DNA of 64,000 nt from the NCBI GenBank assembly GCA_021234155.1, contig JAJEKV010000025.1:2001995-2065994 (forward strand). Direction: 5' to 3'. The notes under the pieces were generated by a model. The model saw only the letters and a list, made by a program, of their open reading frames with translations. It was not told where the DNA came from and searched no databases. A program made the position numbers and the translations under genes. This document shows positions 1 through 64,000 of the stretch, in pieces; position 1 is the first letter of the stretch, and every line of letters begins with the position of its first letter. This DNA comes from Isoetes taiwanensis (Eukaryota; Streptophyta; Lycopodiopsida; Isoetales; Isoetaceae).

Positions 1-470
1 CAAAGAGTGCTAACATTACAAAATGTAAGCTTTTGTGTCTGACAAACCCCATCGTGTGTACCAATAGCACATACATCACAATTGCAACTGCAATTTATGT
101 GAAACTTCAGCCTCATAGAGTTGAAAGCTTTTCTGAAATTCTCTGCTTGTTCATGCTTGACACAACGATGAAGTGTTTCTCTCCTTCAATTTCCTTATGC
201 AACTTGGTTTCGGTATTGAACATTCTAATACCAACATCGCATCTGGATTCTCCTCCACAAAGTGCTCATACTGACTCGGCACGCACATTGCAAAAAGAAA
301 ATAGGTAAGTTGGAGAAGGCATTGCATTGAATACCTTACATATCCGATTACATAAGTAAGAAATACTATGTATACCGATTACATATCGGTTGTACATGTA
401 AAAGATTTGATTGAATCTATACATACTCGGTACATATATACGATAGATTATGTATAGTATCAATTTATAG

Positions 471-833
471 CACATTTAATCCTACATCCTTACACTATGT
501 ACATATATATCACATAATATACATGAAATACTTCCAAGAGCAAGTAGATGATCCCATAAAACCTCTTTTACATGTATAATACATTAAGCAAAAAGCAGAA
601 TAAAAGGCTACATCAAAGCAAGTAAACTAAGATTGGCAAAGGAGTTCACTTCGGCACATTTAATCTTACATCCTTACACTATGTACATATATATCACATA
701 ATATACATGAAATACTTCTAAGAGCAAGTAGATGATCCCATAAACCTCATTTACATGTATAATCTGATAAAGCAAAAGCAGAATAAAAAGGCTACATCAA
801 AGCAAGTAAACTAAGATTGGTAGAGGAGTTCAC
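471..833. repeat. Direct tandem duplication, about 184-bp period
   Basis: Two nearly identical copies lie at about 471-650 and 655-833. Both begin with cacatttaat, run through acatatatatcacataata and end at gattgg followed by gaggagttcac or a close variant. They differ by a few substitutions and small indels, so the duplication is fairly recent. The preceding 1-470 holds AT-rich sequence with no coding pattern that I recognise. Confidence 0.9.
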
Positions 834-879
834 ATATGTGAATGAAAATGTACATGAAAACAAAAAAAAAACTGAAATG

Positions 880-1563
880 TAATAGTTTCTTTGACAAAAG
901 CTTTAATACACGAGGAATGTCAAGATCTTGGATTGCATCGCTTCTTTTTCCTCACATCCACATGTACTTTGGTGAAACCTTGGTGTTGTTAAGCCAGGCC
1001 CGGATGACTTTTAGCTTGGTTTCTTCATCCAAGCGATCAAATCTAGCCTTCTGCTTTTGCTAATGCCCAAATGTTTGAACCAAAGAATTGCTATTCACTT
1101 TCTTACGCTAGCGACATATGAAAGATTTCGGGATGGCATTTGAGCATCTTGCAAGCAATTCCCTTTTGCTTCAAATCACCATTTTTCCCCACAACGATTG
1201 ATAAAAACGAGTGCTTGGCAGCCAATTTATCACCACTATTAGAGCATTTTACCTCTTCCAATCCATCTTTAAGGTTTTCTAAAATTGCATGCTTGACCAC
1301 TTTGCTTGTGAAGGCAACCCAATCACGAGGTTCAAAAAGCTCCAATAGCACACGATCTTGCAAGAATCTAGAAGCAAATAAGTACCTTTGATTAGGAGCG
1401 GAGATTCAGCTTCTTTTCTCATAACAGTAACAGCATTTTGCACAATGGTCCTTATTTTTTTGGTAACATACCTTGAGGATGTACTACCCTTTTCAATTTC
1501 GCTATCATGCTCTGCCATCTTCTTTTTCCCTTTCTCATCTCTCCCACTTTCGAAATTACGCAT
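880..1563 (-). pseudogene. Remnant resembling the N-terminal part of the 18-22 kb transposase-like gene
   Basis: Read on the minus strand, 1563 to about 1387 opens with an acidic/basic leader (AEHDSEIEKG), then a frame change leads to ELFEPRDWVAF and a segment ending at 1103. A third piece at about 1061-957 contains RFDRLDEETKLKV followed by W.NN.KVSPKYMW and a stop. That last piece resembles RCDKLTNQQQKLV...WTNNSRVSP in the minus-strand gene of the transposon at 15742-22640: the basic start, the (R/K)-D-(R/K)-L motif, the tryptophan and NN-(K/R)-VSP are shared. I infer an older, decayed relative of that transposon. The frame changes make function unlikely. No terminal repeats were found around it. 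Confidence 0.5.
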
Positions 1564-1617
1564 GCCACCATTGTTTACTCTTCACAATTTTGAATTCACG
1601 GGATGCCATCGATGTTT

Positions 1618-1702
1618 GCCACATTCGGTTTCAAAATCACCCGGTTGCATGTTTTCTCTGATCGCCACATTCGGTTTCAAAATCACCCGGTTGCATGTTT
1701 TC
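1618..1702. repeat. Short tandem duplication, 46-bp period
   Basis: The block gccacattcggtttcaaaat followed by cacccggttgcatgttttc occurs at 1618 and again at 1664. The copies are essentially identical. A purine-rich, GGAGGAA-like stretch follows at about 1745-1825. Confidence 0.85.
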
Positions 1703-2397
1703 ACGATCCCGGAAAAAATTCAAATTGTGTTCTACTTGCTTGGTTCGATCTGGGAATTTTCTTGGAAGGAAAGTTTTCTGGAGGGAATTTTCCTGGAGGA
1801 AATTGGAGGGAGGAATTTCCTCCAGGAGTTTCGCATCAACCGCCGGCCTCTACTCGTCATAATTACAAACAAACGGGAATTTTGCCCCTTTTTAAATATA
1901 TAAGACAAAATTTATACATGAAATAAGTACATTTAAAATTCAGCAACCCGTTCAAAAGTTTACATGAATTGCCCCCTAATGTATGACACCCTAACGTGCT
2001 TTTACCCTTGACTCTTTCCGAGACTTTCTTGATTCTAATGGCATGAAGAGACAACTTATCCTGTATGCTCATTCTCAAAATTGGGTAGCTGGGATGTTCA
2101 GTGGGATAAAGAGAACTTGTTCTTAACTGGGATGTGTAACTCAGTCCATGGTGAAGCACGCAAAATTATTCAGAAACTTTGGGCTGCAGTTGTCGTTTTG
2201 CAGAACAGGACTCTTCCTAATGCATTACTTGGTAGAAATGCTCTATAGAAAGAAGCAGGACTCCAGATTTATTGACCTTATTGACAACCAGATTTACTGA
2301 CCTTATTTATATTCTGCTAACTTTCTAACAGTTGTGTATGACAACTTTAATTTTCTGTTTTCTGATTTTTGATACATGGTTTTATTTTTTGAAGTTT

Positions 2398-3031
2398 AAG
2401 GCAGCAGACTTTGTAGGAAAGAAGGGTGAGAGGAAGAACAAGCAGAGAAGACAACAAATAAAGGTAATTCCAATTTTGATTTTTTGTAGCCTCTTATTAT
2501 ATTTTTGTCTTAATTTTTGTTTTCTTGTTTCATGCTGCAAACATGAAGGTGCAGGGACAGGGAGATCAAAGGGAAGAAGAAATATTGCACGATGATGTTG
2601 CTTTAGAAGGCGAGAACGCCCACGAAGTTGAGCAAGGCGGCATCAATAATGAAATAATTGATGGAGGTGAGCAAGAAGTGAATGGAATAGAAGATACTAG
2701 AGCTGAAGATGAGGGAGATGGTATGGAGGCAGCTATGGAGCTAGACGGTAATGTAGTAGTGCTGACAATGGCTGCTGAAATTGATGCATTTTACGATGCT
2801 TTAGTGGAGAAGGGATTGGATAGTGTGAGGACCGTAGAGGAGAGGATCATCAGGAAGAGAAGTGATGTGGAGGTCACTAGGCGAAGTGATAACGCATCCA
2901 CTTCAAGAAAGAAAGGGAAGAACACTAAGAACCGAGGTATTGGTAGAAAGCTAAGTTCTGATTTCGTGAATGGTACTGTTGCCAAAAATATTGCACAGTA
3001 CAAATCTCTTCAAAAAACCAAGAGGGCCTGA
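2398..3031 (+). CDS. Hypothetical protein, acidic middle and basic C-terminus (partial, probably two exons)
   Basis: I do not recognise this gene. An upstream basic segment at about 2401-2463 (FVGKKGERKNKQRRQQ) ends at a plausible donor, AAAG/GTAATT. A second open segment runs from about 2549 to the stop at 3031. It is rich in Glu/Asp and Gly at first, then has a short possible helix (AEIDAFYDALVEKGL), then a strongly basic tail with SRKKGKNTKNRGIGRK that could serve as a nuclear localisation signal. A further frame at about 2075-2250 (containing LWAAVVVLQNRTLPNALLG) may be an earlier exon. Acidic-then-basic tails of this kind occur in transposon-encoded proteins as well as host nuclear proteins, and I cannot tell which this is. 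Confidence 0.4.
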
Positions 3032-3352
3032 CATTAGACTTATCTGTAATGGCTACATTTTTGTGTATAAACTCTTTTTGAAGTTTCACTTGTTAATTTT
3101 GTTAATTTCGACACTTTCTCTTATATGTAATGACTACTTTTATTTACTATAAAAAAGTGTTTTGAGTTTTCAGAAATGTATTATGTCATTTTTACATTGC
3201 ATTCAATTTTGTTGTGTCTACTTTAACAAATATAAATGGAACAGAAATTCTGCCTTTAACTGTACCTTGACCCTAAACTATATCTCAACTATTGTTCTGA
3301 CTAATAATCAACAATGCCACATACACGAATTGTCTAACGACCTGAATATATG

Positions 3353-3600
3353 GTGACCAATATTTTACTAATATTTGACTAACTCTCTGACTAATATTGT
3401 GACCATTTTCGATACTTTGACTAAATATCTGACTAAAAGGTTGACTAATATTGTGACCAATATTAATTTCTTGACTATTTACCTGACTAAAGTGTTGACT
3501 TATTATTAAATTAAAAACGACTAATCTGCTGCCTAAATGTCTGACTAATCACTTGACCAAACGTGTAACCATAAAACTGACTAACAAATATGTAGCACAA
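3353..3600. repeat. Degenerate TGACTAA/TGACCAA array
   Basis: The motif TGACTAA, or one-base variants such as TGACCAA and CGACTAA, recurs about every 11-20 bases across roughly 250 bp. It starts just after the shadow frames of 3162-3356 and ends against the interspersed repeat at 3592. The same motif reappears at about 6245-6280, beside the right arm of the foldback MITE. Confidence 0.75.
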
Positions 3601-3710
3601 TAACAGGGGGTTGTTTTTGTATTTTTATACTTTTTTCCCTAAGGTTTTTATATGATTTGGTGGTGTAATCTCGTGGATGTACTAATGCGTACATCTAGAG
3701 TGCGCATACA
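3592..3710 (+). repeat. Interspersed repeat 'X', copy A
   Basis: Begins tagcacaataacaggggg, continues through a T-rich stretch, and ends with gtactaatgcgtacatctag followed by agtgcgc. Related copies occur at about 6797-6912 (plus), 41782-41897 (minus) and 50925-51045 (minus). No terminal repeats or target duplications were identified, so the element class is unknown. Confidence 0.7.
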
Positions 3711-4077
3711 GTTTCAAGTTTATTTTTATGGCAATTGCCAATGGTTTGACCCATGTTTAAAAAAAAGGAAAAAAAAAAATCTAAAGGCATGCAGGGCTCG
3801 ATAGCTTAACTTTAGGGTTTGCTTACAGCTGATCTGATGTTAGGGTAAATGGTTTGCTTGGTTGATCGGAAGGCACGAAAGGCAGGCCAGAGTTATTGTT
3901 TTGCAAGGAAGGTTTTTTTTGCAAAGGAGCAAATAAGCAAGATCTCTACTTCCGACCATAGTTCGAGATGCGAGTTGCAGATTCTGTTTCCGGTATTCTT
4001 TAAGTGTTTCCTGAGGTGAAGAAGAGATACAGGTATTTGCTTCTGTTGCTTCTGGAGGAGCTGGGCCTGCTTGATTT

Positions 4078-5170
4078 TTGGTTCTTGGGGTTAAGGATTT
4101 TTCTCAGGTGCCCAATCTCTGCTTGGGCTACATTTTGGCATTAATTCGGCACTCAGCTACTCCAGGATTCAACGTATTTTCCTTGGCTACTAGACCAACG
4201 CTTTGTTCTTACTGTCAATTTGGATTCGAATTGACAGATTGTGCAATTGCTGAGCATATGCAAGGCTTTATTTTTGCAGATTGCAGTCCAAGTAAGGTAA
4301 CGTATATCAGTGTTTTGAGTGCTTGTGCAGTAGCTGGAACATTAGGATGGGGTAAATATATTCATGTCCCTGTAATGAAGTCCGGTTTACATTCAGATAT
4401 ATTTGTAGCAAACACGCTTATATGCATGTATGTAAAATGTGGTAACATCCAGGATGCAAGATGGTGGTTTGACGAAAGTGCAAAATTTAGTTTCATGGAC
4501 AGCAATGATTTCAGGATACTTACAACATGGTGACACTAGTGAGGCTATGATGCTTTTTCAGTGTATGCCTGACAAGGTTATATATGCCAGCAAGCAAGTG
4601 TCGGAGCTTTAGAATATACATTCATTCTGATCTTATGAACTACAAGTTAAAATCTGACACTTTTGTGAGCAATACATTACTTGGAATGTATGCAAAATGT
4701 GGGAGCATAAGTGAGGCTCGTTTTGTATTTGATAAAATGTCAAAACGAGATATTTTTACATGGACAACACTAATCAGGCGATGATACTTTTCAGAGAGAT
4801 GCAAGAAAGAGGTACAAATCCCAATGAAGTTACTTATGTTAGTATCTTCAGTGTATGTGCACACACAAGGTGCAGTAGAGTTGGGGAAGCATATCCATGC
4901 CCATTTAATGAAATTGGATTTGGAGGATGAAGACAATGTCACATATGTCAGAGTGCTAATAGCATGCTCGAATATGAGAGATCTTGAATGGGGCGAGCGT
5001 ATTCATGAGCATCTCGTGAAACCTGGGCTAGAAGCAGATATATTTATAGCCCGTACGCTTGTTGCAATGTATGCGAAATGTGGAAGTACCAGGGTAGCTC
5101 GCGAGGTATTTAACATGATGCAGGTACGCAATGTGATCACATACACTGATTTCAGTCTCCATGGAGGATA
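4078..5170 (+). pseudogene. Broken PLS-class pentatricopeptide repeat (PPR) gene
   Basis: PPR proteins bind organellar RNA through tandem 31-36-residue helical repeats. Here the repeats are spread over at least three frames. 4078-4533 carries KSGLHSDIFVANTLICMYVK and a following CGNIQDARWWFDE; 4620-4784 has VSNTLLGMYAKCGSISEARF and VFDKMSKRDIFTWTTLI; 4860-5170 has GKHIHAHLMKLDL, GLEADIFIARTLVAMYAKCG and a degraded last repeat. Stops and small indels separate the pieces, for example after LTTW at 4533 and IRR at 4784. The gene has lost a continuous frame and is most likely dead, unless introns restore it, which I see no sign of. A possible DYW-end remnant lies beyond the MITE at 6320-6780. Confidence 0.85.
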
Positions 5171-5706
5171 AACACAATTTTGTGAGTTTGGTTTGATTAT
5201 GTCTAACTGGCAAATTTGTACAGAATGCTACTCTCAGTAAGTGAATAACTATATTTATGTCAGGAAGAGACTGAAGCATTTCTTGTGGGAAGTACAAGCT
5301 TATGTGCAAAGCTATCCTTAGTACATATTGTCTTGGGTAACCAATTGTATCCAATATGCGGAATATGTAGCTTGAAGAAGGTAGGTATCAGTTATTGTGA
5401 TTTGACTTCCCGAGTGGTCCATTTTATAGGCAAAAAATTTACAGAAACAGAAATTTCCATCATGGTCGTCTTGTCGTTGTAAATGTGTTACCATTTGTCT
5501 ATTATCTATCATGGTATTATGTCACACTTAATATTAGGACTTCGAATGTAATGGCTCGTTTTTAGCTCTACTACCATTTTCTATTATATTTTCTATTATG
5601 ATTCATATGCACTAAGGAATCTCCATGTGCAGATATTATATGCACAATATTACATGCACTAAGGAAACTCCATGCACAATATTACATGCACCCCTACACC
5701 ATGCTT
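5171..5706. other. No recognisable gene between PPR pseudogene and MITE
   Basis: A short open frame (5285-5482) has no recognisable motif. Near 5600-5695 a phrase built on 'atgcactaaggaa.ctccatg' plus 'caatattacatgca' is repeated, which gives a small local duplication. Nothing else is supported. Confidence 0.5.
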
Positions 5707-6222
5707 AAGGCCCCGAAGGGGCCAAAAATTGTTTTAGTTAACATAAACCATTAACACACAGCTACCATTAACATTATTAACACAAACCATTGCATTTGAC
5801 ACATTTAAATTAAAATCCCCCTTAAACCCCCTTTGGTTTGGGTGCATATTCACATGGGGGGTTATTCTGGGCAACGAGAGCTGTCAGATGGGTATATTTG
5901 CCCTTTATTCCAAGATCTGGACCGTACATAGCGATCCTCGTTTGTGGGACATAGCGATCCTCGTTTGTGGGGTATGCATGTACAAGTTTTTGTATACTGT
6001 ATATTAAGGTTTGCAAAATACTATAAGGTTTGAGAGAATGTACTTAATGGTGTTAATTTTGTACATGTATTGTAAATTTTTTGGGGCTCTCGCTGCCCTA
6101 CATAACCCCCCGTGTGAATATGCACCCAAACCAAAGGGGGTTTAAGGGGGATTTTAATTTAAATGTGTCAAATGCAATGGTTTGTGTTAATAATGTTAAT
6201 GGTAGTTGTGTGTTTATGGTTG
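5707..6222. mobile_element. Foldback MITE, copy A (long inverted arms)
   Basis: The left arm at about 5746-5880 and the right arm at 6087-6222 are near-perfect inverted repeats of about 135 bp. Each arm contains cccctttggtttgggtgcat (or its complement) and ends internally at gggcaacgagag / ctctcgctgccc. The ~200-bp centre is AT-rich and contains a small duplication of 'atagcgatcctcgtttgtgg'. Outside the left arm sits a GC palindrome, ggccccgaaggggcc (5708-5722). The element has no coding capacity. Copies B (39090-39575) and C (42065-42362) share arms, centre and palindrome. Confidence 0.9.
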
Positions 6223-6319
6223 TGTGTGTGTACTGACGAGTACTGTGACTAAATATCTGATTAAATCCTTGACTAACATTCGTCAGATAATACTCGTCAG
6301 TATATTCGTCAGGAAACAA

Positions 6320-6780
6320 CTTGGGCAGATGGCTATCTTATAAAGACTGTCTGAAGATTTGTCTGACGTTTAGCAGTCATTCTCTTGTAGTTCAAGGAAT
6401 CTTTCATACCGCAAAGCAAGCATTTAGCAAGATCCCAATGATGAGCAGAATACTTATCATTGAATTGTCTCAAGGTGATGACATGGTAACAGAGACTTCC
6501 CAGGGGATTCACACAGAAGACGCGTGTAAACCAAGTGAGTGTCTAGAAGAGGGTTTTTTGTCGACGTTTTCGTACGTATACTAGGGGTTTAAATCCCCCT
6601 CGTACTGCATTCTAGTGTATTTTCTCCACGAAATGGGTGTTTCTACAATGCTTTCACGTATATATAGGGATATTTCTTCTCACCTTAAGCATGCAGGTGG
6701 CATATGCTCATGTGATAAAGGTGAATCCCCCAGGAGAGACTTGGGCGTGTGTAGACCATTAAGTACATGAGGTTTCCAAT
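6320..6780 (+). pseudogene. Possible E/DYW-end remnant of the PPR gene
   Basis: Past the MITE, scattered frames show KQAFSKIPMMSR, then IYRDISSHLKHAGGI at about 6650-6700, then a segment at about 6700-6760 containing AHVIKVNPPGETW. The last two resemble the 'I...L..LK.AGYVPD' and 'AYGLI..PPG..LRV' stretches of PPR DYW domains. If so, the MITE at 5707-6222 separates the body and tail of one dead PPR gene. The match is weak and by eye only. Confidence 0.3.
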
Positions 6781-6796
6781 CAAAGAACGTAATGAT

Positions 6797-6912
6797 ATTT
6801 AGCATAATAACAGGGCGTTCTCTTTGTAGTTTTGTATGCTTTTCAATATGGTTTCTATAATTTCGTGGTGTATTTGAGTGAATGTACTAATGCTTACATC
6901 TAGATTAGTGCG
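6797..6912 (+). repeat. Interspersed repeat 'X', copy B
   Basis: Starts tagcataataacagggcg and ends with gtactaatgcttacatctag and agtgcgcc, in the same order and orientation as copy A at 3592-3710. The intervening T-rich part is more diverged. Confidence 0.7.
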
Positions 6913-7841
6913 CCAATTTTCATAGACTTATGGGCTTTGATGGGCGACTTGGGAGGAGGAGAAAAGAATTTTTGTTGCAGAAAGGTCATGGGTGACTTAC
7001 CCATATAGGATCAATTTACATAGTATCGGAACTGAGCCAACTTACACAACAGGTCAGATTTGAGAAATATTGTAAAGTTAGAAAGGCATCTCTAAACGTT
7101 GGATTTACACCAGACAGTTAAGAGTTGAAACAAGATAGTTAAGGAATAAGATATACTATAGTGAACTCATATGGTTGCTTGGTAGGATAAAGCGGATAAT
7201 ATTTCTTCATTTGCAAAAACTAAATAGAAGAAAAAGCTAGGAAAAATTTGAGCACATCTGACTTCTCTAAAATTCCTTCATGGAGTAAGATTTGGAATCT
7301 TGGTATTTAAAGGTAAAGGATGAGTTGGAAAAATATATTTTCATTTCTTCGTAACGCTAAGCACAAGTTCCCATGGGCATATTTAAAGCACGCAAATGCA
7401 ATTTTAGATGACTCACAAATGCTGTGGTTGCCTTGTCTCAGACATAGGGCACACTGTAACCACGATCTTCACGAAACTTGAGCCTTTGCTTTAAGACGGA
7501 ACGTGCTAAATTGATAATTGGTACTATGGTTTTCCATTTTAAATTTTGTTGTTGTATGCATATTATAGCTATTGGGTTAATATAGAGAACTGTTTGCCCT
7601 TAGTCGAATGCCACAAATTCACAAATATGTGTTTGCCCCTAGTCCTTTCCCCTTAGTCGGATGCTTCAGTTGCACAAACATGCAGCTGCCGACTATGCAA
7701 TTTTTAGTCAGAATATTCAGAAACATTTTTGAAAAGGTAACTTGTCAAAGTTCGTCGAAAATATATTGTCCAAGATAACATGAACGTCAATGTTTTGACC
7801 CATTTTTCTATCTGGAACAGGATATTTTAACATTAAGTCTG
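6913..7841. other. No gene recognised upstream of the LINE frame
   Basis: Only AT-rich sequence and a local near-duplication around 7595-7675 ('gcccttagtcgaatgc..caaattcacaaa' and 'ccccttagtcggatgcttcag') are visible. The missing 5' part of the LINE endonuclease would be expected here, but I could not find it. Confidence 0.4.
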
Positions 7842-9300
7842 ATGGGTGAGGTTTTACTGATGGGAGACTTTAATGGTCGTACTGGGAACTATCAAGCAGC
7901 TTTGGTGAGTCCGGATGGGGAAGCAGAATGGTTAGAGATGTTAGATAATGACGAGCTAGAGGTATCAGGGTGGAATAGGATATCAGATGACAGTGTGAAA
8001 TGGCCAACCCCACAAGGGCGTCATGTCTTGCATCTGTGTGGCGGTTTTGAGATGGTGATTTTCAATGGCGTAGCTAGGTATCCGGATTCTGGAAAACGAA
8101 CTTGTAAAAATGCAAGCGTTGTAGATTACATCATTGCTAGACCATCTTTTGCTGAACATATTGTTAGCTTGACAATTGGAGATGAAAATGAGAATTCTGA
8201 TCATGTGCCTATATTCATAGAAATTAGTGTACAGTGTCAATATAGACAACAGAATGCCCCAACTAAAGGTAAACGGATATACTTGAAATATGATAAGGCA
8301 GAAGAATATAGCAAAATGTGTGCGCAAAAAGTTGCCTCTCTTGTTTGGCCTAATACAGTACAGGAAATGAGTGATGCAATGACTAAGATTTTGACTCAAT
8401 CTGCTGATAGTTGTTTTATTTCTTATCGCCAGCAAAAGGGGTTACCTTGCAATGCATGGTTTGATGCGGAATGCAAGCAACAAAGGTTAAAATTTAAGGC
8501 AGGACAAGGGGTGAATAAAGTGCATGAAAGAAAAGTATACATTCAGATGCTCAAAAACAAGAAGCGGGCATACCTGCACAATAAAAACAGGAAAATGGTG
8601 GAAGAGTTGTTGGCTGAACCCAAAAAATTTTGGAAGAGACCTAAACCTGCACAATACAGAGCTAATGGGTTGCATGTTGATGCTTTGCGGAAGCTATACA
8701 ATGTGCCTGGGGCTGAGGGTACGATGGTAGAAGAAGCAGTAGATGTGCTTACTTTCACTATCAATGATATACAAGACGGGCTTAAGAGGCTTGCTAATGG
8801 CAAAGCCGCAGATGCTTGTGGTCTTATGGCCGAAATGCTTAAATGGGCTGGAGAAGAAGTTGCAAATAAAATGGTAGATATGTTTAATATGGCAGTGAGA
8901 GATGGGTTTCTCGCAACTTGGCAGGTGAATAGGGTTGTACCATTGCATAAATCAGGTGATGAGGCTGATCCGGGAAACTATCGTACCATCATGGTTAGTA
9001 GTTTTTATTCAAAATTGTTTGCCTCCATACTTGAGTGCAAAATAAGCACTTGGACAGAAGAGCATAATGTCAGAGCAGTAGGGCAGGCGGGTTTTAGACC
9101 CAAGAAGTCCACCACTGATCATTTGGTTACCCTTCGTGCTATGATGGATTCGGTTATTGGTAAAAAGAAACCCATGTATGCTACATTTGTAGATTTCAGC
9201 AAATGCCTTTGACATAGGGGATAGGCGAAATTTGTGGCGCAGGATGATGGATTTGAGTATCCCAACAAATCTTAGACATTTACAGGGTTATAATGAGCTA
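7842..9300 (+). mobile_element. Non-LTR retrotransposon (LINE) fragment: endonuclease C-terminal half plus start of RT
   Basis: The 456-residue open frame begins inside an exonuclease-endonuclease-phosphatase fold: MGDFNGRTG near residue 7 supplies the D-x-N motif, VDYIIA lies near 93, and SDHVPI near 119 is the catalytic SDH motif. A linker rich in Lys/Arg follows. The reverse transcriptase opens near residue 305 with KRLANGKAADACGL, then VNRVVPLHKSGD, NYRTIM and GQAGFRPKKSTTDHL. The frame stops at VDFSKCL just where the D-F-x-K-A-F-D motif should be completed. A +1 shift continues it (AFDIGDRRNLW) to about 9300. The catalytic xADD box and thumb are absent, so the copy is truncated at both ends and inactive. 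An ATG at 7842 is only the first Met of the surviving frame. Confidence 0.9.
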
Positions 9301-10768
9301 TAGATGTAAAAGAGCAAGATGAATCAATTGGGCAACTTCAAAATAGACATACATGATGCAAAATTTACCTATTTCCTAGAAAACCTTGATGTTAGCTTTG
9401 CATGTGCAACATTTGAAAAGATGTGCTTGTCTTGCTTGTGCTTGTGTTTGTCTTATCGTGCATCAAGGAGCATTTTTTAGTAGACCATTTTGCAGCAGAC
9501 CAATTTTGGCTTAAACCTGACCAATTGTTATGAAAGAAAAATATGGAAGCAAAATGAAATAGAAAATAAGAGACCTCATTTTGTATTCTCCAGATGCTCA
9601 GCACATGCTCTGTACAATGGACTGCAAGATTTAATCAAGCATCCAATTAAATTTTAAAAGTACACAAATAAGTTTCTCTATAAAGTTAAGAGGATATAGA
9701 AAGGTCAACTGATAGTTTATGTTTACTGACTGCTTGAGCACTTCCAACTAGCCACCTTTCAGCAAGACATAAAAGCACATGTGACGTGAAAATGATTCCA
9801 AATATGTTGCCCCTTCATGATTATCGGCTGCAAAACATGTGCTACAAATGTTGCGAAATGGTACTGAACTTCTGACACCAAGGTTTTCAAACAGTAGTAT
9901 AATAACAATAGAAAAATTGCTAATGTATGTTACATGTAAAGAATCAATTACACTCTGGGCATTGAAGTGTTCCAGCAATTTGAAAGGATGGCACTAGATC
10001 TAGTTTATTGTCAACAAAGATGGGGAATAATTCAGGATTTTGCAAATATGCTATCCGCGTGAATAAGACATGCAACAGTTACTTCAATGCCTTCAAGAAC
10101 CTTAGGGAGAGGCTCTGCCATAGCTTGTGGTTAAAGATAGAAGTTAAGAATATGAACATCCTACAATAGAAGTTACACAAAAAAATGAAATCAATGAAAG
10201 GATACCATTTCATTGAGATTGCACCTACTTCTTGCTTGGAATAAAATGAGCATGGAAATCACCAAGAATGCATTGGACATGAGAAATGGATACATACCCT
10301 TCTTTTTGAAATGTCTATATGGATATTCAACAGTTACAAATGATAAAATGAACAAAAGAAATTTACAGAGCTGGTTATACCTGCAATACGTGGTTAACCA
10401 TCTTCTATATCACTATGCTTAATCCCATGAAACATTCATAAATATTCCTAAACTGCAAAAGTCTCCAGAAGCAATGGTTTAAGTTTCAATTCTTTGTGAG
10501 CATTCAGAGTAAACCAGGCACTTAAACGAACAATAATGCACCTAATGGAACTAGCTGTCTGCAAATATAATTCAATTTTGCTTCATCTGAAAAAAAATAT
10601 TCACTGACATAGCTTCAATTTTGCACCTAAGAATAGCTTCACTGAATAGCTTCATCTGGAAAAAAGCAGTACTAAAAGCGTTTTAAAATTCCAACTCCTT
10701 GCAAAAGAGTTCTGAGTTGAGTTGACTAAAAGAAAAAGACAAATAATTCAGCTAATTTTCATCCTGTG
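9301..10768. other. Gene-poor stretch
   Basis: No frame here shows recognisable protein motifs. If the CFAP100-like gene at 10769-11900 is complete, its last exons should lie here on the minus strand, but I could not identify any. A short minus-strand frame around 10075-10135 (MAEPLPKVLEGIEV) is possible coding but unrecognised. Confidence 0.4.
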
Positions 10769-11900
10769 CATAAAAATATATGTACCTCAATATTTGTGAG
10801 CATCTGCACTAGTCCTAATGATGGGTCAGGCTGAAGTCCACACCTTGCATACGCTATATATACATGTTGGACAATCTCATCAAACTCATGATTTCTATCT
10901 ACCATATTGAAGTTTGTGCCATCCTTTAAACTTTGTTGCAAATTTCAGCCCCTGCAAATTTATTAAGTTTTACAAAGAATTATCAACTAAACAAATAGAA
11001 AACTACTTGCCTCTATTTGAGCATGTAAGTTCAATATTTTTCCATCATTGGTGGTCTGTGTCTCGCGAAATTTGGTTCTAAGGTCCTCCAATTTGTTCTC
11101 ACTATCTTGACATTCTTGCATCAAGACAAGGTTTTTTGCCTCAAGCTCGGAAAAAATCTCTAACAGCTGAATATAGGAGCCAAAGTTGTAGTAATCTGAA
11201 ATATGTGCTCATTTATTTATCTCTTTCAATTTTCCTGGTGAAATGGCCAGTTCATTGCCCCATAAAATTATTGAGTTGCTAAGCAGTTAATGTCTCTCTC
11301 TTTTATTAAATACGAGCTGAAACACACAGGATTGAACTAGTTGAAATCACATTGACATGTAATTAAAAAGCAAATGGTGGGTTCTTTTCTGCCTAAGAAT
11401 AGTATATATAGACCTAAACTGGCAACAAATTTATCAATCAACTTCGACAATTCTCTTCCTGATAAAACATTAGTAACTTATGTTCAGTTCTATAAACTAA
11501 CGTTCTAATATGTCATCTGTTTGTACAGCCTTGGCCATGTGGAGAAATTGGACAACAAGGGTTATTGTTTTAGGAAAAGAGCATTACAGACTAAAGATCT
11601 TTTCACAATTAAAGGGACACGGGACTGTTTTAGAACGAGGGAATAACCCAAGCACCGTAGTGAGGATGAGATCTGGAAAAGACTATCTAGATATAGTAGT
11701 GAAAGAAAGTATAGTCTGATGAAACATGGTAAGGCAGGATAACATAATTAAGCAGGTTGGTCGATCTGTCTTTTACAATTTAATGGAGTTAGTATTTCAA
11801 TAGGTTCTTCAGCTGTAAGGATAAACTTTCTACCTTCTTTGGTTCTTTGAAATATATCGGCTCATTTGCATTATCCTCGTCTTCATTTACGTTAGATGTA
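10769..11900 (-). CDS. CFAP100-like (DUF4200 coiled-coil) gene, internal exons only
   Basis: Three minus-strand exons can be traced. About 11899-11840 encodes NEDEDNANEPIYFKEPK and ends at AAG/GTAGAA. About 11166-11016 starts after ATATTCAG and encodes the coiled coil LLEIFSELEAKNLVLMQECQ with DSENKLEDLRTKF, ending at a GTAGTT donor. About 10937-10770 encodes EFDEIVQHVYIAYARCG then SLGLVQMLTNIE before GTACAT. The order 'YF..P..LL.IF.ELE..NL.LIQ.CQ...LE.L' followed by 'V..VY..C......TLQML..IE' is that of CFAP100, a tether protein of axonemal inner-arm dynein f. Known CFAP100 acts only in motile cilia, here presumably sperm flagella. The N-terminal coils and the C-terminus were not found, so this may be a gene fragment. 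Family assignment is from memory of the pattern. Confidence 0.55.
11510..11719 (+). other. Unrecognised 69-residue open frame
   Basis: A short frame with no motif that I recognise, lying inside the presumed large intron of the minus-strand CFAP100-like gene. It could be chance. The stretch 11901-12300 has no supported gene either. Confidence 0.15.
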
Positions 11901-12317
11901 AAAAAAAATCACATCATAATAAGAAATCGCAATAATGTTTGGTGAGAAGACTACATTCTCCAAAATCGTCCCTTGGATCAGCATTACAAGGAGAACTTAA
12001 CCCAAGTAATGTCTAGGTTTGGCCAGCGCCATCTCAAACATTATTAGATGACCCTTTTTTAACGAGTGGGGTCATAGGAAACGGGCATGCTAGGCTTTAT
12101 AAACTTCTTGGAGAGTAATTTAATAGACACAAATTTTCCATATTTAAGCTTAAATGCAAAATGCTATGGAGCTCAATACTTGGTGGTAAGAATACACCTC
12201 TTCCTGCCTCAATGTCTGTATACAAAAACTTCCCTGTTGCCTGCTGCTCCAAAATCCACTTCTTTGGTGTAAGGCTTAACAAGAAGTCTAAGTATTTTCT
12301 GCATTCTTCTAGTTGTT

Positions 12318-12480
12318 CTTGGTACTAAAAAAATTCTGGTGCCATCGCCAGTTCCGGCGGCTGCTCAGGGCGGATCATTCTATGTGAAAGTGTATATGGA
12401 TGGAGTTTCATTTGGGAGGAAGCTGGATCTTAGGACCTATAACAGCTACGACAAGCTATCTGTTGCGCTGGAAGAGATGT
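12318..12480 (+). pseudogene. Aux/IAA domain III exon fragment
   Basis: The frame from about 12318 encodes ILVPSPVPAAAQGGSFYVKV followed by YMDGVSFGRKLDL, RTYNSYDKL and SVALEEMF. This is the start of the C-terminal PB1 domain (domain III) of Aux/IAA auxin-response repressors, including the VKV-x-MDG, G-RK-(V/L)DL and Y-x-S-Y-x-x-L signatures. After MF the sequence no longer follows the family; the frame ends at 12521 with RRDLRRVLRSVS. No degron (GWPPV), EAR motif or domain IV was found nearby. It appears to be an exon fragment of a duplicated or captured gene rather than a working repressor. Confidence 0.8.
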
Positions 12481-12589
12481 TCCGGCGCGATTTACGCAGA
12501 GTCTTACGGAGTGTTTCATAGCATTTTGGAGGTACAGATTAGAACACCAGTTAACCAGTTTACCCCCAATAATGGGTTTGGAGCAGTCA

Positions 12590-12641
12590 TTGGCATATTT
12601 CAGGCATATATTGGCATATACTTGAAATATGCCATAAACCC
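12590..12641. repeat. Imperfect palindrome of TTGGCATATTTCA
   Basis: ttggcatatttcagg and cttgaaatatgccataa form inverted arms around a short direct copy 'catatattggcatatac'. This could fold into a stem-loop, but no function is implied. Confidence 0.6.
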
Positions 12642-12945
12642 ACATGGACCAGGGCTTGCCCTTTTAGGGGCAACCCCAAAAAAGGCACTGTTCCGTCTAA
12701 AAAAATAAAGGCTTGGCATGGATTAAAAGGTACTTAGAACTGGGTATTATAAGAAGGATATATTTTCGTGCAGACTTTGACAGTTACGAGAGCAAAACTG
12801 AGCCAGCGACATGCATAGCTCCAAGCTCGACGGATTAGACCTTAGGACTTTCTACTGCAAGATCCCATTTTGAAATTGGCACCGAGGAAGAGAAATCTCA
12901 CCTTCAAAAAAAATCCCATCTTCAAATTGGCATGCAATTGTATCG

Positions 12946-14626
12946 ATGGCCTTTTGGGATCAAAGGAATTCCTGGGAGCCACGCCTTGTAGTAGAGGTTT
13001 TCCAGGATGAAGATTCTAAAATTGGTACAATTTCTGGTTATGACGAAGTACGTGCATGCCCGTCCCGTCAATGTGATGTAATTAAATGAAAACTTTCTGA
13101 AGTGTTTTGATAATTATTTATGTTGCTTGTTTTTTTAGGAACTTAAGACTGCATGGAAGAGGATTCTCAGACATCAATGGGACCCTATTCGCCAGTTATT
13201 ACTTGCCTGCTTTCTTTTACTACAGAATTGATGTCTAATTCTTACAATGAAGTATTCCTAATAAACTGATTCTGTTGGTTAGGGTATGGTTGTTTCCTGA
13301 GCACTGTCTGAAAGACATTATGCTGGCTTTGCTATCGCTCACTGGAAAAACACTAGAGGTATGAATTGGAAGTGATATAGCTAAATTTCTTGTATTAAGC
13401 TTAAAGTGATTTTTGTAATTTTTTTCTTGACGAACTTAGGTGAAACTTAGTCCTTTTCTCAGATGGCCAAACTTCACAGCAGGTATTGGAATTCACCTAT
13501 GCAAAATATAGCATTTTAATTCTTATTTTGGTACTATAATTTCCTGAAATCATTGTCTAATTTGGTGCTGCAGAAGACATTCAATGGATCCGTCGTCCAC
13601 ACATCAAAGTGCTACTTGCTGAGACACACGATGATAAAATCTGCGCCTGCAACGCTTACGATGAAGTGGGTTCCTCATATTGACATGCTTTTGTCAACAT
13701 GATTCTAACAGTAATCTGAATTTTCCAATGTAGAGGATAAGGCTTGCGTATAGAGAAGTGCCTGGGTTTTGGTGGAATAAGGAAGAGAGGTATATTTATG
13801 ACGTGATCTTATATTGGTGTTACTCTCTTTTTTAGGAGGCCAAGCTGATTTTCGCTGCCTTATGTACAGCATGTGGACTTTCCCATCAGTTAATCTAGGA
13901 AAACTTGTACAGGAGCTGCGCAAAATCACATCCTCGCCTGCGGTTCGGGTCAGTGTCCCTGAATTTATTCACCAAAAGAATAGAATAAAATACAGTACAA
14001 TTATAGTCCTTAGTGGTCGCTAAAAAAGAATAGAATAGAATAGAATACAATTATTATAGTCCTTAATGTCGTCCTTAGTGGTCACCAAAAGAATAGAATA
14101 GAATAGAATACAATTATAGTCCTTAGTGTCGTGAGGCCACTGGAGGAAATGTGCATAACTTTTAACTTTGTTTGTTGTTTCTTATGGCACAGATTGAAGC
14201 CAGGCCTCCTTTAGATTTAGGAGACAATGGTGAGGATTTTATTTCAAGCATTATGTCAAATATGGTGTCTTCAACACCTTCTGATTCAACACCTTCTGCC
14301 ATACAAGATAATGCTGAATACTCTAAGATGAAGGTAAAGACTAAAAGACACATTCTTTACTCACAAATTGTTCTCTTGGCCTTGTTCCAAAACCTGATTC
14401 TGCACTTTTTTTGCAGCTACCAAAGTTGGAAGAAGGTTATAAGGTTTCCTTTACATGTAACATTTGTTTAGAAGGTGTAAGAGACGTGTACATGCACTCT
14501 ACCTTGTGTGGTCACGTTTTCCATGAAGAGTGCATTAAAAAGTCCATAAGAAGCCAACATATGTGTCCAACGTGCCGTCGTAGGTTGACAGATCAAATGG
14601 TACACCGTGTCTACCCGGACCCGTAG
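12946..14626 (+). CDS. Tandem HARP-like domains plus RING-H2 finger protein (nine exons, 284 aa)
   Basis: Exons by eye: 12946-13047, 13139-13194, 13283-13358, 13440-13482, 13574-13665, 13734-13789, 13870-13948, 14193-14333 and 14417-14626. All introns are GT-AG and the total of 855 nt is in frame. HARP-like domain 1 (about residues 14-74) has VVEVFQDEDSKI, LKTAWKRILRHQWDP and VWLFPEHCLKDI. Domain 2 (about 101-161) has IKVLLAETHDDKI, RIRLAYREVPGFWWN and MWTFPSVNLGKLVQEL. A Ser-rich linker precedes the RING-H2 (C229, C232, C246, H248, H251, C254, C265, C268). HARP domains bind fork DNA in SMARCAL1-type annealing helicases; RING-H2 domains recruit E2 enzymes. No SNF2 motor is present. The paralog at 26645-28969 has the same exon phases but an additional N-terminal region, so an upstream exon may be missed here. 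The donors at 13195 (GTTATT) and 13666 (GTGGGT) are weak. Confidence 0.8.
13975..14135. repeat. Minisatellite in intron 7 of the HARP-RING gene
   Basis: Three diverged units combine (GAATA)n with 'caattatagtccttagtggt' and 'caccaaaa' variants, at about 13977, 14028 and 14090. They lie wholly between exons 7 and 8. The junction 'gtggtcgctaaaaaagaata' looks like the LINE 3'-end junction found elsewhere, but with a different pentamer. Confidence 0.8.
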
Positions 14627-14731
14627 ATACGTAAATACATGATCTAGTATATATACACATGTATATAATATACACGATTCCTCAATGTTTGTCATATAAA
14701 ATCCTTCAAATAGAACTAGTGTTTTGATTGT

Positions 14732-14762
14732 TCTACGCTAAAAAATTCTATTCTATTCTATT
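14732..14762 (+). mobile_element. Extremely truncated LINE 3' end with (TTCTA)n tail
   Basis: ttctacgctaaaaaa is followed by attctattctattctatt. This matches the last ~15 bases and the pentamer tail of the LINE family described at 43616-44990. Confidence 0.5.
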
Positions 14763-15514
14763 AAAAATGTTACCGTGTCATTAAATTAAATAGCTAGGAT
14801 ATGATATAATTCCAATGGTATAAAAATCCGTCGAATCTTTTTTTATTTACCTCTTGATTTTGATGATTAAATATGACAAACAAACCCTTAATGTTTGTTA
14901 AAGCATACTATCATCTTTGCTTTATCACTCCTGAATTGCTATGTAATCCATGTGTTGCTTTATATTGGTGCATTATAAAAGCTACTTCTTCAAGTCATTC
15001 GTGAAGTAATAGTTAGGTGCTCATGTGGTGCGTTACATTGGTTCATTATAAAAGCTACCCTTCCCAGTCATTCTCGAAGTACTAGTTAGGTGCCCAATGT
15101 TGATGGGCATTCCAATTACGATTCGCAGAATGAACCATATCAACTGCTTTCTTATCCTCAAATGAATTGTGTATTGAATGGTGAATTTTTTACTCTTTCA
15201 AAAATGAAACTGAGAAGCTAAGATGTAAGTTATCAAGCTCCACTAAAAGACAACCAGTAAGAACACCAATATTTTAAATAATCCACCTTGCCCAGAAAAG
15301 AAGAGAGCCTCTAGGGGCGATTCAAGCCTCAAATTGCCAAATGAATCCCAGTCTAGTTGCGCCAGAATGCCAATGAACCATCAATCAAAACCCTAAATAA
15401 GAAAACACAAACCCTAGGACTCCCACATCCTTAAAAACATGAATGTCTATGCTACACTCTGGCCACCAATGGAACAACCCTAACGTGAGAAGAGCTGACC
15501 TGTTGCACTCCGAC
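14763..15514. other. Gene-poor gap with a local duplication
   Basis: A diverged repeat occurs at about 14952-15030 and 15025-15095 ('gttgctttatattggtgcat' / 'gtgcgttacattggttcat', then 'tataaaagctac'). No gene is supported. Confidence 0.5.
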
Positions 15515-15690
15515 CAATGGAACAAAAAGGTAACATTTAGAAAAAGGAGAGAACATCTTAAGAAAAAGAAGAGGCTTTGTTTGGATCATTTGATCTGGTC
15601 AGGTCAATGGAACAAAAAGGTAACATTTAGAAAAAGGAGAGAACATCTTAAGAAAAAGAAGAAGCTTTGTTTGGATCATCTGGTCAGGTC
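15515..15690. repeat. 90-bp tandem duplication with an open frame
   Basis: The block starting caatggaacaaaaaggtaac at 15515 is repeated at 15605 with about two mismatches. The period is a multiple of three, so the Lys/Arg-rich phrase VTFRKRREHLKKKK appears twice in one frame (15443-15745). I see no family match, and the frame may be incidental. Confidence 0.9.
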
Positions 15691-15741
15691 ATATGTGGTC
15701 GTCCATCTAGAGGTGATTGACTACATAAGGGTATGTTTATA

Positions 15742-15759
15742 TTAGTGGTATACAAAAAA
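15742..15759 (+). repeat. Left terminal inverted repeat of the transposon
   Basis: ttagtggtatacaaaaaa. The only mismatch to the right end is T versus C at position 10. Confidence 0.7.
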
Positions 15760-16137
15760 ACGAAATTTTAGCACGTCTCCAGCACCTTTTTTTAGCGCTT
15801 TTTTTACGTCGCGGGCGAAAAGAAATGAAGGGTGCCGTGCAAGTTGAAGGGTTCATGATGGGCTATGAAGTCGGGATGACAGGTAATGAAGTGCTGGGCG
15901 CGAAAAGGCCGTACAGATCCCATCATGCCAATTATCAAAGAAATGAGTATGATCCTGCCGTCAGCATATAATTCATCCCACAATCCGAGAATTCATTAAG
16001 TAGACGAGACGTTTGATCTCAAATTCGACCCCTTTTGGTGTATTGCTGAAAAAACTGATATCTCTGTTCCTCTTCCGGCAAGCGCTATTTCATCTTCTCA
16101 GTACACCCGATTTCTTAAATTACTTTGTTTGTAAGGC

Positions 16138-18248
16138 CATGGCAAACGAAGTTAAGGAGGTAAGCCCCAGGAATTAGCTTTGAAGACCTGTTTTTTGCTC
16201 TGTTATGAAACTGATTATTTTTTTCCTTTTGATTGCAGATGAAAATTGCTCGAACTGAGGCTGAGTTTGTTTCATTGCGAGATTTATGTGGTGCTGGCAC
16301 AAAGCCGAAAGAAATTAAGTGGAAAGATGTTTCTCCAAAGAGATTGAATGAGATATGGAAAGCCCCTTTGGTTAAAGGGAAGATTCATGTCAAAATGGTT
16401 CGAGAAACGATATGCCACCAAGCTAAAAGATCTGATTTCCAAGATATATCAAAGGGGCCTCACCAACAATGAGTGTAGGACTCAAATTTCTCGTGCCTTT
16501 GTGTGGCAAAACAACATTAAAGCTTCGTCTTAATCCGTAGAGAAATACAAGGTGAATTGGGCACGGTTTGCAGCTCAAAGCTTCTGAGATTCAATGGACA
16601 AGAGGTCAAGAAATGATGGGTCTTATTTCAATAAAAGCATAGAGGCCATTCTCATGTCATAAACAAAATTGAACGAGCTCAAACAAATTGATGAAATGAA
16701 CATACTTGAAGAAACAAGAGGATCCGTTGAGGCTCGAAGGTCTTTGTACAAAGGTCTTGACAAAAATTGTTCTCATCTGTTTGGGAAGCTATTGAGGATA
16801 AAAACAATCTTGGACAGCAATGGAAGCACATATAGAACCGGATGATGACATAAAGAAATGCATCGAGACCCTTAAAAGGGACGAAGTTGTTAAGGAAAAT
16901 TTGGAGAGGTCGCTTGCCAAAGTCGGCGAACCCAAGATTTTGCCTCAAAAAGGAGATTGAGAAGTCAAGATGGATGTTGCAAGGTATCAAGAGAAAATGG
17001 AGTCTTCGGCACAAGTGTTGTAAAATGTGCGCTTCATGCGGCGGAATGTGAAGTCCAAAAGGCATGTCGAGTAACCATGGGAGAGTACCACATTCCTCTA
17101 ATGCATGACGAGGTATGCAATGTCTGTGGTTTGGTGCTTGCTACGATTATGAAATGCATGTTAAGCTTTCTTGCCAAAGACAAGTATCATGTGTATTGCT
17201 TTAGTATAGTCTTTGGAAACTCGCATGCATAGTTCCGAATGTGGTGCGAAGTGCCTCAAGCACTTTTAAAAGAACTGGGATACAAAGCCGATGCAAAGCG
17301 GAAGAGAGTGAAGAAGATGCCGATCTTTGAAGAGGAGGATGGTGATGAGGAATTTGAAGAAGATGAGGAAATTGAAGATACAACTCCCAAGAAACGGATA
17401 GTGAAAAAAAACCAGGAAATTTGAAGATAGTCTTTGGAAGCAAAGCGGTGAGGTAAAAATTGATGAAGATTTTTACCTATTAGGAAGGCCGAGGAAGAGG
17501 ACCATTGGTACTTTCGAGTGCTACAAAAAAGATGAGAAGATGTGATACGTATAATGAATTTATAATTGTTACATGTGTTATTTTTCTTTTTGATGATGTT
17601 TTTTTTTTTGGTGTTTCAAAGAGTTGATCTTATTGATGTGGACAAGCTCACCCAAATAAGATGACTCACTATGCTTCCTCTTCAAAAGCAAAGAAGAATG
17701 ATGCACCATTTGAACATGCAGTCGCTAAGGAAGGTAAAGTGTTACTAGGTCTTTGGATAAGTGATGTATTATTTTTAATCTATTCCTTTTATCTTTTATA
17801 GTGGACAAAAAGGTTGAGCAGATTTGGTCCACAAAAACAACAATGAAATGAAGGATGTTAGTCCAAGAAAAGGTTAAAACCTTTTAACAATATATTTGTT
17901 TCCTTTTATACTTCTTTCCACGAAATTGAGTTTTTTTTTTTTTTGCAAAATGAGGTTGTTTCCACAGATGATGGAAAAGGTGTTAATAAGGATGAGGAAG
18001 CAACCTCTGAAGAGGATGTGATTCCAAACACTGACATAACACTTGACCAAGTAGGTTGGCTTGCTGAATTGAAGAAGTATGAGGCTCCTGCTACCAAGCC
18101 GATGATGAATGAGTTTGCTCTTGATCTGAAAAAAGGCCGTTGTTATATACCGATTAATATTTATGATCTGCTAATGTTATACCTGCATAATGCATTTTGT
18201 AATGTACTCCACACCTGTGGACGTTTTTGTAATACAAAGAAAGTTTAA
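16138..18248 (+). pseudogene. Accessory gene of the transposon (unrecognised; zinc-finger-like, acidic), frames broken
   Basis: A first exon (MANEVKE, 16138-16158) ends at GTAAGC. After TGATTGCAG the second exon at 16231 reads KIARTEAEFVSLRDLCGAG and RLNEIWKAPLVKGK, then shifts frame near 16380 to SKWFEKRYATKLKDLISKIY. Later pieces include EARRSLYKGLDKNCSHLFGK (about 16730-16790). A cysteine pattern follows at about 17110-17260: CNVCG, YHVYC with an upstream C, and CSECG, which suggests a RING- or treble-clef-like zinc site. Then come an acidic run (EEEDGDEEFEEDEE, 17330-17370) and an exon at 17949-18248 with acidic EEATSEEDVIPNTDITLDQV and WLAELKKYEAPATKP. Stops and frame changes make it a pseudogene as it stands. 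Its placement opposite the transposase suggests a second protein of the same element. I know no function for it. Confidence 0.5.
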
Positions 18249-18485
18249 GTTTTATTCCTAATGTGAATTGTTTATTCTGCATTCCTTTTTCTTGTTGCAA
18301 GTTTAACACAAATCCAAATGGTTTGATGGATTTTAAATAATGTATAATTAGATTTGTGTTGAATGGAGTAATTTTTTTGCCAAAATAAACACAACTCTAA
18401 AAGTCTGCGGTTTTTTAAAGAATGTGTATATTGATTGAATTGATTTGTATACATCACTGCTTGCATTGTGCTGAATGTTAATTCA

Positions 18486-21400
18486 TCAACTTTTTCCTTT
18501 TAGAATGTTCTTGCCATTCTTAGTAGTTGTTTTGTTTGCAACAACTTTACTCGACTTTGCAACATCTTTTTCTTGGTTTGCTGCTGTCCTGGCTTTCTTG
18601 CTATTTTTTTTTAATTCTTGTTTCACTATTTTTCTTGCTTGCCTTGCACTGACCTTGCTTGCAACCTGCTTTGTTGAATTTCCTACAACATCTTTCTTGT
18701 CTGCTGTTTTCTTGCTGTTACTGGTTTTTCCTTTTTCAACTTTCTTTGCTTTTCTTGAATTGGCCTTGGTTGTTGCTCCTGCTAGCTTACTGTTATTTGC
18801 TGCATCACACTGGGCTAGAATTGAAGATTGAGCTTGCAAACTTTCTAGAATGTGCTCATGGACCTCCTCTTGTAACTCATACAAGTTACCTCCCATATCT
18901 TCCATCAAGAAGTTGCATGATACAACCAAATGACTGTACACATTGCAGTCTGGTTCATGTCTTAGAAGTTCATACTTATTATCACCTACAAACTTATAAA
19001 ACTTACCAGTTACTACAACTTCTCTCCTACCAAACTTCTGTCCCCAGGGATCCTTGAAAGCTTTTTCAACAACATGCTTTGTCCGAAAGTACATTTGAGA
19101 ATGTAAAAATCAACTTTCTCCTTATTGTCTCTTTGGAGCAACAACAAAAAAATTCTCTCCAATGTCTATGATATCGGACTTCCACTCAAGATCACCTTCA
19201 TACACCGGCCCATCACAAGCTTCTATTTCCTCCTCTATTCTCTGGCCTTAATTCTGAAAAAACCCATGATCCTATTCTTTCTTTATTAATACACTTGTCG
19301 TACTTAGCGCACCAACGGTGGTGGCGTAGGTGAATAATTCATGTGTGCAACCATAGTAGGGTCCTTGTTGTTGACCGGTCTAATGCTATGGAATTTGCTA
19401 GATCCTACCAAAGTAGCACACTCAAACAATTCATCCCTGCACACATCTTCTTTGCCTATTTCCCAAAAGAATCTGCAGCCAAATAAATGAGTTCATAAAT
19501 GGTGCTTACAAATATAACTATGAACACAATATTTACCTGTGCTTGTCAGAATTACTGAAGTGTTCCTGGCAAAATATGACAACATCATGAGCATCTCTTA
19601 AGGGTCTAGAATTCCTCTTTAACATTTCATGTGTGAGTGCTCTTTTAATCACTGCCCCTGCCCCATCATGTTCACCTACAAACAAAAAGAGAAGCTTACT
19701 TTGGAGACATACAATTGAAGTAAATCTGCAGTGCTGGCATACCTTTTCCATGGTAAGAGGCAAAGTAATTCCAGTTAATTGGAATACCAGAGGTCTTAAA
19801 AAATCTACCAATGAAGAAAAATGTTCTTGCACCCTTGAATTGATGTGAGCAACCATCGGACCACATCACATGGTTGGTGTAATCCACACTTTTCGGCCTA
19901 GAAACTTAGCATGCTTATTAAGACAATGTTGAACAAAGAGAGTATCATGTTCTCATTCATCCGAGACATAAAAGTGTGTCTCTTTGATGATGTTCCTCTC
20001 ACACTTACTTAGACAATTTTCTTGAACCTCTCGCAGCTTTGCATGCCTCAGTATGTGATGTGCACCAAGATTTGTGCATTGATCATTCCTCCAATGCAAA
20101 CTTTGGATCTCTTGTTGTATTTTGAATGTGTAATTCTCGGCAAAAGTCTATTACCGATACAACCGTGTCTTTTGGAAAAGTGGCTAAGCAATCCCTAAAC
20201 TGCTTAGCCCTCGCCATCCGGCTTCATAATTGTGAGGAATAAAATCATCAATACATTCTTAGCATACTCCAAAATATCAGCTAGCATTACTTGTCTTGTA
20301 AACGAGCTTAACTATTGGTTTTGGTACTACTTTCAAAGCTCCAGTTCCATCGGGTTCAGTAGATGCTTCAAAAACACCTGTAATTTTACATAAAACTCTT
20401 TTAGTAATGAGTACGAAAGATTCTCCAATACAACAAAGATTAAAGTAGATAATGCAGCAAGGGTTTACTCTATCAAATGTCTTCCAATCAAGCTGTGTGA
20501 CCAGCACCTCTATTCAACTCCTTTGGACACATAGGCAATTTGGAAGGACCACAAGAATTGCATTTCAATAGCATGCAATTATGTTGATACCACTCATCTG
20601 CTATATCTTTGACACAAACCAATGACCTCCACATGTCACTTGATGACTTGTATGTCTTCAAGTTGGCTTCACATTTAAGGCCAGGACCACAAACAACACA
20701 TGTACAATTACATTCACTTCCATGAATCTTTGTGTCCAACCTCATTTTGTTAATTGCTTGTCTAACATAATCCAACCTCATGTGATATACACAAAGAAAG
20801 ATGTCTCCCCGTCCCTTTACTTTCCTTACAAAGCTAGGTTTCAGTGCATGAAAAGCTGAGAAAGACACCTCGAATTTTGGAAACTCTCTTCGAAATCTTT
20901 CATAAAATGAAACCTGCATTAAAACCATAAGCATTGTAGGCATGGTAAATTTAAAAAAAAAAAAAAGAAAGGGAAATTAGATAAACCAACCTCAGTCTCT
21001 TCCAAAAAATGTAGAGGATGCAATATTTTATTGCCTTTGGCAATCCTAATTTTAATCACATGCTTCTTGCATGGAGACACTCTTGAATTATTGGTCCAGA
21101 ACTCAACCACAAGCTTTTGCTGTTGATTAGTGAGTTTGTCACATCTGGTTTGTCTCTTAAACATTGACCAGGGACCTTCACCAATTCTCTCTTGCTCTTC
21201 TTCTATGTAATTTGTTGTAACATATTTTTCGTTTCAAATTCAAACATTCGGATAGCCTTCTACAGTTGGTTTCTCGAGGCAACAAAGATAAACCATTGCT
21301 GAGGTTCGAGCTCTGACCACATCAGTTTTCCTATCATACTTATGTTGAGCCAAAGATTTTCTCAAATTTTCCACTATTGTTGACATTGTTTTCACTTCTT

Positions 21401-21830
21401 TCAATTTCAATACCTGGTATTCTGGCAGTCTTTTTAGCAAAGACCTTCAAGAATGTCTTCCACTGTCTTGTTGTGAAGCATTTGCACATACCTTATTATT
21501 ATACAATGCTATTTTTTTTGAAATTTGTTGTTTTCTTCTCTTGCTTAGTCCACTGCTGGAGACATCTTTCTGTAAGTCTGCTTCTCTTGCTCTTTTCTTT
21601 GCTCTTTGTTCTCTCCTTTTCATTGCATGCAATTTTCTATAGAGTGATTCCCGATCTTCAAACCCATGTTCATCTTTGGACCTCAACACCACCTTTAAAA
21701 CAATTAGCAAACTAGTATTTCAAGATCGTTTAACATTTAAAAGCGGTTTTTCAAGCACTTACCGAATTTGTAGGTAGATCACAAAATGCTTCAAAACCAT
21801 CACGGTTTGTTTCAAAATTGGATGTCTTTG
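18486..21830 (-). pseudogene. Transposase-like gene of the transposon (multi-exon, few disabling mutations)
   Basis: Reading 21830 downward: an N-terminal exon ending at CCTACAAATTCG/GTAAGT; a basic exon with SLYRKLHAMKRREQRAKKRA; LTNQQQKLVVEFWTNNSRVS; an exon 20900-20500 with FPKFEVSFSAFHALKPSFV, IFLCVYHMRLDYV and cysteine pairs CTCVVCG and CNSCG; then FAENYTFKIQQEIQSLHW, VMWSDGCSHQFKGA, INWNYFASYHGKG and HDGAGAVIKRAL; and a Lys-rich C-terminus 19094-18486. I recall the series DFAENY - QxEIQS - SDGCxxQFK - HGKGxxDG from uncharacterised repeat proteins in plants and animals; its acidic residues could form a DDE/D-type catalytic triad, which is inference. Defects: one extra T splits the DF/AENY junction near 20125, a TGA replaces a codon near 19955, and there is a frame change near 20500. 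Confidence 0.7.
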
Positions 21831-22622
21831 GTGGCTCGCATCGGTGGTAGCATCACAAACATGAGACCGAGTGTTCAATCGAAAATCCTCTTCACAATTT
21901 CGAAGATTTTCACCAAAAACAAGATTCCAATTGTCGGTTGGTCCGAATTGACTATTGGCCTCACCTTCATCCGAAAAATGAGGTTAACTTGTTAGCTATC
22001 ATAATTTGCAAGCAATTGATCGCAATTCAAGATATTACCATTATAAGAACTGAAAATAAATTCCCCTCACTATTTGCGGTTCTTTTCGCCAAATAGGAAG
22101 AAAAGAATTATCTCATTCTCCACAACAGACAATTTTGAACCGACCGAGAAAATTATCTGCCAAAGCGGAGTATAAGCATAAAATTTCCTCCGATTGTTTG
22201 TTCCAAATTCAGATCACGCTTATGAAATCTTTAGCATCAAAAGTGACACTATGCTTGAAGCGATTGGAGAAATCTTTCCTCCCAATTCATGGTAAATTCA
22301 AGAAAGAAAGCACATCAATTCAAACAAGATAAACCGTGGAAGCCCGCCATTCTATCTCAATTGCCCGCCAATCTTTCAAACCGACTCAAAATTGAAGCCA
22401 TGATTCTCCAAAGATCAAATTCGGGATCGATGAGATGGATTGATGAGATGGCTTGAGGATTCCGGATTGCTGAGATGGCCTGCTGATCAACCGTTCCGGA
22501 TGATGGGAAGGAAATTGGCGGGTGATCAGCAACCGTGACGGGCCTTGAAAAATAGGTGACGGGCATGAAGAAATTCGATGAAGGGCAAAAAGCACCACGC
22601 CAGCACCAATGTCGCGACATGC

Positions 22623-22640
22623 TTTTTTGTGTACCACTAA
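22623..22640 (-). repeat. Right terminal inverted repeat of the transposon
   Basis: ttttttgtgtaccactaa, the complement of the left end at 15742-15759 with a single mismatch. Confidence 0.7.
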
Positions 22641-23161
22641 CAAAAAATTACCCATAATAACTTTACTAAAAATAGCTACCTTCAGTTTTCTTGTATGATA
22701 GCTCATGATAATAATTGTCTTTCACATTTGTAGTGTAAGGCTTCATTACATTTAATTTTTGCCACGTCTATACATGAAGATAGTTGGATACAGAATTTTA
22801 TTTAAGATTTAATTTAATATGTATCATGTAACACAATACTTATTATCGTTTATAGGTTGCCTCTAGATTTTTCAGGGTCATTGGATCGTGGTATATCTCG
22901 TAGGATATATCTTGTAGAAGCATACAGTCCATCCTTTTTGAATTCAAGGTGGGGCCAAACAACATTTTTTTTGACCCGATGAGGTCAATGGAGATTAAAA
23001 AAACCAATTCAATGGTTGTCAACCGTTCGATATATCAGTGCACTACACTTCTTCAAACCATAGATAGAATAGAGCCTGGGGATTCATACCACAACAAGAT
23101 GCCAATGCTCTAGCCTTACCTCAATCATCAAATAACCAAAATTGCATACACGGAAGGTTAA

Positions 23162-23223
23162 TGATGGGAGTAATCATTGTGATGCGATAAGTTCAGCGCA
23201 TCAGAGTGATTACTATACCATCC
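23162..23223. repeat. Imperfect hairpin
   Basis: gatgggagtaatcattgtga..tgcg pairs with cgca..tcagagtgattactataccatc around a ~10-nt loop, with a 2-nt bulge and a few mismatches. The arm of about 25 nt falls within the size of plant miRNA stems but is short for a typical precursor. Confidence 0.5.
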
Positions 23224-25078
23224 ATAAGCAGAATTGACTTCGTATAACAATTTGCAAAAGAAAACAAGCACAAGTTATTGAGCCTGGAGAGTTGAAGCCC
23301 AACAAGATGCCCATGCTCATTCGGATATAGCAGCAATCCCAGAGCAGGAATAACTGCTATACCGAGCCCAAAATGCCAAACCACAATACTCAAATCCATT
23401 GTACGATCTTCAATTCAAGAAACCTGCACCAAGTCAAAAACCATATCTAAATCATCCTCATTTTACATAACTAGCACTATACACAGCAACAACATGTATG
23501 CGACAATCACTAAAACCAGAAGAGCTCATACACAAATACAAAAGGGAAACTCATGTTCACAAGTTCATGGACAAACTCATATCGCTCGTTCATGGGCAGA
23601 GCGGTATGCGTATGCCTAATTACAGCATCAACCTGACGGATTTTTCTGGATTAATAAGACCTTGACAAGACTCATGTGAGACCTCAAAGTGTACAACTTT
23701 GAAACTGGCACATCCGATTGCTCGCATTCCACATTAGACATGGCTGCCTCAATAGCATCACATACTGGCATTAGCAAGACTTTGCGCATGCATCCCGTTT
23801 AACTGCAACTGCCCCTGCCAAACACCTTTTGTCACAAATGACAGACAAAGAATCATAGAAACTTTTAGGGACATCTTGACCTGAGAGCCCAACATCACAC
23901 TGACGTGAATTGCTCCACAATCCTGTCCCAAACTAGTCCTACCACAGGAACCACCGTTTTAAAGAGAACTCAGAGATGAAGGAACAAACCCAGCAACCCC
24001 TTCCTTGCAGCCTTCCTTGTACCTTAAGTGCTGCCGAAGGAAGAAGAACCCAAGACAATGAATCCTTGTTGTGCTTACAATGCAAGCACAAAAACTCTGA
24101 AAAGAAATTCTGACACTTGCAAGGAAAAGAAGAATCTGGAAGCAACAACCTGCAGCAACGCATGCAGAATCCCACGCGCCATAGAAAACCAAGCCCGAAA
24201 CCTACAAACTCCAAAATAATACAACTTCAATTTCGTATATCGGAGGTCCAACATCAGCTTTATACATATTTGCATACGAATGCATAGAAAATCCATGCAG
24301 TCATATGGTATAAATGTAAGGTTTCGTATTTCGAGCAAGTTATAGGAAAAACAAATGGAGATAGTGTGGGAAATGTCATCGTACTATCACCATAAGAAAG
24401 TTGCCCACATGTATTATGTGAAAAGGCCTTTGTAGCTACCTCCTTGTTATCAACTTGTTGAAACTCAGTTTATAGGATGTTGCCCGGCTATAGAGTTTAA
24501 TGAGAGTATAGTTAATTACACGAAATTATCATTACGGGTTTGATTCCAAAACATATAGGTTTACCTGGTTATGTTTTATGGTGTTGCCTTATCTTCCTAT
24601 ACTTATAAGATAGAGAAATATTGTTTCTAATTCCATCGAGTTGCCACTTTTTAGTAAGATTGATTTAACTGAGCTACAAGAAGGTTTGCTGCAATTCTAG
24701 CATGCTCAATGTGCCATGCCACGTGAAAATTTCGAATCCATCATGGGAAAAATCAGAAAGCCATTAAAGCATGAAAAATATGAGGGAAATGTTGTACTCT
24801 GGAATAATTTTTGCATAGAAGAAGTCCCTCCCACATTCTGCTTCAATTTCCTAGACCATAAATACATGGAAATGAAATTATTCAATTTAAGCAAGCAATA
24901 ATTTTTGTTGCTCTTGCCCGTCTACCCCCGTTACAACATTTCCTTTAATTCTAGCATGTCACATGAGTGTCCATGTCAGCCGAGTGGATCTTAATATTTA
25001 GAAAGCCAGGGTTTAGAAAACTAGAGATTCTAAAGAAATTAAGCTCAGACTTCCTTGATGTGGTGGAGAGTTCATACA

Positions 25079-25303
25079 GAAACCAGATATGTTCGGAATA
25101 CGGTGGACAGCCTTGAGGCTAAAGACCCTTGGCCAAAAGGTGAGGATCTTACCTCATTTTCATTATGTCGGCGTAACCAGATATTCGGAAAGCATTATGA
25201 ATATTCAGGTATTGATTATGTCATTTTCAGGAACCAGATATGGTCGGAATACCGTGGAGGGATCACTTGACGTGGAAAGCCCTTGGCCAAAAGATGTGGA
25301 TCT
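25079..25303. repeat. Diverged tandem duplication, about 152-bp offset
   Basis: 'aaccagatatgttcggaata' with '..acccttggccaaaaggtgag' at 25081-25146 recurs as 'aaccagatatggtcggaata' with '..gcccttggccaaaagatgtg' at 25233-25296. A third partial copy (aaccagatattcgga) lies at about 25177. No protein family is recognised. Confidence 0.7.
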
Positions 25304-26644
25304 TGTAGGGCAACGCTTTAGAACGTCATGTTGGAGTCTCCGGAGAGGTAAGCATGCTGAAGCACATGGATTCAGTAAGTGAGTTTCTACAAGGGCTTGC
25401 TTGCTTCCTATAGATCTGATAAGAGTTGCCAATACTAGTTTTTGGTTGCACATTTTTGTGATCTATCTCGCTCCAGTACCTCTATAGAGCAAATATACAT
25501 GACCAAAATGAAATTAGAAGGGAACAAAACAACTAATCCACATCCTCACTAGAGAGTCTTCACAAAACACGGAAACTAGTTTCTCACTTCCCATGCGATC
25601 TAGAAATCATACACTTATAATGAACCATAGACGCGCACATAAAAAAGTCCTGAGCAAATTAGCCACTCTTAATGAATGAAAAACACAAGACCGGCACATA
25701 GGTGAGGCAGAAAGGTAAGAAACCATTCAATTGCAAGGTTTGAGGACTAAGCTTATGGCACGAACAACCCAATGGCATCAAGGACTTTGCACCACACTAG
25801 CATGCCCCAATGCTTAGCAACTAGCATTGTTGCAATCTATACTGCTAGAAAAAATAAACAATAGTGAGTGAGCTTTTAATCGAGTAGTTTGTCTTGCGGA
25901 TTTTGGGATATGCATCAGAATATTTTAAAATCCAGAGGGCAACAATACAAAATACATGAAGGTTACTTAATTCTCAATTTTTTTTTTCCTATATGTCAGT
26001 AAGGATCCACCTTTATTACAATGGCATGCAGACATTAATATAGTAGACATATACTTGGAACTGTCCTTTCTTGAAAGATTGGCATCATTCATATTAACAC
26101 CATCATAAATGCATCGACAATGTAGAAGCAACTGTATAGGTCTTCCAACTAGCGTCGTGTATATAGACATTGCAAAAATGAAATGAAGTGAAGCTTTGTA
26201 CCACTCATTTGTACCATTCATTATGACAGAAGCTGGCAGTCCTTAAAAAACGGAGTAAACTCATTAAGCTTCTAAGATAAACGTACATAGTTTACCAAAA
26301 AGTGAGCTCGTTTGGCACATTGATTGGGCCAAGCTTGGGAAATCATGGCAAAAATTCATAATCCCCTTGACTTCGAGGACATTTCTGCTAACTCCTTTGC
26401 TACCCAGGTTAATTTTTAGTTATAAGCAAGCTTTTTGCTCTCGTTGAAAAAAATGCATATACCTGACGGTCCTCTCTCTGAACTATTCAAGATTCCTGCC
26501 CTTGACCTCTCTATTCATAAAATTAAGGCCAAATATAAAATGCCTGCTCATATAAGAAATCTCTATCTATCTTAACTAGCAATTTATTTATAGCTCTCTC
26601 ACACATATTTGCAGTCTCCAGAATACAGACCATGTACCTCCTTA

Positions 26645-28969
26645 TCATGTATTTACAGTGTCCAAGTATAATCGATGTACCATCTTATCTGTTAGATACG
26701 TGCGACAAGTAGGGCACTTTTTCTGTCTCTTGATCGCATTCCTAATGCAACCTTCATGGAAAACGTGGCCGCAAAACGTGGAATACATGTTTGTTATAGT
26801 TTCTAAGCAAATTGCACAAGTTGAAGAAACCATAAGAGGTCCAGAACCTTCATTCAGCTTCACTCTCTGCAAAAATAATAAAATGACAAAATCAAGATAC
26901 AGAAAACAAGTGCTTGCAAGCTATGCATTCTTTACCTTTGCCTTAGAGGATTCATTGTTATCTACAATATCTGAAGTCGCCAAATCAATAAGAGTGGAGG
27001 GATTTTCTGTCAACCTGGCCATAAGGTTGCATCTTGAAGATGGACGTGCATCTTCAACTTCATTCCAAGTCATATCAATAAGTCTCGGTGAAGTTTCAGT
27101 CATACGGTTGCATCTTGGAGTCGAATGTACATCTGCAACTCGATGCATGGAGGGGTAACGATAATGTTCTAAAATACTCTTCTCAATAATTTAAGAATGC
27201 CAATCAGTCAGCCAGATACAAGCCGTCAGTCACAAGGTATAGGCTCTTTGCATAACACCGAGAGTGCTTGCTGACATATTTCCTCCTCCCCATCTAGCAG
27301 GGGTGTTAGTATTATAAAAATGCGGGGATCTCCATGCATGCAAGGGCAGGCAGCAAAAAGCCAGTAAGAGGGTCCCTCCTGTCGATTTCATAAATCAAAG
27401 CAGCAATTAAAGATGTAAAAGACATTGATGGCAAAAACATGCATCCAGGGGAAATAGAGATCAGCCAGAAACAAAGGTGGATGCTATGAGCTCCTTGAAA
27501 TCAGACAAAGGATCCGCATCTGATGCTTTAGTCTTGCACCAGAAGGCATTTCATTTTGTGAATTGTCTCGAACTTTACACCAATCAAATCAAATCTTCAA
27601 AAGAAGGGTCAAAACCAGGAAAAACGGAGGATCACAATACACTAGATATACTTCTTTAGACAATCCAAGCAACATGGAGGTGATGCTCTAAAGAAGATCC
27701 TCACCATTATTACCTTCTACTGGGGGTAAAACTAAAGGATCACTAGCTTCAATCTGTATCACAAGCAAGAAATATTCATTTTCCAAAAGGAAACAAATGC
27801 CTTAAAAATAACTTCTTTCTACAAAAAAAACCTATTACCCCAATCATCTTCATTACACACCTCAATCCTAGGAGATGAGATTTTACGCAACTCCTGCACA
27901 ACTTCTTTGAAGCTACTTAATGGAAAAGTCCACATTCTGCAGGCCATACCCATATTAAGAAGAAAAGAAAAAAGGAAAAAGAAATAAAAGGCCATACCAG
28001 AACACATACCTCTTGTTAGTGTTCCAGAAACGGCCAGTCACCGATCTGCATGCGTCTCTAATTTTCTGAGAGGTTCTACTTATTGTTAGCTTCATGTAAT
28101 AAAAGCACACATTGAAAGCATACAAACAAGCTGCATGTGCTCCACTTTAGAATCTCACTTCATGATATGGATTTTGGGCACCAACTCGACCATCTTCTGC
28201 CACAAAAAGTAGCACTCTAATGCTTGAACAACTGGTATCAGCTCTATCATGGACACCAACAGCAGCATCAGCGGCAGCAGCAGTAGCACGAACATGATTG
28301 TCGCCAGGTGCAGAGTGTTGATGATAACCTTGCTCAGATGTCAGAGGTGGAATATGTTGCACCTGGTATGATGAGATCATATCAATGTTCATGCCTCGAA
28401 GATGTCTATTATGGAGACATTACCTGAACATTAGGAAGAACCCTTGAAACTCTTTCAACATCTTCGGCATGCTGTTTAGGAAAGATCCACACCCTAAAAA
28501 ACAATTAATCTCCCATTAATATCATAACATTTAGTCAATTGTTTTTTCAAAGACACATTAAACGCACCTACGTTTAGGGTCCCATTGATGGCCAGGAATA
28601 GTTTTAAACGCAGCAACCAGATTCTACACAAGAAAACAATCAGACATTCTGAAACAAACAACTTTATGGAGGTGCAAAGTTAATTCATACCTCGTCGAAT
28701 TTTGTTTCTGCTACGACTTTCTCCTGCCCTTCATAGAACAACTTGACAGGGATTCTAGGTTTGGGAGAAGCATATACGCTATTTCCTTGACATTGGCTAA
28801 ATTGCCTTTTTGCGGGAGAAAATGGCGAACCTTTTCCTGGAACAGATGAGCATGCCCGAGGGGTAGAATCATGTCGATCAGCTAACTTCTTTTTTGCCTC
28901 CATTTCTAGGTTTTCAAAATCTTCTTGAGAAAGATGGGAAACCCACTCGTCGTCGTCCTCTTCCAGCAT
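26645..28969 (-). CDS. Tandem HARP-like domains plus RING-H2 finger protein (nine exons, 399 aa), intact
   Basis: Exons by eye, 5' to 3': 28969-28691, 28623-28568, 28493-28424, 28362-28159, 28065-28010, 27936-27861, 27753-27714, 27132-26936 and 26866-26645. All are GT-AG and sum to exactly 1200 nt. The acidic start MLEEDDDEWVSHLSQEDFEN with EAKKKLADR resembles the N-terminus of plant SMARCAL1-type proteins. HARP-like domain 1 (about 72-133) has IPVKLFYEGQEKVV, LVAAFKTIPGHQWDPKRR and VWIFPKQHAEDV; domain 2 (about 182-243) has IRVLLFVAEDGRV, RFWNTNKR and MWTFPLSSFKEVVQEL. A Ser/Thr/Arg-rich linker with a degenerate internal repeat precedes the RING-H2 (C343, C346, C358, H360, H363, C366, C377, C380). 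In SMARCAL1 a SNF2 motor follows HARP; here it is absent. Exons 2 and 5 are 56 nt and exon 6 or its counterpart 76-79 nt in both paralogs, so the structures corroborate each other. A DNA-fork-directed E3 ligase is inferred. Confidence 0.85.
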
Positions 28970-29068
28970 GATCCGATTGGAAATGGGGTATTCTTAAGGA
29001 AGTTCATAAGCTCGAGGTAACGCTAGAATAGAATTTGCAAACATCACAACGGTAAAGCTTATATGCAA

Positions 29069-29170
29069 TTTAAATTCTTAAGGTGACACCCTATCATTTC
29101 CATGTCACGAAAATCTTAAACCCTAAAAAATATTTAAATTCTTAAGGTGACACCCTATCATTTCCATGTC
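29069..29170. repeat. 62-bp-offset repeat upstream of the minus-strand HARP-RING gene
   Basis: 'aaattcttaaggtgacaccc' plus 'tatcatttccatgtcac' occurs at about 29070-29106 and 29132-29168. It lies 100-200 bp upstream of the start at 28969, in the probable promoter or 5' leader. Confidence 0.8.
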
Positions 29171-30323
29171 ACCCTATGATTTGCTAACCATGGGATGAAA
29201 GTCAATAATACAGTCAATCAAAAGAGATGGGATAGAACTGTGGTTGATATAGTTGGTTAGTACATTTGTTACATATGATTTGGAAGGTTTTGGGCATGTA
29301 TTGTATGAATTTAGGTATGTGTTTGGGGCAAAAAAGAATCTTTCTTCCTCATGTAGGAATTTCTTCGGATGGGTCAGGCATGGCGCTTCCATGGTTCGAT
29401 GCGAGGCCCCTGAATAGAAGCTGCCCCATGCTTTTTTTAGCATGGGGAAACTGGATTGCTTGGCGATTCCGGCATTCTGTGAGACTATAAATCGTCTTCT
29501 TCGACACTGCTGCTGCCGAACCCATTAGGTGAGCCTCTTGCTTTTGTGCTTTGCGCGGACAGAATTTTCATTCTAAGGTTCAACAAATGAAAAGACAGGA
29601 TCCAAAAAAATGTAAATCAGCCCCGTCATATAGATATTACATAGCAAACGGCTATAAATATGGAAAAAAATCTTTACTTGCACTCGATTTTGCCCTGGGA
29701 GAAGATTTGCAACTGTAGTCCCAACAATAGCAGGATCAGCCTCATGGCGAGCAACCACACCTTTCTCACTGGCATGCATTAGAGCAGGAGCAAAAAGGCT
29801 CCTAGGAATTTGTCCTGTTTATTTCCACTTTTAGGTTTGGTAGCCAAATTCATTTTGCTTTGTTATTCCTGCAGTGAAGAAATAAGAAGGATCCCCGGCA
29901 TTTGTCTGTTCATTAGGATGGGCTGGAGTATGTGAGTACACAACAAGTCTTAACACCGATGAAGTACAGAATTTGCTTACAAACTAGTTGCTTGTACAGG
30001 AATTACTTGCTGAATTTAGGGGATGGTATACAGTTTACAGGTTTCTTGCATTGTATTTGCTTGCAAGTTGCAGGAGATGTTATATGATGGGGAATGTTGA
30101 GGATGTTCATAAATTCCCTGATTACTGCATTGATTGGAAATTATAAGAAGCAAGAAGTATTGTGAGAATGTTGTTTGGATGTTCATGTGGAAAACCAGAC
30201 TTTCTGCTTGCATGTTGTTGAGGCATTGGTTTGCCTGTGGAAGAATGCCTGTGCATGGGAGTAGCTCCATTGCTTGAATTTTCAAATTTGTGATTGCATG
30301 GGATAAGCTCCTGCCTTTTAAGG
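29171..30323. other. No supported gene
   Basis: Several short frames occur on both strands but none shows conserved motifs. At 29500-29530 a 'gctgctgccgaacccattag/gtgagcc' donor-like junction is visible without a convincing exon. Confidence 0.4.
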
Positions 30324-30380
30324 GCGAGCGGGCTGCTCGGAGCTGCACAATGCACAGGGGGTTCGACTCCCCCAGCTCGT
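30324..30380 (+). ncRNA. Possible miniature tRNA-like cloverleaf with a perfect T-arm
   Basis: 30357-30373 is ggggg-ttcgact-ccccc, a perfect 5-bp T-arm with a canonical loop; ggttcgactcc fits the Pol III B-box. Outside it, gcgagc (30324-30329) can pair with gctcgt (30375-30380) as a 6-bp acceptor-like stem with one G-U. Between lie ggct/agct with a 6-nt loop and tgca-caa-tgca, resembling small D and anticodon arms. The total is about 57 nt, far shorter than a tRNA, with no normal anticodon loop and no clear A box. Alternatives are a decayed tRNA, a SINE head, or chance. Confidence 0.3.
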
Positions 30381-31239
30381 GTCTTTCTTTCAACTACAGG
30401 TTGGCCTATAAGAAGCTGGTGGCAGTAGCCTTTTGGATGCAGCAGGGCATTGTTCCTCACCTGGACACTTGGCCATCCCAAGTGGTCCGAGTTAGATGGT
30501 GGGCCTTTCCGTGGTGATGCAGTTGACACGGGAGGGAAATTCCCCGTATTTGTACGATGGGAGCATCATATAGATTCTGGGAGCGTCACATTGGTTTCAG
30601 AGCATGATTTTGATAGACCAAATCATTCCACTGACCATAGTCTAACTCGTTAAGTTGGTTGGTTGTAGGGGACTTTGATTTAGGCTAAATTACCCCAATT
30701 CCATAGCTAATATGTGTGTTGGCTCAACTATGAGAGAGTTAAAGTAGTTAGGGATCAAGAAGTGAGCTATTGGGATCAAGGATGTTAAGTTTTGGGGGAG
30801 AACGAGGTCCCTTGTTTCCACAAGCCATAACTTTCTCTAGATAGCTCGAATGGAGGCGATTTTTGCATCAATGAGTCGGGAACAATCCGATTTACCAAGG
30901 GGCACGGGTATCTGGCATCAAGACAGCATTAAGTCGTGGGAGCATGGAGTGTGTGATCGGCAAAGCATCGACTTAGAATCTCAAAAGAAACGCGCATTTT
31001 CCCTATCATGCACTCGTATAAAAATGCGTATTTCTATCTTATAAATTTTTTTATTAAAAAAAAGGAATTGAAAAACTGTAAAAAAATTGATGGTTATTTT
31101 TTTCGTTCCCATCTCGTTTGTTTGCGCTTGCCGCCTCGCTCGTTTGCCATAGCCGCCGGAGAAGAGCTTGCTTTCCCATAACCTCACGCTTGGCTGTCGC
31201 CACTGCCACCATATCAGCACCCCCTTTTAAACCCCTTCC

Positions 31240-31575
31240 TATGCAAATGAATATGGCTCGTACCCGGGTTACATTAGTTACTGTAACCTCAGTGTTCATC
31301 AGATATTTGCTAAGCTCAGCGAGCAGTTTGTCGGCGACTCTGACAAAGTTGAGCTTCTTCTAGTCGAGCTCGTTCAACGGTTTGCTGCCGGACATAGGGT
31401 CCCCTATCCTATTTTCCATCTGTCGGAGTGCTTCCTACTGAAACTCAATGCACTAGGAGAACCCTATACATTGGAAGAGCAGCTCGACCAAGTCCTGATG
31501 CTGGTCAAGTTTTACCCTTCCTCGTGTGTGGATCCGGGCAGAGGCCGAAAGGATTATGGAGCTTGCCCGAAGTGA
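31240..31575 (+). other. Unrecognised open frame without a start codon
   Basis: A stop-free frame of about 110 codons contains AKLSEQFVGDSDKVELLLVE, LVQRFAAGHRVPYPIFHLSE and TLEEQLDQVLMLVKFYPSS. It is helical in character and more GC-rich than its surroundings, so it looks like real or former coding sequence, perhaps an exon or a retroelement gag piece. I do not recognise the family. The region 31080-31240 before it has Arg/Ala-rich frames that may be a 5' leader. Confidence 0.35.
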
Positions 31576-32608
31576 TGACACACGAGAGACAAAGAGGGCA
31601 TACCCAAAGGCCCCAGGTAGAGAGTACAGAAGCCAAAGGAATTGACATAGGAAGGATCCTCAACCATGCAAACCCCAAAACCACATTTCTGAGGTCATCA
31701 ATGTACGGTTTTGGCATCATACTTGCCAAGACCATACAAAAATATATTTAAGCCCTGCCCTTTTCTTTCAATTACAGAAGATCACCATGAATATGTCATG
31801 ATCGTATGATATATATGCGAGGCTGAAACTTGTAAGAAATTAACTGTTTTTTTTTCTCTCTCTCTCTCTTTAATGAATTTGGAACTTTATTACTCAAGGG
31901 AGACTCAAAACCTAGTGGAGAAGATATCTCGCAGAGCAAAACCATCCACCACATAAATACACAGAAAGGCAAACAATAAATACTACCAAGAATGCAACTG
32001 GCTATCAATAATTATGACTCTTAGAATAGCACTTCTAAATGATACTCTTGACATCATCATGAAAGGAACAACACTTATAAGGAATTACGGAAATGATGAG
32101 GGGAAAAGTGGACCATGTGCCAATTGTGGACCATGCAAAACGAATTAAATTTATCAATAGTGGATGGACCGGGATTTTTTATCTCAATCTCAACCATTGG
32201 GTGAAACAAATGAATTTAGTAATAACCATCCAATCTGGCTTTTCATAATTCTTTTTGTTTTTAGCTAATCCATTTGACGGGGCCAGTTGATTTTTATCCA
32301 TTAAAGCTTATGTGATACCTTACATAAAAATTGTTTTAGCAGCGTAATTTATATGTAAAAAATATTTTGCTTGCAGCTTTTCCTTGCCTCTTATACCTAG
32401 TTGGTCCACTACCCCTAGGTATATGTGCATGGCGATGTGTGTGTTTGCTTCGTGCCGACATAGGGTGAAGTGGGATGTAATATGTAGGTGGAATGGAGCG
32501 GGTAAATGTGATGGTGATAAGAGTTTGGTATTAATTGGTGGTTGCTATGGTAGTACTCATGAAACAGTGGAAGTGTGTTATATTGTAATTGGTAGTCAAC
32601 TTGATTAA
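31576..32608. other. Gene-poor stretch
   Basis: It includes a (CT)n run at about 31853-31870 and small frames without motifs. Confidence 0.4.
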
Positions 32609-32675
32609 AGAATAGAATAGAATAGTTTTTTTAACGTCCACGAAGACCAATAGGTCATGGGACCCAATAGGTCAT
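32609..32675 (-). mobile_element. Short LINE 3' end with (TTCTA)n tail
   Basis: On the plus strand agaatagaatagaatag is followed by tttttttaacgtccacgaag and accaataggtcatgggaccc, the complement of the LINE family 3' end. A possible target duplication is cttgatt (about 32600 and 32680). Confidence 0.7.
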
Positions 32676-33012
32676 GGTCTTGATTGGAAGTGAAGTGTGG
32701 TGAAATTTTGACATTTGCATTTTAACATGTATACCTAATAATTAGGAGTGGCATGTGCATGCATTGCACTCTTGTTTTTTGGGTTGATGTTGGATGATCT
32801 TGCAAGACATAAGAATCAAATTATATTGAGTCAAGTTTCATATTATAGGACCAAATCCTATTGTAGAAGTACATAAACATTGTTAGTGCCTCAAACGCAA
32901 TTGATAAATACATTAGACGCTAATCTATAGAAGCATCAAACATGATAAAAAAACAGCATAATCCTTTCATTGCTTGATTGAGAATAGATTTTGTCTCTTA
33001 AGCATGTACTTG

Positions 33013-33670
33013 TTATCGGGTTAGTTTTTTGGTGCAATCTTTCTTGCAACGGGTTGGTTTCAGAGCAGACTTGATTGACTTGGAAGCACATATCCTCTCC
33101 TCTTTGCTATCCATCTTGGTCTCCCTTCTGGCCCTTTTAATAAATGTATGGTCCTTCTTTCTCTTCGTCTCGAATTGCTTCCTTACATGATCTTCCAGGC
33201 ATTCAATCTCCAAGTCATCTTCCAAGAGCAGCTCGAGCTTGAAGGTGTTGGGAAGTTGTCCTCCATCATGAAGCAAAACATCTATGTTTTGCCAAGAGAT
33301 TAGACTTGTAGATGAAGCCTTTTTTGTACAATAATGGCATGATCTCATATCTTACTTCTTAATAAAGCAATTACCATGACCGGGGAAAGCCCGACCTTTG
33401 TTACTCCCAAGAACTGATAGTCAATAGCATCCTGAGGATCACTAAAAACTATGTTCAATTCCTGAAGAATGTAGCATGGCAAACCAACGAATGTCTATTC
33501 TTAAGTAGCTAGTTGTTTTGACTTGAAGCAATAACGAGCATTGAAGTTCTCAAGGCCACCAATCTCTTTCACTATCTCCTTCTTCTCATCTACACTCAAG
33601 GCACCTACATTCACGTCTGGCTGGCTACTGAAAGTTGGTGCTACTAGAGGAAGCCTCTTCCGAGGAAGGA
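33013..33670 (-). pseudogene. Unrecognised coding remnant, basic C-terminus
   Basis: Minus-strand pieces line up as APTFSSQPDVNVGALSVDEK, EIGGLENFNARYCFKSKQ, then TFVGLPCYILQELNIVFSDP with QDAIDYQFLGVTKVGL (about 33480-33370), and finally the 33348-33013 frame with LELLLEDDLEIECLEDHVR and a Lys/Arg-rich tail. A stop near 33505 and frame changes separate them, unless introns are involved. The composition is clearly coding-like but I cannot name the family. It lies between two LINE tails and may be transposon-derived. Confidence 0.4.
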
Positions 33671-33875
33671 AAATTAGGTGTTTTAACTGAAGATATACCT
33701 GAACTTAAAGCTGTCTAATAGGTCTAAGACACTTTTTTGGTTACTGAATAAATATGCCTAATGCTTTACCAATGTTATATGCACTCCTGCATGGGATTGG
33801 AAGTTCAGTGGATGACACCATAGATTTTATAATCTTTATTGCTATATTTAATGGATCTATAGCCTTGCCATGAAA

Positions 33876-33943
33876 GGCATCTCCCATGACCTATTGGTCT
33901 CCGTGGACGTTAAAAATTTTATTTTATTCTATTCTATTCTTAA
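33876..33943 (+). mobile_element. Short LINE 3' end with (TTCTA)n tail
   Basis: cccatgacctattggtctcc and gtggacgttaaaaattttat run into ttctattctattct. It is in the opposite orientation to the copy at 32609. Confidence 0.7.
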
Positions 33944-35578
33944 GAAAATGTTTCTAGCAACAATATCCTTCCATAGGTTTTACAATGGAAACTAGAACCT
34001 GCATTGACTGTATAAAAATTAAGGTTACATCTCAAAAGACCAAACACTAGCAAATAACAAGAAAATGGCATTATTTCCAACATGAAATGGCATTGTTAGG
34101 TCATGTGAGGGAAATCTCACCCCCTCCGTCATCGCCTAAATACAACTCAAGCAAGGTGCACCACCATTACATGTATATCTGCTTCCCTTGGCACTCTCCA
34201 AATTCAGTCTGCATATTTTTATGCTTTCAATTATATATGTCCTATTTTTTTCTTTTGCATGATGTCTAGTTGTGTTTCAGCTATAGGCCAGTTGTGATGA
34301 ATCAAATATAGAGATAATGCAAGTAAGCATATCTACTCCTCAGGGTACTACCAAGGGAGATCAAAGGCGTGAACATTGTTTGCGAACTAGGATATGATAC
34401 CCTTCAAGGAAGTAAGTTATCAGCCAGGGATGATTGTCAACATGAAGCAAGTATTGAAAAATGATCGGTATGACTTACTGCATACTATCCTGGAGAATAC
34501 AATAGAAGTCTACATAAAGATTTACTATTAAGATTGAAAGTATTATGATCTAAAACTGATGCCTGCCAGTATTTCATCTTTCCATTTTTGCAAAAGGAAT
34601 TGGGCTCTATCCTTTTATGATAGTTTTGAAGTTGCAGTCATTTAGGGTCTTACAGAGATTTTGAGGGGTTACGCTATATTGCAAGTTGCTTTAATGCATT
34701 AAAGAACTCCTCATGTGTTGTGAGATCCTTGAATTTGGATAGACCAACTCTAGTTATTGACACGTAGTGGCTTCGAGATCATAAAAAGATAAAGAGTGGT
34801 GCAAAAGAAATGCCTACTATTGAAACGGAGGCCTCTTCTAATATCGAAGACAAAGAATAGCCCATCCTAGAGAGATCTTAAGTTGAAAGATAAGGAAGAG
34901 AATGGGAAGGGATGGAAAGAAAGAAGAAAGGATAGATGAAAAAGATGTAAAAGAAAAGAAGAAGAAAAAGAAGAGGAGAAAGTCAATGCAATCAGATAGA
35001 GAAGGAACTCTAAAGAAATATCATAGGACAAGAAGTCATGTGCCTAGCAACATGAAATATTTTAAGGGCTAAACTATGCTATTTGGTGAATGTTTTGCTT
35101 TTATTTCAAAAACATTGATTACAGTAAATGGAATAAAGTGGGGGAACAAGAAATAAATTTAGCTTAACTTTTCTTGCCCTCACACCAACCATCGGGCTCT
35201 TTCACCAAACATCCATCTTTTGCAAGGTTCCCCTGGATCGTAAAATAGCTTAACCTCCTCAAGCTTGGACCTCAAAAAACTGATAGAATAGCAAAGATCT
35301 AGATGCGCAAGATCTTGAAACGATCATCTAGTAGGGTCTACATAAAACAATATTATAGTATGGGTTTGAAGATTAGTATTATATTTTGGACCCTTTGTGT
35401 CGCCGTATCCATTAACATATTTTTAATAGTGAAAATGAAAACTTACTTATGATCTCTTAATTTGCTTCATAGCACTAGTACCAGCTGATTTTCTTGTTTT
35501 ATAATATTATGATATGTTCATTCATGCTCATATTATTGCGTCATCTTTGTTCATTGTAATATATTATGAACAATACAA
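33944..35578. other. Gene-poor stretch
   Basis: A 45-codon frame near 34390-34530 (MIPFKEVSYQPGMIVNMKQV) and a Lys/Arg/Glu-rich stretch at 34880-35000 could be decayed exons. I do not recognise either. Confidence 0.35.
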
Positions 35579-35612
35579 ATAGAATAGAATAGATTTTTTA
35601 ACGTCCAGTAAG
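35579..35612 (-). mobile_element. Very short LINE 3' end with (TTCTA)n tail
   Basis: ataga-atagaatag then attttttaacgtccagtaag, matching the complement of the family 3' terminus for only about 20 bp beyond the tail. Confidence 0.55.
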
Positions 35613-36659
35613 AAAACCATGGCTACTTTTGTCATTTAAAAAACCAACATTGACTTTCATGAAGAATAGCCAAACTTCAGAAAGTTTGTCAACAAAAATC
35701 TTGAAAATTTAACAAAATGCTCGAAAGTAAAAGAAGAAGAATTTGGAGCATTCAGCCAAACCATGGAAAATTTTGGAATGAATTTCAGGATAGCTTAGCT
35801 AAAGTCATTCTAATAAGAAATAATAGGATTAGAAATTTATTCCCTAGGTAGTTGTCATGTTAGTACTGGTACCATGCTGGTAGCGACTCTCATGATTCTA
35901 CGAGCATGGCAAATAAAGGGGGAGCAGAAACATGCAAGTAAAGGGGGAGCAAAGGCAAGCCAACTCGGCCTCATAGACAAGTCAAACTATTACTTTGAAG
36001 ATAGCTCCCACATTCTTGGAGATGCCGAAGGGGCTAAATATTGAGAGGCCAGAGGAGGAGAAGATGGTGAAAAGCACATTGAAGATAATTGAAAACCACA
36101 CTATTTGCCCTTGGGTATTACCTTTACAAAGAGAATAAGTATGTTCAACTTACTCTAAGACAATCCGAACTTGATATCCAGACCTAGAAATATTGAACAC
36201 GTTATCTTGATTTCCTAACACCTTCATCCTATTTGTACTCCTATTGATGGTATTCTTTTCAGTGCCATTACCGGTATGGTGGAAAATTTTTTTAGTTTTT
36301 TCTTTTAATGGTTTGCTAAGGTCGTAGGGGGTTAAAATTCTCGATTGTCCAAAAATCGAGAAAGTTTTTTCCTACGATTCTTGGTTAGCTGGATGAGGGG
36401 ACATGATTCTTGCAGGTGGCGATGGAGCCGCTCATGCTGGCCTTCCATGTATGCGTGCATGCTGGTGTCGAACACATTCTCAAGTGAGCAAAGCGTTTAG
36501 CGGCCGTTATTGGCTTCCATACTCATGATCCTTGACCTTAATTTCTTCCAGCAGAAAGGCAGAAGCAGGTTAGTTCTTTAACAAAAATTAAGCTTATTCT
36601 TTTAATTTATGAGGTTCTCCATGTTTCTATTGTCAGCCTCTGCTATGTCCTCGGGCACA

Positions 36660-36861
36660 TACTTGACATGTATATATACATTGATGTATACTTGTACAGT
36701 TTGACAGCATTCTTATTACTGCCACGGTTTTTCCCTCGAAAACCCTTCGGGGCGGGGGTTTTTTTAACCCGGACAGTAATAAGTTTGCTGCGCTCCTTGT
36801 GGGTCCCATAGGCTGATTGGCCTCAGTGGACGATAAAAAATCATTCTCATTCTCATTCTTT
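36660..36861 (+). mobile_element. LINE 3' end with an (ATTCTC)n tail
   Basis: 'ttattactgccacggttttt', 'ccctcgaaaacccttcgggg' and 'cgggggtttttttaacccgg' match the complement of 43735-43795. Next come gtgggtcccatagg and cagtggacgataaaaaa, then tcattctcattctcattctt. It is the same 3' UTR as the 43616-44990 LINE but with a hexamer-type tail. Confidence 0.8.
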
Positions 36862-38755
36862 ATTGTAGATCAATTCTGATGGATATCACAAATTAAACGA
36901 TTGATGCCAAACAGAATGGGATGTCCATTTTTTATTTTGTTTCTTGGCTTTAGTGCCCTTGAGGTTCTGATTTCTTCATGTTTCAACTTTTTGACATGCA
37001 GATTTGAGGCTATATAGGAAGATTTACAGTCAAACCTATCAAAAATGTATTTAACAGAACACTGCACGGCATAAAGGATGGCCTCAAGCCAATTTTTTGT
37101 ATGCATGCCTTGAAGGCTTTGTGTATTTTTTGTGTATATTTAGGATCTTATCTTTGTCAGTAATTTTCTCGTTCAAGAAGGATTGGTTGTTGAATAGGAT
37201 TGTGTCTTAATTTGACTGCGGGAAGTTGAAGAATGGACCCGAGCAAAGGATCAGTTTTTATACAATAGGAGGAAAAAGGGATTGTTTACTATTCTGCCAA
37301 AGGTCAGTTTTAGCTAAATTGATCCCTCCGTTGTTTATTCCTTTAAGCTTTAAGCTTATTTCAAACTGCAGGCCAAGTTCTATCTATCTAATCATAATGT
37401 ATCCAATGTCTTTGTTATCTGGCTTTAGGATGAGGGATTTGGCAAGAATAATCTGTCTATCTAATCGTAATGTATCCAATGTCTTTGTTATCTGGCTTTA
37501 GGATGAGGGCTTTAGAATCAATACCTCATCTACCCTGGATTCTACTCTACTATGAGTAGCTGCTATGCATCTCCATAATACCTGACCCATTCTCGATTGA
37601 ATAAATCGGCTGCAAAAGGAGGTGCAAGCCAAAATTGAAAGGTAGACCATATCTAAATCATGCTTTAATTAGCATATCTTCCTTTGACTCTAGAGTTGTG
37701 GGGGATTGTGTAAGACTTATTCAACAACTTGGAATCATTTAGATAGTCTATGGGATTTGAACTTTTATTTGTTATTGGTACCTCATTCCTTTTGTTCATT
37801 CAAAACATGAACCTTATTCCATGTTTGTTGTCTAGACATCTCATATTATATGACATCCACTTTATGCTAAAGAATATGGCCTCAAGGACTCCGTTGATGC
37901 ATGATTTTGATGGACCAGGTTTTTATGATGTTTTTTTTAACGCTTTGTTAATGCAAGAGGTTCTCCAAGGTCGGAGCTGATGACATAGACAATTTTGGAA
38001 AGATACATTGAATATCCTGTAACTTGCATAAATATATCCAAGTGACAAAATGTAATTGCATGTATATATGTGCCTGGCTTTCTAGACGGGGTAAAGACAT
38101 ATGAGTCATGCAGTAGATGCAGTTGACACTCCATGAAGGCTTCTCTTAGTATCATGCATCACCGTGTTTGGATTTCGCTTAGGACTTCGGGAGGAACATA
38201 GGCGTTGTAGGGTATATTGGCATCCTCATGTTACTGTTACAAGCCCTCTAAACCATCCAAGTAACCTCCATAACTCTCAAACCAGCAAAGACACGCCAAT
38301 CGTAGACATTACAGTTGATTCATACTTTGTTATTATTGCCTCATTTTCCACGTTAAACCAATTATTGTTTTGATGTTGATAATTTTATTTCTTGCATCTC
38401 TTTTTTTGCTCATGCTTTTTTAGCAAGCAATGTAGGTGTAGCTCTCCCAATGATATGTTCTCAAGATGGAATGCAGCTTTAGAGATTTAATTCATTTCAT
38501 ATTCCTTAGGCAACATTTCCTTTGTCCAGCATAATGAGCAAGTCAAATTACAAGGTAATGTCTAGTATAATTTTTATGCTTTCACACTTATAGTGTACAT
38601 CCTTTCTGTCAGGATGAGATTTACATTTTCGCTGCACTCAGACCTTAGAATTAAAGATGTTATTTTTTTCAACAATGAAATGTTGTAAACAAATATCTGT
38701 TGTCTTTTTAGTTCAGATGTGCTCTTAGAATCATGTGTTTCAAGTCATTTGCAGG
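36862..38755. other. Gene-poor stretch with one clear duplication
   Basis: A plus-strand segment near 37205-37300 could be an exon (GKLKNGPEQRISFYTIGG) but I do not recognise it. The 71-bp duplication at 37385-37510 is listed separately. Confidence 0.35.
37385..37510. repeat. 71-bp tandem duplication
   Basis: 'tctatctaatcataatgtat' through 'ctggctttaggatgaggg' at 37385 is repeated from 37456 with one substitution (cat to cgt). The near-identity suggests a recent event. Confidence 0.9.
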
Positions 38756-38970
38756 TTTCTACACGTCCAGATAGTAAGATAGTAATATATGTAGCAAGCC
38801 CAGCAAATCCTTATCTGCCACTCTTGCTGTCAAATGTTTTTCAATGTTCTTCTCAGGTTCTTCTTAGTAGTAAAGTTGTTCCCCCTGAATTATGGGCTAA
38901 AGAACATAATCGCAAGAAGGGACATGGATCACAAAGCCATGTGCGACCTAAGCAATGGATCCTTATAAGG
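38756..38970 (+). CDS. Possible exon of an unrecognised gene
   Basis: After a ttgcag acceptor at 38750-38755 an open segment encodes STRPDSKIVIYVASPANPYL, LLLSNVFQCSSQVLLSSKVV and PPELWAKEHNRKKGHGSQ, ending near CTTATAAG/GTTCAC. Codon content and the acceptor suggest a real exon. No partner exons were found. Foldback MITE copy B begins just 120 bp downstream. Confidence 0.35.
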
Positions 38971-39089
38971 TTCACATTGAATATTAAGACTTCCACAGTT
39001 TTTCATTTGCTTACATTCTCGATTCAAAGATCTTTGAGTATTACGTGTGTTCTTTTGCATTTTAAAATTCTACTTTTTTATTTGTTTTT

Positions 39090-39576
39090 TTAACCTATAA
39101 CAAAAACCATTACATTAAATTAAATTAAACCATTACATTAAACCATTACATTACCTTTAAATCAAATCCCCCTTCAAACCCCCTTTGGTTTGGGTGCATA
39201 TTCACACGGGGGGTGACTCCGGGCAACGAGAGCTGTTGGATAGGCATATTCACCCCTTATTCCTTAATCTACACCGTACACAAAGTTCCTCGTTTGTGGG
39301 GTATGGAAGTATGGAATTTGCTATACTGTATAACAAGACTTGCAAAATACTATAAGATTTGAGGTAATATACTATATGGTGTTGATTTTGTACGTACAAA
39401 ACATAATTATAGGGCTCTCGCTGCCCTCGCCACCCCCCCCGTGAATATGCACCCAAACCAAAGGGGTTTGAAGGGGATTTAATTTAAAGGTAATGTAATG
39501 GTTTAATGTAATGGTTTAATTTAATTTAATGTAATGGTTTTTGTTATAGGTTAAAAAATTTTTTTGCCCCTTCGGG
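39090..39576. mobile_element. Foldback MITE, copy B
   Basis: The outer ends ttaacctataac (39090) and gttataggttaa (ending 39554) are perfect inverted repeats, extending through arms of about 140 bp to gggcaacgagag (39232) and ctctcgctgccc (39415). The arms contain three direct 'aaccattacatt' phrases. Just outside the right arm is the GC palindrome gccccttcggggc (about 39565-39577). After it, a 'ggggctaattaatgttaata' phrase is repeated (about 39574 and 39606). Confidence 0.9.
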
Positions 39577-39639
39577 GCTAATTAATGTTAATAGTAATTA
39601 TATGTTGGGGCTAATTAATGTTAATAGTCATTATATGTT

Positions 39640-40370
39640 GGTTGTTATATGTAGGTAAACATTTGGGGGATGTTAGAGTGATAAAAAAAACGAGAGATTA
39701 AAGTCCAAAAGTATCTTTATTTAGTGCATTTTCAATGCAAAGTTTGAATCTTGCTTTGCAATTGAAATTGTCATTTCGTGTGTCTCTGCTATTTAAATAC
39801 AAGTAGAAAACAATGTGTTAAGTAAAAGGAGAATGCAAGTAAACTTAATGAATATTCCTAGAGAAGAGCTATCGCAACACAACTCAAAAAAGATGGACAT
39901 ATAGAAGAAACAAAAGAAGATTGTTAAACCGCTATTTTCATGCAAAATAGACCGAAAGAAATAATAATAATTTGCTAGAGATCATGTGTAAGCCATAATC
40001 TTTGCATCAACCGTGTCGAGCTCGTTGAGGACTAAGTCCCACATTTATCGAATTGAATTGTTCTTGTCCATGTCATACCATACGTGTTTAACTTGATCAG
40101 CTCATTAAAAAACACATCATTTCAATGCAACGAAAGATTTCAATGCAATCCACAAGAGGGCATCTTTAAGTCACCAAGTATAACGTCATATGTGCCGCAA
40201 AGATATGTCTTTGCAAGAAGATGAGGTAAAATTAGTGAGCATTTGAAAGAAGGAATTCAAAGTGCTAGCGAAGTATTACACATGTAATATCTACACCAGA
40301 ATAGTAGGGATATCAAAAGTAATATCTATACCAGAAGAAGTTTGAGTGCACCCGGAATGGAACTGATATA
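39640..40370. other. No supported gene
   Basis: AT-rich spacer downstream of the minus-strand PPR frame. The missing PPR C-terminal repeats were not found here. Confidence 0.4.
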
Positions 40371-40892
40371 CTACATGTCCGCCGCCACCGCAACTACATT
40401 AGAAATCAGAATAAAAAACAATAGCTCAATCGCATTATGGAGCTGATCTGATTGGGCGTAAGCAACAATTGCAGCATTCCTTGAAACAATATCTTTCAAT
40501 GGCGTTTTCAAAAACAAGTTAATTGCATCCTGTAGGTGTCCATGCTGAATATACGCATTAACCATAATATTCCATGAAAAAACATTACGACAATCCATGC
40601 TTTCAAAAATCTTCTTTGCATCCTCCAAAGCTCCACATTTTCCATACACTTGGATTAGAACGTTTGCCACATATCCACCTATTTGATGGCCATTTTTAGT
40701 GATGAGATGGTCAATGCGCTTACCTTCAGTCAGATCTTTACGATCTGCACATCTCTGCAATAAGGATGCAATGAATGGGACATCTAGAGGACCTTGTTCC
40801 GCTGCTTCCATGTCCCAGGTTTTAAGATTGCCGGATGTACATGCTGAATGCACGCATTGCAAGGATCTATTAGGTGTATTGTAATGGCTCAA
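40371..40892 (-). CDS. PLS-class PPR protein, truncated (173 aa)
   Basis: After an N-terminal leader come FIASLLQRCADRKDLTEGKR, HLITKNGHQIGGYVANVLIQ, VYGKCGALEDAKKIFESMDC, RNVFSWNIMVNAYIQHGHLQ and a last repeat with DAINLFLKTPLKDIVS. These are alternating P, L and S motifs of the plant DYW-subgroup PPR proteins, which specify organellar RNA sites. The frame stops after about four motifs (LISNVVAVAADM), whereas family members normally carry ten or more plus E/DYW domains. It is probably a 3'-truncated gene or pseudogene. The upstream start at 40892 is the first Met. The MsrB exon copies lie 300 bp upstream on the same strand. Confidence 0.8.
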   Translation of the reverse strand: MSHYNTPNRSLQCVHSACTSGNLKTWDMEAAEQGPLDVPFIASLLQRCADRKDLTEGKRIDHLITKNGHQIGGYVANVLIQVYGKCGALEDAKKIFESMDCRNVFSWNIMVNAYIQHGHLQDAINLFLKTPLKDIVSRNAAIVAYAQSDQLHNAIELLFFILISNVVAVAADM

Positions 40893-41197
40893 GCGTCATC
40901 TCACAAGACTTGCAATTACAAAATGCAACAAATCCTAATCAATAACCAATGAAAAATTCCAGAGCAGAGCTCCAAATCCAGCCATATCAATCTCTGATGC
41001 AAGGGATGCAGTCTGCACAAAAATAGGGGGGAGCCCACATGGCCATATGGTAAACAGGGTCTGTCCTGTCTGCTAAACTGCGCCCCTGCATCGCCCCGGC
41101 CTCTGCATCGACCCTTGCCCCTGCATAACACAGCCATTCATGCATGCAACCCTAGTTTTTGCCATAACAAGGCATCAGAAAACAATGATGTGCTGCG

Positions 41198-41473
41198 AAC
41201 GAGCTTTACTTACTCGGTTTCTTTCTTCCTTAAGACGCGAAATTGCTCTGGTGTAAGCACTGCCCGCCACTCCTCTTCATTTTTGGCCACTGGAGAGGGA
41301 GCTGTTTGTGCGCCATTGGAAACCCTGATCATGCTGCTGACGCAACTATGGCTAGGGTTTCTATTTGTTTCCACAAACCAAACACAAGAATACCAACGAG
41401 CTTTACTTACTCGGTTCCTTTCTTCCTTAAGTTGCGAAATTGCTCGGGTGTAAGCACTGCCCGCCACTCCTCT
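41198..41473 (-). pseudogene. Duplicated first exon of a methionine-R-sulfoxide reductase B gene
   Basis: On the minus strand 41324-41208 encodes MIRVSNGAQTAPSPVAKNEE then EWRAVLTPEQFRVLRKKETE, ending at a GTAAGT donor. EEEW-x-x-x-L-x-P-E-Q-(F/Y)-x-(V/I)-L-R-x-K-x-TE is the N-terminal signature of MsrB, which reduces oxidised methionine. A second copy, 197 bp away at 41395-41473, reads EEWRAVLTPEQFRNLRKKGT with the more canonical GTE and an identical donor, but has a stop immediately upstream. The catalytic Cys exon and the CxxC zinc exons are not in the window. This looks like a duplicated exon fragment, not a working gene. Confidence 0.75.
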
Positions 41474-41599
41474 TAAAAGCTTCAGATATGGCTGAATATA
41501 TTTGATATATCCCTGCCAGACCTATAACTCTTATAATGCTTCCCCAGATTGAAGCCAAAGATTGGAGATCCAATCACCAAACAACACACATACAGTATG

Positions 41600-41660
41600 G
41601 CAACAAACAACACAGATCCAAATCTGTTTCCACAACACAGATCCAAATCTGTTTCCACTC
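41600..41660. repeat. 25-bp tandem duplication
   Basis: acacagatccaaatctgttt followed by ccaca occurs twice in direct succession. Confidence 0.85.
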
Positions 41661-41781
41661 TGATCACAAGAACATTAATTTGGCTTGCATGTTCAGCCCC
41701 TAAAATAAAAAGAGGGCTTTTGTTGTGAGCCCTTGGATGTTGGACCATTGAAAAAAAAAAACTAAATCAACGACTAAGAAA

Positions 41782-41897
41782 TGGTGCACTCTAGATGTAC
41801 GCATTAGTACATCCATTCGAATACGCCATGAAATCTTAGGAAAACCTTTGTGAAAAGCGTACAAAAACACAAAAAAAACCCCCTGTTATTATGCTAC
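41782..41897 (-). repeat. Interspersed repeat 'X', copy C
   Basis: Reads in reverse as tagcataataacagggggtt ... gtactaatgcgtacatctag + agtgcaccat, almost identical to copy A at its ends. Confidence 0.75.
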
Positions 41898-41924
41898 ATA
41901 TTTAATATTCGGTTATTGTGTTTG

Positions 41925-42054
41925 GTGATGGGGCCTAGTCCCCAGGTTTTAGATGGGTTGTTGCCCTTGCATGTGTCGTCCCATAACCCATTGGGTTCCC
42001 GTGGACGTAAAAATCCATCTTATCTTATCTTATCTTATCTTATCTTATCTTATA
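41925..42054 (+). mobile_element. LINE 3' end with a (CTTAT)n tail
   Basis: 'gtcgtcccataacccattgg' and 'gttcccgtggacgtaaaaat' are followed by seven or so tandem copies of cttat. The 3' UTR is related to the TTCTA-tailed copies but is diverged and has a different pentamer. It directly abuts repeat X copy C and MITE copy C. Confidence 0.75.
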
Positions 42055-42061
42055 GGCAAAT

Positions 42062-42362
42062 TTGTTAAAACAATTTAGTTCTTTCAAAAATGTTAGCGTA
42101 CCTTATAGTATTTAGCAAATCTAGATATACAATATACAAAAACTCATACAAGCATATCCCACAAATGAGGGTCGCGTTGTACGGTCTGGATCGAGGAATA
42201 AAAGGCAAATATGCCCATCCGACAGCTCTCGTGTGAATATGCACCCAAACCAAAGGGGGTTTCAGGGGGATTTTATTTTAAATGTGTTAGATGCAATGGT
42301 TTATGTTAATGGTTTATGTTGGTTGCTATATTAAAAAAAAAAATTGGGCCCTTTGGGCCCTG
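42062..42362 (-). mobile_element. Foldback MITE, copy C (one arm lost)
   Basis: The centre (caaatctagatatacaatat ... cccacaaatgagggtcgcg ... aaaggcaaatatgcccatcc) is in reverse orientation relative to copy A. It joins directly to gtgtgaatatgcacccaaac and the rest of one arm, after a deletion of about 25 bp at the arm/centre junction. The other arm is missing. The terminal GC palindrome gggccctttgggccc (42346-42360) is present. Confidence 0.85.
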
Positions 42363-43615
42363 ACAAAAGAACAGGCAAATGCAACAAAATAGCAAAAAAT
42401 AGGCTGAGTTGGATGGCATGGAGAAATGTAACACACCTACACTCTTTGCAAAATCTAAAGGGAAAAAGGACAAAACTACGACGATGTTTTATGAAAGAGC
42501 AGGAAGAATAAATAAAGAACTAAGTTGACAAGCAAAGAATGGCATGAAAATGGAATTTGATTCTTCACCATAACATTGTATCCTGTGTATGAGACTATCA
42601 GAGAATGGCATAAAAGCATAGTTTATCTCTTCACACAATAGCTTTGAAGGGCAACTGAAATTTTTAACATAGTTGTGCATCTAATTCATGTGCATGAAAC
42701 TCCTGGGTGGAGCGATGGCGAGGTCAACAACTTGGTAAGCATTCATACTATACAATACATGCTTTAAGCAGGTTCAGCAAAGGAGCAATTGGCTTAATGA
42801 AATTCACCTGACAATCAAGGACATTTTGGTAGTACATCATATGTGTAGTGCATGAAAGTAAATGCACTATGATACTGCCAGACATAGCTCTAACTGGAAG
42901 ATGGATTGCACCAGAAAATGGGAGCAAAGCTACCGTTATACCGTTTTTTTCCGTATGGGATTTGAACCCATAGTTTAACAATCCATCATGATATGAGTTG
43001 AATACGGTGCTACATAACATAACAGGGCTGGATAATTGCAGCAAAATAGAGTGTTTAAACCTTCATTCCTGCATAAAAAATGTGTTAGGAGAAGAAACAA
43101 GAATACAATTAATATCGTCTATTCAGTTGCAAAACAATAATGAAAGCCACACTTACTGGATATGTAGCACAGCTGGCCTAAACTGGAGTTGGAAAGCATA
43201 ATGCAGAAGCCTCAAATTAATTGTTACAAAGAAGGAAAGCAGGTGCTGTATACGAGGTAGAATCAGGATCTTTCCCTTTGCAAATATGTGGCTTTCCAAG
43301 AGCTGTTGGATTCTCTGTACAATGAAAATGATTCTATGGTTTCTGTGAAACTGCAAAATTTCCCCTTCTAAGTTTACATTTGCATCGAGAATACCATTTC
43401 AGGCAGCATCACGAAAAGACTCATATTGATTATTCCTTCCGCACAACAACACCATACCTTGTACTTGGCAACTTCTTTGCTGACCTCCTTGGCTCTGTGT
43501 ATTAACCTAAAGTTGCAACTATGGCTTTTCGAGATGCTGCTTCTGCAAGTTGAACGACTACACCTTCCTGGTATGAGCACCTCGTAGGGTTTTGAGAAGA
43601 TCAAAATTGGATCAA
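42363..43615. other. Gene-poor stretch
   Basis: No motif-bearing frame was found on either strand, and no additional repeats were recognised. Confidence 0.4.
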
Positions 43616-44990
43616 AAATAGAATAGAATAGAATAGAATAGAATAGAATAGAATAGAATAGGTTTTTAGCGTCCACGGAGACCAATTGGCCTATGGGACC
43701 CAAACAAAAAGAGAGCAGCAAGCGTATTACTGACAGGATTAAAAAACCCCCGCCCCGAAGGGTTTTCGAGGGAAAAACCTTAGCAGTAATAAGCATGCTG
43801 GCACACTGTACAATTGCATAGGACAGTTCAAGACCGTCCCGTAGGACACAAATGAGTCCGTGCATCCATAACCTCCTGGAGGTATGACCCCAACAAACCC
43901 AATCGACGCCCGTGTAGTCAATAACTGATGCAACGGCCGGCCGTGCACTAGTGTCGAATATACCTCTCTGATATGGGCAAATGCCGGCGGTCATCGGAGG
44001 GTATGACATTCATCCTCAATCGCACCCTGGTGGCAACACCGCAAAGCCTTTGCTCGTGCTTCCCGGAGCCCAACACCTTGTTTCAATGCGAGGCGATGTG
44101 CACCCGTCGTAATGGAAGCTATAAGTCCGCGCTTCTTCATGGGCAGCCGGGTGTACAAGTATTGGTGTGGGCCTCTTGTGAGCCTAAGATTGACTTGCCG
44201 CTGATAGTGTGCCAGGCTTAACGTTGCGTCGAGCCTCTGCATCCCGTGAGCTTGCGAAGGAAAGTAGCATCTAGGTACGGTTTAAGTGCCTCGCGATCTT
44301 TCTTTGTCCCCGACGGACGCTGCTCTGTTTGCTCGCGACGCCAAATAAGGAGAATCACCGAGCTTGCTTGTCTTTCCAAAGAGGATTTCAGTGTGGGGGA
44401 CCCATCGCCGGGCCAAAGCAAGATGGGGCAAGCGCGGTATCAGCCATAGCGACCACCTTTTGAAGTAAACGATATGGCGCTCCAATGCAGCCCGCTGAAG
44501 GGTAGAAAGCCCGCCTCCCCGAGTAGGATCTGCACGGAACTCAGGGGCCCGTGCCAAGAAGGCCTTCGCGACCGCCGAGGTCATTCCGTGTTGAGGGATA
44601 TGACCGGACCCCACACTTCTGCCCCATACAAAAGGACCGCTCAACCAAGGCCGGAAACAAATGTGATCGGTGGCCCCAGCGCATAACTCGCCTTGTGGTC
44701 ATTGTTCCGCATGGCATATAGTGCTTTCCAACCCGCCGTGACCCGCAACCTGATAGCCGCATCCCAATGGGTGGTAGTTGAGAACTCAATCCCCAAGTAC
44801 TTGTAGGTCGGAGCCACCTCTACCTCTTGCCCGTGGTAAGTGAAGGTAGGAAGCCTTGGCTGACGGGACGATGCAATAGAAATTACAGCAAAAATTGCTT
44901 GATGGGTCCCGATTAGCATCGTGCTTCCGGATTAGGCTATGCCAGATTAGATCCTGGGTCCCGATTAAGCTCTCCGGAATGACCTAAGGG
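43616..44990 (-). mobile_element. LINE, 5'-truncated: RT thumb to 3' UTR with (TATTC)n tail
   Basis: Minus-strand frames starting at about 44919 read SIASSRQPRLPTFTYHGQEV, YKYLGIEFSTTTHWDAAIRL and GWKALYAMRN, the usual post-RT thumb region. Then come WGPVI-like and GLSTLQRAALERHIVY pieces (44644-44282) and a C-terminal EDECHTL-type element near 44000. Further on, the 3' UTR carries aacccttcggggcgggggtt and ggtctccgtggacgctaaaa, then at least eight TATTC units (plus-strand gaata, 43616-43661). Frames are broken in several places. GC content is visibly higher than in neighbours. This copy defines the family to which the isolated tails at 14732, 32609, 33876, 35579, 36660 and 41925 belong. Confidence 0.85.
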
Positions 44991-45059
44991 TGCCGTAACC
45001 AAAAACAAAAAGAAAGAAAAACCCTTGCCTTTCATCAGATTCATCAGATGTAGGTAAAC

Positions 45060-46730
45060 TGTAACGGACCTAGCAACCTAGCACCAACATTAAGATGTAA
45101 GTAACGTTGCCATTATATAAGAGTGCATTTTCAAGGTAAAATAAATGATTATGTGCTAGGAATACATGCATGTAATGTGTCCATGCATGCAGTGTATGCA
45201 TGCATGCATGCAAGGGCATTGCTAGGTTATATAAGTGCAACAATATTATTCTTGATTTCTTGGGGGGAAGGAGTTTTCCATGGGGAAAGAAGTCTTTTAT
45301 GTGATGGTGAAGCATTCGAAGGAGATAGATTGCGATGGATTGTTGAAGGAGCGAGTTGTGTCTGCGAGATCCGGGAGCGTTCTTTGGAGCAACCTGAGGG
45401 AAGAAGCGGGATTCCGTGTGGGGATCAAGCCTTACACACCGGGTTTTCTAGTGTTTGTATAGCCGTGTTGATTTAATAATGATTGCTTTGAACGTAGTAT
45501 AAACTTGGAGTTAAATCATATGAGCATGGTCATGAATAGAATAGAATAGGCATGCATGGTTAATGGATAGCGAGCATATTAACCAATTCAATAAACTAGT
45601 TAGCGTGGTTATGGAAGCCACCGTCATTAAGGTTATAAGTAGTAATTTGAAGGAAGTTGATCTAGTTAAAAGTAATAAGATATTAGTGAAGGTTATATTT
45701 TGCTTAAGCACCGCATTGCATGTTGCATGGTAGAGATAGTAATGTTTATATGAGGATTTCCTTTGTTGCATGAGGTGTAAATTATGGAATTTCTAAGGTA
45801 AATTTGATATGGAAATGTGCCTAATTGATATTGGGTGGAATTCATAGTATTGTGATCTATGTGTAGTATAATTCTTTGATATAGACCTCTGGGGCGAGTC
45901 TAGGTGCGATGGTCTAGACTCGCGGGTTATTGCACGCTGCTATGGTATTATTTGAACATCGGGCGCTGGTACCATATGGTACAACGTCATGCACGCTATG
46001 GTCCTCCAATCTTTGGACGCAAATGTGGATGGGTGTGTACACACGGGTTACCCCCGCCTCTATGTCACCACCCGGCCCGATCACCGTAGAGTTGACCTTG
46101 CTCAGACCCAGAGGAATATTGGTTGCAATGTTGATGCTATGATTGCTTGGTTATTGTATATGTGTTTTTAATGTTGGAATTAAGTTGCAATGGTCATGCT
46201 TGGTGTAATTATGCATTGTGATTATGCTTGTTGGACTAAGTAACCTAGGTTGCGGGCGCAGGCTACTTTAAGGCTAAGTTATTGTTCTAAGTTAAGGCTT
46301 TGTGGTGATTGTTTTAAGATATATCCTAGATCCCCGATCCCCACTTAGTCCATGTGACTAACCCCGTGGTTGATGGTGTAAGCAGAGGTGTGAGATGCTC
46401 CGGAAAGTAGCCAAGCTTTGGAAAGGCGAGAGTGGAAGTGTGTGGATTGCTATTCAATAAACTTGATTATTATTACTATTATTATTATTATATATGGGCT
46501 TGAAGTTACAATTATTAAGATCATTCATAGTGTGCGGGGATATTGCTGAGTAATGGGCAAGTACATGTTTGGAACCTTAGAATATGTACAAAGATTAAAT
46601 TCTTTACCTAAGTGTTATTGTTGCAGATGCATGAGTTAATTTCTTAAGTTTTTAAGCTTAAGTAGATCCAATGGTCGAGATTGATGGGATCTCCAGTTAC
46701 CATAAAGGTTAACTGGCCAGGCCCGTCACA
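45060..46730 (+). repeat. 5' LTR (1671 bp)
   Basis: Starts tgtaacggacctagcaacct and ends ggccaggcccgtcaca. It contains a run of catgcatg repeats near 45170-45210, two gaatagaatag units near 45536, and an (ATT)n stretch near 46470. Differences from the 3' LTR are mostly small indels around 45160-45430 and 45895-46085. Confidence 0.95.
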
Positions 46731-46745
46731 GTTGGTATCAGAGCA
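46731..46745 (+). other. Primer-binding site, initiator-Met tRNA type
   Basis: gttggtatcagagca: the tggtatcagagc core is the common plant retrotransposon PBS complementary to the 3' end of tRNA-iMet. Confidence 0.85.
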
Positions 46746-48867
46746 TAGTTGGATCCTTGGATGTATGATAACGAAGTCTAGATTCAAGTTGAGGTTGTTG
46801 GATTATGCTAATAGTATTATGTGGAGATGATGGCCTTAGAGGAGGCGTGATAAATTGTTTTATGAAGGTATGTGAAATTGATTACATGGTATTTCTATAA
46901 TCTTGGTTGATTTTCTATCCTGCAAAGCAGATAAGCTAGAAAAATGTACTTCATCAAGGGGCTAACTTTGATTTAGGGTTGCCAATGTGCGCATAGCATG
47001 GAAGTGATGCTTGAGGGAGATTAAGTTACAGATATTGCGTTTCACTTTGGTAACCACTCCTTATAGTGTAGATGTGATCTCATAGTAGTATACTCTGGTG
47101 GCAAGAAAATTTGGAATAAGCAGTGCATGATATATAATGCTTATGATATTCAGAGAAGGTTCATCTCACCATATTGGATGAATAAGATTCTTGATGTGAT
47201 GTTAGATGCATCCTTTTGAAGCTAAAAATTGAGAAAACCAGGCAGCATCTATATATTGCTATCCAGTGGTGAAATAACAATAAGTTGCTAAGTTGATAGC
47301 ATTCAGGCTATGGTGGGATAAGGTTACAACACGGTGGTTGTAAGACAAGTTTTGAGAATGCTTAGATATGCTTATAAAATAAGATTGGCGTAGTCAATTG
47401 AAGCTCATGTGTAAATAGCAGATGTGTGACGAAGAAGGAAATGTCATGATACATCATGGTCCTACTTGAGGTCTATAAAGTTGTTGGCCTTAGGGTTATG
47501 GCTAGAATAGTCGGTGATAGCCTTGGAAAAAGTTCTTGGCCTTGAAAAAACTTCTTGAAGTATAAGAAAGCGCTTTAATGGAACAAAGTGGTCGTTACGA
47601 TTTATATTTAGAGAATGATATACACTTAAATTATGGCGATTGAAGAATTGATTGGCCAAGATTGAACAATGTTATCTATCTTATGGATAAGGAAGAAGAA
47701 GACGATGAATAGAGGAATAACATATTTAATCGTGGTAGTAGGTGAACCATGAAATTGAACGAAAGAGTTGTCGATAAGGCCCGCATGAGATAAAGGCAGA
47801 GGGGAATGTATAGACATGGGGAAGTGCCATTTTGAAAATCTTAGAACGAATAGAAGAGTTGTAAGTACATCTAGTAATGGTGCTTCCATGTATTGTAATT
47901 ATTTGGCATGCTAGAAGTGATTGTAAATTAATGGAGGGATGGTGATTGCATTACTTGATTAAGGATACAAATAAAGGATTGAAGTTGTGAACGAAATACA
48001 TGAAGTAAGAGCTTTGTTGAAATTAACGGCAATTGATGCCTATAAAATCTTGTTGAAAGACTAACCAAAGTGATGGGGTAATATGTATGGAAGTAGGTTA
48101 AATATAGAGGCCAAGTGTATAGCCTAGGATACTTCAATGTCATTGGATGAACTCAGAGAGGAATTCTCTCGTACCATGGGTTATAATTCTTATGGGATCC
48201 CTTGTATCAACTTAAGCATACCTAGCTATAAGATACCCGCACTGGGGACTTGATTATGTATTTTGCTTGTTACTTTTTGGATTTGGCCACCCAAGAAGTC
48301 TCAAGAGATTACATATCTAGTTCGACCCTGAGTATCTCTTTGAATGGTGGGTTTTTTTCTATGGCACGTACCTTCTTTATGAAAAGTTGCGTTAACTGCA
48401 TTATGTTTATTATATTGAATTGGATATGTAGTATACTCATAATATTTGAGTTAGTTCTAGACTTGGCGGTATGTTAAATTGAAAGTTAGAAGGGTCGTGC
48501 ATTGGAACTATCTAATATGTATCTTTCCTTTAGCTTAAATTACTTGTATGAAGCTAGCTTTGAATTTTCAAGTTTGGAGATGCATCATCTTGGATTGGAA
48601 GGCTAAGCAATTGTGTTTGACAAGGATGGGTCAGTTCTAAGGGGCAAAATTGTATTCATTTAGGAGTATGTTGAATTGAGGATTAAGATGTGAAAGCATA
48701 AAGGGAAGAGACCCGAGTAATTAAGGAGGCAGACTATAAAAAAAAAATAGATCAATGGTTGGGTTTGTTCCAAGGAAGATGTCACAAAGGGAGATACAAA
48801 CTAGATTTTTCATGAGTGCTTTAAGATGCACCCATGAGGACATGGGTTGAATTTTTGGAGGAGAGAC
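46746..48867 (+). other. Interior of the LTR element, no recognisable proteins
   Basis: About 2.1 kb with frames of at most about 95 codons and many stops on both strands. Its end, ggaggagagac at 48857-48867, is a polypurine tract. Confidence 0.7.
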
Positions 48868-50517
48868 TGTAACGGACCTAGCAACCTAGCACCAACATTA
48901 AGATGTAAGTAACGTTGCCATTATATAAGAGTGCATTTTCAAGGTAAAATAAATGATTATGTGCTAGGAATACATGCATGCAATGTGCATGCATGCATGC
49001 AAGGGCATTGCTAGGTTATATAAGTGCAACAATATTATTCTTGATTTCTTGGGGGGAAGGAGTTTTCCATGGGGAAAGAAGTCTTTTATGTGATGGTGAA
49101 GCATTCGGAAGGAGATAGATTGCAGATGGATTGTTGAAGGAGCGAGTTGTGTGCAGAGATCTGGGAGCGTTCTTTGGGAGCACGAGGAAGCAAAGCGGGA
49201 TTCCAGTGGGGATCAAGCCTTACACCAGGGTTTTCTAGTGTTTGTATAGTCGTGTTTGATTTAATAATGATTGCTTTGAACGTAGTATAAACTTGGAGTT
49301 AAATCATATGAGCATGGTCATGAATAGAATAGAATAGGCATGCATGGTTAATGGATAGCGAGCATATTAACCAATTCAATAAACTAGTTAGCAGGGTTAT
49401 GGAAGCCACCGTCATTAAGGTTATAAGTAGTAATTTGAAGGAAGTTGATCTAGTTAAAAGTAATAAGATATTAGTGAAGGTTATATTTTGCTTAAGCACC
49501 GGGCATTGCATGTTGCATGGTAGAGATAGTAATGTTTATATGAGGATTTCCTTTGTTGCATGAGGTGTAAATTATGGAATTTCTAAGGTAAATTTGATAT
49601 GGAAATGTGCCTAATTGATATTGGGTGGAATTCATAGTATTGTGATCTATGTGTAGTATAATTCTTTGATATAGACCTCTGGGGCCGGAGTCTAGGTGCG
49701 ATGGTCTAGACTCGCGGTTATTGCACAGTGCTATGGTATTATTTGAACATCGGGCGTTGGTACCATATGGTACAACGTCATGCACAGTTAAGTGGTCCTC
49801 CAATGCTGGACGCAGCGTGGATGGGTGTGTACACACGTGGTTACCCCGCCTCTATGTCACTGGCCTGATCACCGAAGTTGACCTTGCTCAGACCCAGAGG
49901 AATATTGGTTGCAATGTTGATGCTATGATTGCTTGGTTATTGTATATGTGTTTTTAATGTTGGAATTAAGTTGCAATGGTCATGCTTGGTGTAATTATGC
50001 ATTGTGATTATGCTTGTTGGACTAAGTAACCTAGGTTGCAGGGGCGAGGCTACGGTAAGGCTAAGTTATTGTTCTAAGTTAAGGCTTTGTGGTGATTGTT
50101 TTAAGATATATCCTAGATCCCCGATCCCCACTTAGTCCATGTGACTAACCCCGTGGTTGATGGTGTAAGCAGAGGTGTGAGATGCTCCGGAAAGTAGCCA
50201 AGCTTTGGAAAGGCGAGAGTGGAAGTGTGTGGATTGCTATTCAATAAACTTGATTATTATTACTATTATTATTATTATATATGGGCTTGAAGTTACAATT
50301 ATTAAGATCATTCATAGTGTGCGGGGATATTGCTGAGTAATGGGCAAGTACATGTTTGGAACCTTAGAATATGTACAAAGATTAAATTCTTTACCTAAGT
50401 GTTATTGTTGCAGATGCATGAGTTAATTTCTTAAGTTTTTAAGCTTAAGTAGATCCAATGGTCGAGATTGATGGGATCTCCAGTTACCATAAAGGTTAAC
50501 TGGCCAGGCCCGTCACA
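48868..50517 (+). repeat. 3' LTR (1650 bp)
   Basis: Same ends as the 5' LTR. It lacks about 20 bp of the catgcatg region near 48975 and has clustered indels near 49120-49240 and 49680-49875. Elsewhere identity is very high, so the insertion is relatively young. Confidence 0.95.
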
Positions 50518-50924
50518 TAAACCTTGGGAACGACGCATTTTCTAGTCCGACAACGCAAACCCTATTCGCCCAACTCTACAAATCCATGACCTGCAAAAAT
50601 GGTAACCACCCTAAAAGACCATTGCTCGAGTTCTGCATGTTTAGAGTTTGCTTCAGCCTCTGCAACCATTCTCCAGCAAAGACTGCTTCCCAGAAATTGC
50701 TATCATAGAAGATAGGGTTAGCTAATTATTCTTTAATCGAATCATATCTGCCTTTTTGCTTGAAAGAAAAGAGCATGAAAACAACAATCAACTCTGTGAA
50801 CAACACGAATCAAGAAGACTAGAGTCCAGAGGACAAAAGTTTTGGAGTTTCATGCATATGAATGCAACGTTGGCAACAACACCCGTTAGATTGTTTAAGC
50901 TAATCCAAATCCACGCTCCTAAAA

Positions 50925-51045
50925 TGACGTACTCTAGAAATACTATTTAGTATGGTACAACGAATACAGCACCAGAATCATAGTAAAACCATGCCAAAAA
51001 GTGTATAAAATTACAAAAAAAAAACCCCGTTATTATGCTAGATAT
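50925..51045 (-). repeat. Interspersed repeat 'X', copy D
   Basis: The most diverged copy. The terminal tagcataataacggggttttt (complement of 51020-51043) and the gtactctaga... end are recognisable; the middle is altered. Confidence 0.55.
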
Positions 51046-52560
51046 TGATTGTGAGCTCACGCGTGCTTCACCTAAAATTAGAGCCATTCCTTGGGTAACA
51101 TTTTGTTAGTCAACATGCATGACAAATGAGATTAACAAATTACAAGTGTATTGACAAGTGTATTGACAAAACATGATTACTAACATCTTTAAGTCTCATC
51201 TCATAAACATTGTATATGATTACCCCACGTTCTACCTTTATAAGATAATGTGATTACCCGATGTTCTACCTTTATATAAAATAAATTGGAATCAACCAAA
51301 AATATTATTTGGACAACAATGCCATTAAATGATTTTTGATCTCAATTGTGTGCATGTTAGTACATTTAGATTCAATGTTATAGTGTGACAAGCAAGATGA
51401 TGACATGATTAGTATTTGTGCTTACGTATACTAAATCTATCTACAGAAGTCTATATGGAAAAACTATCTTCATCCATTGCAATTATCGATATGGACACAT
51501 CTTTGTATTGTTGGACATATACATTCAACAATCCTACTCCTCAACTTAACAGATTGTTCCTAAGCTCGGCAACGCCAGGCAACATACCTAGTTACTTACA
51601 AATTGGTACTCTGGATAAAAGGGAGGATCTTATGGGAATGAAGTATTACATAATAAACGGCAATCATTCTATTTGTATTGCTGCTCTGCTGGTATACAGA
51701 AGGATGGGCACTTCCAAGTTCCAAGAGCTAAAATTTACGAGCTTTTCTTTTTTGTTTTTCTTAAGGGAGAGAATGAAGCTTTTTATGCATTAATTATAGG
51801 AAAAAAGTACAACAGTATGTCATGTTCCTAGAAGGAATTAGACAATTAAGTAGAAAGGTAGCAAGCGATAACACATTTTGGAAGTGAGTGAGTTTCAAGA
51901 TTAAAAGCCATATGAAGTGCAATATTTCAATGTCATACATATAAACCATTGAATTTCTTTTAGACAATATATCAAATTAGTTTATACCTGAATGAAAGAC
52001 TTAGGGCCTTATAGGTCTTGAAAATTAGATCGAGAACCCGCAGGAAAATTGGCCGAGAAGAACCATAGCTGTGGAAAAATTTGTACTTGTATAGAAAAAG
52101 GCTATGGTCTGCAACAGTACCAGTCGTATAAGATAAACCGCCTGTAATTTCGGAACCTGAACCAAGATAAAAATTCCCTGCATACAAAATTAGCTATCGC
52201 TTATAATTTCTCTAAAGATAATGAGCCTTGGGATTATAACTGGATGTGACATAGGTCTTCAGAAGTTATATGTCTCAAGATAATTGAAATGTTCTATGAA
52301 GTGAGGCTGCATAATGATTATTAAACTATTTCCCCAATTAACTCCCAGGACCAAGTTGTCTGGATGTGTTATAGCAAACAAGAGCATGAGTGTACCATAA
52401 GTGTCAACAATACTCTTGTGGAAATAATAGCATTCCCTATAGAATTCAAATTGATTATCAGTGATACGCCTGCTAATGCTTTTACTAAAACCAAAATAGC
52501 TGAACCATAAGATATGTGCCTCTACAAAATTCTACAGCCTAATGGACCTCATTCTCTGTA
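51046..52560. other. Gene-poor stretch with an unrecognised open frame
   Basis: A plus-strand frame at 51416-51793 includes YMEKLSSSIAIIDMDTSLYC, TLDKREDLMGMKYYIINGNH and SICIAALLVYRR. It looks like a decayed coding segment, but I cannot name it. A minus-strand frame at 52187-51972 (YAGNFYLGSGSEITGGLSYT) is likewise unassigned. Confidence 0.35.
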
Positions 52561-52569
52561 ATGTCTTGT

Positions 52570-55250
52570 AGCTCAACTTGAATTCTTCCTCCGATCACGA
52601 ACCTCTTGAAGGAGGTCAGCATCCAGAGTTTGACACCAATGTTCCCAATCAGAACGTCTAAGAAGAGTGTTGACGGGGGGAGGAACCTATTCAACTACAA
52701 TGGTTTCACTATCAAGATAAGCACGGAGGCTGTTAAAACCACCAAGATGTTGTAAATAGATCTGTGCAAACTGAATCCCCATTTCTTCGTGCAAGTTCTT
52801 ACGGACTTGCTGCAAAGTTTCTGCTATCCAAAGGGGCAAATGATGAGCAAGCTTAGGCATGTACTCCACCTTAAAGCCCGGGGGATTCAGTATTCTTTGC
52901 AGTACGGGACATGTGCATGCAAGAAAGGGGGGTTTTTTTTACCATTCAGCATTTGTATACTTACCATTAGGGGGTTTTTTTGCCATTATCTGGGGCAAAA
53001 TATATACTTTAGGGGTTAAATTAGCTTCCACAGATCAGTATACTAGGGATGTTTTTGGGCACACTTCGAACGCAGATGTCCATACCCTTTTATTACTAAG
53101 TGCATCCCCCGGGCCTTAAAGGCATTGACCCATGACTTATCATGAAGATATTTGTTCTCAGGCTGTAACAACCATTGGGCATCTGGGTTCCTTGAAAGGC
53201 ACGGTCATGGTGTGGACTGTCATCGAAATTTTCCTGTGTGTCAGCCAAATAGAAGTCACGCATCTTCATAATAAAGAATTCAGCATCTTCAATAAGGAAT
53301 GAGCTGGTATGTCAGAAGAGCACAAAGAAGGCCTTTGTCTTCAATTGAGAGATCAGGCCAGATGGTGAGGAGATCCTTACTGGTGAGAGAACCATGAAGG
53401 GTGCCATTAGCCGAGAACCACTTGATCATGAAGAGATATCTTCGAGAGAGCACATAATCTAGATAGCTTGTTGGTTTTGGAAAATCACCTGGAATGGGAA
53501 CAGTCAGGGACATGTGAGTTTTATGCTGGTTGTGAGCTTCATCAACAGACTGAATGGCTTGTTGCAGCTGGTGTTCCATGTCATGAATGCGATTCTTTCT
53601 CAGTGAGAAGATGGAGTTGGTCCCTGATCTTTCTGTGAGAATGGGTAGCGTGTGAAGATGAAGGGCCATGAGTGGAAACCTGCAACTAAAGACTAGCAAT
53701 TATCGTATCATCCACCAGCTTCTGTTTCTGAGCCTCTGTAGGCTGGGTTTGCAAGGTAGTGACCTGTATCTATACTACTGCAAGCTGGCCTTCGAAAACA
53801 GAAATTCAAATTTCTCTTTGCGTGGTGGCATGTTTTTGCAATCCCGTGTAAAGAGCCTGAGTGTCAACAAGAAGCTTGTCTTTGTCCTTGATCTGAGCCA
53901 AAAGCTCTGTAATAATGTCTTGAAGTTGAGCTTGTTGTTCTTCCAATGTGGCGCGTGTCTCTTGCTCACGCTTGAGAGCTTCACGAGTTTCGAGCAAAGC
54001 TCCATGCTTACTCTGAAGGCTTTCTTCTAGAGTCTGAATTTGAGTGTTGGCAGCCTGAAGATCACCATACAAGACATCCGTGGATTCCATATATTTCTTG
54101 ACTCCATTCATGAGATGTTCTTGCGATTCCTGAAGTTTGATCATATATCCTGCGACAATTTGTTCATACTGGTACAGTGCCCGTCGAGTGGATGGAGGAA
54201 CAAGGGGCTGAAGAGGCAAAGGAGGCTGTTGATCTATATGAGTGGAATTTTGAGAGACTTGCTATGAGATAGAAGCATCGACATGTGTTGACTGAGAAGA
54301 AGGCACATTGATGACAGGAGTGTCGCATGGTTCCTGCTGGCATGGAGATGGTTGTGCATCAGGGCGTGGACATGAGGTTTCTTCCCTGACGGGACGGATG
54401 ATGGAGTGTGTGCGACTTGAAACTTGAGAAGTAGCTTGCAGGTGTCTGGTGGAGAGGCGATTGGGTTCTAGAAGGCACTGGTTGGTAATGGCCTGGAAGT
54501 GAGCACCCATAGCAGATTCAAGATCGGAGCCAGAAGATTGACGGATTCTGTCCACTTCATGGAGAAGACGCTGGAACAGGATTTGGGGCCAATCAACAAA
54601 ACTTGTGGAATGAATGGCAGCAATGGCTGTGTGGAAAAAATGTTTGTTGATATGTGTGTTCTTTATGGAGTATCCATAGAACTTCTTCCACAAAGAACTT
54701 GACAAAAGCTTCATGAGGCTTCGCAATATTGGTGAGCTTATGTGTTGTGGCCGCATGTGGAGTTTGCTCATAACTTGTGACATCATGATCCTGCAAAGCA
54801 CCCCAATTCAAAGAGGGAGTGCATCGAAGCAATTGAAATACATGGGCTAAGAGACTTTGGTTGAGAGTGATTCTTGTATTATCCACCATCGTCCGGTAGC
54901 CTGCATCAGTCTTGATCAAATGGGCAACGAATTATTGGAGTTGAGCCGGAATGGGAACAGGGAGTTCTTGTTTAGAAAATTCAAGCAACCCCGCCCTTTC
55001 AGCAACTTCACGACTGGCGCCTTCAAAAGGTTCGCGGACTGTGGCAGTGGAAAAGATAACAGATTGAAAGAGCTCAGGATTCCTAGGCGCTGTGGCCTGG
55101 AGAGTGGGAAACTTGGGGGAGGGTCAACCATGGCGATCGACGGAAGAAATTGGAAAGCGGAAGACGAAGAGTGGAGAAATTTTAGAAGCTTTAGGATTCG
55201 CGTCAGTTCAATCAAGATTTTTATAGGCAGTCTCAAAAGTAGAATCAGAG
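52570..55250 (-). pseudogene. Extra 3' coding region of the Ty3 element (coiled-coil, plant-mobile-like), broken
   Basis: Downstream of pol on the same strand, frames read from about 55129 (MVDPPPSFPLSRPQRLG). Next is KTDAGYRTMVDNTRITLNQS (54910) with LNWGALQDHDVTSYEQTP and FVKFFVEEVLWILHKEHT. A Pro/Ser/Gln-rich linker follows (54560-54262), then a long coiled coil at 54219-53806 (IVAGYMIKLQESQEHLMNGV, LQAANTQIQTLEESLQSKHG). Last comes a C-terminal part (53530-52687) with PKPTSYLDYVLSRRYLFMIK and KLAHHLPLWIAETLQQVRKN. At least three frame changes and a MITE insertion break it. Ty3 elements of the Athila/Tat lineage often carry an additional ORF 3' of pol. This region occupies that place, but its family is not clear to me, and a separate captured gene is possible. 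Confidence 0.55.
52877..53113. mobile_element. 237-bp MITE with 13-bp TIRs and 8-bp target duplication
   Basis: The ends cccgggggattca and the complement of tgcatcccccggg match at 12 of 13 positions. The flanks are a perfect 8-bp duplication, ccttaaag (52869-52876 and 53114-53121). Interior G/T runs (ggggggtttttttt, gggggttttttt) occur twice. An 8-bp duplication fits hAT-like or P-like transposases. The insertion splits the minus-strand coding region, which reads in the same frame across the empty site. Confidence 0.9.
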
Positions 55251-55623
55251 CCGTTGACAGTGCTAGATGGCAGCATGGATGAAAGAAGGTTCCAGAACCA
55301 AAATTTTTGGTTAAGTCTAGAAAGCCAACTGAGAGTGAAGCAAGGGTGTAGATGAACTGGAATGAACGGTGCGATGGGACGTCTTGGTGAGGTACGAATA
55401 ATGATTTGACACAGTCGTGGCATTTAAGTGAGCGTAATTAAAAGGGGCAACTCGAGAGTCCGAACACTTTAAAGAAAGGTGGTGGCAGAAACAATAGTTC
55501 AGAGAGACGGTACCGCTATTAGATTTGCGGCGAGATATAGGAATCTTGAATTGGAATGTATCTTACATGTGGACACATCAGCAGAAATTTGATTGGGCCA
55601 CGTGGCATGCAGCAGGTGGTAGG

Positions 55624-56040
55624 GCTATATAAGTCGAACAAGGAGTGAAGCGAGAACTTGCAAATTGCAGCGATGGAGATGGTGAATACTATGCCCAAGA
55701 ATTGTCTCGAGTGGATTACGTGCCGGATGAACGATCTGGACTTATGGAAGATGAAGAGCCACGACATCCCTATGGATGGCTGGCTGTCCGGGTCGGCAGA
55801 CAACCTGGATCTGATACCCAACTATTAGGACGTCATCCTGCACCTCTGCTATGACCCTGAACAGGGTTATGTGATCCCGCGGGTCTGCGCTACTCCGAAC
55901 CTGAAGTAGCCAGGAGTTTTTAGAGTAGGATTTTGTATATAGGGCAAGGCCCTTGCGATTAAGTAAGGGCTATGCCCAAATTTTTGTGTTAACCCTTCTC
56001 CTTTTTAATATAAGTAAGATGATGTACTCAATCAGGCATC
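55624..56040 (+). CDS. Possible small plus-strand gene inside the Ty3 element
   Basis: A good TATA box (gctatataag, 55624-55633) precedes an ATG at 55673. The frame encodes EMVNTMPKNCLEWITCRMND, LDLWKMKSHDIPMDGWLSGS and ends at a TAG at 55826-55828 after 51 residues. The same frame continues past the stop (DVILHLCYDPEQGYVIPRVC) to a TAG at 55907-55909. A small palindrome (agggcaaggccctt, about 55939) and AT-rich sequence follow. It runs opposite to gag-pol and sits between pol and the extra 3' region. It may be an antisense gene, a decayed one, or chance; a competing frame starts at 55645. Confidence 0.3.
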
Positions 56041-56079
56041 TCTGTGTCTTGACTTGTATCTACTTTGTTTGTGTAAAAA

Positions 56080-57470
56080 GGTTTGAGGCGAAAACCATTA
56101 ACCAGAGCGGGTAATGGAGGGCCATCTAACTCTGCAAGTTGAAACACACTGGGCTGGATCACTTGAAGAATTTGATAAGGGCCAAGCCACTGAAATTTCA
56201 GCTTTCCTAAAAAAAAATTTTATCTGGAATCATAAAAAAGAACTAAATCCCCTTCCTTGAATGTTTTTATTTTGATTTGTCTGTCATGCTAGGATTTTCG
56301 TAACTGTTGAGATAGGCATCTTTGCGAAGCTCATCTAATTGTTGTAACTGATAAACACGCTCTTGGAGAGCAGGGGGAGGAGCATGCACAGTAGCAAGTT
56401 GGAAACGAACAGACGGGAGAACAAACTCAAAAGACATTAAAGCTTCTTGACCATAAATCAATTTAGATAGTGTCTGCCCTGTAGCAATCTTATAACTAGT
56501 GTTGTAGACCCATAAAACAGTAGGTAATTTTTCCTGCCAATTAGTTCTGGAAGCGTCACAAATTTTCTTCAAAATATTGATGAAAGTCTTGTTGGTACTT
56601 TCAATAAGGTCATTGCCTAAGGAGTGCTCTTTCGATGATGAATATACAAGTAGTCCGTCAGTTCTTTGACTGTCTGATTAACGAAATGAATACCTCGGTC
56701 ACTGACGAGTTTCATGGGGCAACCGAAGCGTGTGATGAGAGACATGTAAAGTACCTTTACTGTGCTGGCAGCAGTGTTATCAGGAAGTGCACAGGCCTCC
56801 GCCCATTTAGTTGCATAATCAGTGAGAACAAGTATGTAGCGAGCACGGGAATGTCGCGCAGGTGGATCCATGGGCCCAATAAAATCCATGCCCCATTTGA
56901 TGAAAGGCAACGGCGTAGCAACTGGAATTAAGGGTAGAGCGTCACGGGCCGTGGGTCATCCCACACACTGACAGACATCATAGTTGCGTGCATGAGCATG
57001 GACATCTTTGAATAGCATGGGCCAGAAATAGCCAGTCAGAAGAATTTTCCGTGGCGTGTTATCACCATTAAAATGTCCTCCACCAAGACCTTCGTGTGCT
57101 TGGAGAATAATCTCTAGGACTTCATAAGGAAGAACACACCGACGCAAAACTATATCCTTGCCATGCTTATAAAGATATCCCGTGACCATGGTATAGTCAC
57201 GGACTTCACGAAGGAACTGCTGACGGCGTAGGCGAAGCTTCTCAGGAGAGAGCGTGGGGTCTTCTGACGGTAGTGCACCAGAGATAAGATATTGGTGATA
57301 GTCGTGAAACCAATGGGGAGTGGCCGTGACCAAAAAGAGTTGTGCATCTGGAAAAGTATCAGAAACACCCTTGGACGGGTCATCCGTGTAGATGCGTGAA
57401 AGATAATCAGGCACGACATGAGACTTTCCTGCCTTGTGAATGATTTCAAATGGAGTAAACTCTTAAAAAA
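56080..57470 (-). pseudogene. Ty3 integrase, broken frames
   Basis: From 57414 the region has MPDYLSRIYTDDPSKG, a linker, then the H2C2 zinc site HEGLGGGHFNGDNTPRKILL ... HARNYDVCQ. The catalytic core (56910-56617) has KWGMDFIGPMDPP (first Asp) and KLVSDRGIHFVNQTVKEL (second Asp), then after a frame change EKLPTVLWVYNTSYK and the GQTLSKLIYGQEAL end of the core. The C-terminal part down to about 56080 shows EGDLVLFYDSR and WLGPYQILQVIQPSVFQLAE, ending with FYTNKVDTSQDTEMPD. No chromodomain is seen. Multiple frame changes mean it is inactive. Confidence 0.85.
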
Positions 57471-58640
57471 GTAGTACCCAGCAGGCGATGCGTCCCGTAG
57501 GCGTGGTCTTGTTGATCAGATAGAGCAGAGCTTGATGAAAAGAACTTGATTTTGCTACCCAACAAATAGTGACAGGATCGTTGGACATAGAAGATGAGTC
57601 CAAGTGCCTCATGTTCTGTAGCAGAATATTTTTTCTCAGCGGGGTTGAGTTTCCTGCTTGTATACCTAATGGGTTTGTCAGTATGAGAATCATATTCCTG
57701 AGAAAGAACAGCACCAATGGCAAAAGTCGAGACATCAACATGGACATGAAATGGTTTGTCCCATTGAGATGGAACAAGAACAGGAGCTTGAGTGAGCAGA
57801 ACCTTTAATTTTTGAAAAACTGCATCCGCCTGGGGATTCCAAGTTTAAGAGGATTCATCACCCGTGAGTTTATGAATGGGATCCGCAATGGCAGCTAGTC
57901 CAGAAATTAAGGTTACATAATAATTTACCTTTCCAAGGAATGAGTGTGTTTCCTTGATGTTGAAAGGTGCTTGAGCTTTGAGCACGCAACTGATTTTTGC
58001 AGGGTCCGTGGTAATGCCATCTTTACTAACAACATGACCAAAAAGAACGCCTGAGGTGACACAGAAAGTGCACTTCTCTGGATTCGAACTAATTCCAGAT
58101 TTATCACATTTTTGAAAAACCAATTTCAGTTTGTCGAGATGATCATCCATGGAGTTGTAAACAGAAAAGTCATCTTGGAAGACTTGAAGAAACACATTTT
58201 CTTTCCTGTAATCCTGAAAAACAGAAAGCATAATGCGTTGAAAAGTGGAAGGAGAGTTGGACAGTCTAAAGGGCACCACCTTGTAGGCAAAAGTGCCCCA
58301 CAGCGTGGTGAATGTAGTTTTCAATTGATCTTCAGCTTTAATAGAAATTTGATTGTAGCCAGAGAAGCCATCCATAAAGGAGTACATCTCGTGGCCTGCT
58401 ACTTCTTCAAAAACTTGATCTGTGAAGGGTAGCGGAAAATGATCTCGTTCCGTGGCCATATTGAGTTTTCGGTAATCCACGCAAACACATATTTTGCCAT
58501 TATTCTGCAATAACAATTGGGCTCACCCACTCAGAATGTTTGACCTCATAGATAAGTCCAGCAAGAAGTTTATCAATTTCGGCTTTGACGCGGTCACGAT
58601 AATTGAGGTTGAGCTTGTACCGTCGTTGCTAGATGAGGCA
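57471..58640 (-). pseudogene. Ty3 reverse transcriptase and RNase H, broken frames
   Basis: RT motifs in order: ICVCVDYRKLNMATERDHFP, YSFMDGFSGYNQISI, TFAYKVVPFRLSNSPSTFQR, then the catalytic VFQDDFSVYNSMDDHL (the usual residue before DD is Met or Val; here it is Gln), NPEKCTFCVTSGVLFGHVVS and SFLGKVNYYV. 'DDFSV' is typical of the Athila/Tat side of Ty3 rather than chromoviruses. The frame ends at a stop at 57847. RNase H pieces follow on 57840-57480: WNPQADAVFQKLKVLLTQAP, HVHVDVSTFAIGAVLSQEYD and KYSATEHEALGLIFYVQ. Confidence 0.9.
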
Positions 58641-58849
58641 GGCATCTGGTTTGGTAGGAATGGTAAGTTCCCCCAATTCTTTTTTGATACCTCTTAAATC
58701 TTTGTTAACTCCACACAAAGATGTGCTTGAATTTCTTGAAGAGACTTAGGGCGCGAGCTTTATAAGTTTATGGAGATTAGCAGCCAGCCGGATTGGTTGG
58801 TTATCTCTTAAATCAATGACTTCAACTTTCGAAGTTTGAATATACGGAA

Positions 58850-59560
58850 TAGAGGCTGTTAAGTGGCATCAATTAAGGGTTGCTTCGTGAAGGCAACAAC
58901 ATCAACGATGCCTCTAGGAGTGTCATCATCAGGGTAGATGTCAACACGCTGAATGCGATTACAAGGCACAAGATAAGGATCCAGCAAGAAAGCCACAGCG
59001 TGGTCTTGATCAAGACTCATATCACCCCAAGGATCAACATATTCAGGGTAAGCAGACAATGATAGACCAGCTGCGGGAGCTTGGACTTGATAAGTGTTTT
59101 GAAGATCCTCCGAATCACTATCAGGGAGTAGCGTGTTCAACAGAGATGGGTTTTCCAGTTTCCAGATCCATCGTGGCATTCAATGTTCCATCAGTGATGA
59201 CCAGTTGATCAGTAGCCCAGTAGTGAATGCTTTTAGCTTGGCGGAGAAAAGGTCGTCCGACCAGCATTTCATAATCACCTGGGTCCTCCCCAGCTTTCCA
59301 AACACTAAATTCCAATGGAAATTTGAGATCACCAATATTGATATGAAGAATAGGAGTGATGCCTTGAGGTTGCGTGATGTGGCCATTGGCAAGCCTGATG
59401 CTATAAGGAGCTCGATAGAGTTGAGTTATGCCGAGTTTATCTGTGATAAGGTTGACAGCACCACCTCCATCAATCTGCACATGAATAATTTATTGATTCC
59501 TAACAGTAGCGTGAATCGTGGGTGTAGAAGGGGCAACGGCGCTGACAAGAACTGTAGGCA
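58850..59560 (-). pseudogene. Ty3 aspartic protease region
   Basis: The active-site motif is QIDGGGAVNLITDKLG near 59480, with Asp-Gly-Gly in place of D-(S/T)-G. Then come YRAPYSIRLANGHITQPQGI, FPLEFSVWKAGEDPGDYEML, VGRPFLRQAKSIHYW and a linker with DPYLVPCNRIQRVDIYPDDD. Upstream the frame has a stop (VRNQ*). The rest of the linker to RT (58850-58640) is decayed. Confidence 0.8.
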
Positions 59561-59799
59561 GTGGCAACTATTCCTTGAGTGCAGGACATAGCTTTAGTAT
59601 AGAAGAGAGACTGAGTGGAATCTTAATTTTGGCAAGCTCTTTGTAGTTCCAAGGGAACATGAGCAAAGGGATCAACAGGATCAATGGTGCGGGTGCCTGA
59701 GGCATCGACGCAGAAACTTCCTTTAGGAGTTCCACTTCAGCAGCAATGTTGGGATATGGCTGAGTGCGTAAGGAGGTCTTACACGTTGAAGGCGCATCC

Positions 59800-62040
59800 T
59801 GTCACTGTTGGGCACGTGTGGTGGCAGGAACATTAGCAAGCGTGCGTCTTTCGGCAACTTGCATAAGCTTGAGAATACTTTGGCGAACTTTCGGCATGAC
59901 ATCAAGATCTGGGTCAAAATGGATCGTCTTTTGTTCCTCATGAGGAATAGTGTCGACAGGAAAAGCCGGTTGCGTGTTATGAGGTGTGATCGTCAAGAGG
60001 CGTGTGCCCAGGTGCTGGCATACGACCAGACCTACCCAATTGGATTGTTGAACCGGAGGATTGAGGGCTTGATAGATTTCTTCTTGAGCCTGTTGATCAA
60101 GAGCGGCAGATGGAGACGCTTTGTTGTGGGGGCGCTGTTGGGAGAAGCGCGAGGTGGTTTCCTCAGTATGGGCCAAGGGCCCTATTTGCTATTGGCGACC
60201 TAAAGTTGATAGGCAGTGAGGCGGACCATTAGTAGAATTGCATTCGTTGGCCAGGTGGCCTTGATACTTACAAATATGACACCAAATTTGACTGCATTGT
60301 GGTGGAGCAGACTGATATGGTTGGACTGTATTTTATGGAACCATGACAGGGGGAATGGAAGGAAGATCTGTGAGAGGAACACCACGGGAAGACACATTAA
60401 CAGAGTTTTGTCCATATGAATGGATTTGCCTTGAACTTGGATTGCTCAAGATAAATCATATCTTTAACATTCTCCATGTCATACTTGTTTGCATTCTCTG
60501 TGATTCGAAGTTCTTCAATATGAGGTCCTGTAGCGGCATTAACTTTGGAGACCACTTTTTCACAAAATAATCTATTGATGATGGGCACGCTTCCCCATTT
60601 GCCCATAAGATTTTCTCTTTGGAATTCTTTAAGGATTGGAGCTATTTTCACAATATCATAGGTACAATATGAAATTTGTCCTGAAATCAAGACATAATCT
60701 CAATTTAATTGAATGACGTTTCTTACCGTTCTTTTGTTAAATTAAACTGCACCATTCAAAAAATAATTTGGGCACCTTCTTATCAAGCGTAATATACAAT
60801 TTCCTGACTCGGCTGGAAAGACAAAATAGAGTCATAAGACGAATAGCTGGAGGAAGGCCCTGCAGAAACCAAACCAGGATCTGGCTCTGCATGGGGTATC
60901 CTTGAAGCTTGCTAACTAGGATATGGAGACGATCCACAAAATCACGGGCAGACTCCGTGGGTTGCTGTTGGAGGTCATTGAGTTGCTTAAGAAGCTGTTG
61001 ATCATCATCCGTGGTACCATAATGTGAGAGGAAGGCAGTCTTCATTTCTTTCCAGTTCTGTTTCCAGTGACTTTTATTGGGCATAAGCCACTAATAAGGA
61101 GCGCCAAGCAACGTGGTGGAGAAAATATGGAACTTGAGTTGTGGCTGAGAGCGACCATTCAGGATGGCCAAAACTTCAAATTCCTCCATATGTGCTTGAG
61201 CACTCTGATCAAGAGGCCCTTTGCATTCCCAAAAATCGGATAAGTAAGCTTGAGATTTTGAACAATCGACGGGACAGGAACTTGTGTATAAATTGGCAGA
61301 GCATAAGAAGGAATATAACTTTGAGGCATAGGCGTGGGCTGAGAGCAAGGGAGTTGCGTGGGGGTCGTGAGAGGGGCATCGATGGGCGATATGCCGTGGG
61401 TGCCATCTTCGTTCAGTTTGAGATCATCAATATTGTAGACTTGAACATGAGGCTGAAAAGATGGGGAAGACTGAAATTCTTGAACATGAGGAGGACCAAA
61501 AGAAACATGAGGATAGCCCATACCATGCTGTGGAGAGGACGGCTAGGAAGGTAATGGTGTGGGTCCAGAGGGAATATGGATATAAGTGTTGTCCGATGTT
61601 TGAAAATAATGAGGAGTTTGATGTACAGGAGTGTGATGGAGTGACTGCGGTTGAGAACAGTGTTTGTGCAAGGGGGGAGACCCCGGCCTGGAACAAACAC
61701 GAGGAGTAGGTGGTGTGGATTGAGCATGTGAGCAAACATGACCACCTTCAATATCATAATCAATATCATACATGTCGCAGGCAGCTTCCCTGCGTTGATG
61801 GCGATCCAATCGAGCCGCAGTTTGGCTGAGAAACGAGAGGAAAAAGGAACTAAGACTTGGCAGCGGCGACAGCGTTTGGGGTCTGGGTTCGGGATCACCT
61901 GCAAGACAGCCCTCTGTGAGGACCCTTGGATCAAGCAGGCAAATCCTAGCAGAGTGTGACGCGGGATTTTTCAAAGAGATCAGGAAAGAAAGAAGGAAAC
62001 AAAACAAAAACTTAAGGGACAATATGCCAAGATAAGGCTC
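59800..62040 (-). pseudogene. Ty3 gag with CCHC zinc knuckle
   Basis: A Pro/Ser/His-rich N-terminal part runs down to 61430 (ending HVQVYNIDDLKLNEDG). The capsid-like region at 61290-60820 has DQSAQAHMEEFEVLAILNGR, HWKQNWKEMKTAFLSHYG and ESARDFVDRLHILVSKLQGY. The zinc knuckle near 60290-60220 is C-H-I-C-x4-H-x4-C within IWCHICKYQGHLANEC, which binds nucleic acid. A linker at 60176-59802 (HTEETTSRFSQQRPHNKASP) precedes protease. An insertion-like disturbance lies at about 60420-60735. Several stops split the frame. Confidence 0.8.
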
Positions 62041-62460
62041 CTTGAATATCAATAAGAGTACATGAACTCTCGTCAAGCGAGAGGAATGAAACGAGACAAT
62101 GCTAAATCTCATCTAAAAACTCAAGATCTATCTCTACTGATATATATAGTACAATGGCCTTGGGCCCAGAATAGATAGATGGCAGATCTCAGTCACCAAC
62201 TCTTGGATCATATGCATGATTTAAGGGAATCTTGCAATGCCGTCATTAGTGCCAGAAATCCAGCTAAGTTAAGGCCGAACTCTCCGCAGGCCATCATTTG
62301 TCTTGTCTAGCTCTCTTCTTTGACGGGGCGTGGACTTCTGCATGGTCTTCGGGGGTGCATGGGTTTGCTACATGACGCTTGACCTGGTCCCTTGGCTCTG
62401 CCCTGCATGGAATTTAGGAATAGTCCTATGCCTGGCTGCACAGGACTAACAATCATCCTA
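62041..62460 (-). other. Probable 5' LTR/leader of the Ty3 element
   Basis: On the minus strand a TATA-like actatatata (complement of 62141-62150) lies upstream of gag. The boundary with LINE sequence is near 62450-62470, where two TG starts (tgttagtcctgtgcagcc) are available. No second LTR copy was recognised at the other side, so the element may be truncated there. Confidence 0.4.
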
Positions 62461-62920
62461 ATAAAATTGAGCACAAAATTAGGTTTTGCAATATTGAAGT
62501 TCAATTCAAGCCAAGACCAGTTGGCTAGACTTAGGGTAGTCTTTGTTGATCATAAGGTGGTTTCTATCAAAGATTTTCCAAGGAGTTTAGCTTTAGAAGG
62601 CTGAGATTTATTATTCAAGAAATGTAGAGATAATAGAGACTTTCTAAATATCCTTGGTATTGAGGATCCAATTATTATATCCTTGCTAGTATTCAAATGA
62701 ACATTTTTTATCTTGCTCATAATATAATTATAAAGATTCCAATATGATGATTCACCGTCAAATTTTGGCCTTCAAGGTAGTCCATGTAATCCACCTGTTA
62801 TTGCACCAGAGATCTCCTATGTTTAGGACATTATTATCCTGCCATTTCCTATAAATTCTTGGATGCTTTAAAGCAAGAAAGACACCATTTGCATGAGAGA
62901 GATTTGAATTCCAAAAAGAT
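62461..62920 (-). mobile_element. L1-type LINE, host copy, downstream piece
   Basis: On the minus strand SFWNSNLSHANGVFLALKHP (from 62920) is followed by YRKWQDNNVLNIGDLWCNNR and, after a frame change, KFDGESSYWNLYNYIMSKIK and FRKSLLSLHFLNNKSQPSKA. These are typical of the region between RT and the zf-RVT domain of plant L1 elements. The piece continues from 63711-64000 across the nested insertion, and ends near 62460 where Ty3 sequence begins. Confidence 0.8.
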
Positions 62921-63710
62921 TTTTTTTTTTTTTTTGAAGGACGACAAGCTTTATTCACCAACTAAAAACTAGAGCAACATAAAATGCAAAGACAGTATTA
63001 TAACCCCAGTGGACAAACCGATCCAACTGAGCACAACCACCTGCCTATGCAAAAGAATGAATCTGAAGGTAAGTATGCCAGATCAGTACTTTCTTCTCTT
63101 GATCAAGAGAAGAACAATTGTAAGCTATAAGAATTTTATTTTGCGCCCACTAAAGAACAATCTCATCTGCAGTATCTACGCCCTTAAAGATAAACAACCT
63201 CCTTCTCTTCCAGATTGACCATAAAAGCCAGCCACATGCGAGATGAAAAGCTCGTTTCCGTAGTTTGGGCCAAGCATCAGGATAGATAGCAAGCAAAATT
63301 TGCTGGCTAGATCGAGACGTGCCAAATAAGGTCAACAACCAAGACCATGCCTGCTGAAGCCACTCACACAATAAAAAACAATGCTCAATACTCTCAACCC
63401 TTTGCTGGCATAAAGGACAGAGCTCTGAAATCCGATTATCCATTTTATGGACTAACCTGTTGACTCTGAGGCATCTATGGATCATTTGCCACCACAAAAC
63501 TACTACTTTGGGATGAAGCAGCTTATCCCATACCCATATCCAAACACTTTTCCATTGTGGCTGAGGGAGCTGAAGATGCCACCTATTAGATGGAGGCAGG
63601 ATTTCACAATGCAAAAGCAATCTATACACAGAAGACACAAACTGCCCTGGCTGGATATCCTGATGGCAACCCCATACGACTACCTCAATCTGTGGACCAG
63701 AATCCTGTGG
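62921..63710 (-). mobile_element. Nested, 5'-truncated L1 with poly(A) tail and 13-bp target duplication
   Basis: On the minus strand it begins at about 63710 in the frame PQDSGPQIEVVVWGCHQDIQ and carries a zf-RVT domain: WDKLLHPKVVVLWWQMIHRC, then CPLC...H-x4-C (ELCPLCQQRVESIEHCFLLC) and LWSIWKRRRLFIFKG. Its 3' end has gaataaag about 20 bp before a 15-17-base A run (plus-strand T run at about 62920-62936). The target duplication attccaaaaagat is perfect (62908-62920 and 63711-63723). The 5' truncation, A tail and long duplication are hallmarks of target-primed reverse transcription. Confidence 0.95.
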
Positions 63711-64000
63711 ATTCCAAAAAGATGTTGGTCCCATGATTAAACTTATCAACAATACAATGGTTAAAGGCTTTATGCACAAAGTTAGAATTAAATTCCTCGT
63801 AAGTGGAGATATGTTGGCTGTTGGTTGAAGATGCGAGAAGGCAGAGGAAGGAAGATGATGCATGTCAGATGGATGATCTTTCACATGAATACATGGAAGC
63901 CAATGAAGAATAAAAGCAGAAACTGAACTTTTATGGTGAAAGAGGGATTTCCAGCTATATTTTCTAGCAAGGGCTTGGCCCTATATAAAAATATTTTTTG
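63711..64000 (-). mobile_element. L1-type LINE, host copy, upstream piece (runs off the window)
   Basis: On the minus strand the frame GQALARKYSWKSLFHHKSSV ... ILHWLPCIHVKDHPSD ... IVLLISLIMGPTSFWN is RT-downstream L1 sequence. It joins SFWN at the target site to the continuation at 62920. The long 63884-63150 open frame is therefore a chimera of the host copy and the nested copy. The copy continues beyond 64000. Confidence 0.75.

Follow-up and report, generated by a model that had tools for sequence, protein, structure and literature searches.

Background

SMARCAL1 binds forks and single-/double-stranded DNA junctions, and its HARP domains confer annealing on other SNF2 proteins when fused to them (PMC4035279). 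In that paper the junction binding is that of the whole motor protein and not of the HARPs alone, and in human SMARCAL1 the motor-proximal HARP is needed and together with the motor suffices for annealing, the N-proximal HARP being dispensable (PMC4035279). HARPs are also described as able to mediate protein contact, with BRG1 (PMC9243424). SUMO-targeted ubiquitin ligases (STUbLs) rely on SUMO-interacting motifs (SIMs), often plus a second contact, such as the nucleosome-targeting patch of RNF4, and the Slx5/Slx8 STUbL is recruited to specific DNA places by Euc1 (PMC6545562). In HLTF, a DNA-binding domain is reported to share one polypeptide with a RING ligase (PMC4666394). In the systems compared here, the STUbL and fork-remodeller roles fall to different proteins.

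In a 64,000-nucleotide stretch of the Isoetes taiwanensis genome (the window), a plus-strand gene had been predicted to encode two HARP repeats followed by a RING. This gene is a shortened member of a family with fuller copies, one of which lies in the same window. In the open-licence literature searched, which was largely titles and the beginnings of abstracts, no description of a protein with HARP and RING and without SNF2 was found.

The plus-strand gene and its HARP repeats

Rebuilding the plus-strand gene from the DNA reproduced the nine exons (12946-14626) and 284 codons of the original prediction, with a GT donor and an AG acceptor at all eight introns and a frame that runs to a stop with no internal stops (Table 1). 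An exon-7 acceptor at 13836 breaks the frame, and 13870 was used instead. Exon 8 is without the phase-1 intron that other copies have between the linker and the SIM part. The predicted C3H2C3 RING is complete, with C-x2-C, C-x-H-x2-H-x2-C and C-x2-C all present, and Pfam recognizes it in the plus protein as PF13639 (E = 1.4e-9).

The HARP repeats of this gene were harder to place. Taken literally, the expectation that Pfam HARP (PF07443) would recognize the protein fails, as the match reached 13.1 bits (E = 0.073) against a curated cut-off of 25 bits, and the two HARP pieces searched separately gave no match. The claim of two HARP repeats was nevertheless upheld by a profile whose sole input was the trio of HARPs in the SMARCAL1 of this genome, which gave the plus protein 90.9 bits, and by the minus-strand paralogue described below, which passes Pfam. 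With the same profile, residues 1-172 alone scored 93.3 bits, whereas the top value among 2000 shuffles, of which 1354 received a score, was 7.3. A ten-repeat family profile from which the SMARCAL1 repeats were excluded ranked 4o66, the SMARCAL1 HARP domain, first among 177635 PDB sequences (E = 0.001), the next entry following at 0.51. Within the first 360 residues of this genome's SMARCAL1, one HARP stretch lies above the Pfam cut-off (39.8 bits), and the two others, below it, rest on repeat alignment and intron pattern. Run over the entire genome sequence at E 0.001, Pfam HARP returned no match; every HARP is encoded across three exons, and this null result is therefore not evidence of absence. 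A HARP domain of the SMARCAL1 kind is thus found in the minus gene with Pfam and in the plus gene with the SMARCAL1-HARP profile, not with Pfam. Judged by sequence comparison, the HARP identity of the plus repeats is weak by Pfam alone and is secured through their relatives.

Table 1 Positions of the plus-strand gene, the minus-strand paralogue and their parts in the window
Feature	Position	Strand	Remarks
5′ flank common to plus gene and L031	12814-12894	+	two blocks: 97% over 31 bases, 75% over 52 bases
Plus exon 1	12946-13047	+	proposed start codon, first half of HARP_b; end GAA|gtacgt, phase 0
Plus exon 2	13139-13194	+	56 nt, HARP_b middle; same 56-nt exon in SMARCAL1, phases 0 to 2
Plus exon 3	13283-13358	+	76 nt, HARP_b end, VWLFP
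Plus exon 4	13440-13482	+	linker
Plus exon 5	13574-13665	+	HARP_c start
Plus exon 6	13734-13789	+	56 nt, HARP_c middle
Plus exon 7	13870-13948	+	79 nt, HARP_c end, MWTFP
Plus exon 8	14193-14333	+	IEARPPL linker and SIM-exon remnant (STPSDST) fused in one exon
Plus exon 9	14417-14626	+	RING-H2, C-terminal HRVY tail, stop
HARP_b, plus residues 12-72	12979-13340	+	47.5 bits, SMARCAL1-HARP profile
HARP_c, plus residues 101-163	13597-13933	+	41.2 bits, SMARCAL1-HARP profile; groups with SMARCAL1 HARP2, 100/100
Plus RING, C3H2C3	14453-14578	+	PF13639, 38.5 bits; closest PDB relative RNF4
Minus gene, HARP-HARP-SIM-SIM-RING	28969-26645	-	nine exons, GT-AG borders, 399 residues
Minus exons 1-5	28969-28691, 28623-28568, 28493-28424, 28362-28159, 28065-28010	-	spliced model
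Minus exons 6-9	27936-27861, 27753-27714, 27132-26936, 26866-26645	-	spliced model
Minus exon 1	28691-28969	-	SMARCAL1-like N-terminus and HARP_a start
Minus HARP_a	28424-28759	-	Pfam 34.3 bits, cut-off 25
Minus HARP_c	27861-28230	-	Pfam 28.0 bits, cut-off 25
SIM-like LIDMT, minus gene	27068-27082	-	fits SIM consensus
SIM-like LIDLA, minus gene	26978-26992	-	fits SIM consensus
Minus RING	26702-26821	-	Pfam match; RNF4 closest PDB relative

Other features of the window were recorded. Upstream of the plus gene, a short open stretch on the plus strand (12375-12520), FYVKVYMDGVSFGRKLDLRTYNSYDKLSVALEEMF, resembles the PB1 part of AUX/IAA proteins and is a possible gene fragment. By eye, a 477-codon open frame at 7779-9209 (+) is like a LINE endonuclease/reverse transcriptase and open frames at 56959-58522 (-) are like pieces of a Ty3-type polyprotein. 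A 1.7-kb direct repeat (45058-46730 and 48866-50517) is 95.7% identical between its copies. Phage tblastn and Rfam searches gave no match.

A minus-strand paralogue and other family loci

Querying the window by tblastn with the plus protein located a paralogue on the minus strand, whose protein carries a total Pfam HARP score of 57.5 bits over two stretches. Its exon 7 could use an alternative donor a few bases downstream, and the gene is without one phase-1 SMARCAL1 intron between the HARPs, giving a 204-nt exon 4. Further loci came from two genome searches and region fetches in which the best candidates were scored, the counts being lower bounds. At least nine family loci were found, four with open HARP-to-RING frames (the plus and minus genes, L031 and L033) and five fragments. 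L031, which lies on the same contig some 45-48 kb ahead of the window, and L033 have open spliced frames of 538 and 534 amino acids (after one donor correction), and both have three HARPs and aspartate-rich linkers. The L033 model begins at an internal Met, and the HARP_a encoded by its exons 1-2 is weakened and drew no Pfam match. Among the fragments, L032 consists of SIM and RING exons alone within the 8 kb fetched, and L056, L057, L058 and L059 all contain stops. What the sequence itself shows is that four loci have an open exon anatomy and that the HARPs are homologous to SMARCAL1 and the RINGs to RNF4 and STUbLs.

The aspartate-rich linker between HARP_a and HARP_b (L031 3050-3270, L033 2376-2930) varies in length by copy, and similar exons are repeated in that of L033. 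L056 (contig C929) and L057 (contig C690) gave an identical translated match on different contigs, which suggests recent duplicates or unmerged alleles.

Searches of a protein database that presumably holds few plants returned no HARP-RING protein with the plus protein at E 0.001. Neither of the two matches that the minus protein had there at E 1 was HARP-RING: one (1.8e-6) was a RING protein from Rumex whose sequence includes SIM-like stretches, and the other (0.043) a PF00176 protein in which one stretch is HARP-like. An alignment of three members at E 1 likewise found no HARP-RING protein in that database among the best 7997 candidates by shared words.

RING type and SUMO-interacting motifs

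For the RINGs of both window genes, together with their tails, RNF4 was the top PDB relative. NCBIfam matched the RING to rad18 at 22.1 bits, far below the cut-off of 175, and gave one further match at chance level. In a genome search in which the best candidates were scored, the RING of L034 led the non-family matches at 5.3e-10, followed by the next at 5.0e-5; over 56 residues the L034 RING shares 60.7% identity with that of the minus gene. This locus holds a lone STUbL, in which the SIM-like IVVLDDDDEVQV and TIDLTSINDDCEVVV precede a C3HC4 RING and an HRIYL tail. A RING tree of 14 rows, with usable rows from 6 of the 16 other genome loci tried, placed the fusion and STUbL groups on either side of one branch (55/91, bootstrap not settled). 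The fifth zinc position is His in all five fusion RINGs compared (both window genes, at 14453-14578 and 26821-26702, plus L031, L032 and L033), making them C3H2C3, versus Cys in all three STUbL RINGs compared (C3HC4). An RNF4-type RING is present in both window proteins, with weak support in the RING tree and one zinc ligand that differs.

The SIM-like LIDMT and LIDLA of the minus gene fit the SUMO-interacting consensus, and by the same consensus the SIM-like motifs are LIDLT in L031 and L032 and LIDST in L033. None was seen in the plus protein, which has STPSDST at that place. The E3 module is likely to be of the SUMO-targeted (RNF4/STUbL) type, altering the likely targeting logic of these proteins.

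Likely parental relatives and the proposed joint

The SMARCAL1 of this genome (L055 and L060) comprises an N-terminus (DDEW..LS.E), HARP1, HARP2, HARP3, SNF2 exons with DEMGLGKT and a Helicase_C exon (PF00271, 4.1e-8), the model covering part of the gene. The N-termini of the minus gene and L031 align with its N-terminus, which neither the plus model nor that of L033 contains. For the N-terminal RPA-binding motif of SMARCAL1, a PDB search with this genome's SMARCAL1 N-terminus matched no RPA-bound peptide. The fusion family also shares the linker IEA..PLVLP with SMARCAL1. Up to the joint, the exons of the fusion genes are arranged as in SMARCAL1 and are equal or close to its exons in length, the HARP exons being 56 and 76 nt in SMARCAL1 and 47-56 and 70-79 nt in the family. 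L031 has this pattern with one extra HARP unit, and L033 likewise with two extra linker exons.

The exon phases match at the proposed joint. SMARCAL1 exons 1-8 are entered in phases 0, 0, 2, 0, 1, 0, 2 and 0, and exon 8 ends in phase 1; in the STUbL L034, the SIM exon (which ends in a GC donor in our model) is entered in phase 1 and the RING exon in phase 0. The minus gene, L031 and L033 have a SIM exon running from phase 1 to 0 and a RING exon in phase 0, the phases of the last two STUbL exons. The homology of their SIM exon to that of the STUbL is given by phase, order and motif and is unscored. In a HARP tree, the family HARP_c grouped with SMARCAL1 HARP2 (support 100/100), and HARP_a and HARP_b fell with HARP1 and HARP3 (HARP3 with HARP_a 82/81, on a long branch). 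The grouping of HARP_c with HARP2 would put the joint just after HARP2, so that HARP3 and the motor are the missing part. Together, the phases and the tree suggest that SMARCAL1 exons 1-8 (HARP1-HARP2) and the two final STUbL exons came together at a phase-1 intron, a joining event that we infer from the surviving relatives of both parents.

This gives substance to the proposal that an E3 module had taken the place of the helicase, which is supported by the SMARCAL1 exon pattern, the HARP2 grouping and the comparison with the lone STUbL. The absence of an SNF2 motor near the plus gene also held. No SNF2 Pfam match was found in the plus, minus or other family proteins scanned, and tblastn with a HARP-SNF2 protein, covering the N-terminal part of SNF2, found HARP matches and nothing above chance level for SNF2 in the window or at L031-L033.

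Truncation of the plus gene and selection in the family

The 5′ flank that the plus gene shares with L031 contains the L031 start codon, which is altered at the plus locus. Beyond this flank, about 1.08 kb of L031 (2231-3309) is gone from the plus locus, and the match restarts at the start of HARP_b. With the L031-type start codon changed and this segment missing, the start at 12946 would be new; the plus N-terminus is uncertain because the frame stays open upstream to about 12874. As read from the alignment, the plus gene is a 5′-truncated copy in which the SMARCAL1-like N-terminus, the first HARP (HARP_a) and the SIM are lost.

Selection was estimated with a purpose-written four-taxon codon model that takes ((L031,L033),plus,minus) as the given tree. 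On the minus branch, omega was 0.34 for the HARPs (2dlnL 14.1 versus omega 1) and 0.17 for the RING (2dlnL 16.2). On the plus branch the RING again gave an omega of 0.17 (2dlnL 11.6), and for the HARPs, at 0.69 (2dlnL 1.46), this model did not reject neutrality. In pairwise counts, RING pN/pS was 0.27-0.38 in all five pairs with plus or minus, and the RING of both window genes is under purifying selection. The L031-L033 pair looked looser in every part: pN/pS was 0.53 for the RING, 0.63 for HARP_a, 1.06 for HARP_b and 1.14 for HARP_c, all with intervals reaching 1, and between plus and minus it was 0.58 (0.37-0.95) for HARP_c, a pair that includes the constrained minus branch. On these estimates, the HARPs seem to be kept in the minus gene and to be loosening in the other copies.

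These values bear on two other explanations. The plus gene may be a decaying duplicate, a pseudogene in the making, with the minus copy and perhaps L031 as the working genes. We hold this as possible though doubtful: next to L031 the plus gene has a changed start codon and is missing the N-terminus, HARP_a and the acidic linker, its SIM is lost, omega for its HARPs is indistinguishable from 1, and the other loci are fragmentary, four of them with stops, whereas its 284-codon frame and 16 of 16 splice dinucleotides are intact, its RING is under purifying selection on its own branch and the plus-minus interval for HARP_c stays below 1, though with the constrained minus branch in the pair. Among the open copies, the plus gene is the weakest for the role proposed below, because it has lost its SIM and no constraint on its HARPs could be detected. 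A gene-model artefact, in which HARP exons and a RING exon from two adjacent genes are never spliced together, is conceivable in that the splice joins were modelled by hand from genomic DNA; we think it very improbable, since four open-frame loci repeat the HARP-RING order and orientation with compatible phases and constraint spans both the HARP and the RING parts of the minus gene.

Proposed function

We put the probability at roughly 0.55 that these genes are an exon-shuffled SMARCAL1-STUbL family in which the HARPs act at DNA junctions, the SIMs read SUMO and the RING ubiquitylates. The first eight SMARCAL1 exons, coding for the N-terminal segment, HARP1, HARP2 and the linker, would have been joined to the SIM and RING exons of a STUbL at a phase-1 intron, leaving out HARP3 and the SNF2 motor. 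The HARPs, as the DNA-structure contact of the ligase, would hold the protein at single-/double-stranded DNA junctions such as stalled forks, where the SIMs of the minus gene and L031 would recognize SUMOylated proteins. The RING, probably as an RNF4-like dimer given its RNF4-like C-terminal tail, would ubiquitylate these proteins for extraction or degradation. Loss of the N-terminus, first HARP and SIM would then have left the plus copy as HARP-HARP-RING. The most likely function, as we infer it from the domains and their relatives, would be SUMO-targeted ubiquitin ligation by an enzyme that carries its own means of targeting DNA junctions.

Confidence in the mechanism is lowered by the lack, in the fusion, of HARP3, the positional match of the motor-proximal HARP. 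This missing repeat also counts toward a different explanation, that the fusions are SUMO-independent or SUMO-ligating RING proteins whose HARPs make protein-protein contacts and do not bind DNA junctions. The same explanation draws on the C3H2C3 form of the fusion RINGs, which is not C3HC4, and on the maize STUbL homologue MPEL1, which is reported to ligate SUMO but to have no ubiquitin ligase activity (PMC13324008). We consider it unlikely: the fusion RING and tail stay RNF4-like and the minus HARPs are constrained, although both facts are compatible with protein contacts too.

Within the SMARCAL1-STUbL reading, a more specific possibility, which we entertain at somewhat less than even odds, is a lycophyte fork-directed, SUMO-gated ligase that would read DNA structure and SUMO together, its copies having diversified and the plus copy having become SUMO-independent. 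Such diversification would have come about through two or three HARPs, acidic linkers and SIM loss.

A natural fusion kept by selection would offer a direct test of what HARPs do without a motor, whether fork holding or protein contact. The case also resembles clean, phase-matched exon shuffling with likely relatives of both parents in the same genome, and donor, acceptor and joint can therefore be compared directly.

Comparison with known systems

The fusions resemble SMARCAL1 in the N-terminal segment, the HARP repeats, the IEA..PLVLP linker and the lengths and phases of the HARP exons. They differ from it in having no detected SNF2 motor and no HARP3, the place of which is taken by a SIM-RING module. 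To the RNF4/plant STUbL family they are similar in the RING with its CPTCR and HR(V/L)Y tail, in the phase-0 intron separating the SIM and RING exons and, in the minus gene and L031, in SIM-like motifs before the RING. Unlike these ligases, they carry HARPs in front, and their RINGs are C3H2C3 (5 of 5) versus C3HC4 in the STUbLs compared (3 of 3).

HLTF, with HIRAN, RING and SNF2, is comparable in that the fusions likewise unite a DNA-binding-type domain and a RING ligase. The listed Pfam matches of the fusion proteins, however, include the RING but neither HIRAN nor SNF2, and what these proteins combine is HARP with a STUbL-type RING. In the Slx5/Slx8-Euc1 system, a STUbL is likewise brought to particular DNA sites, but the part associated with DNA, a SUMOylated protein, is distinct from the ligase, whereas the fusion would carry its own.
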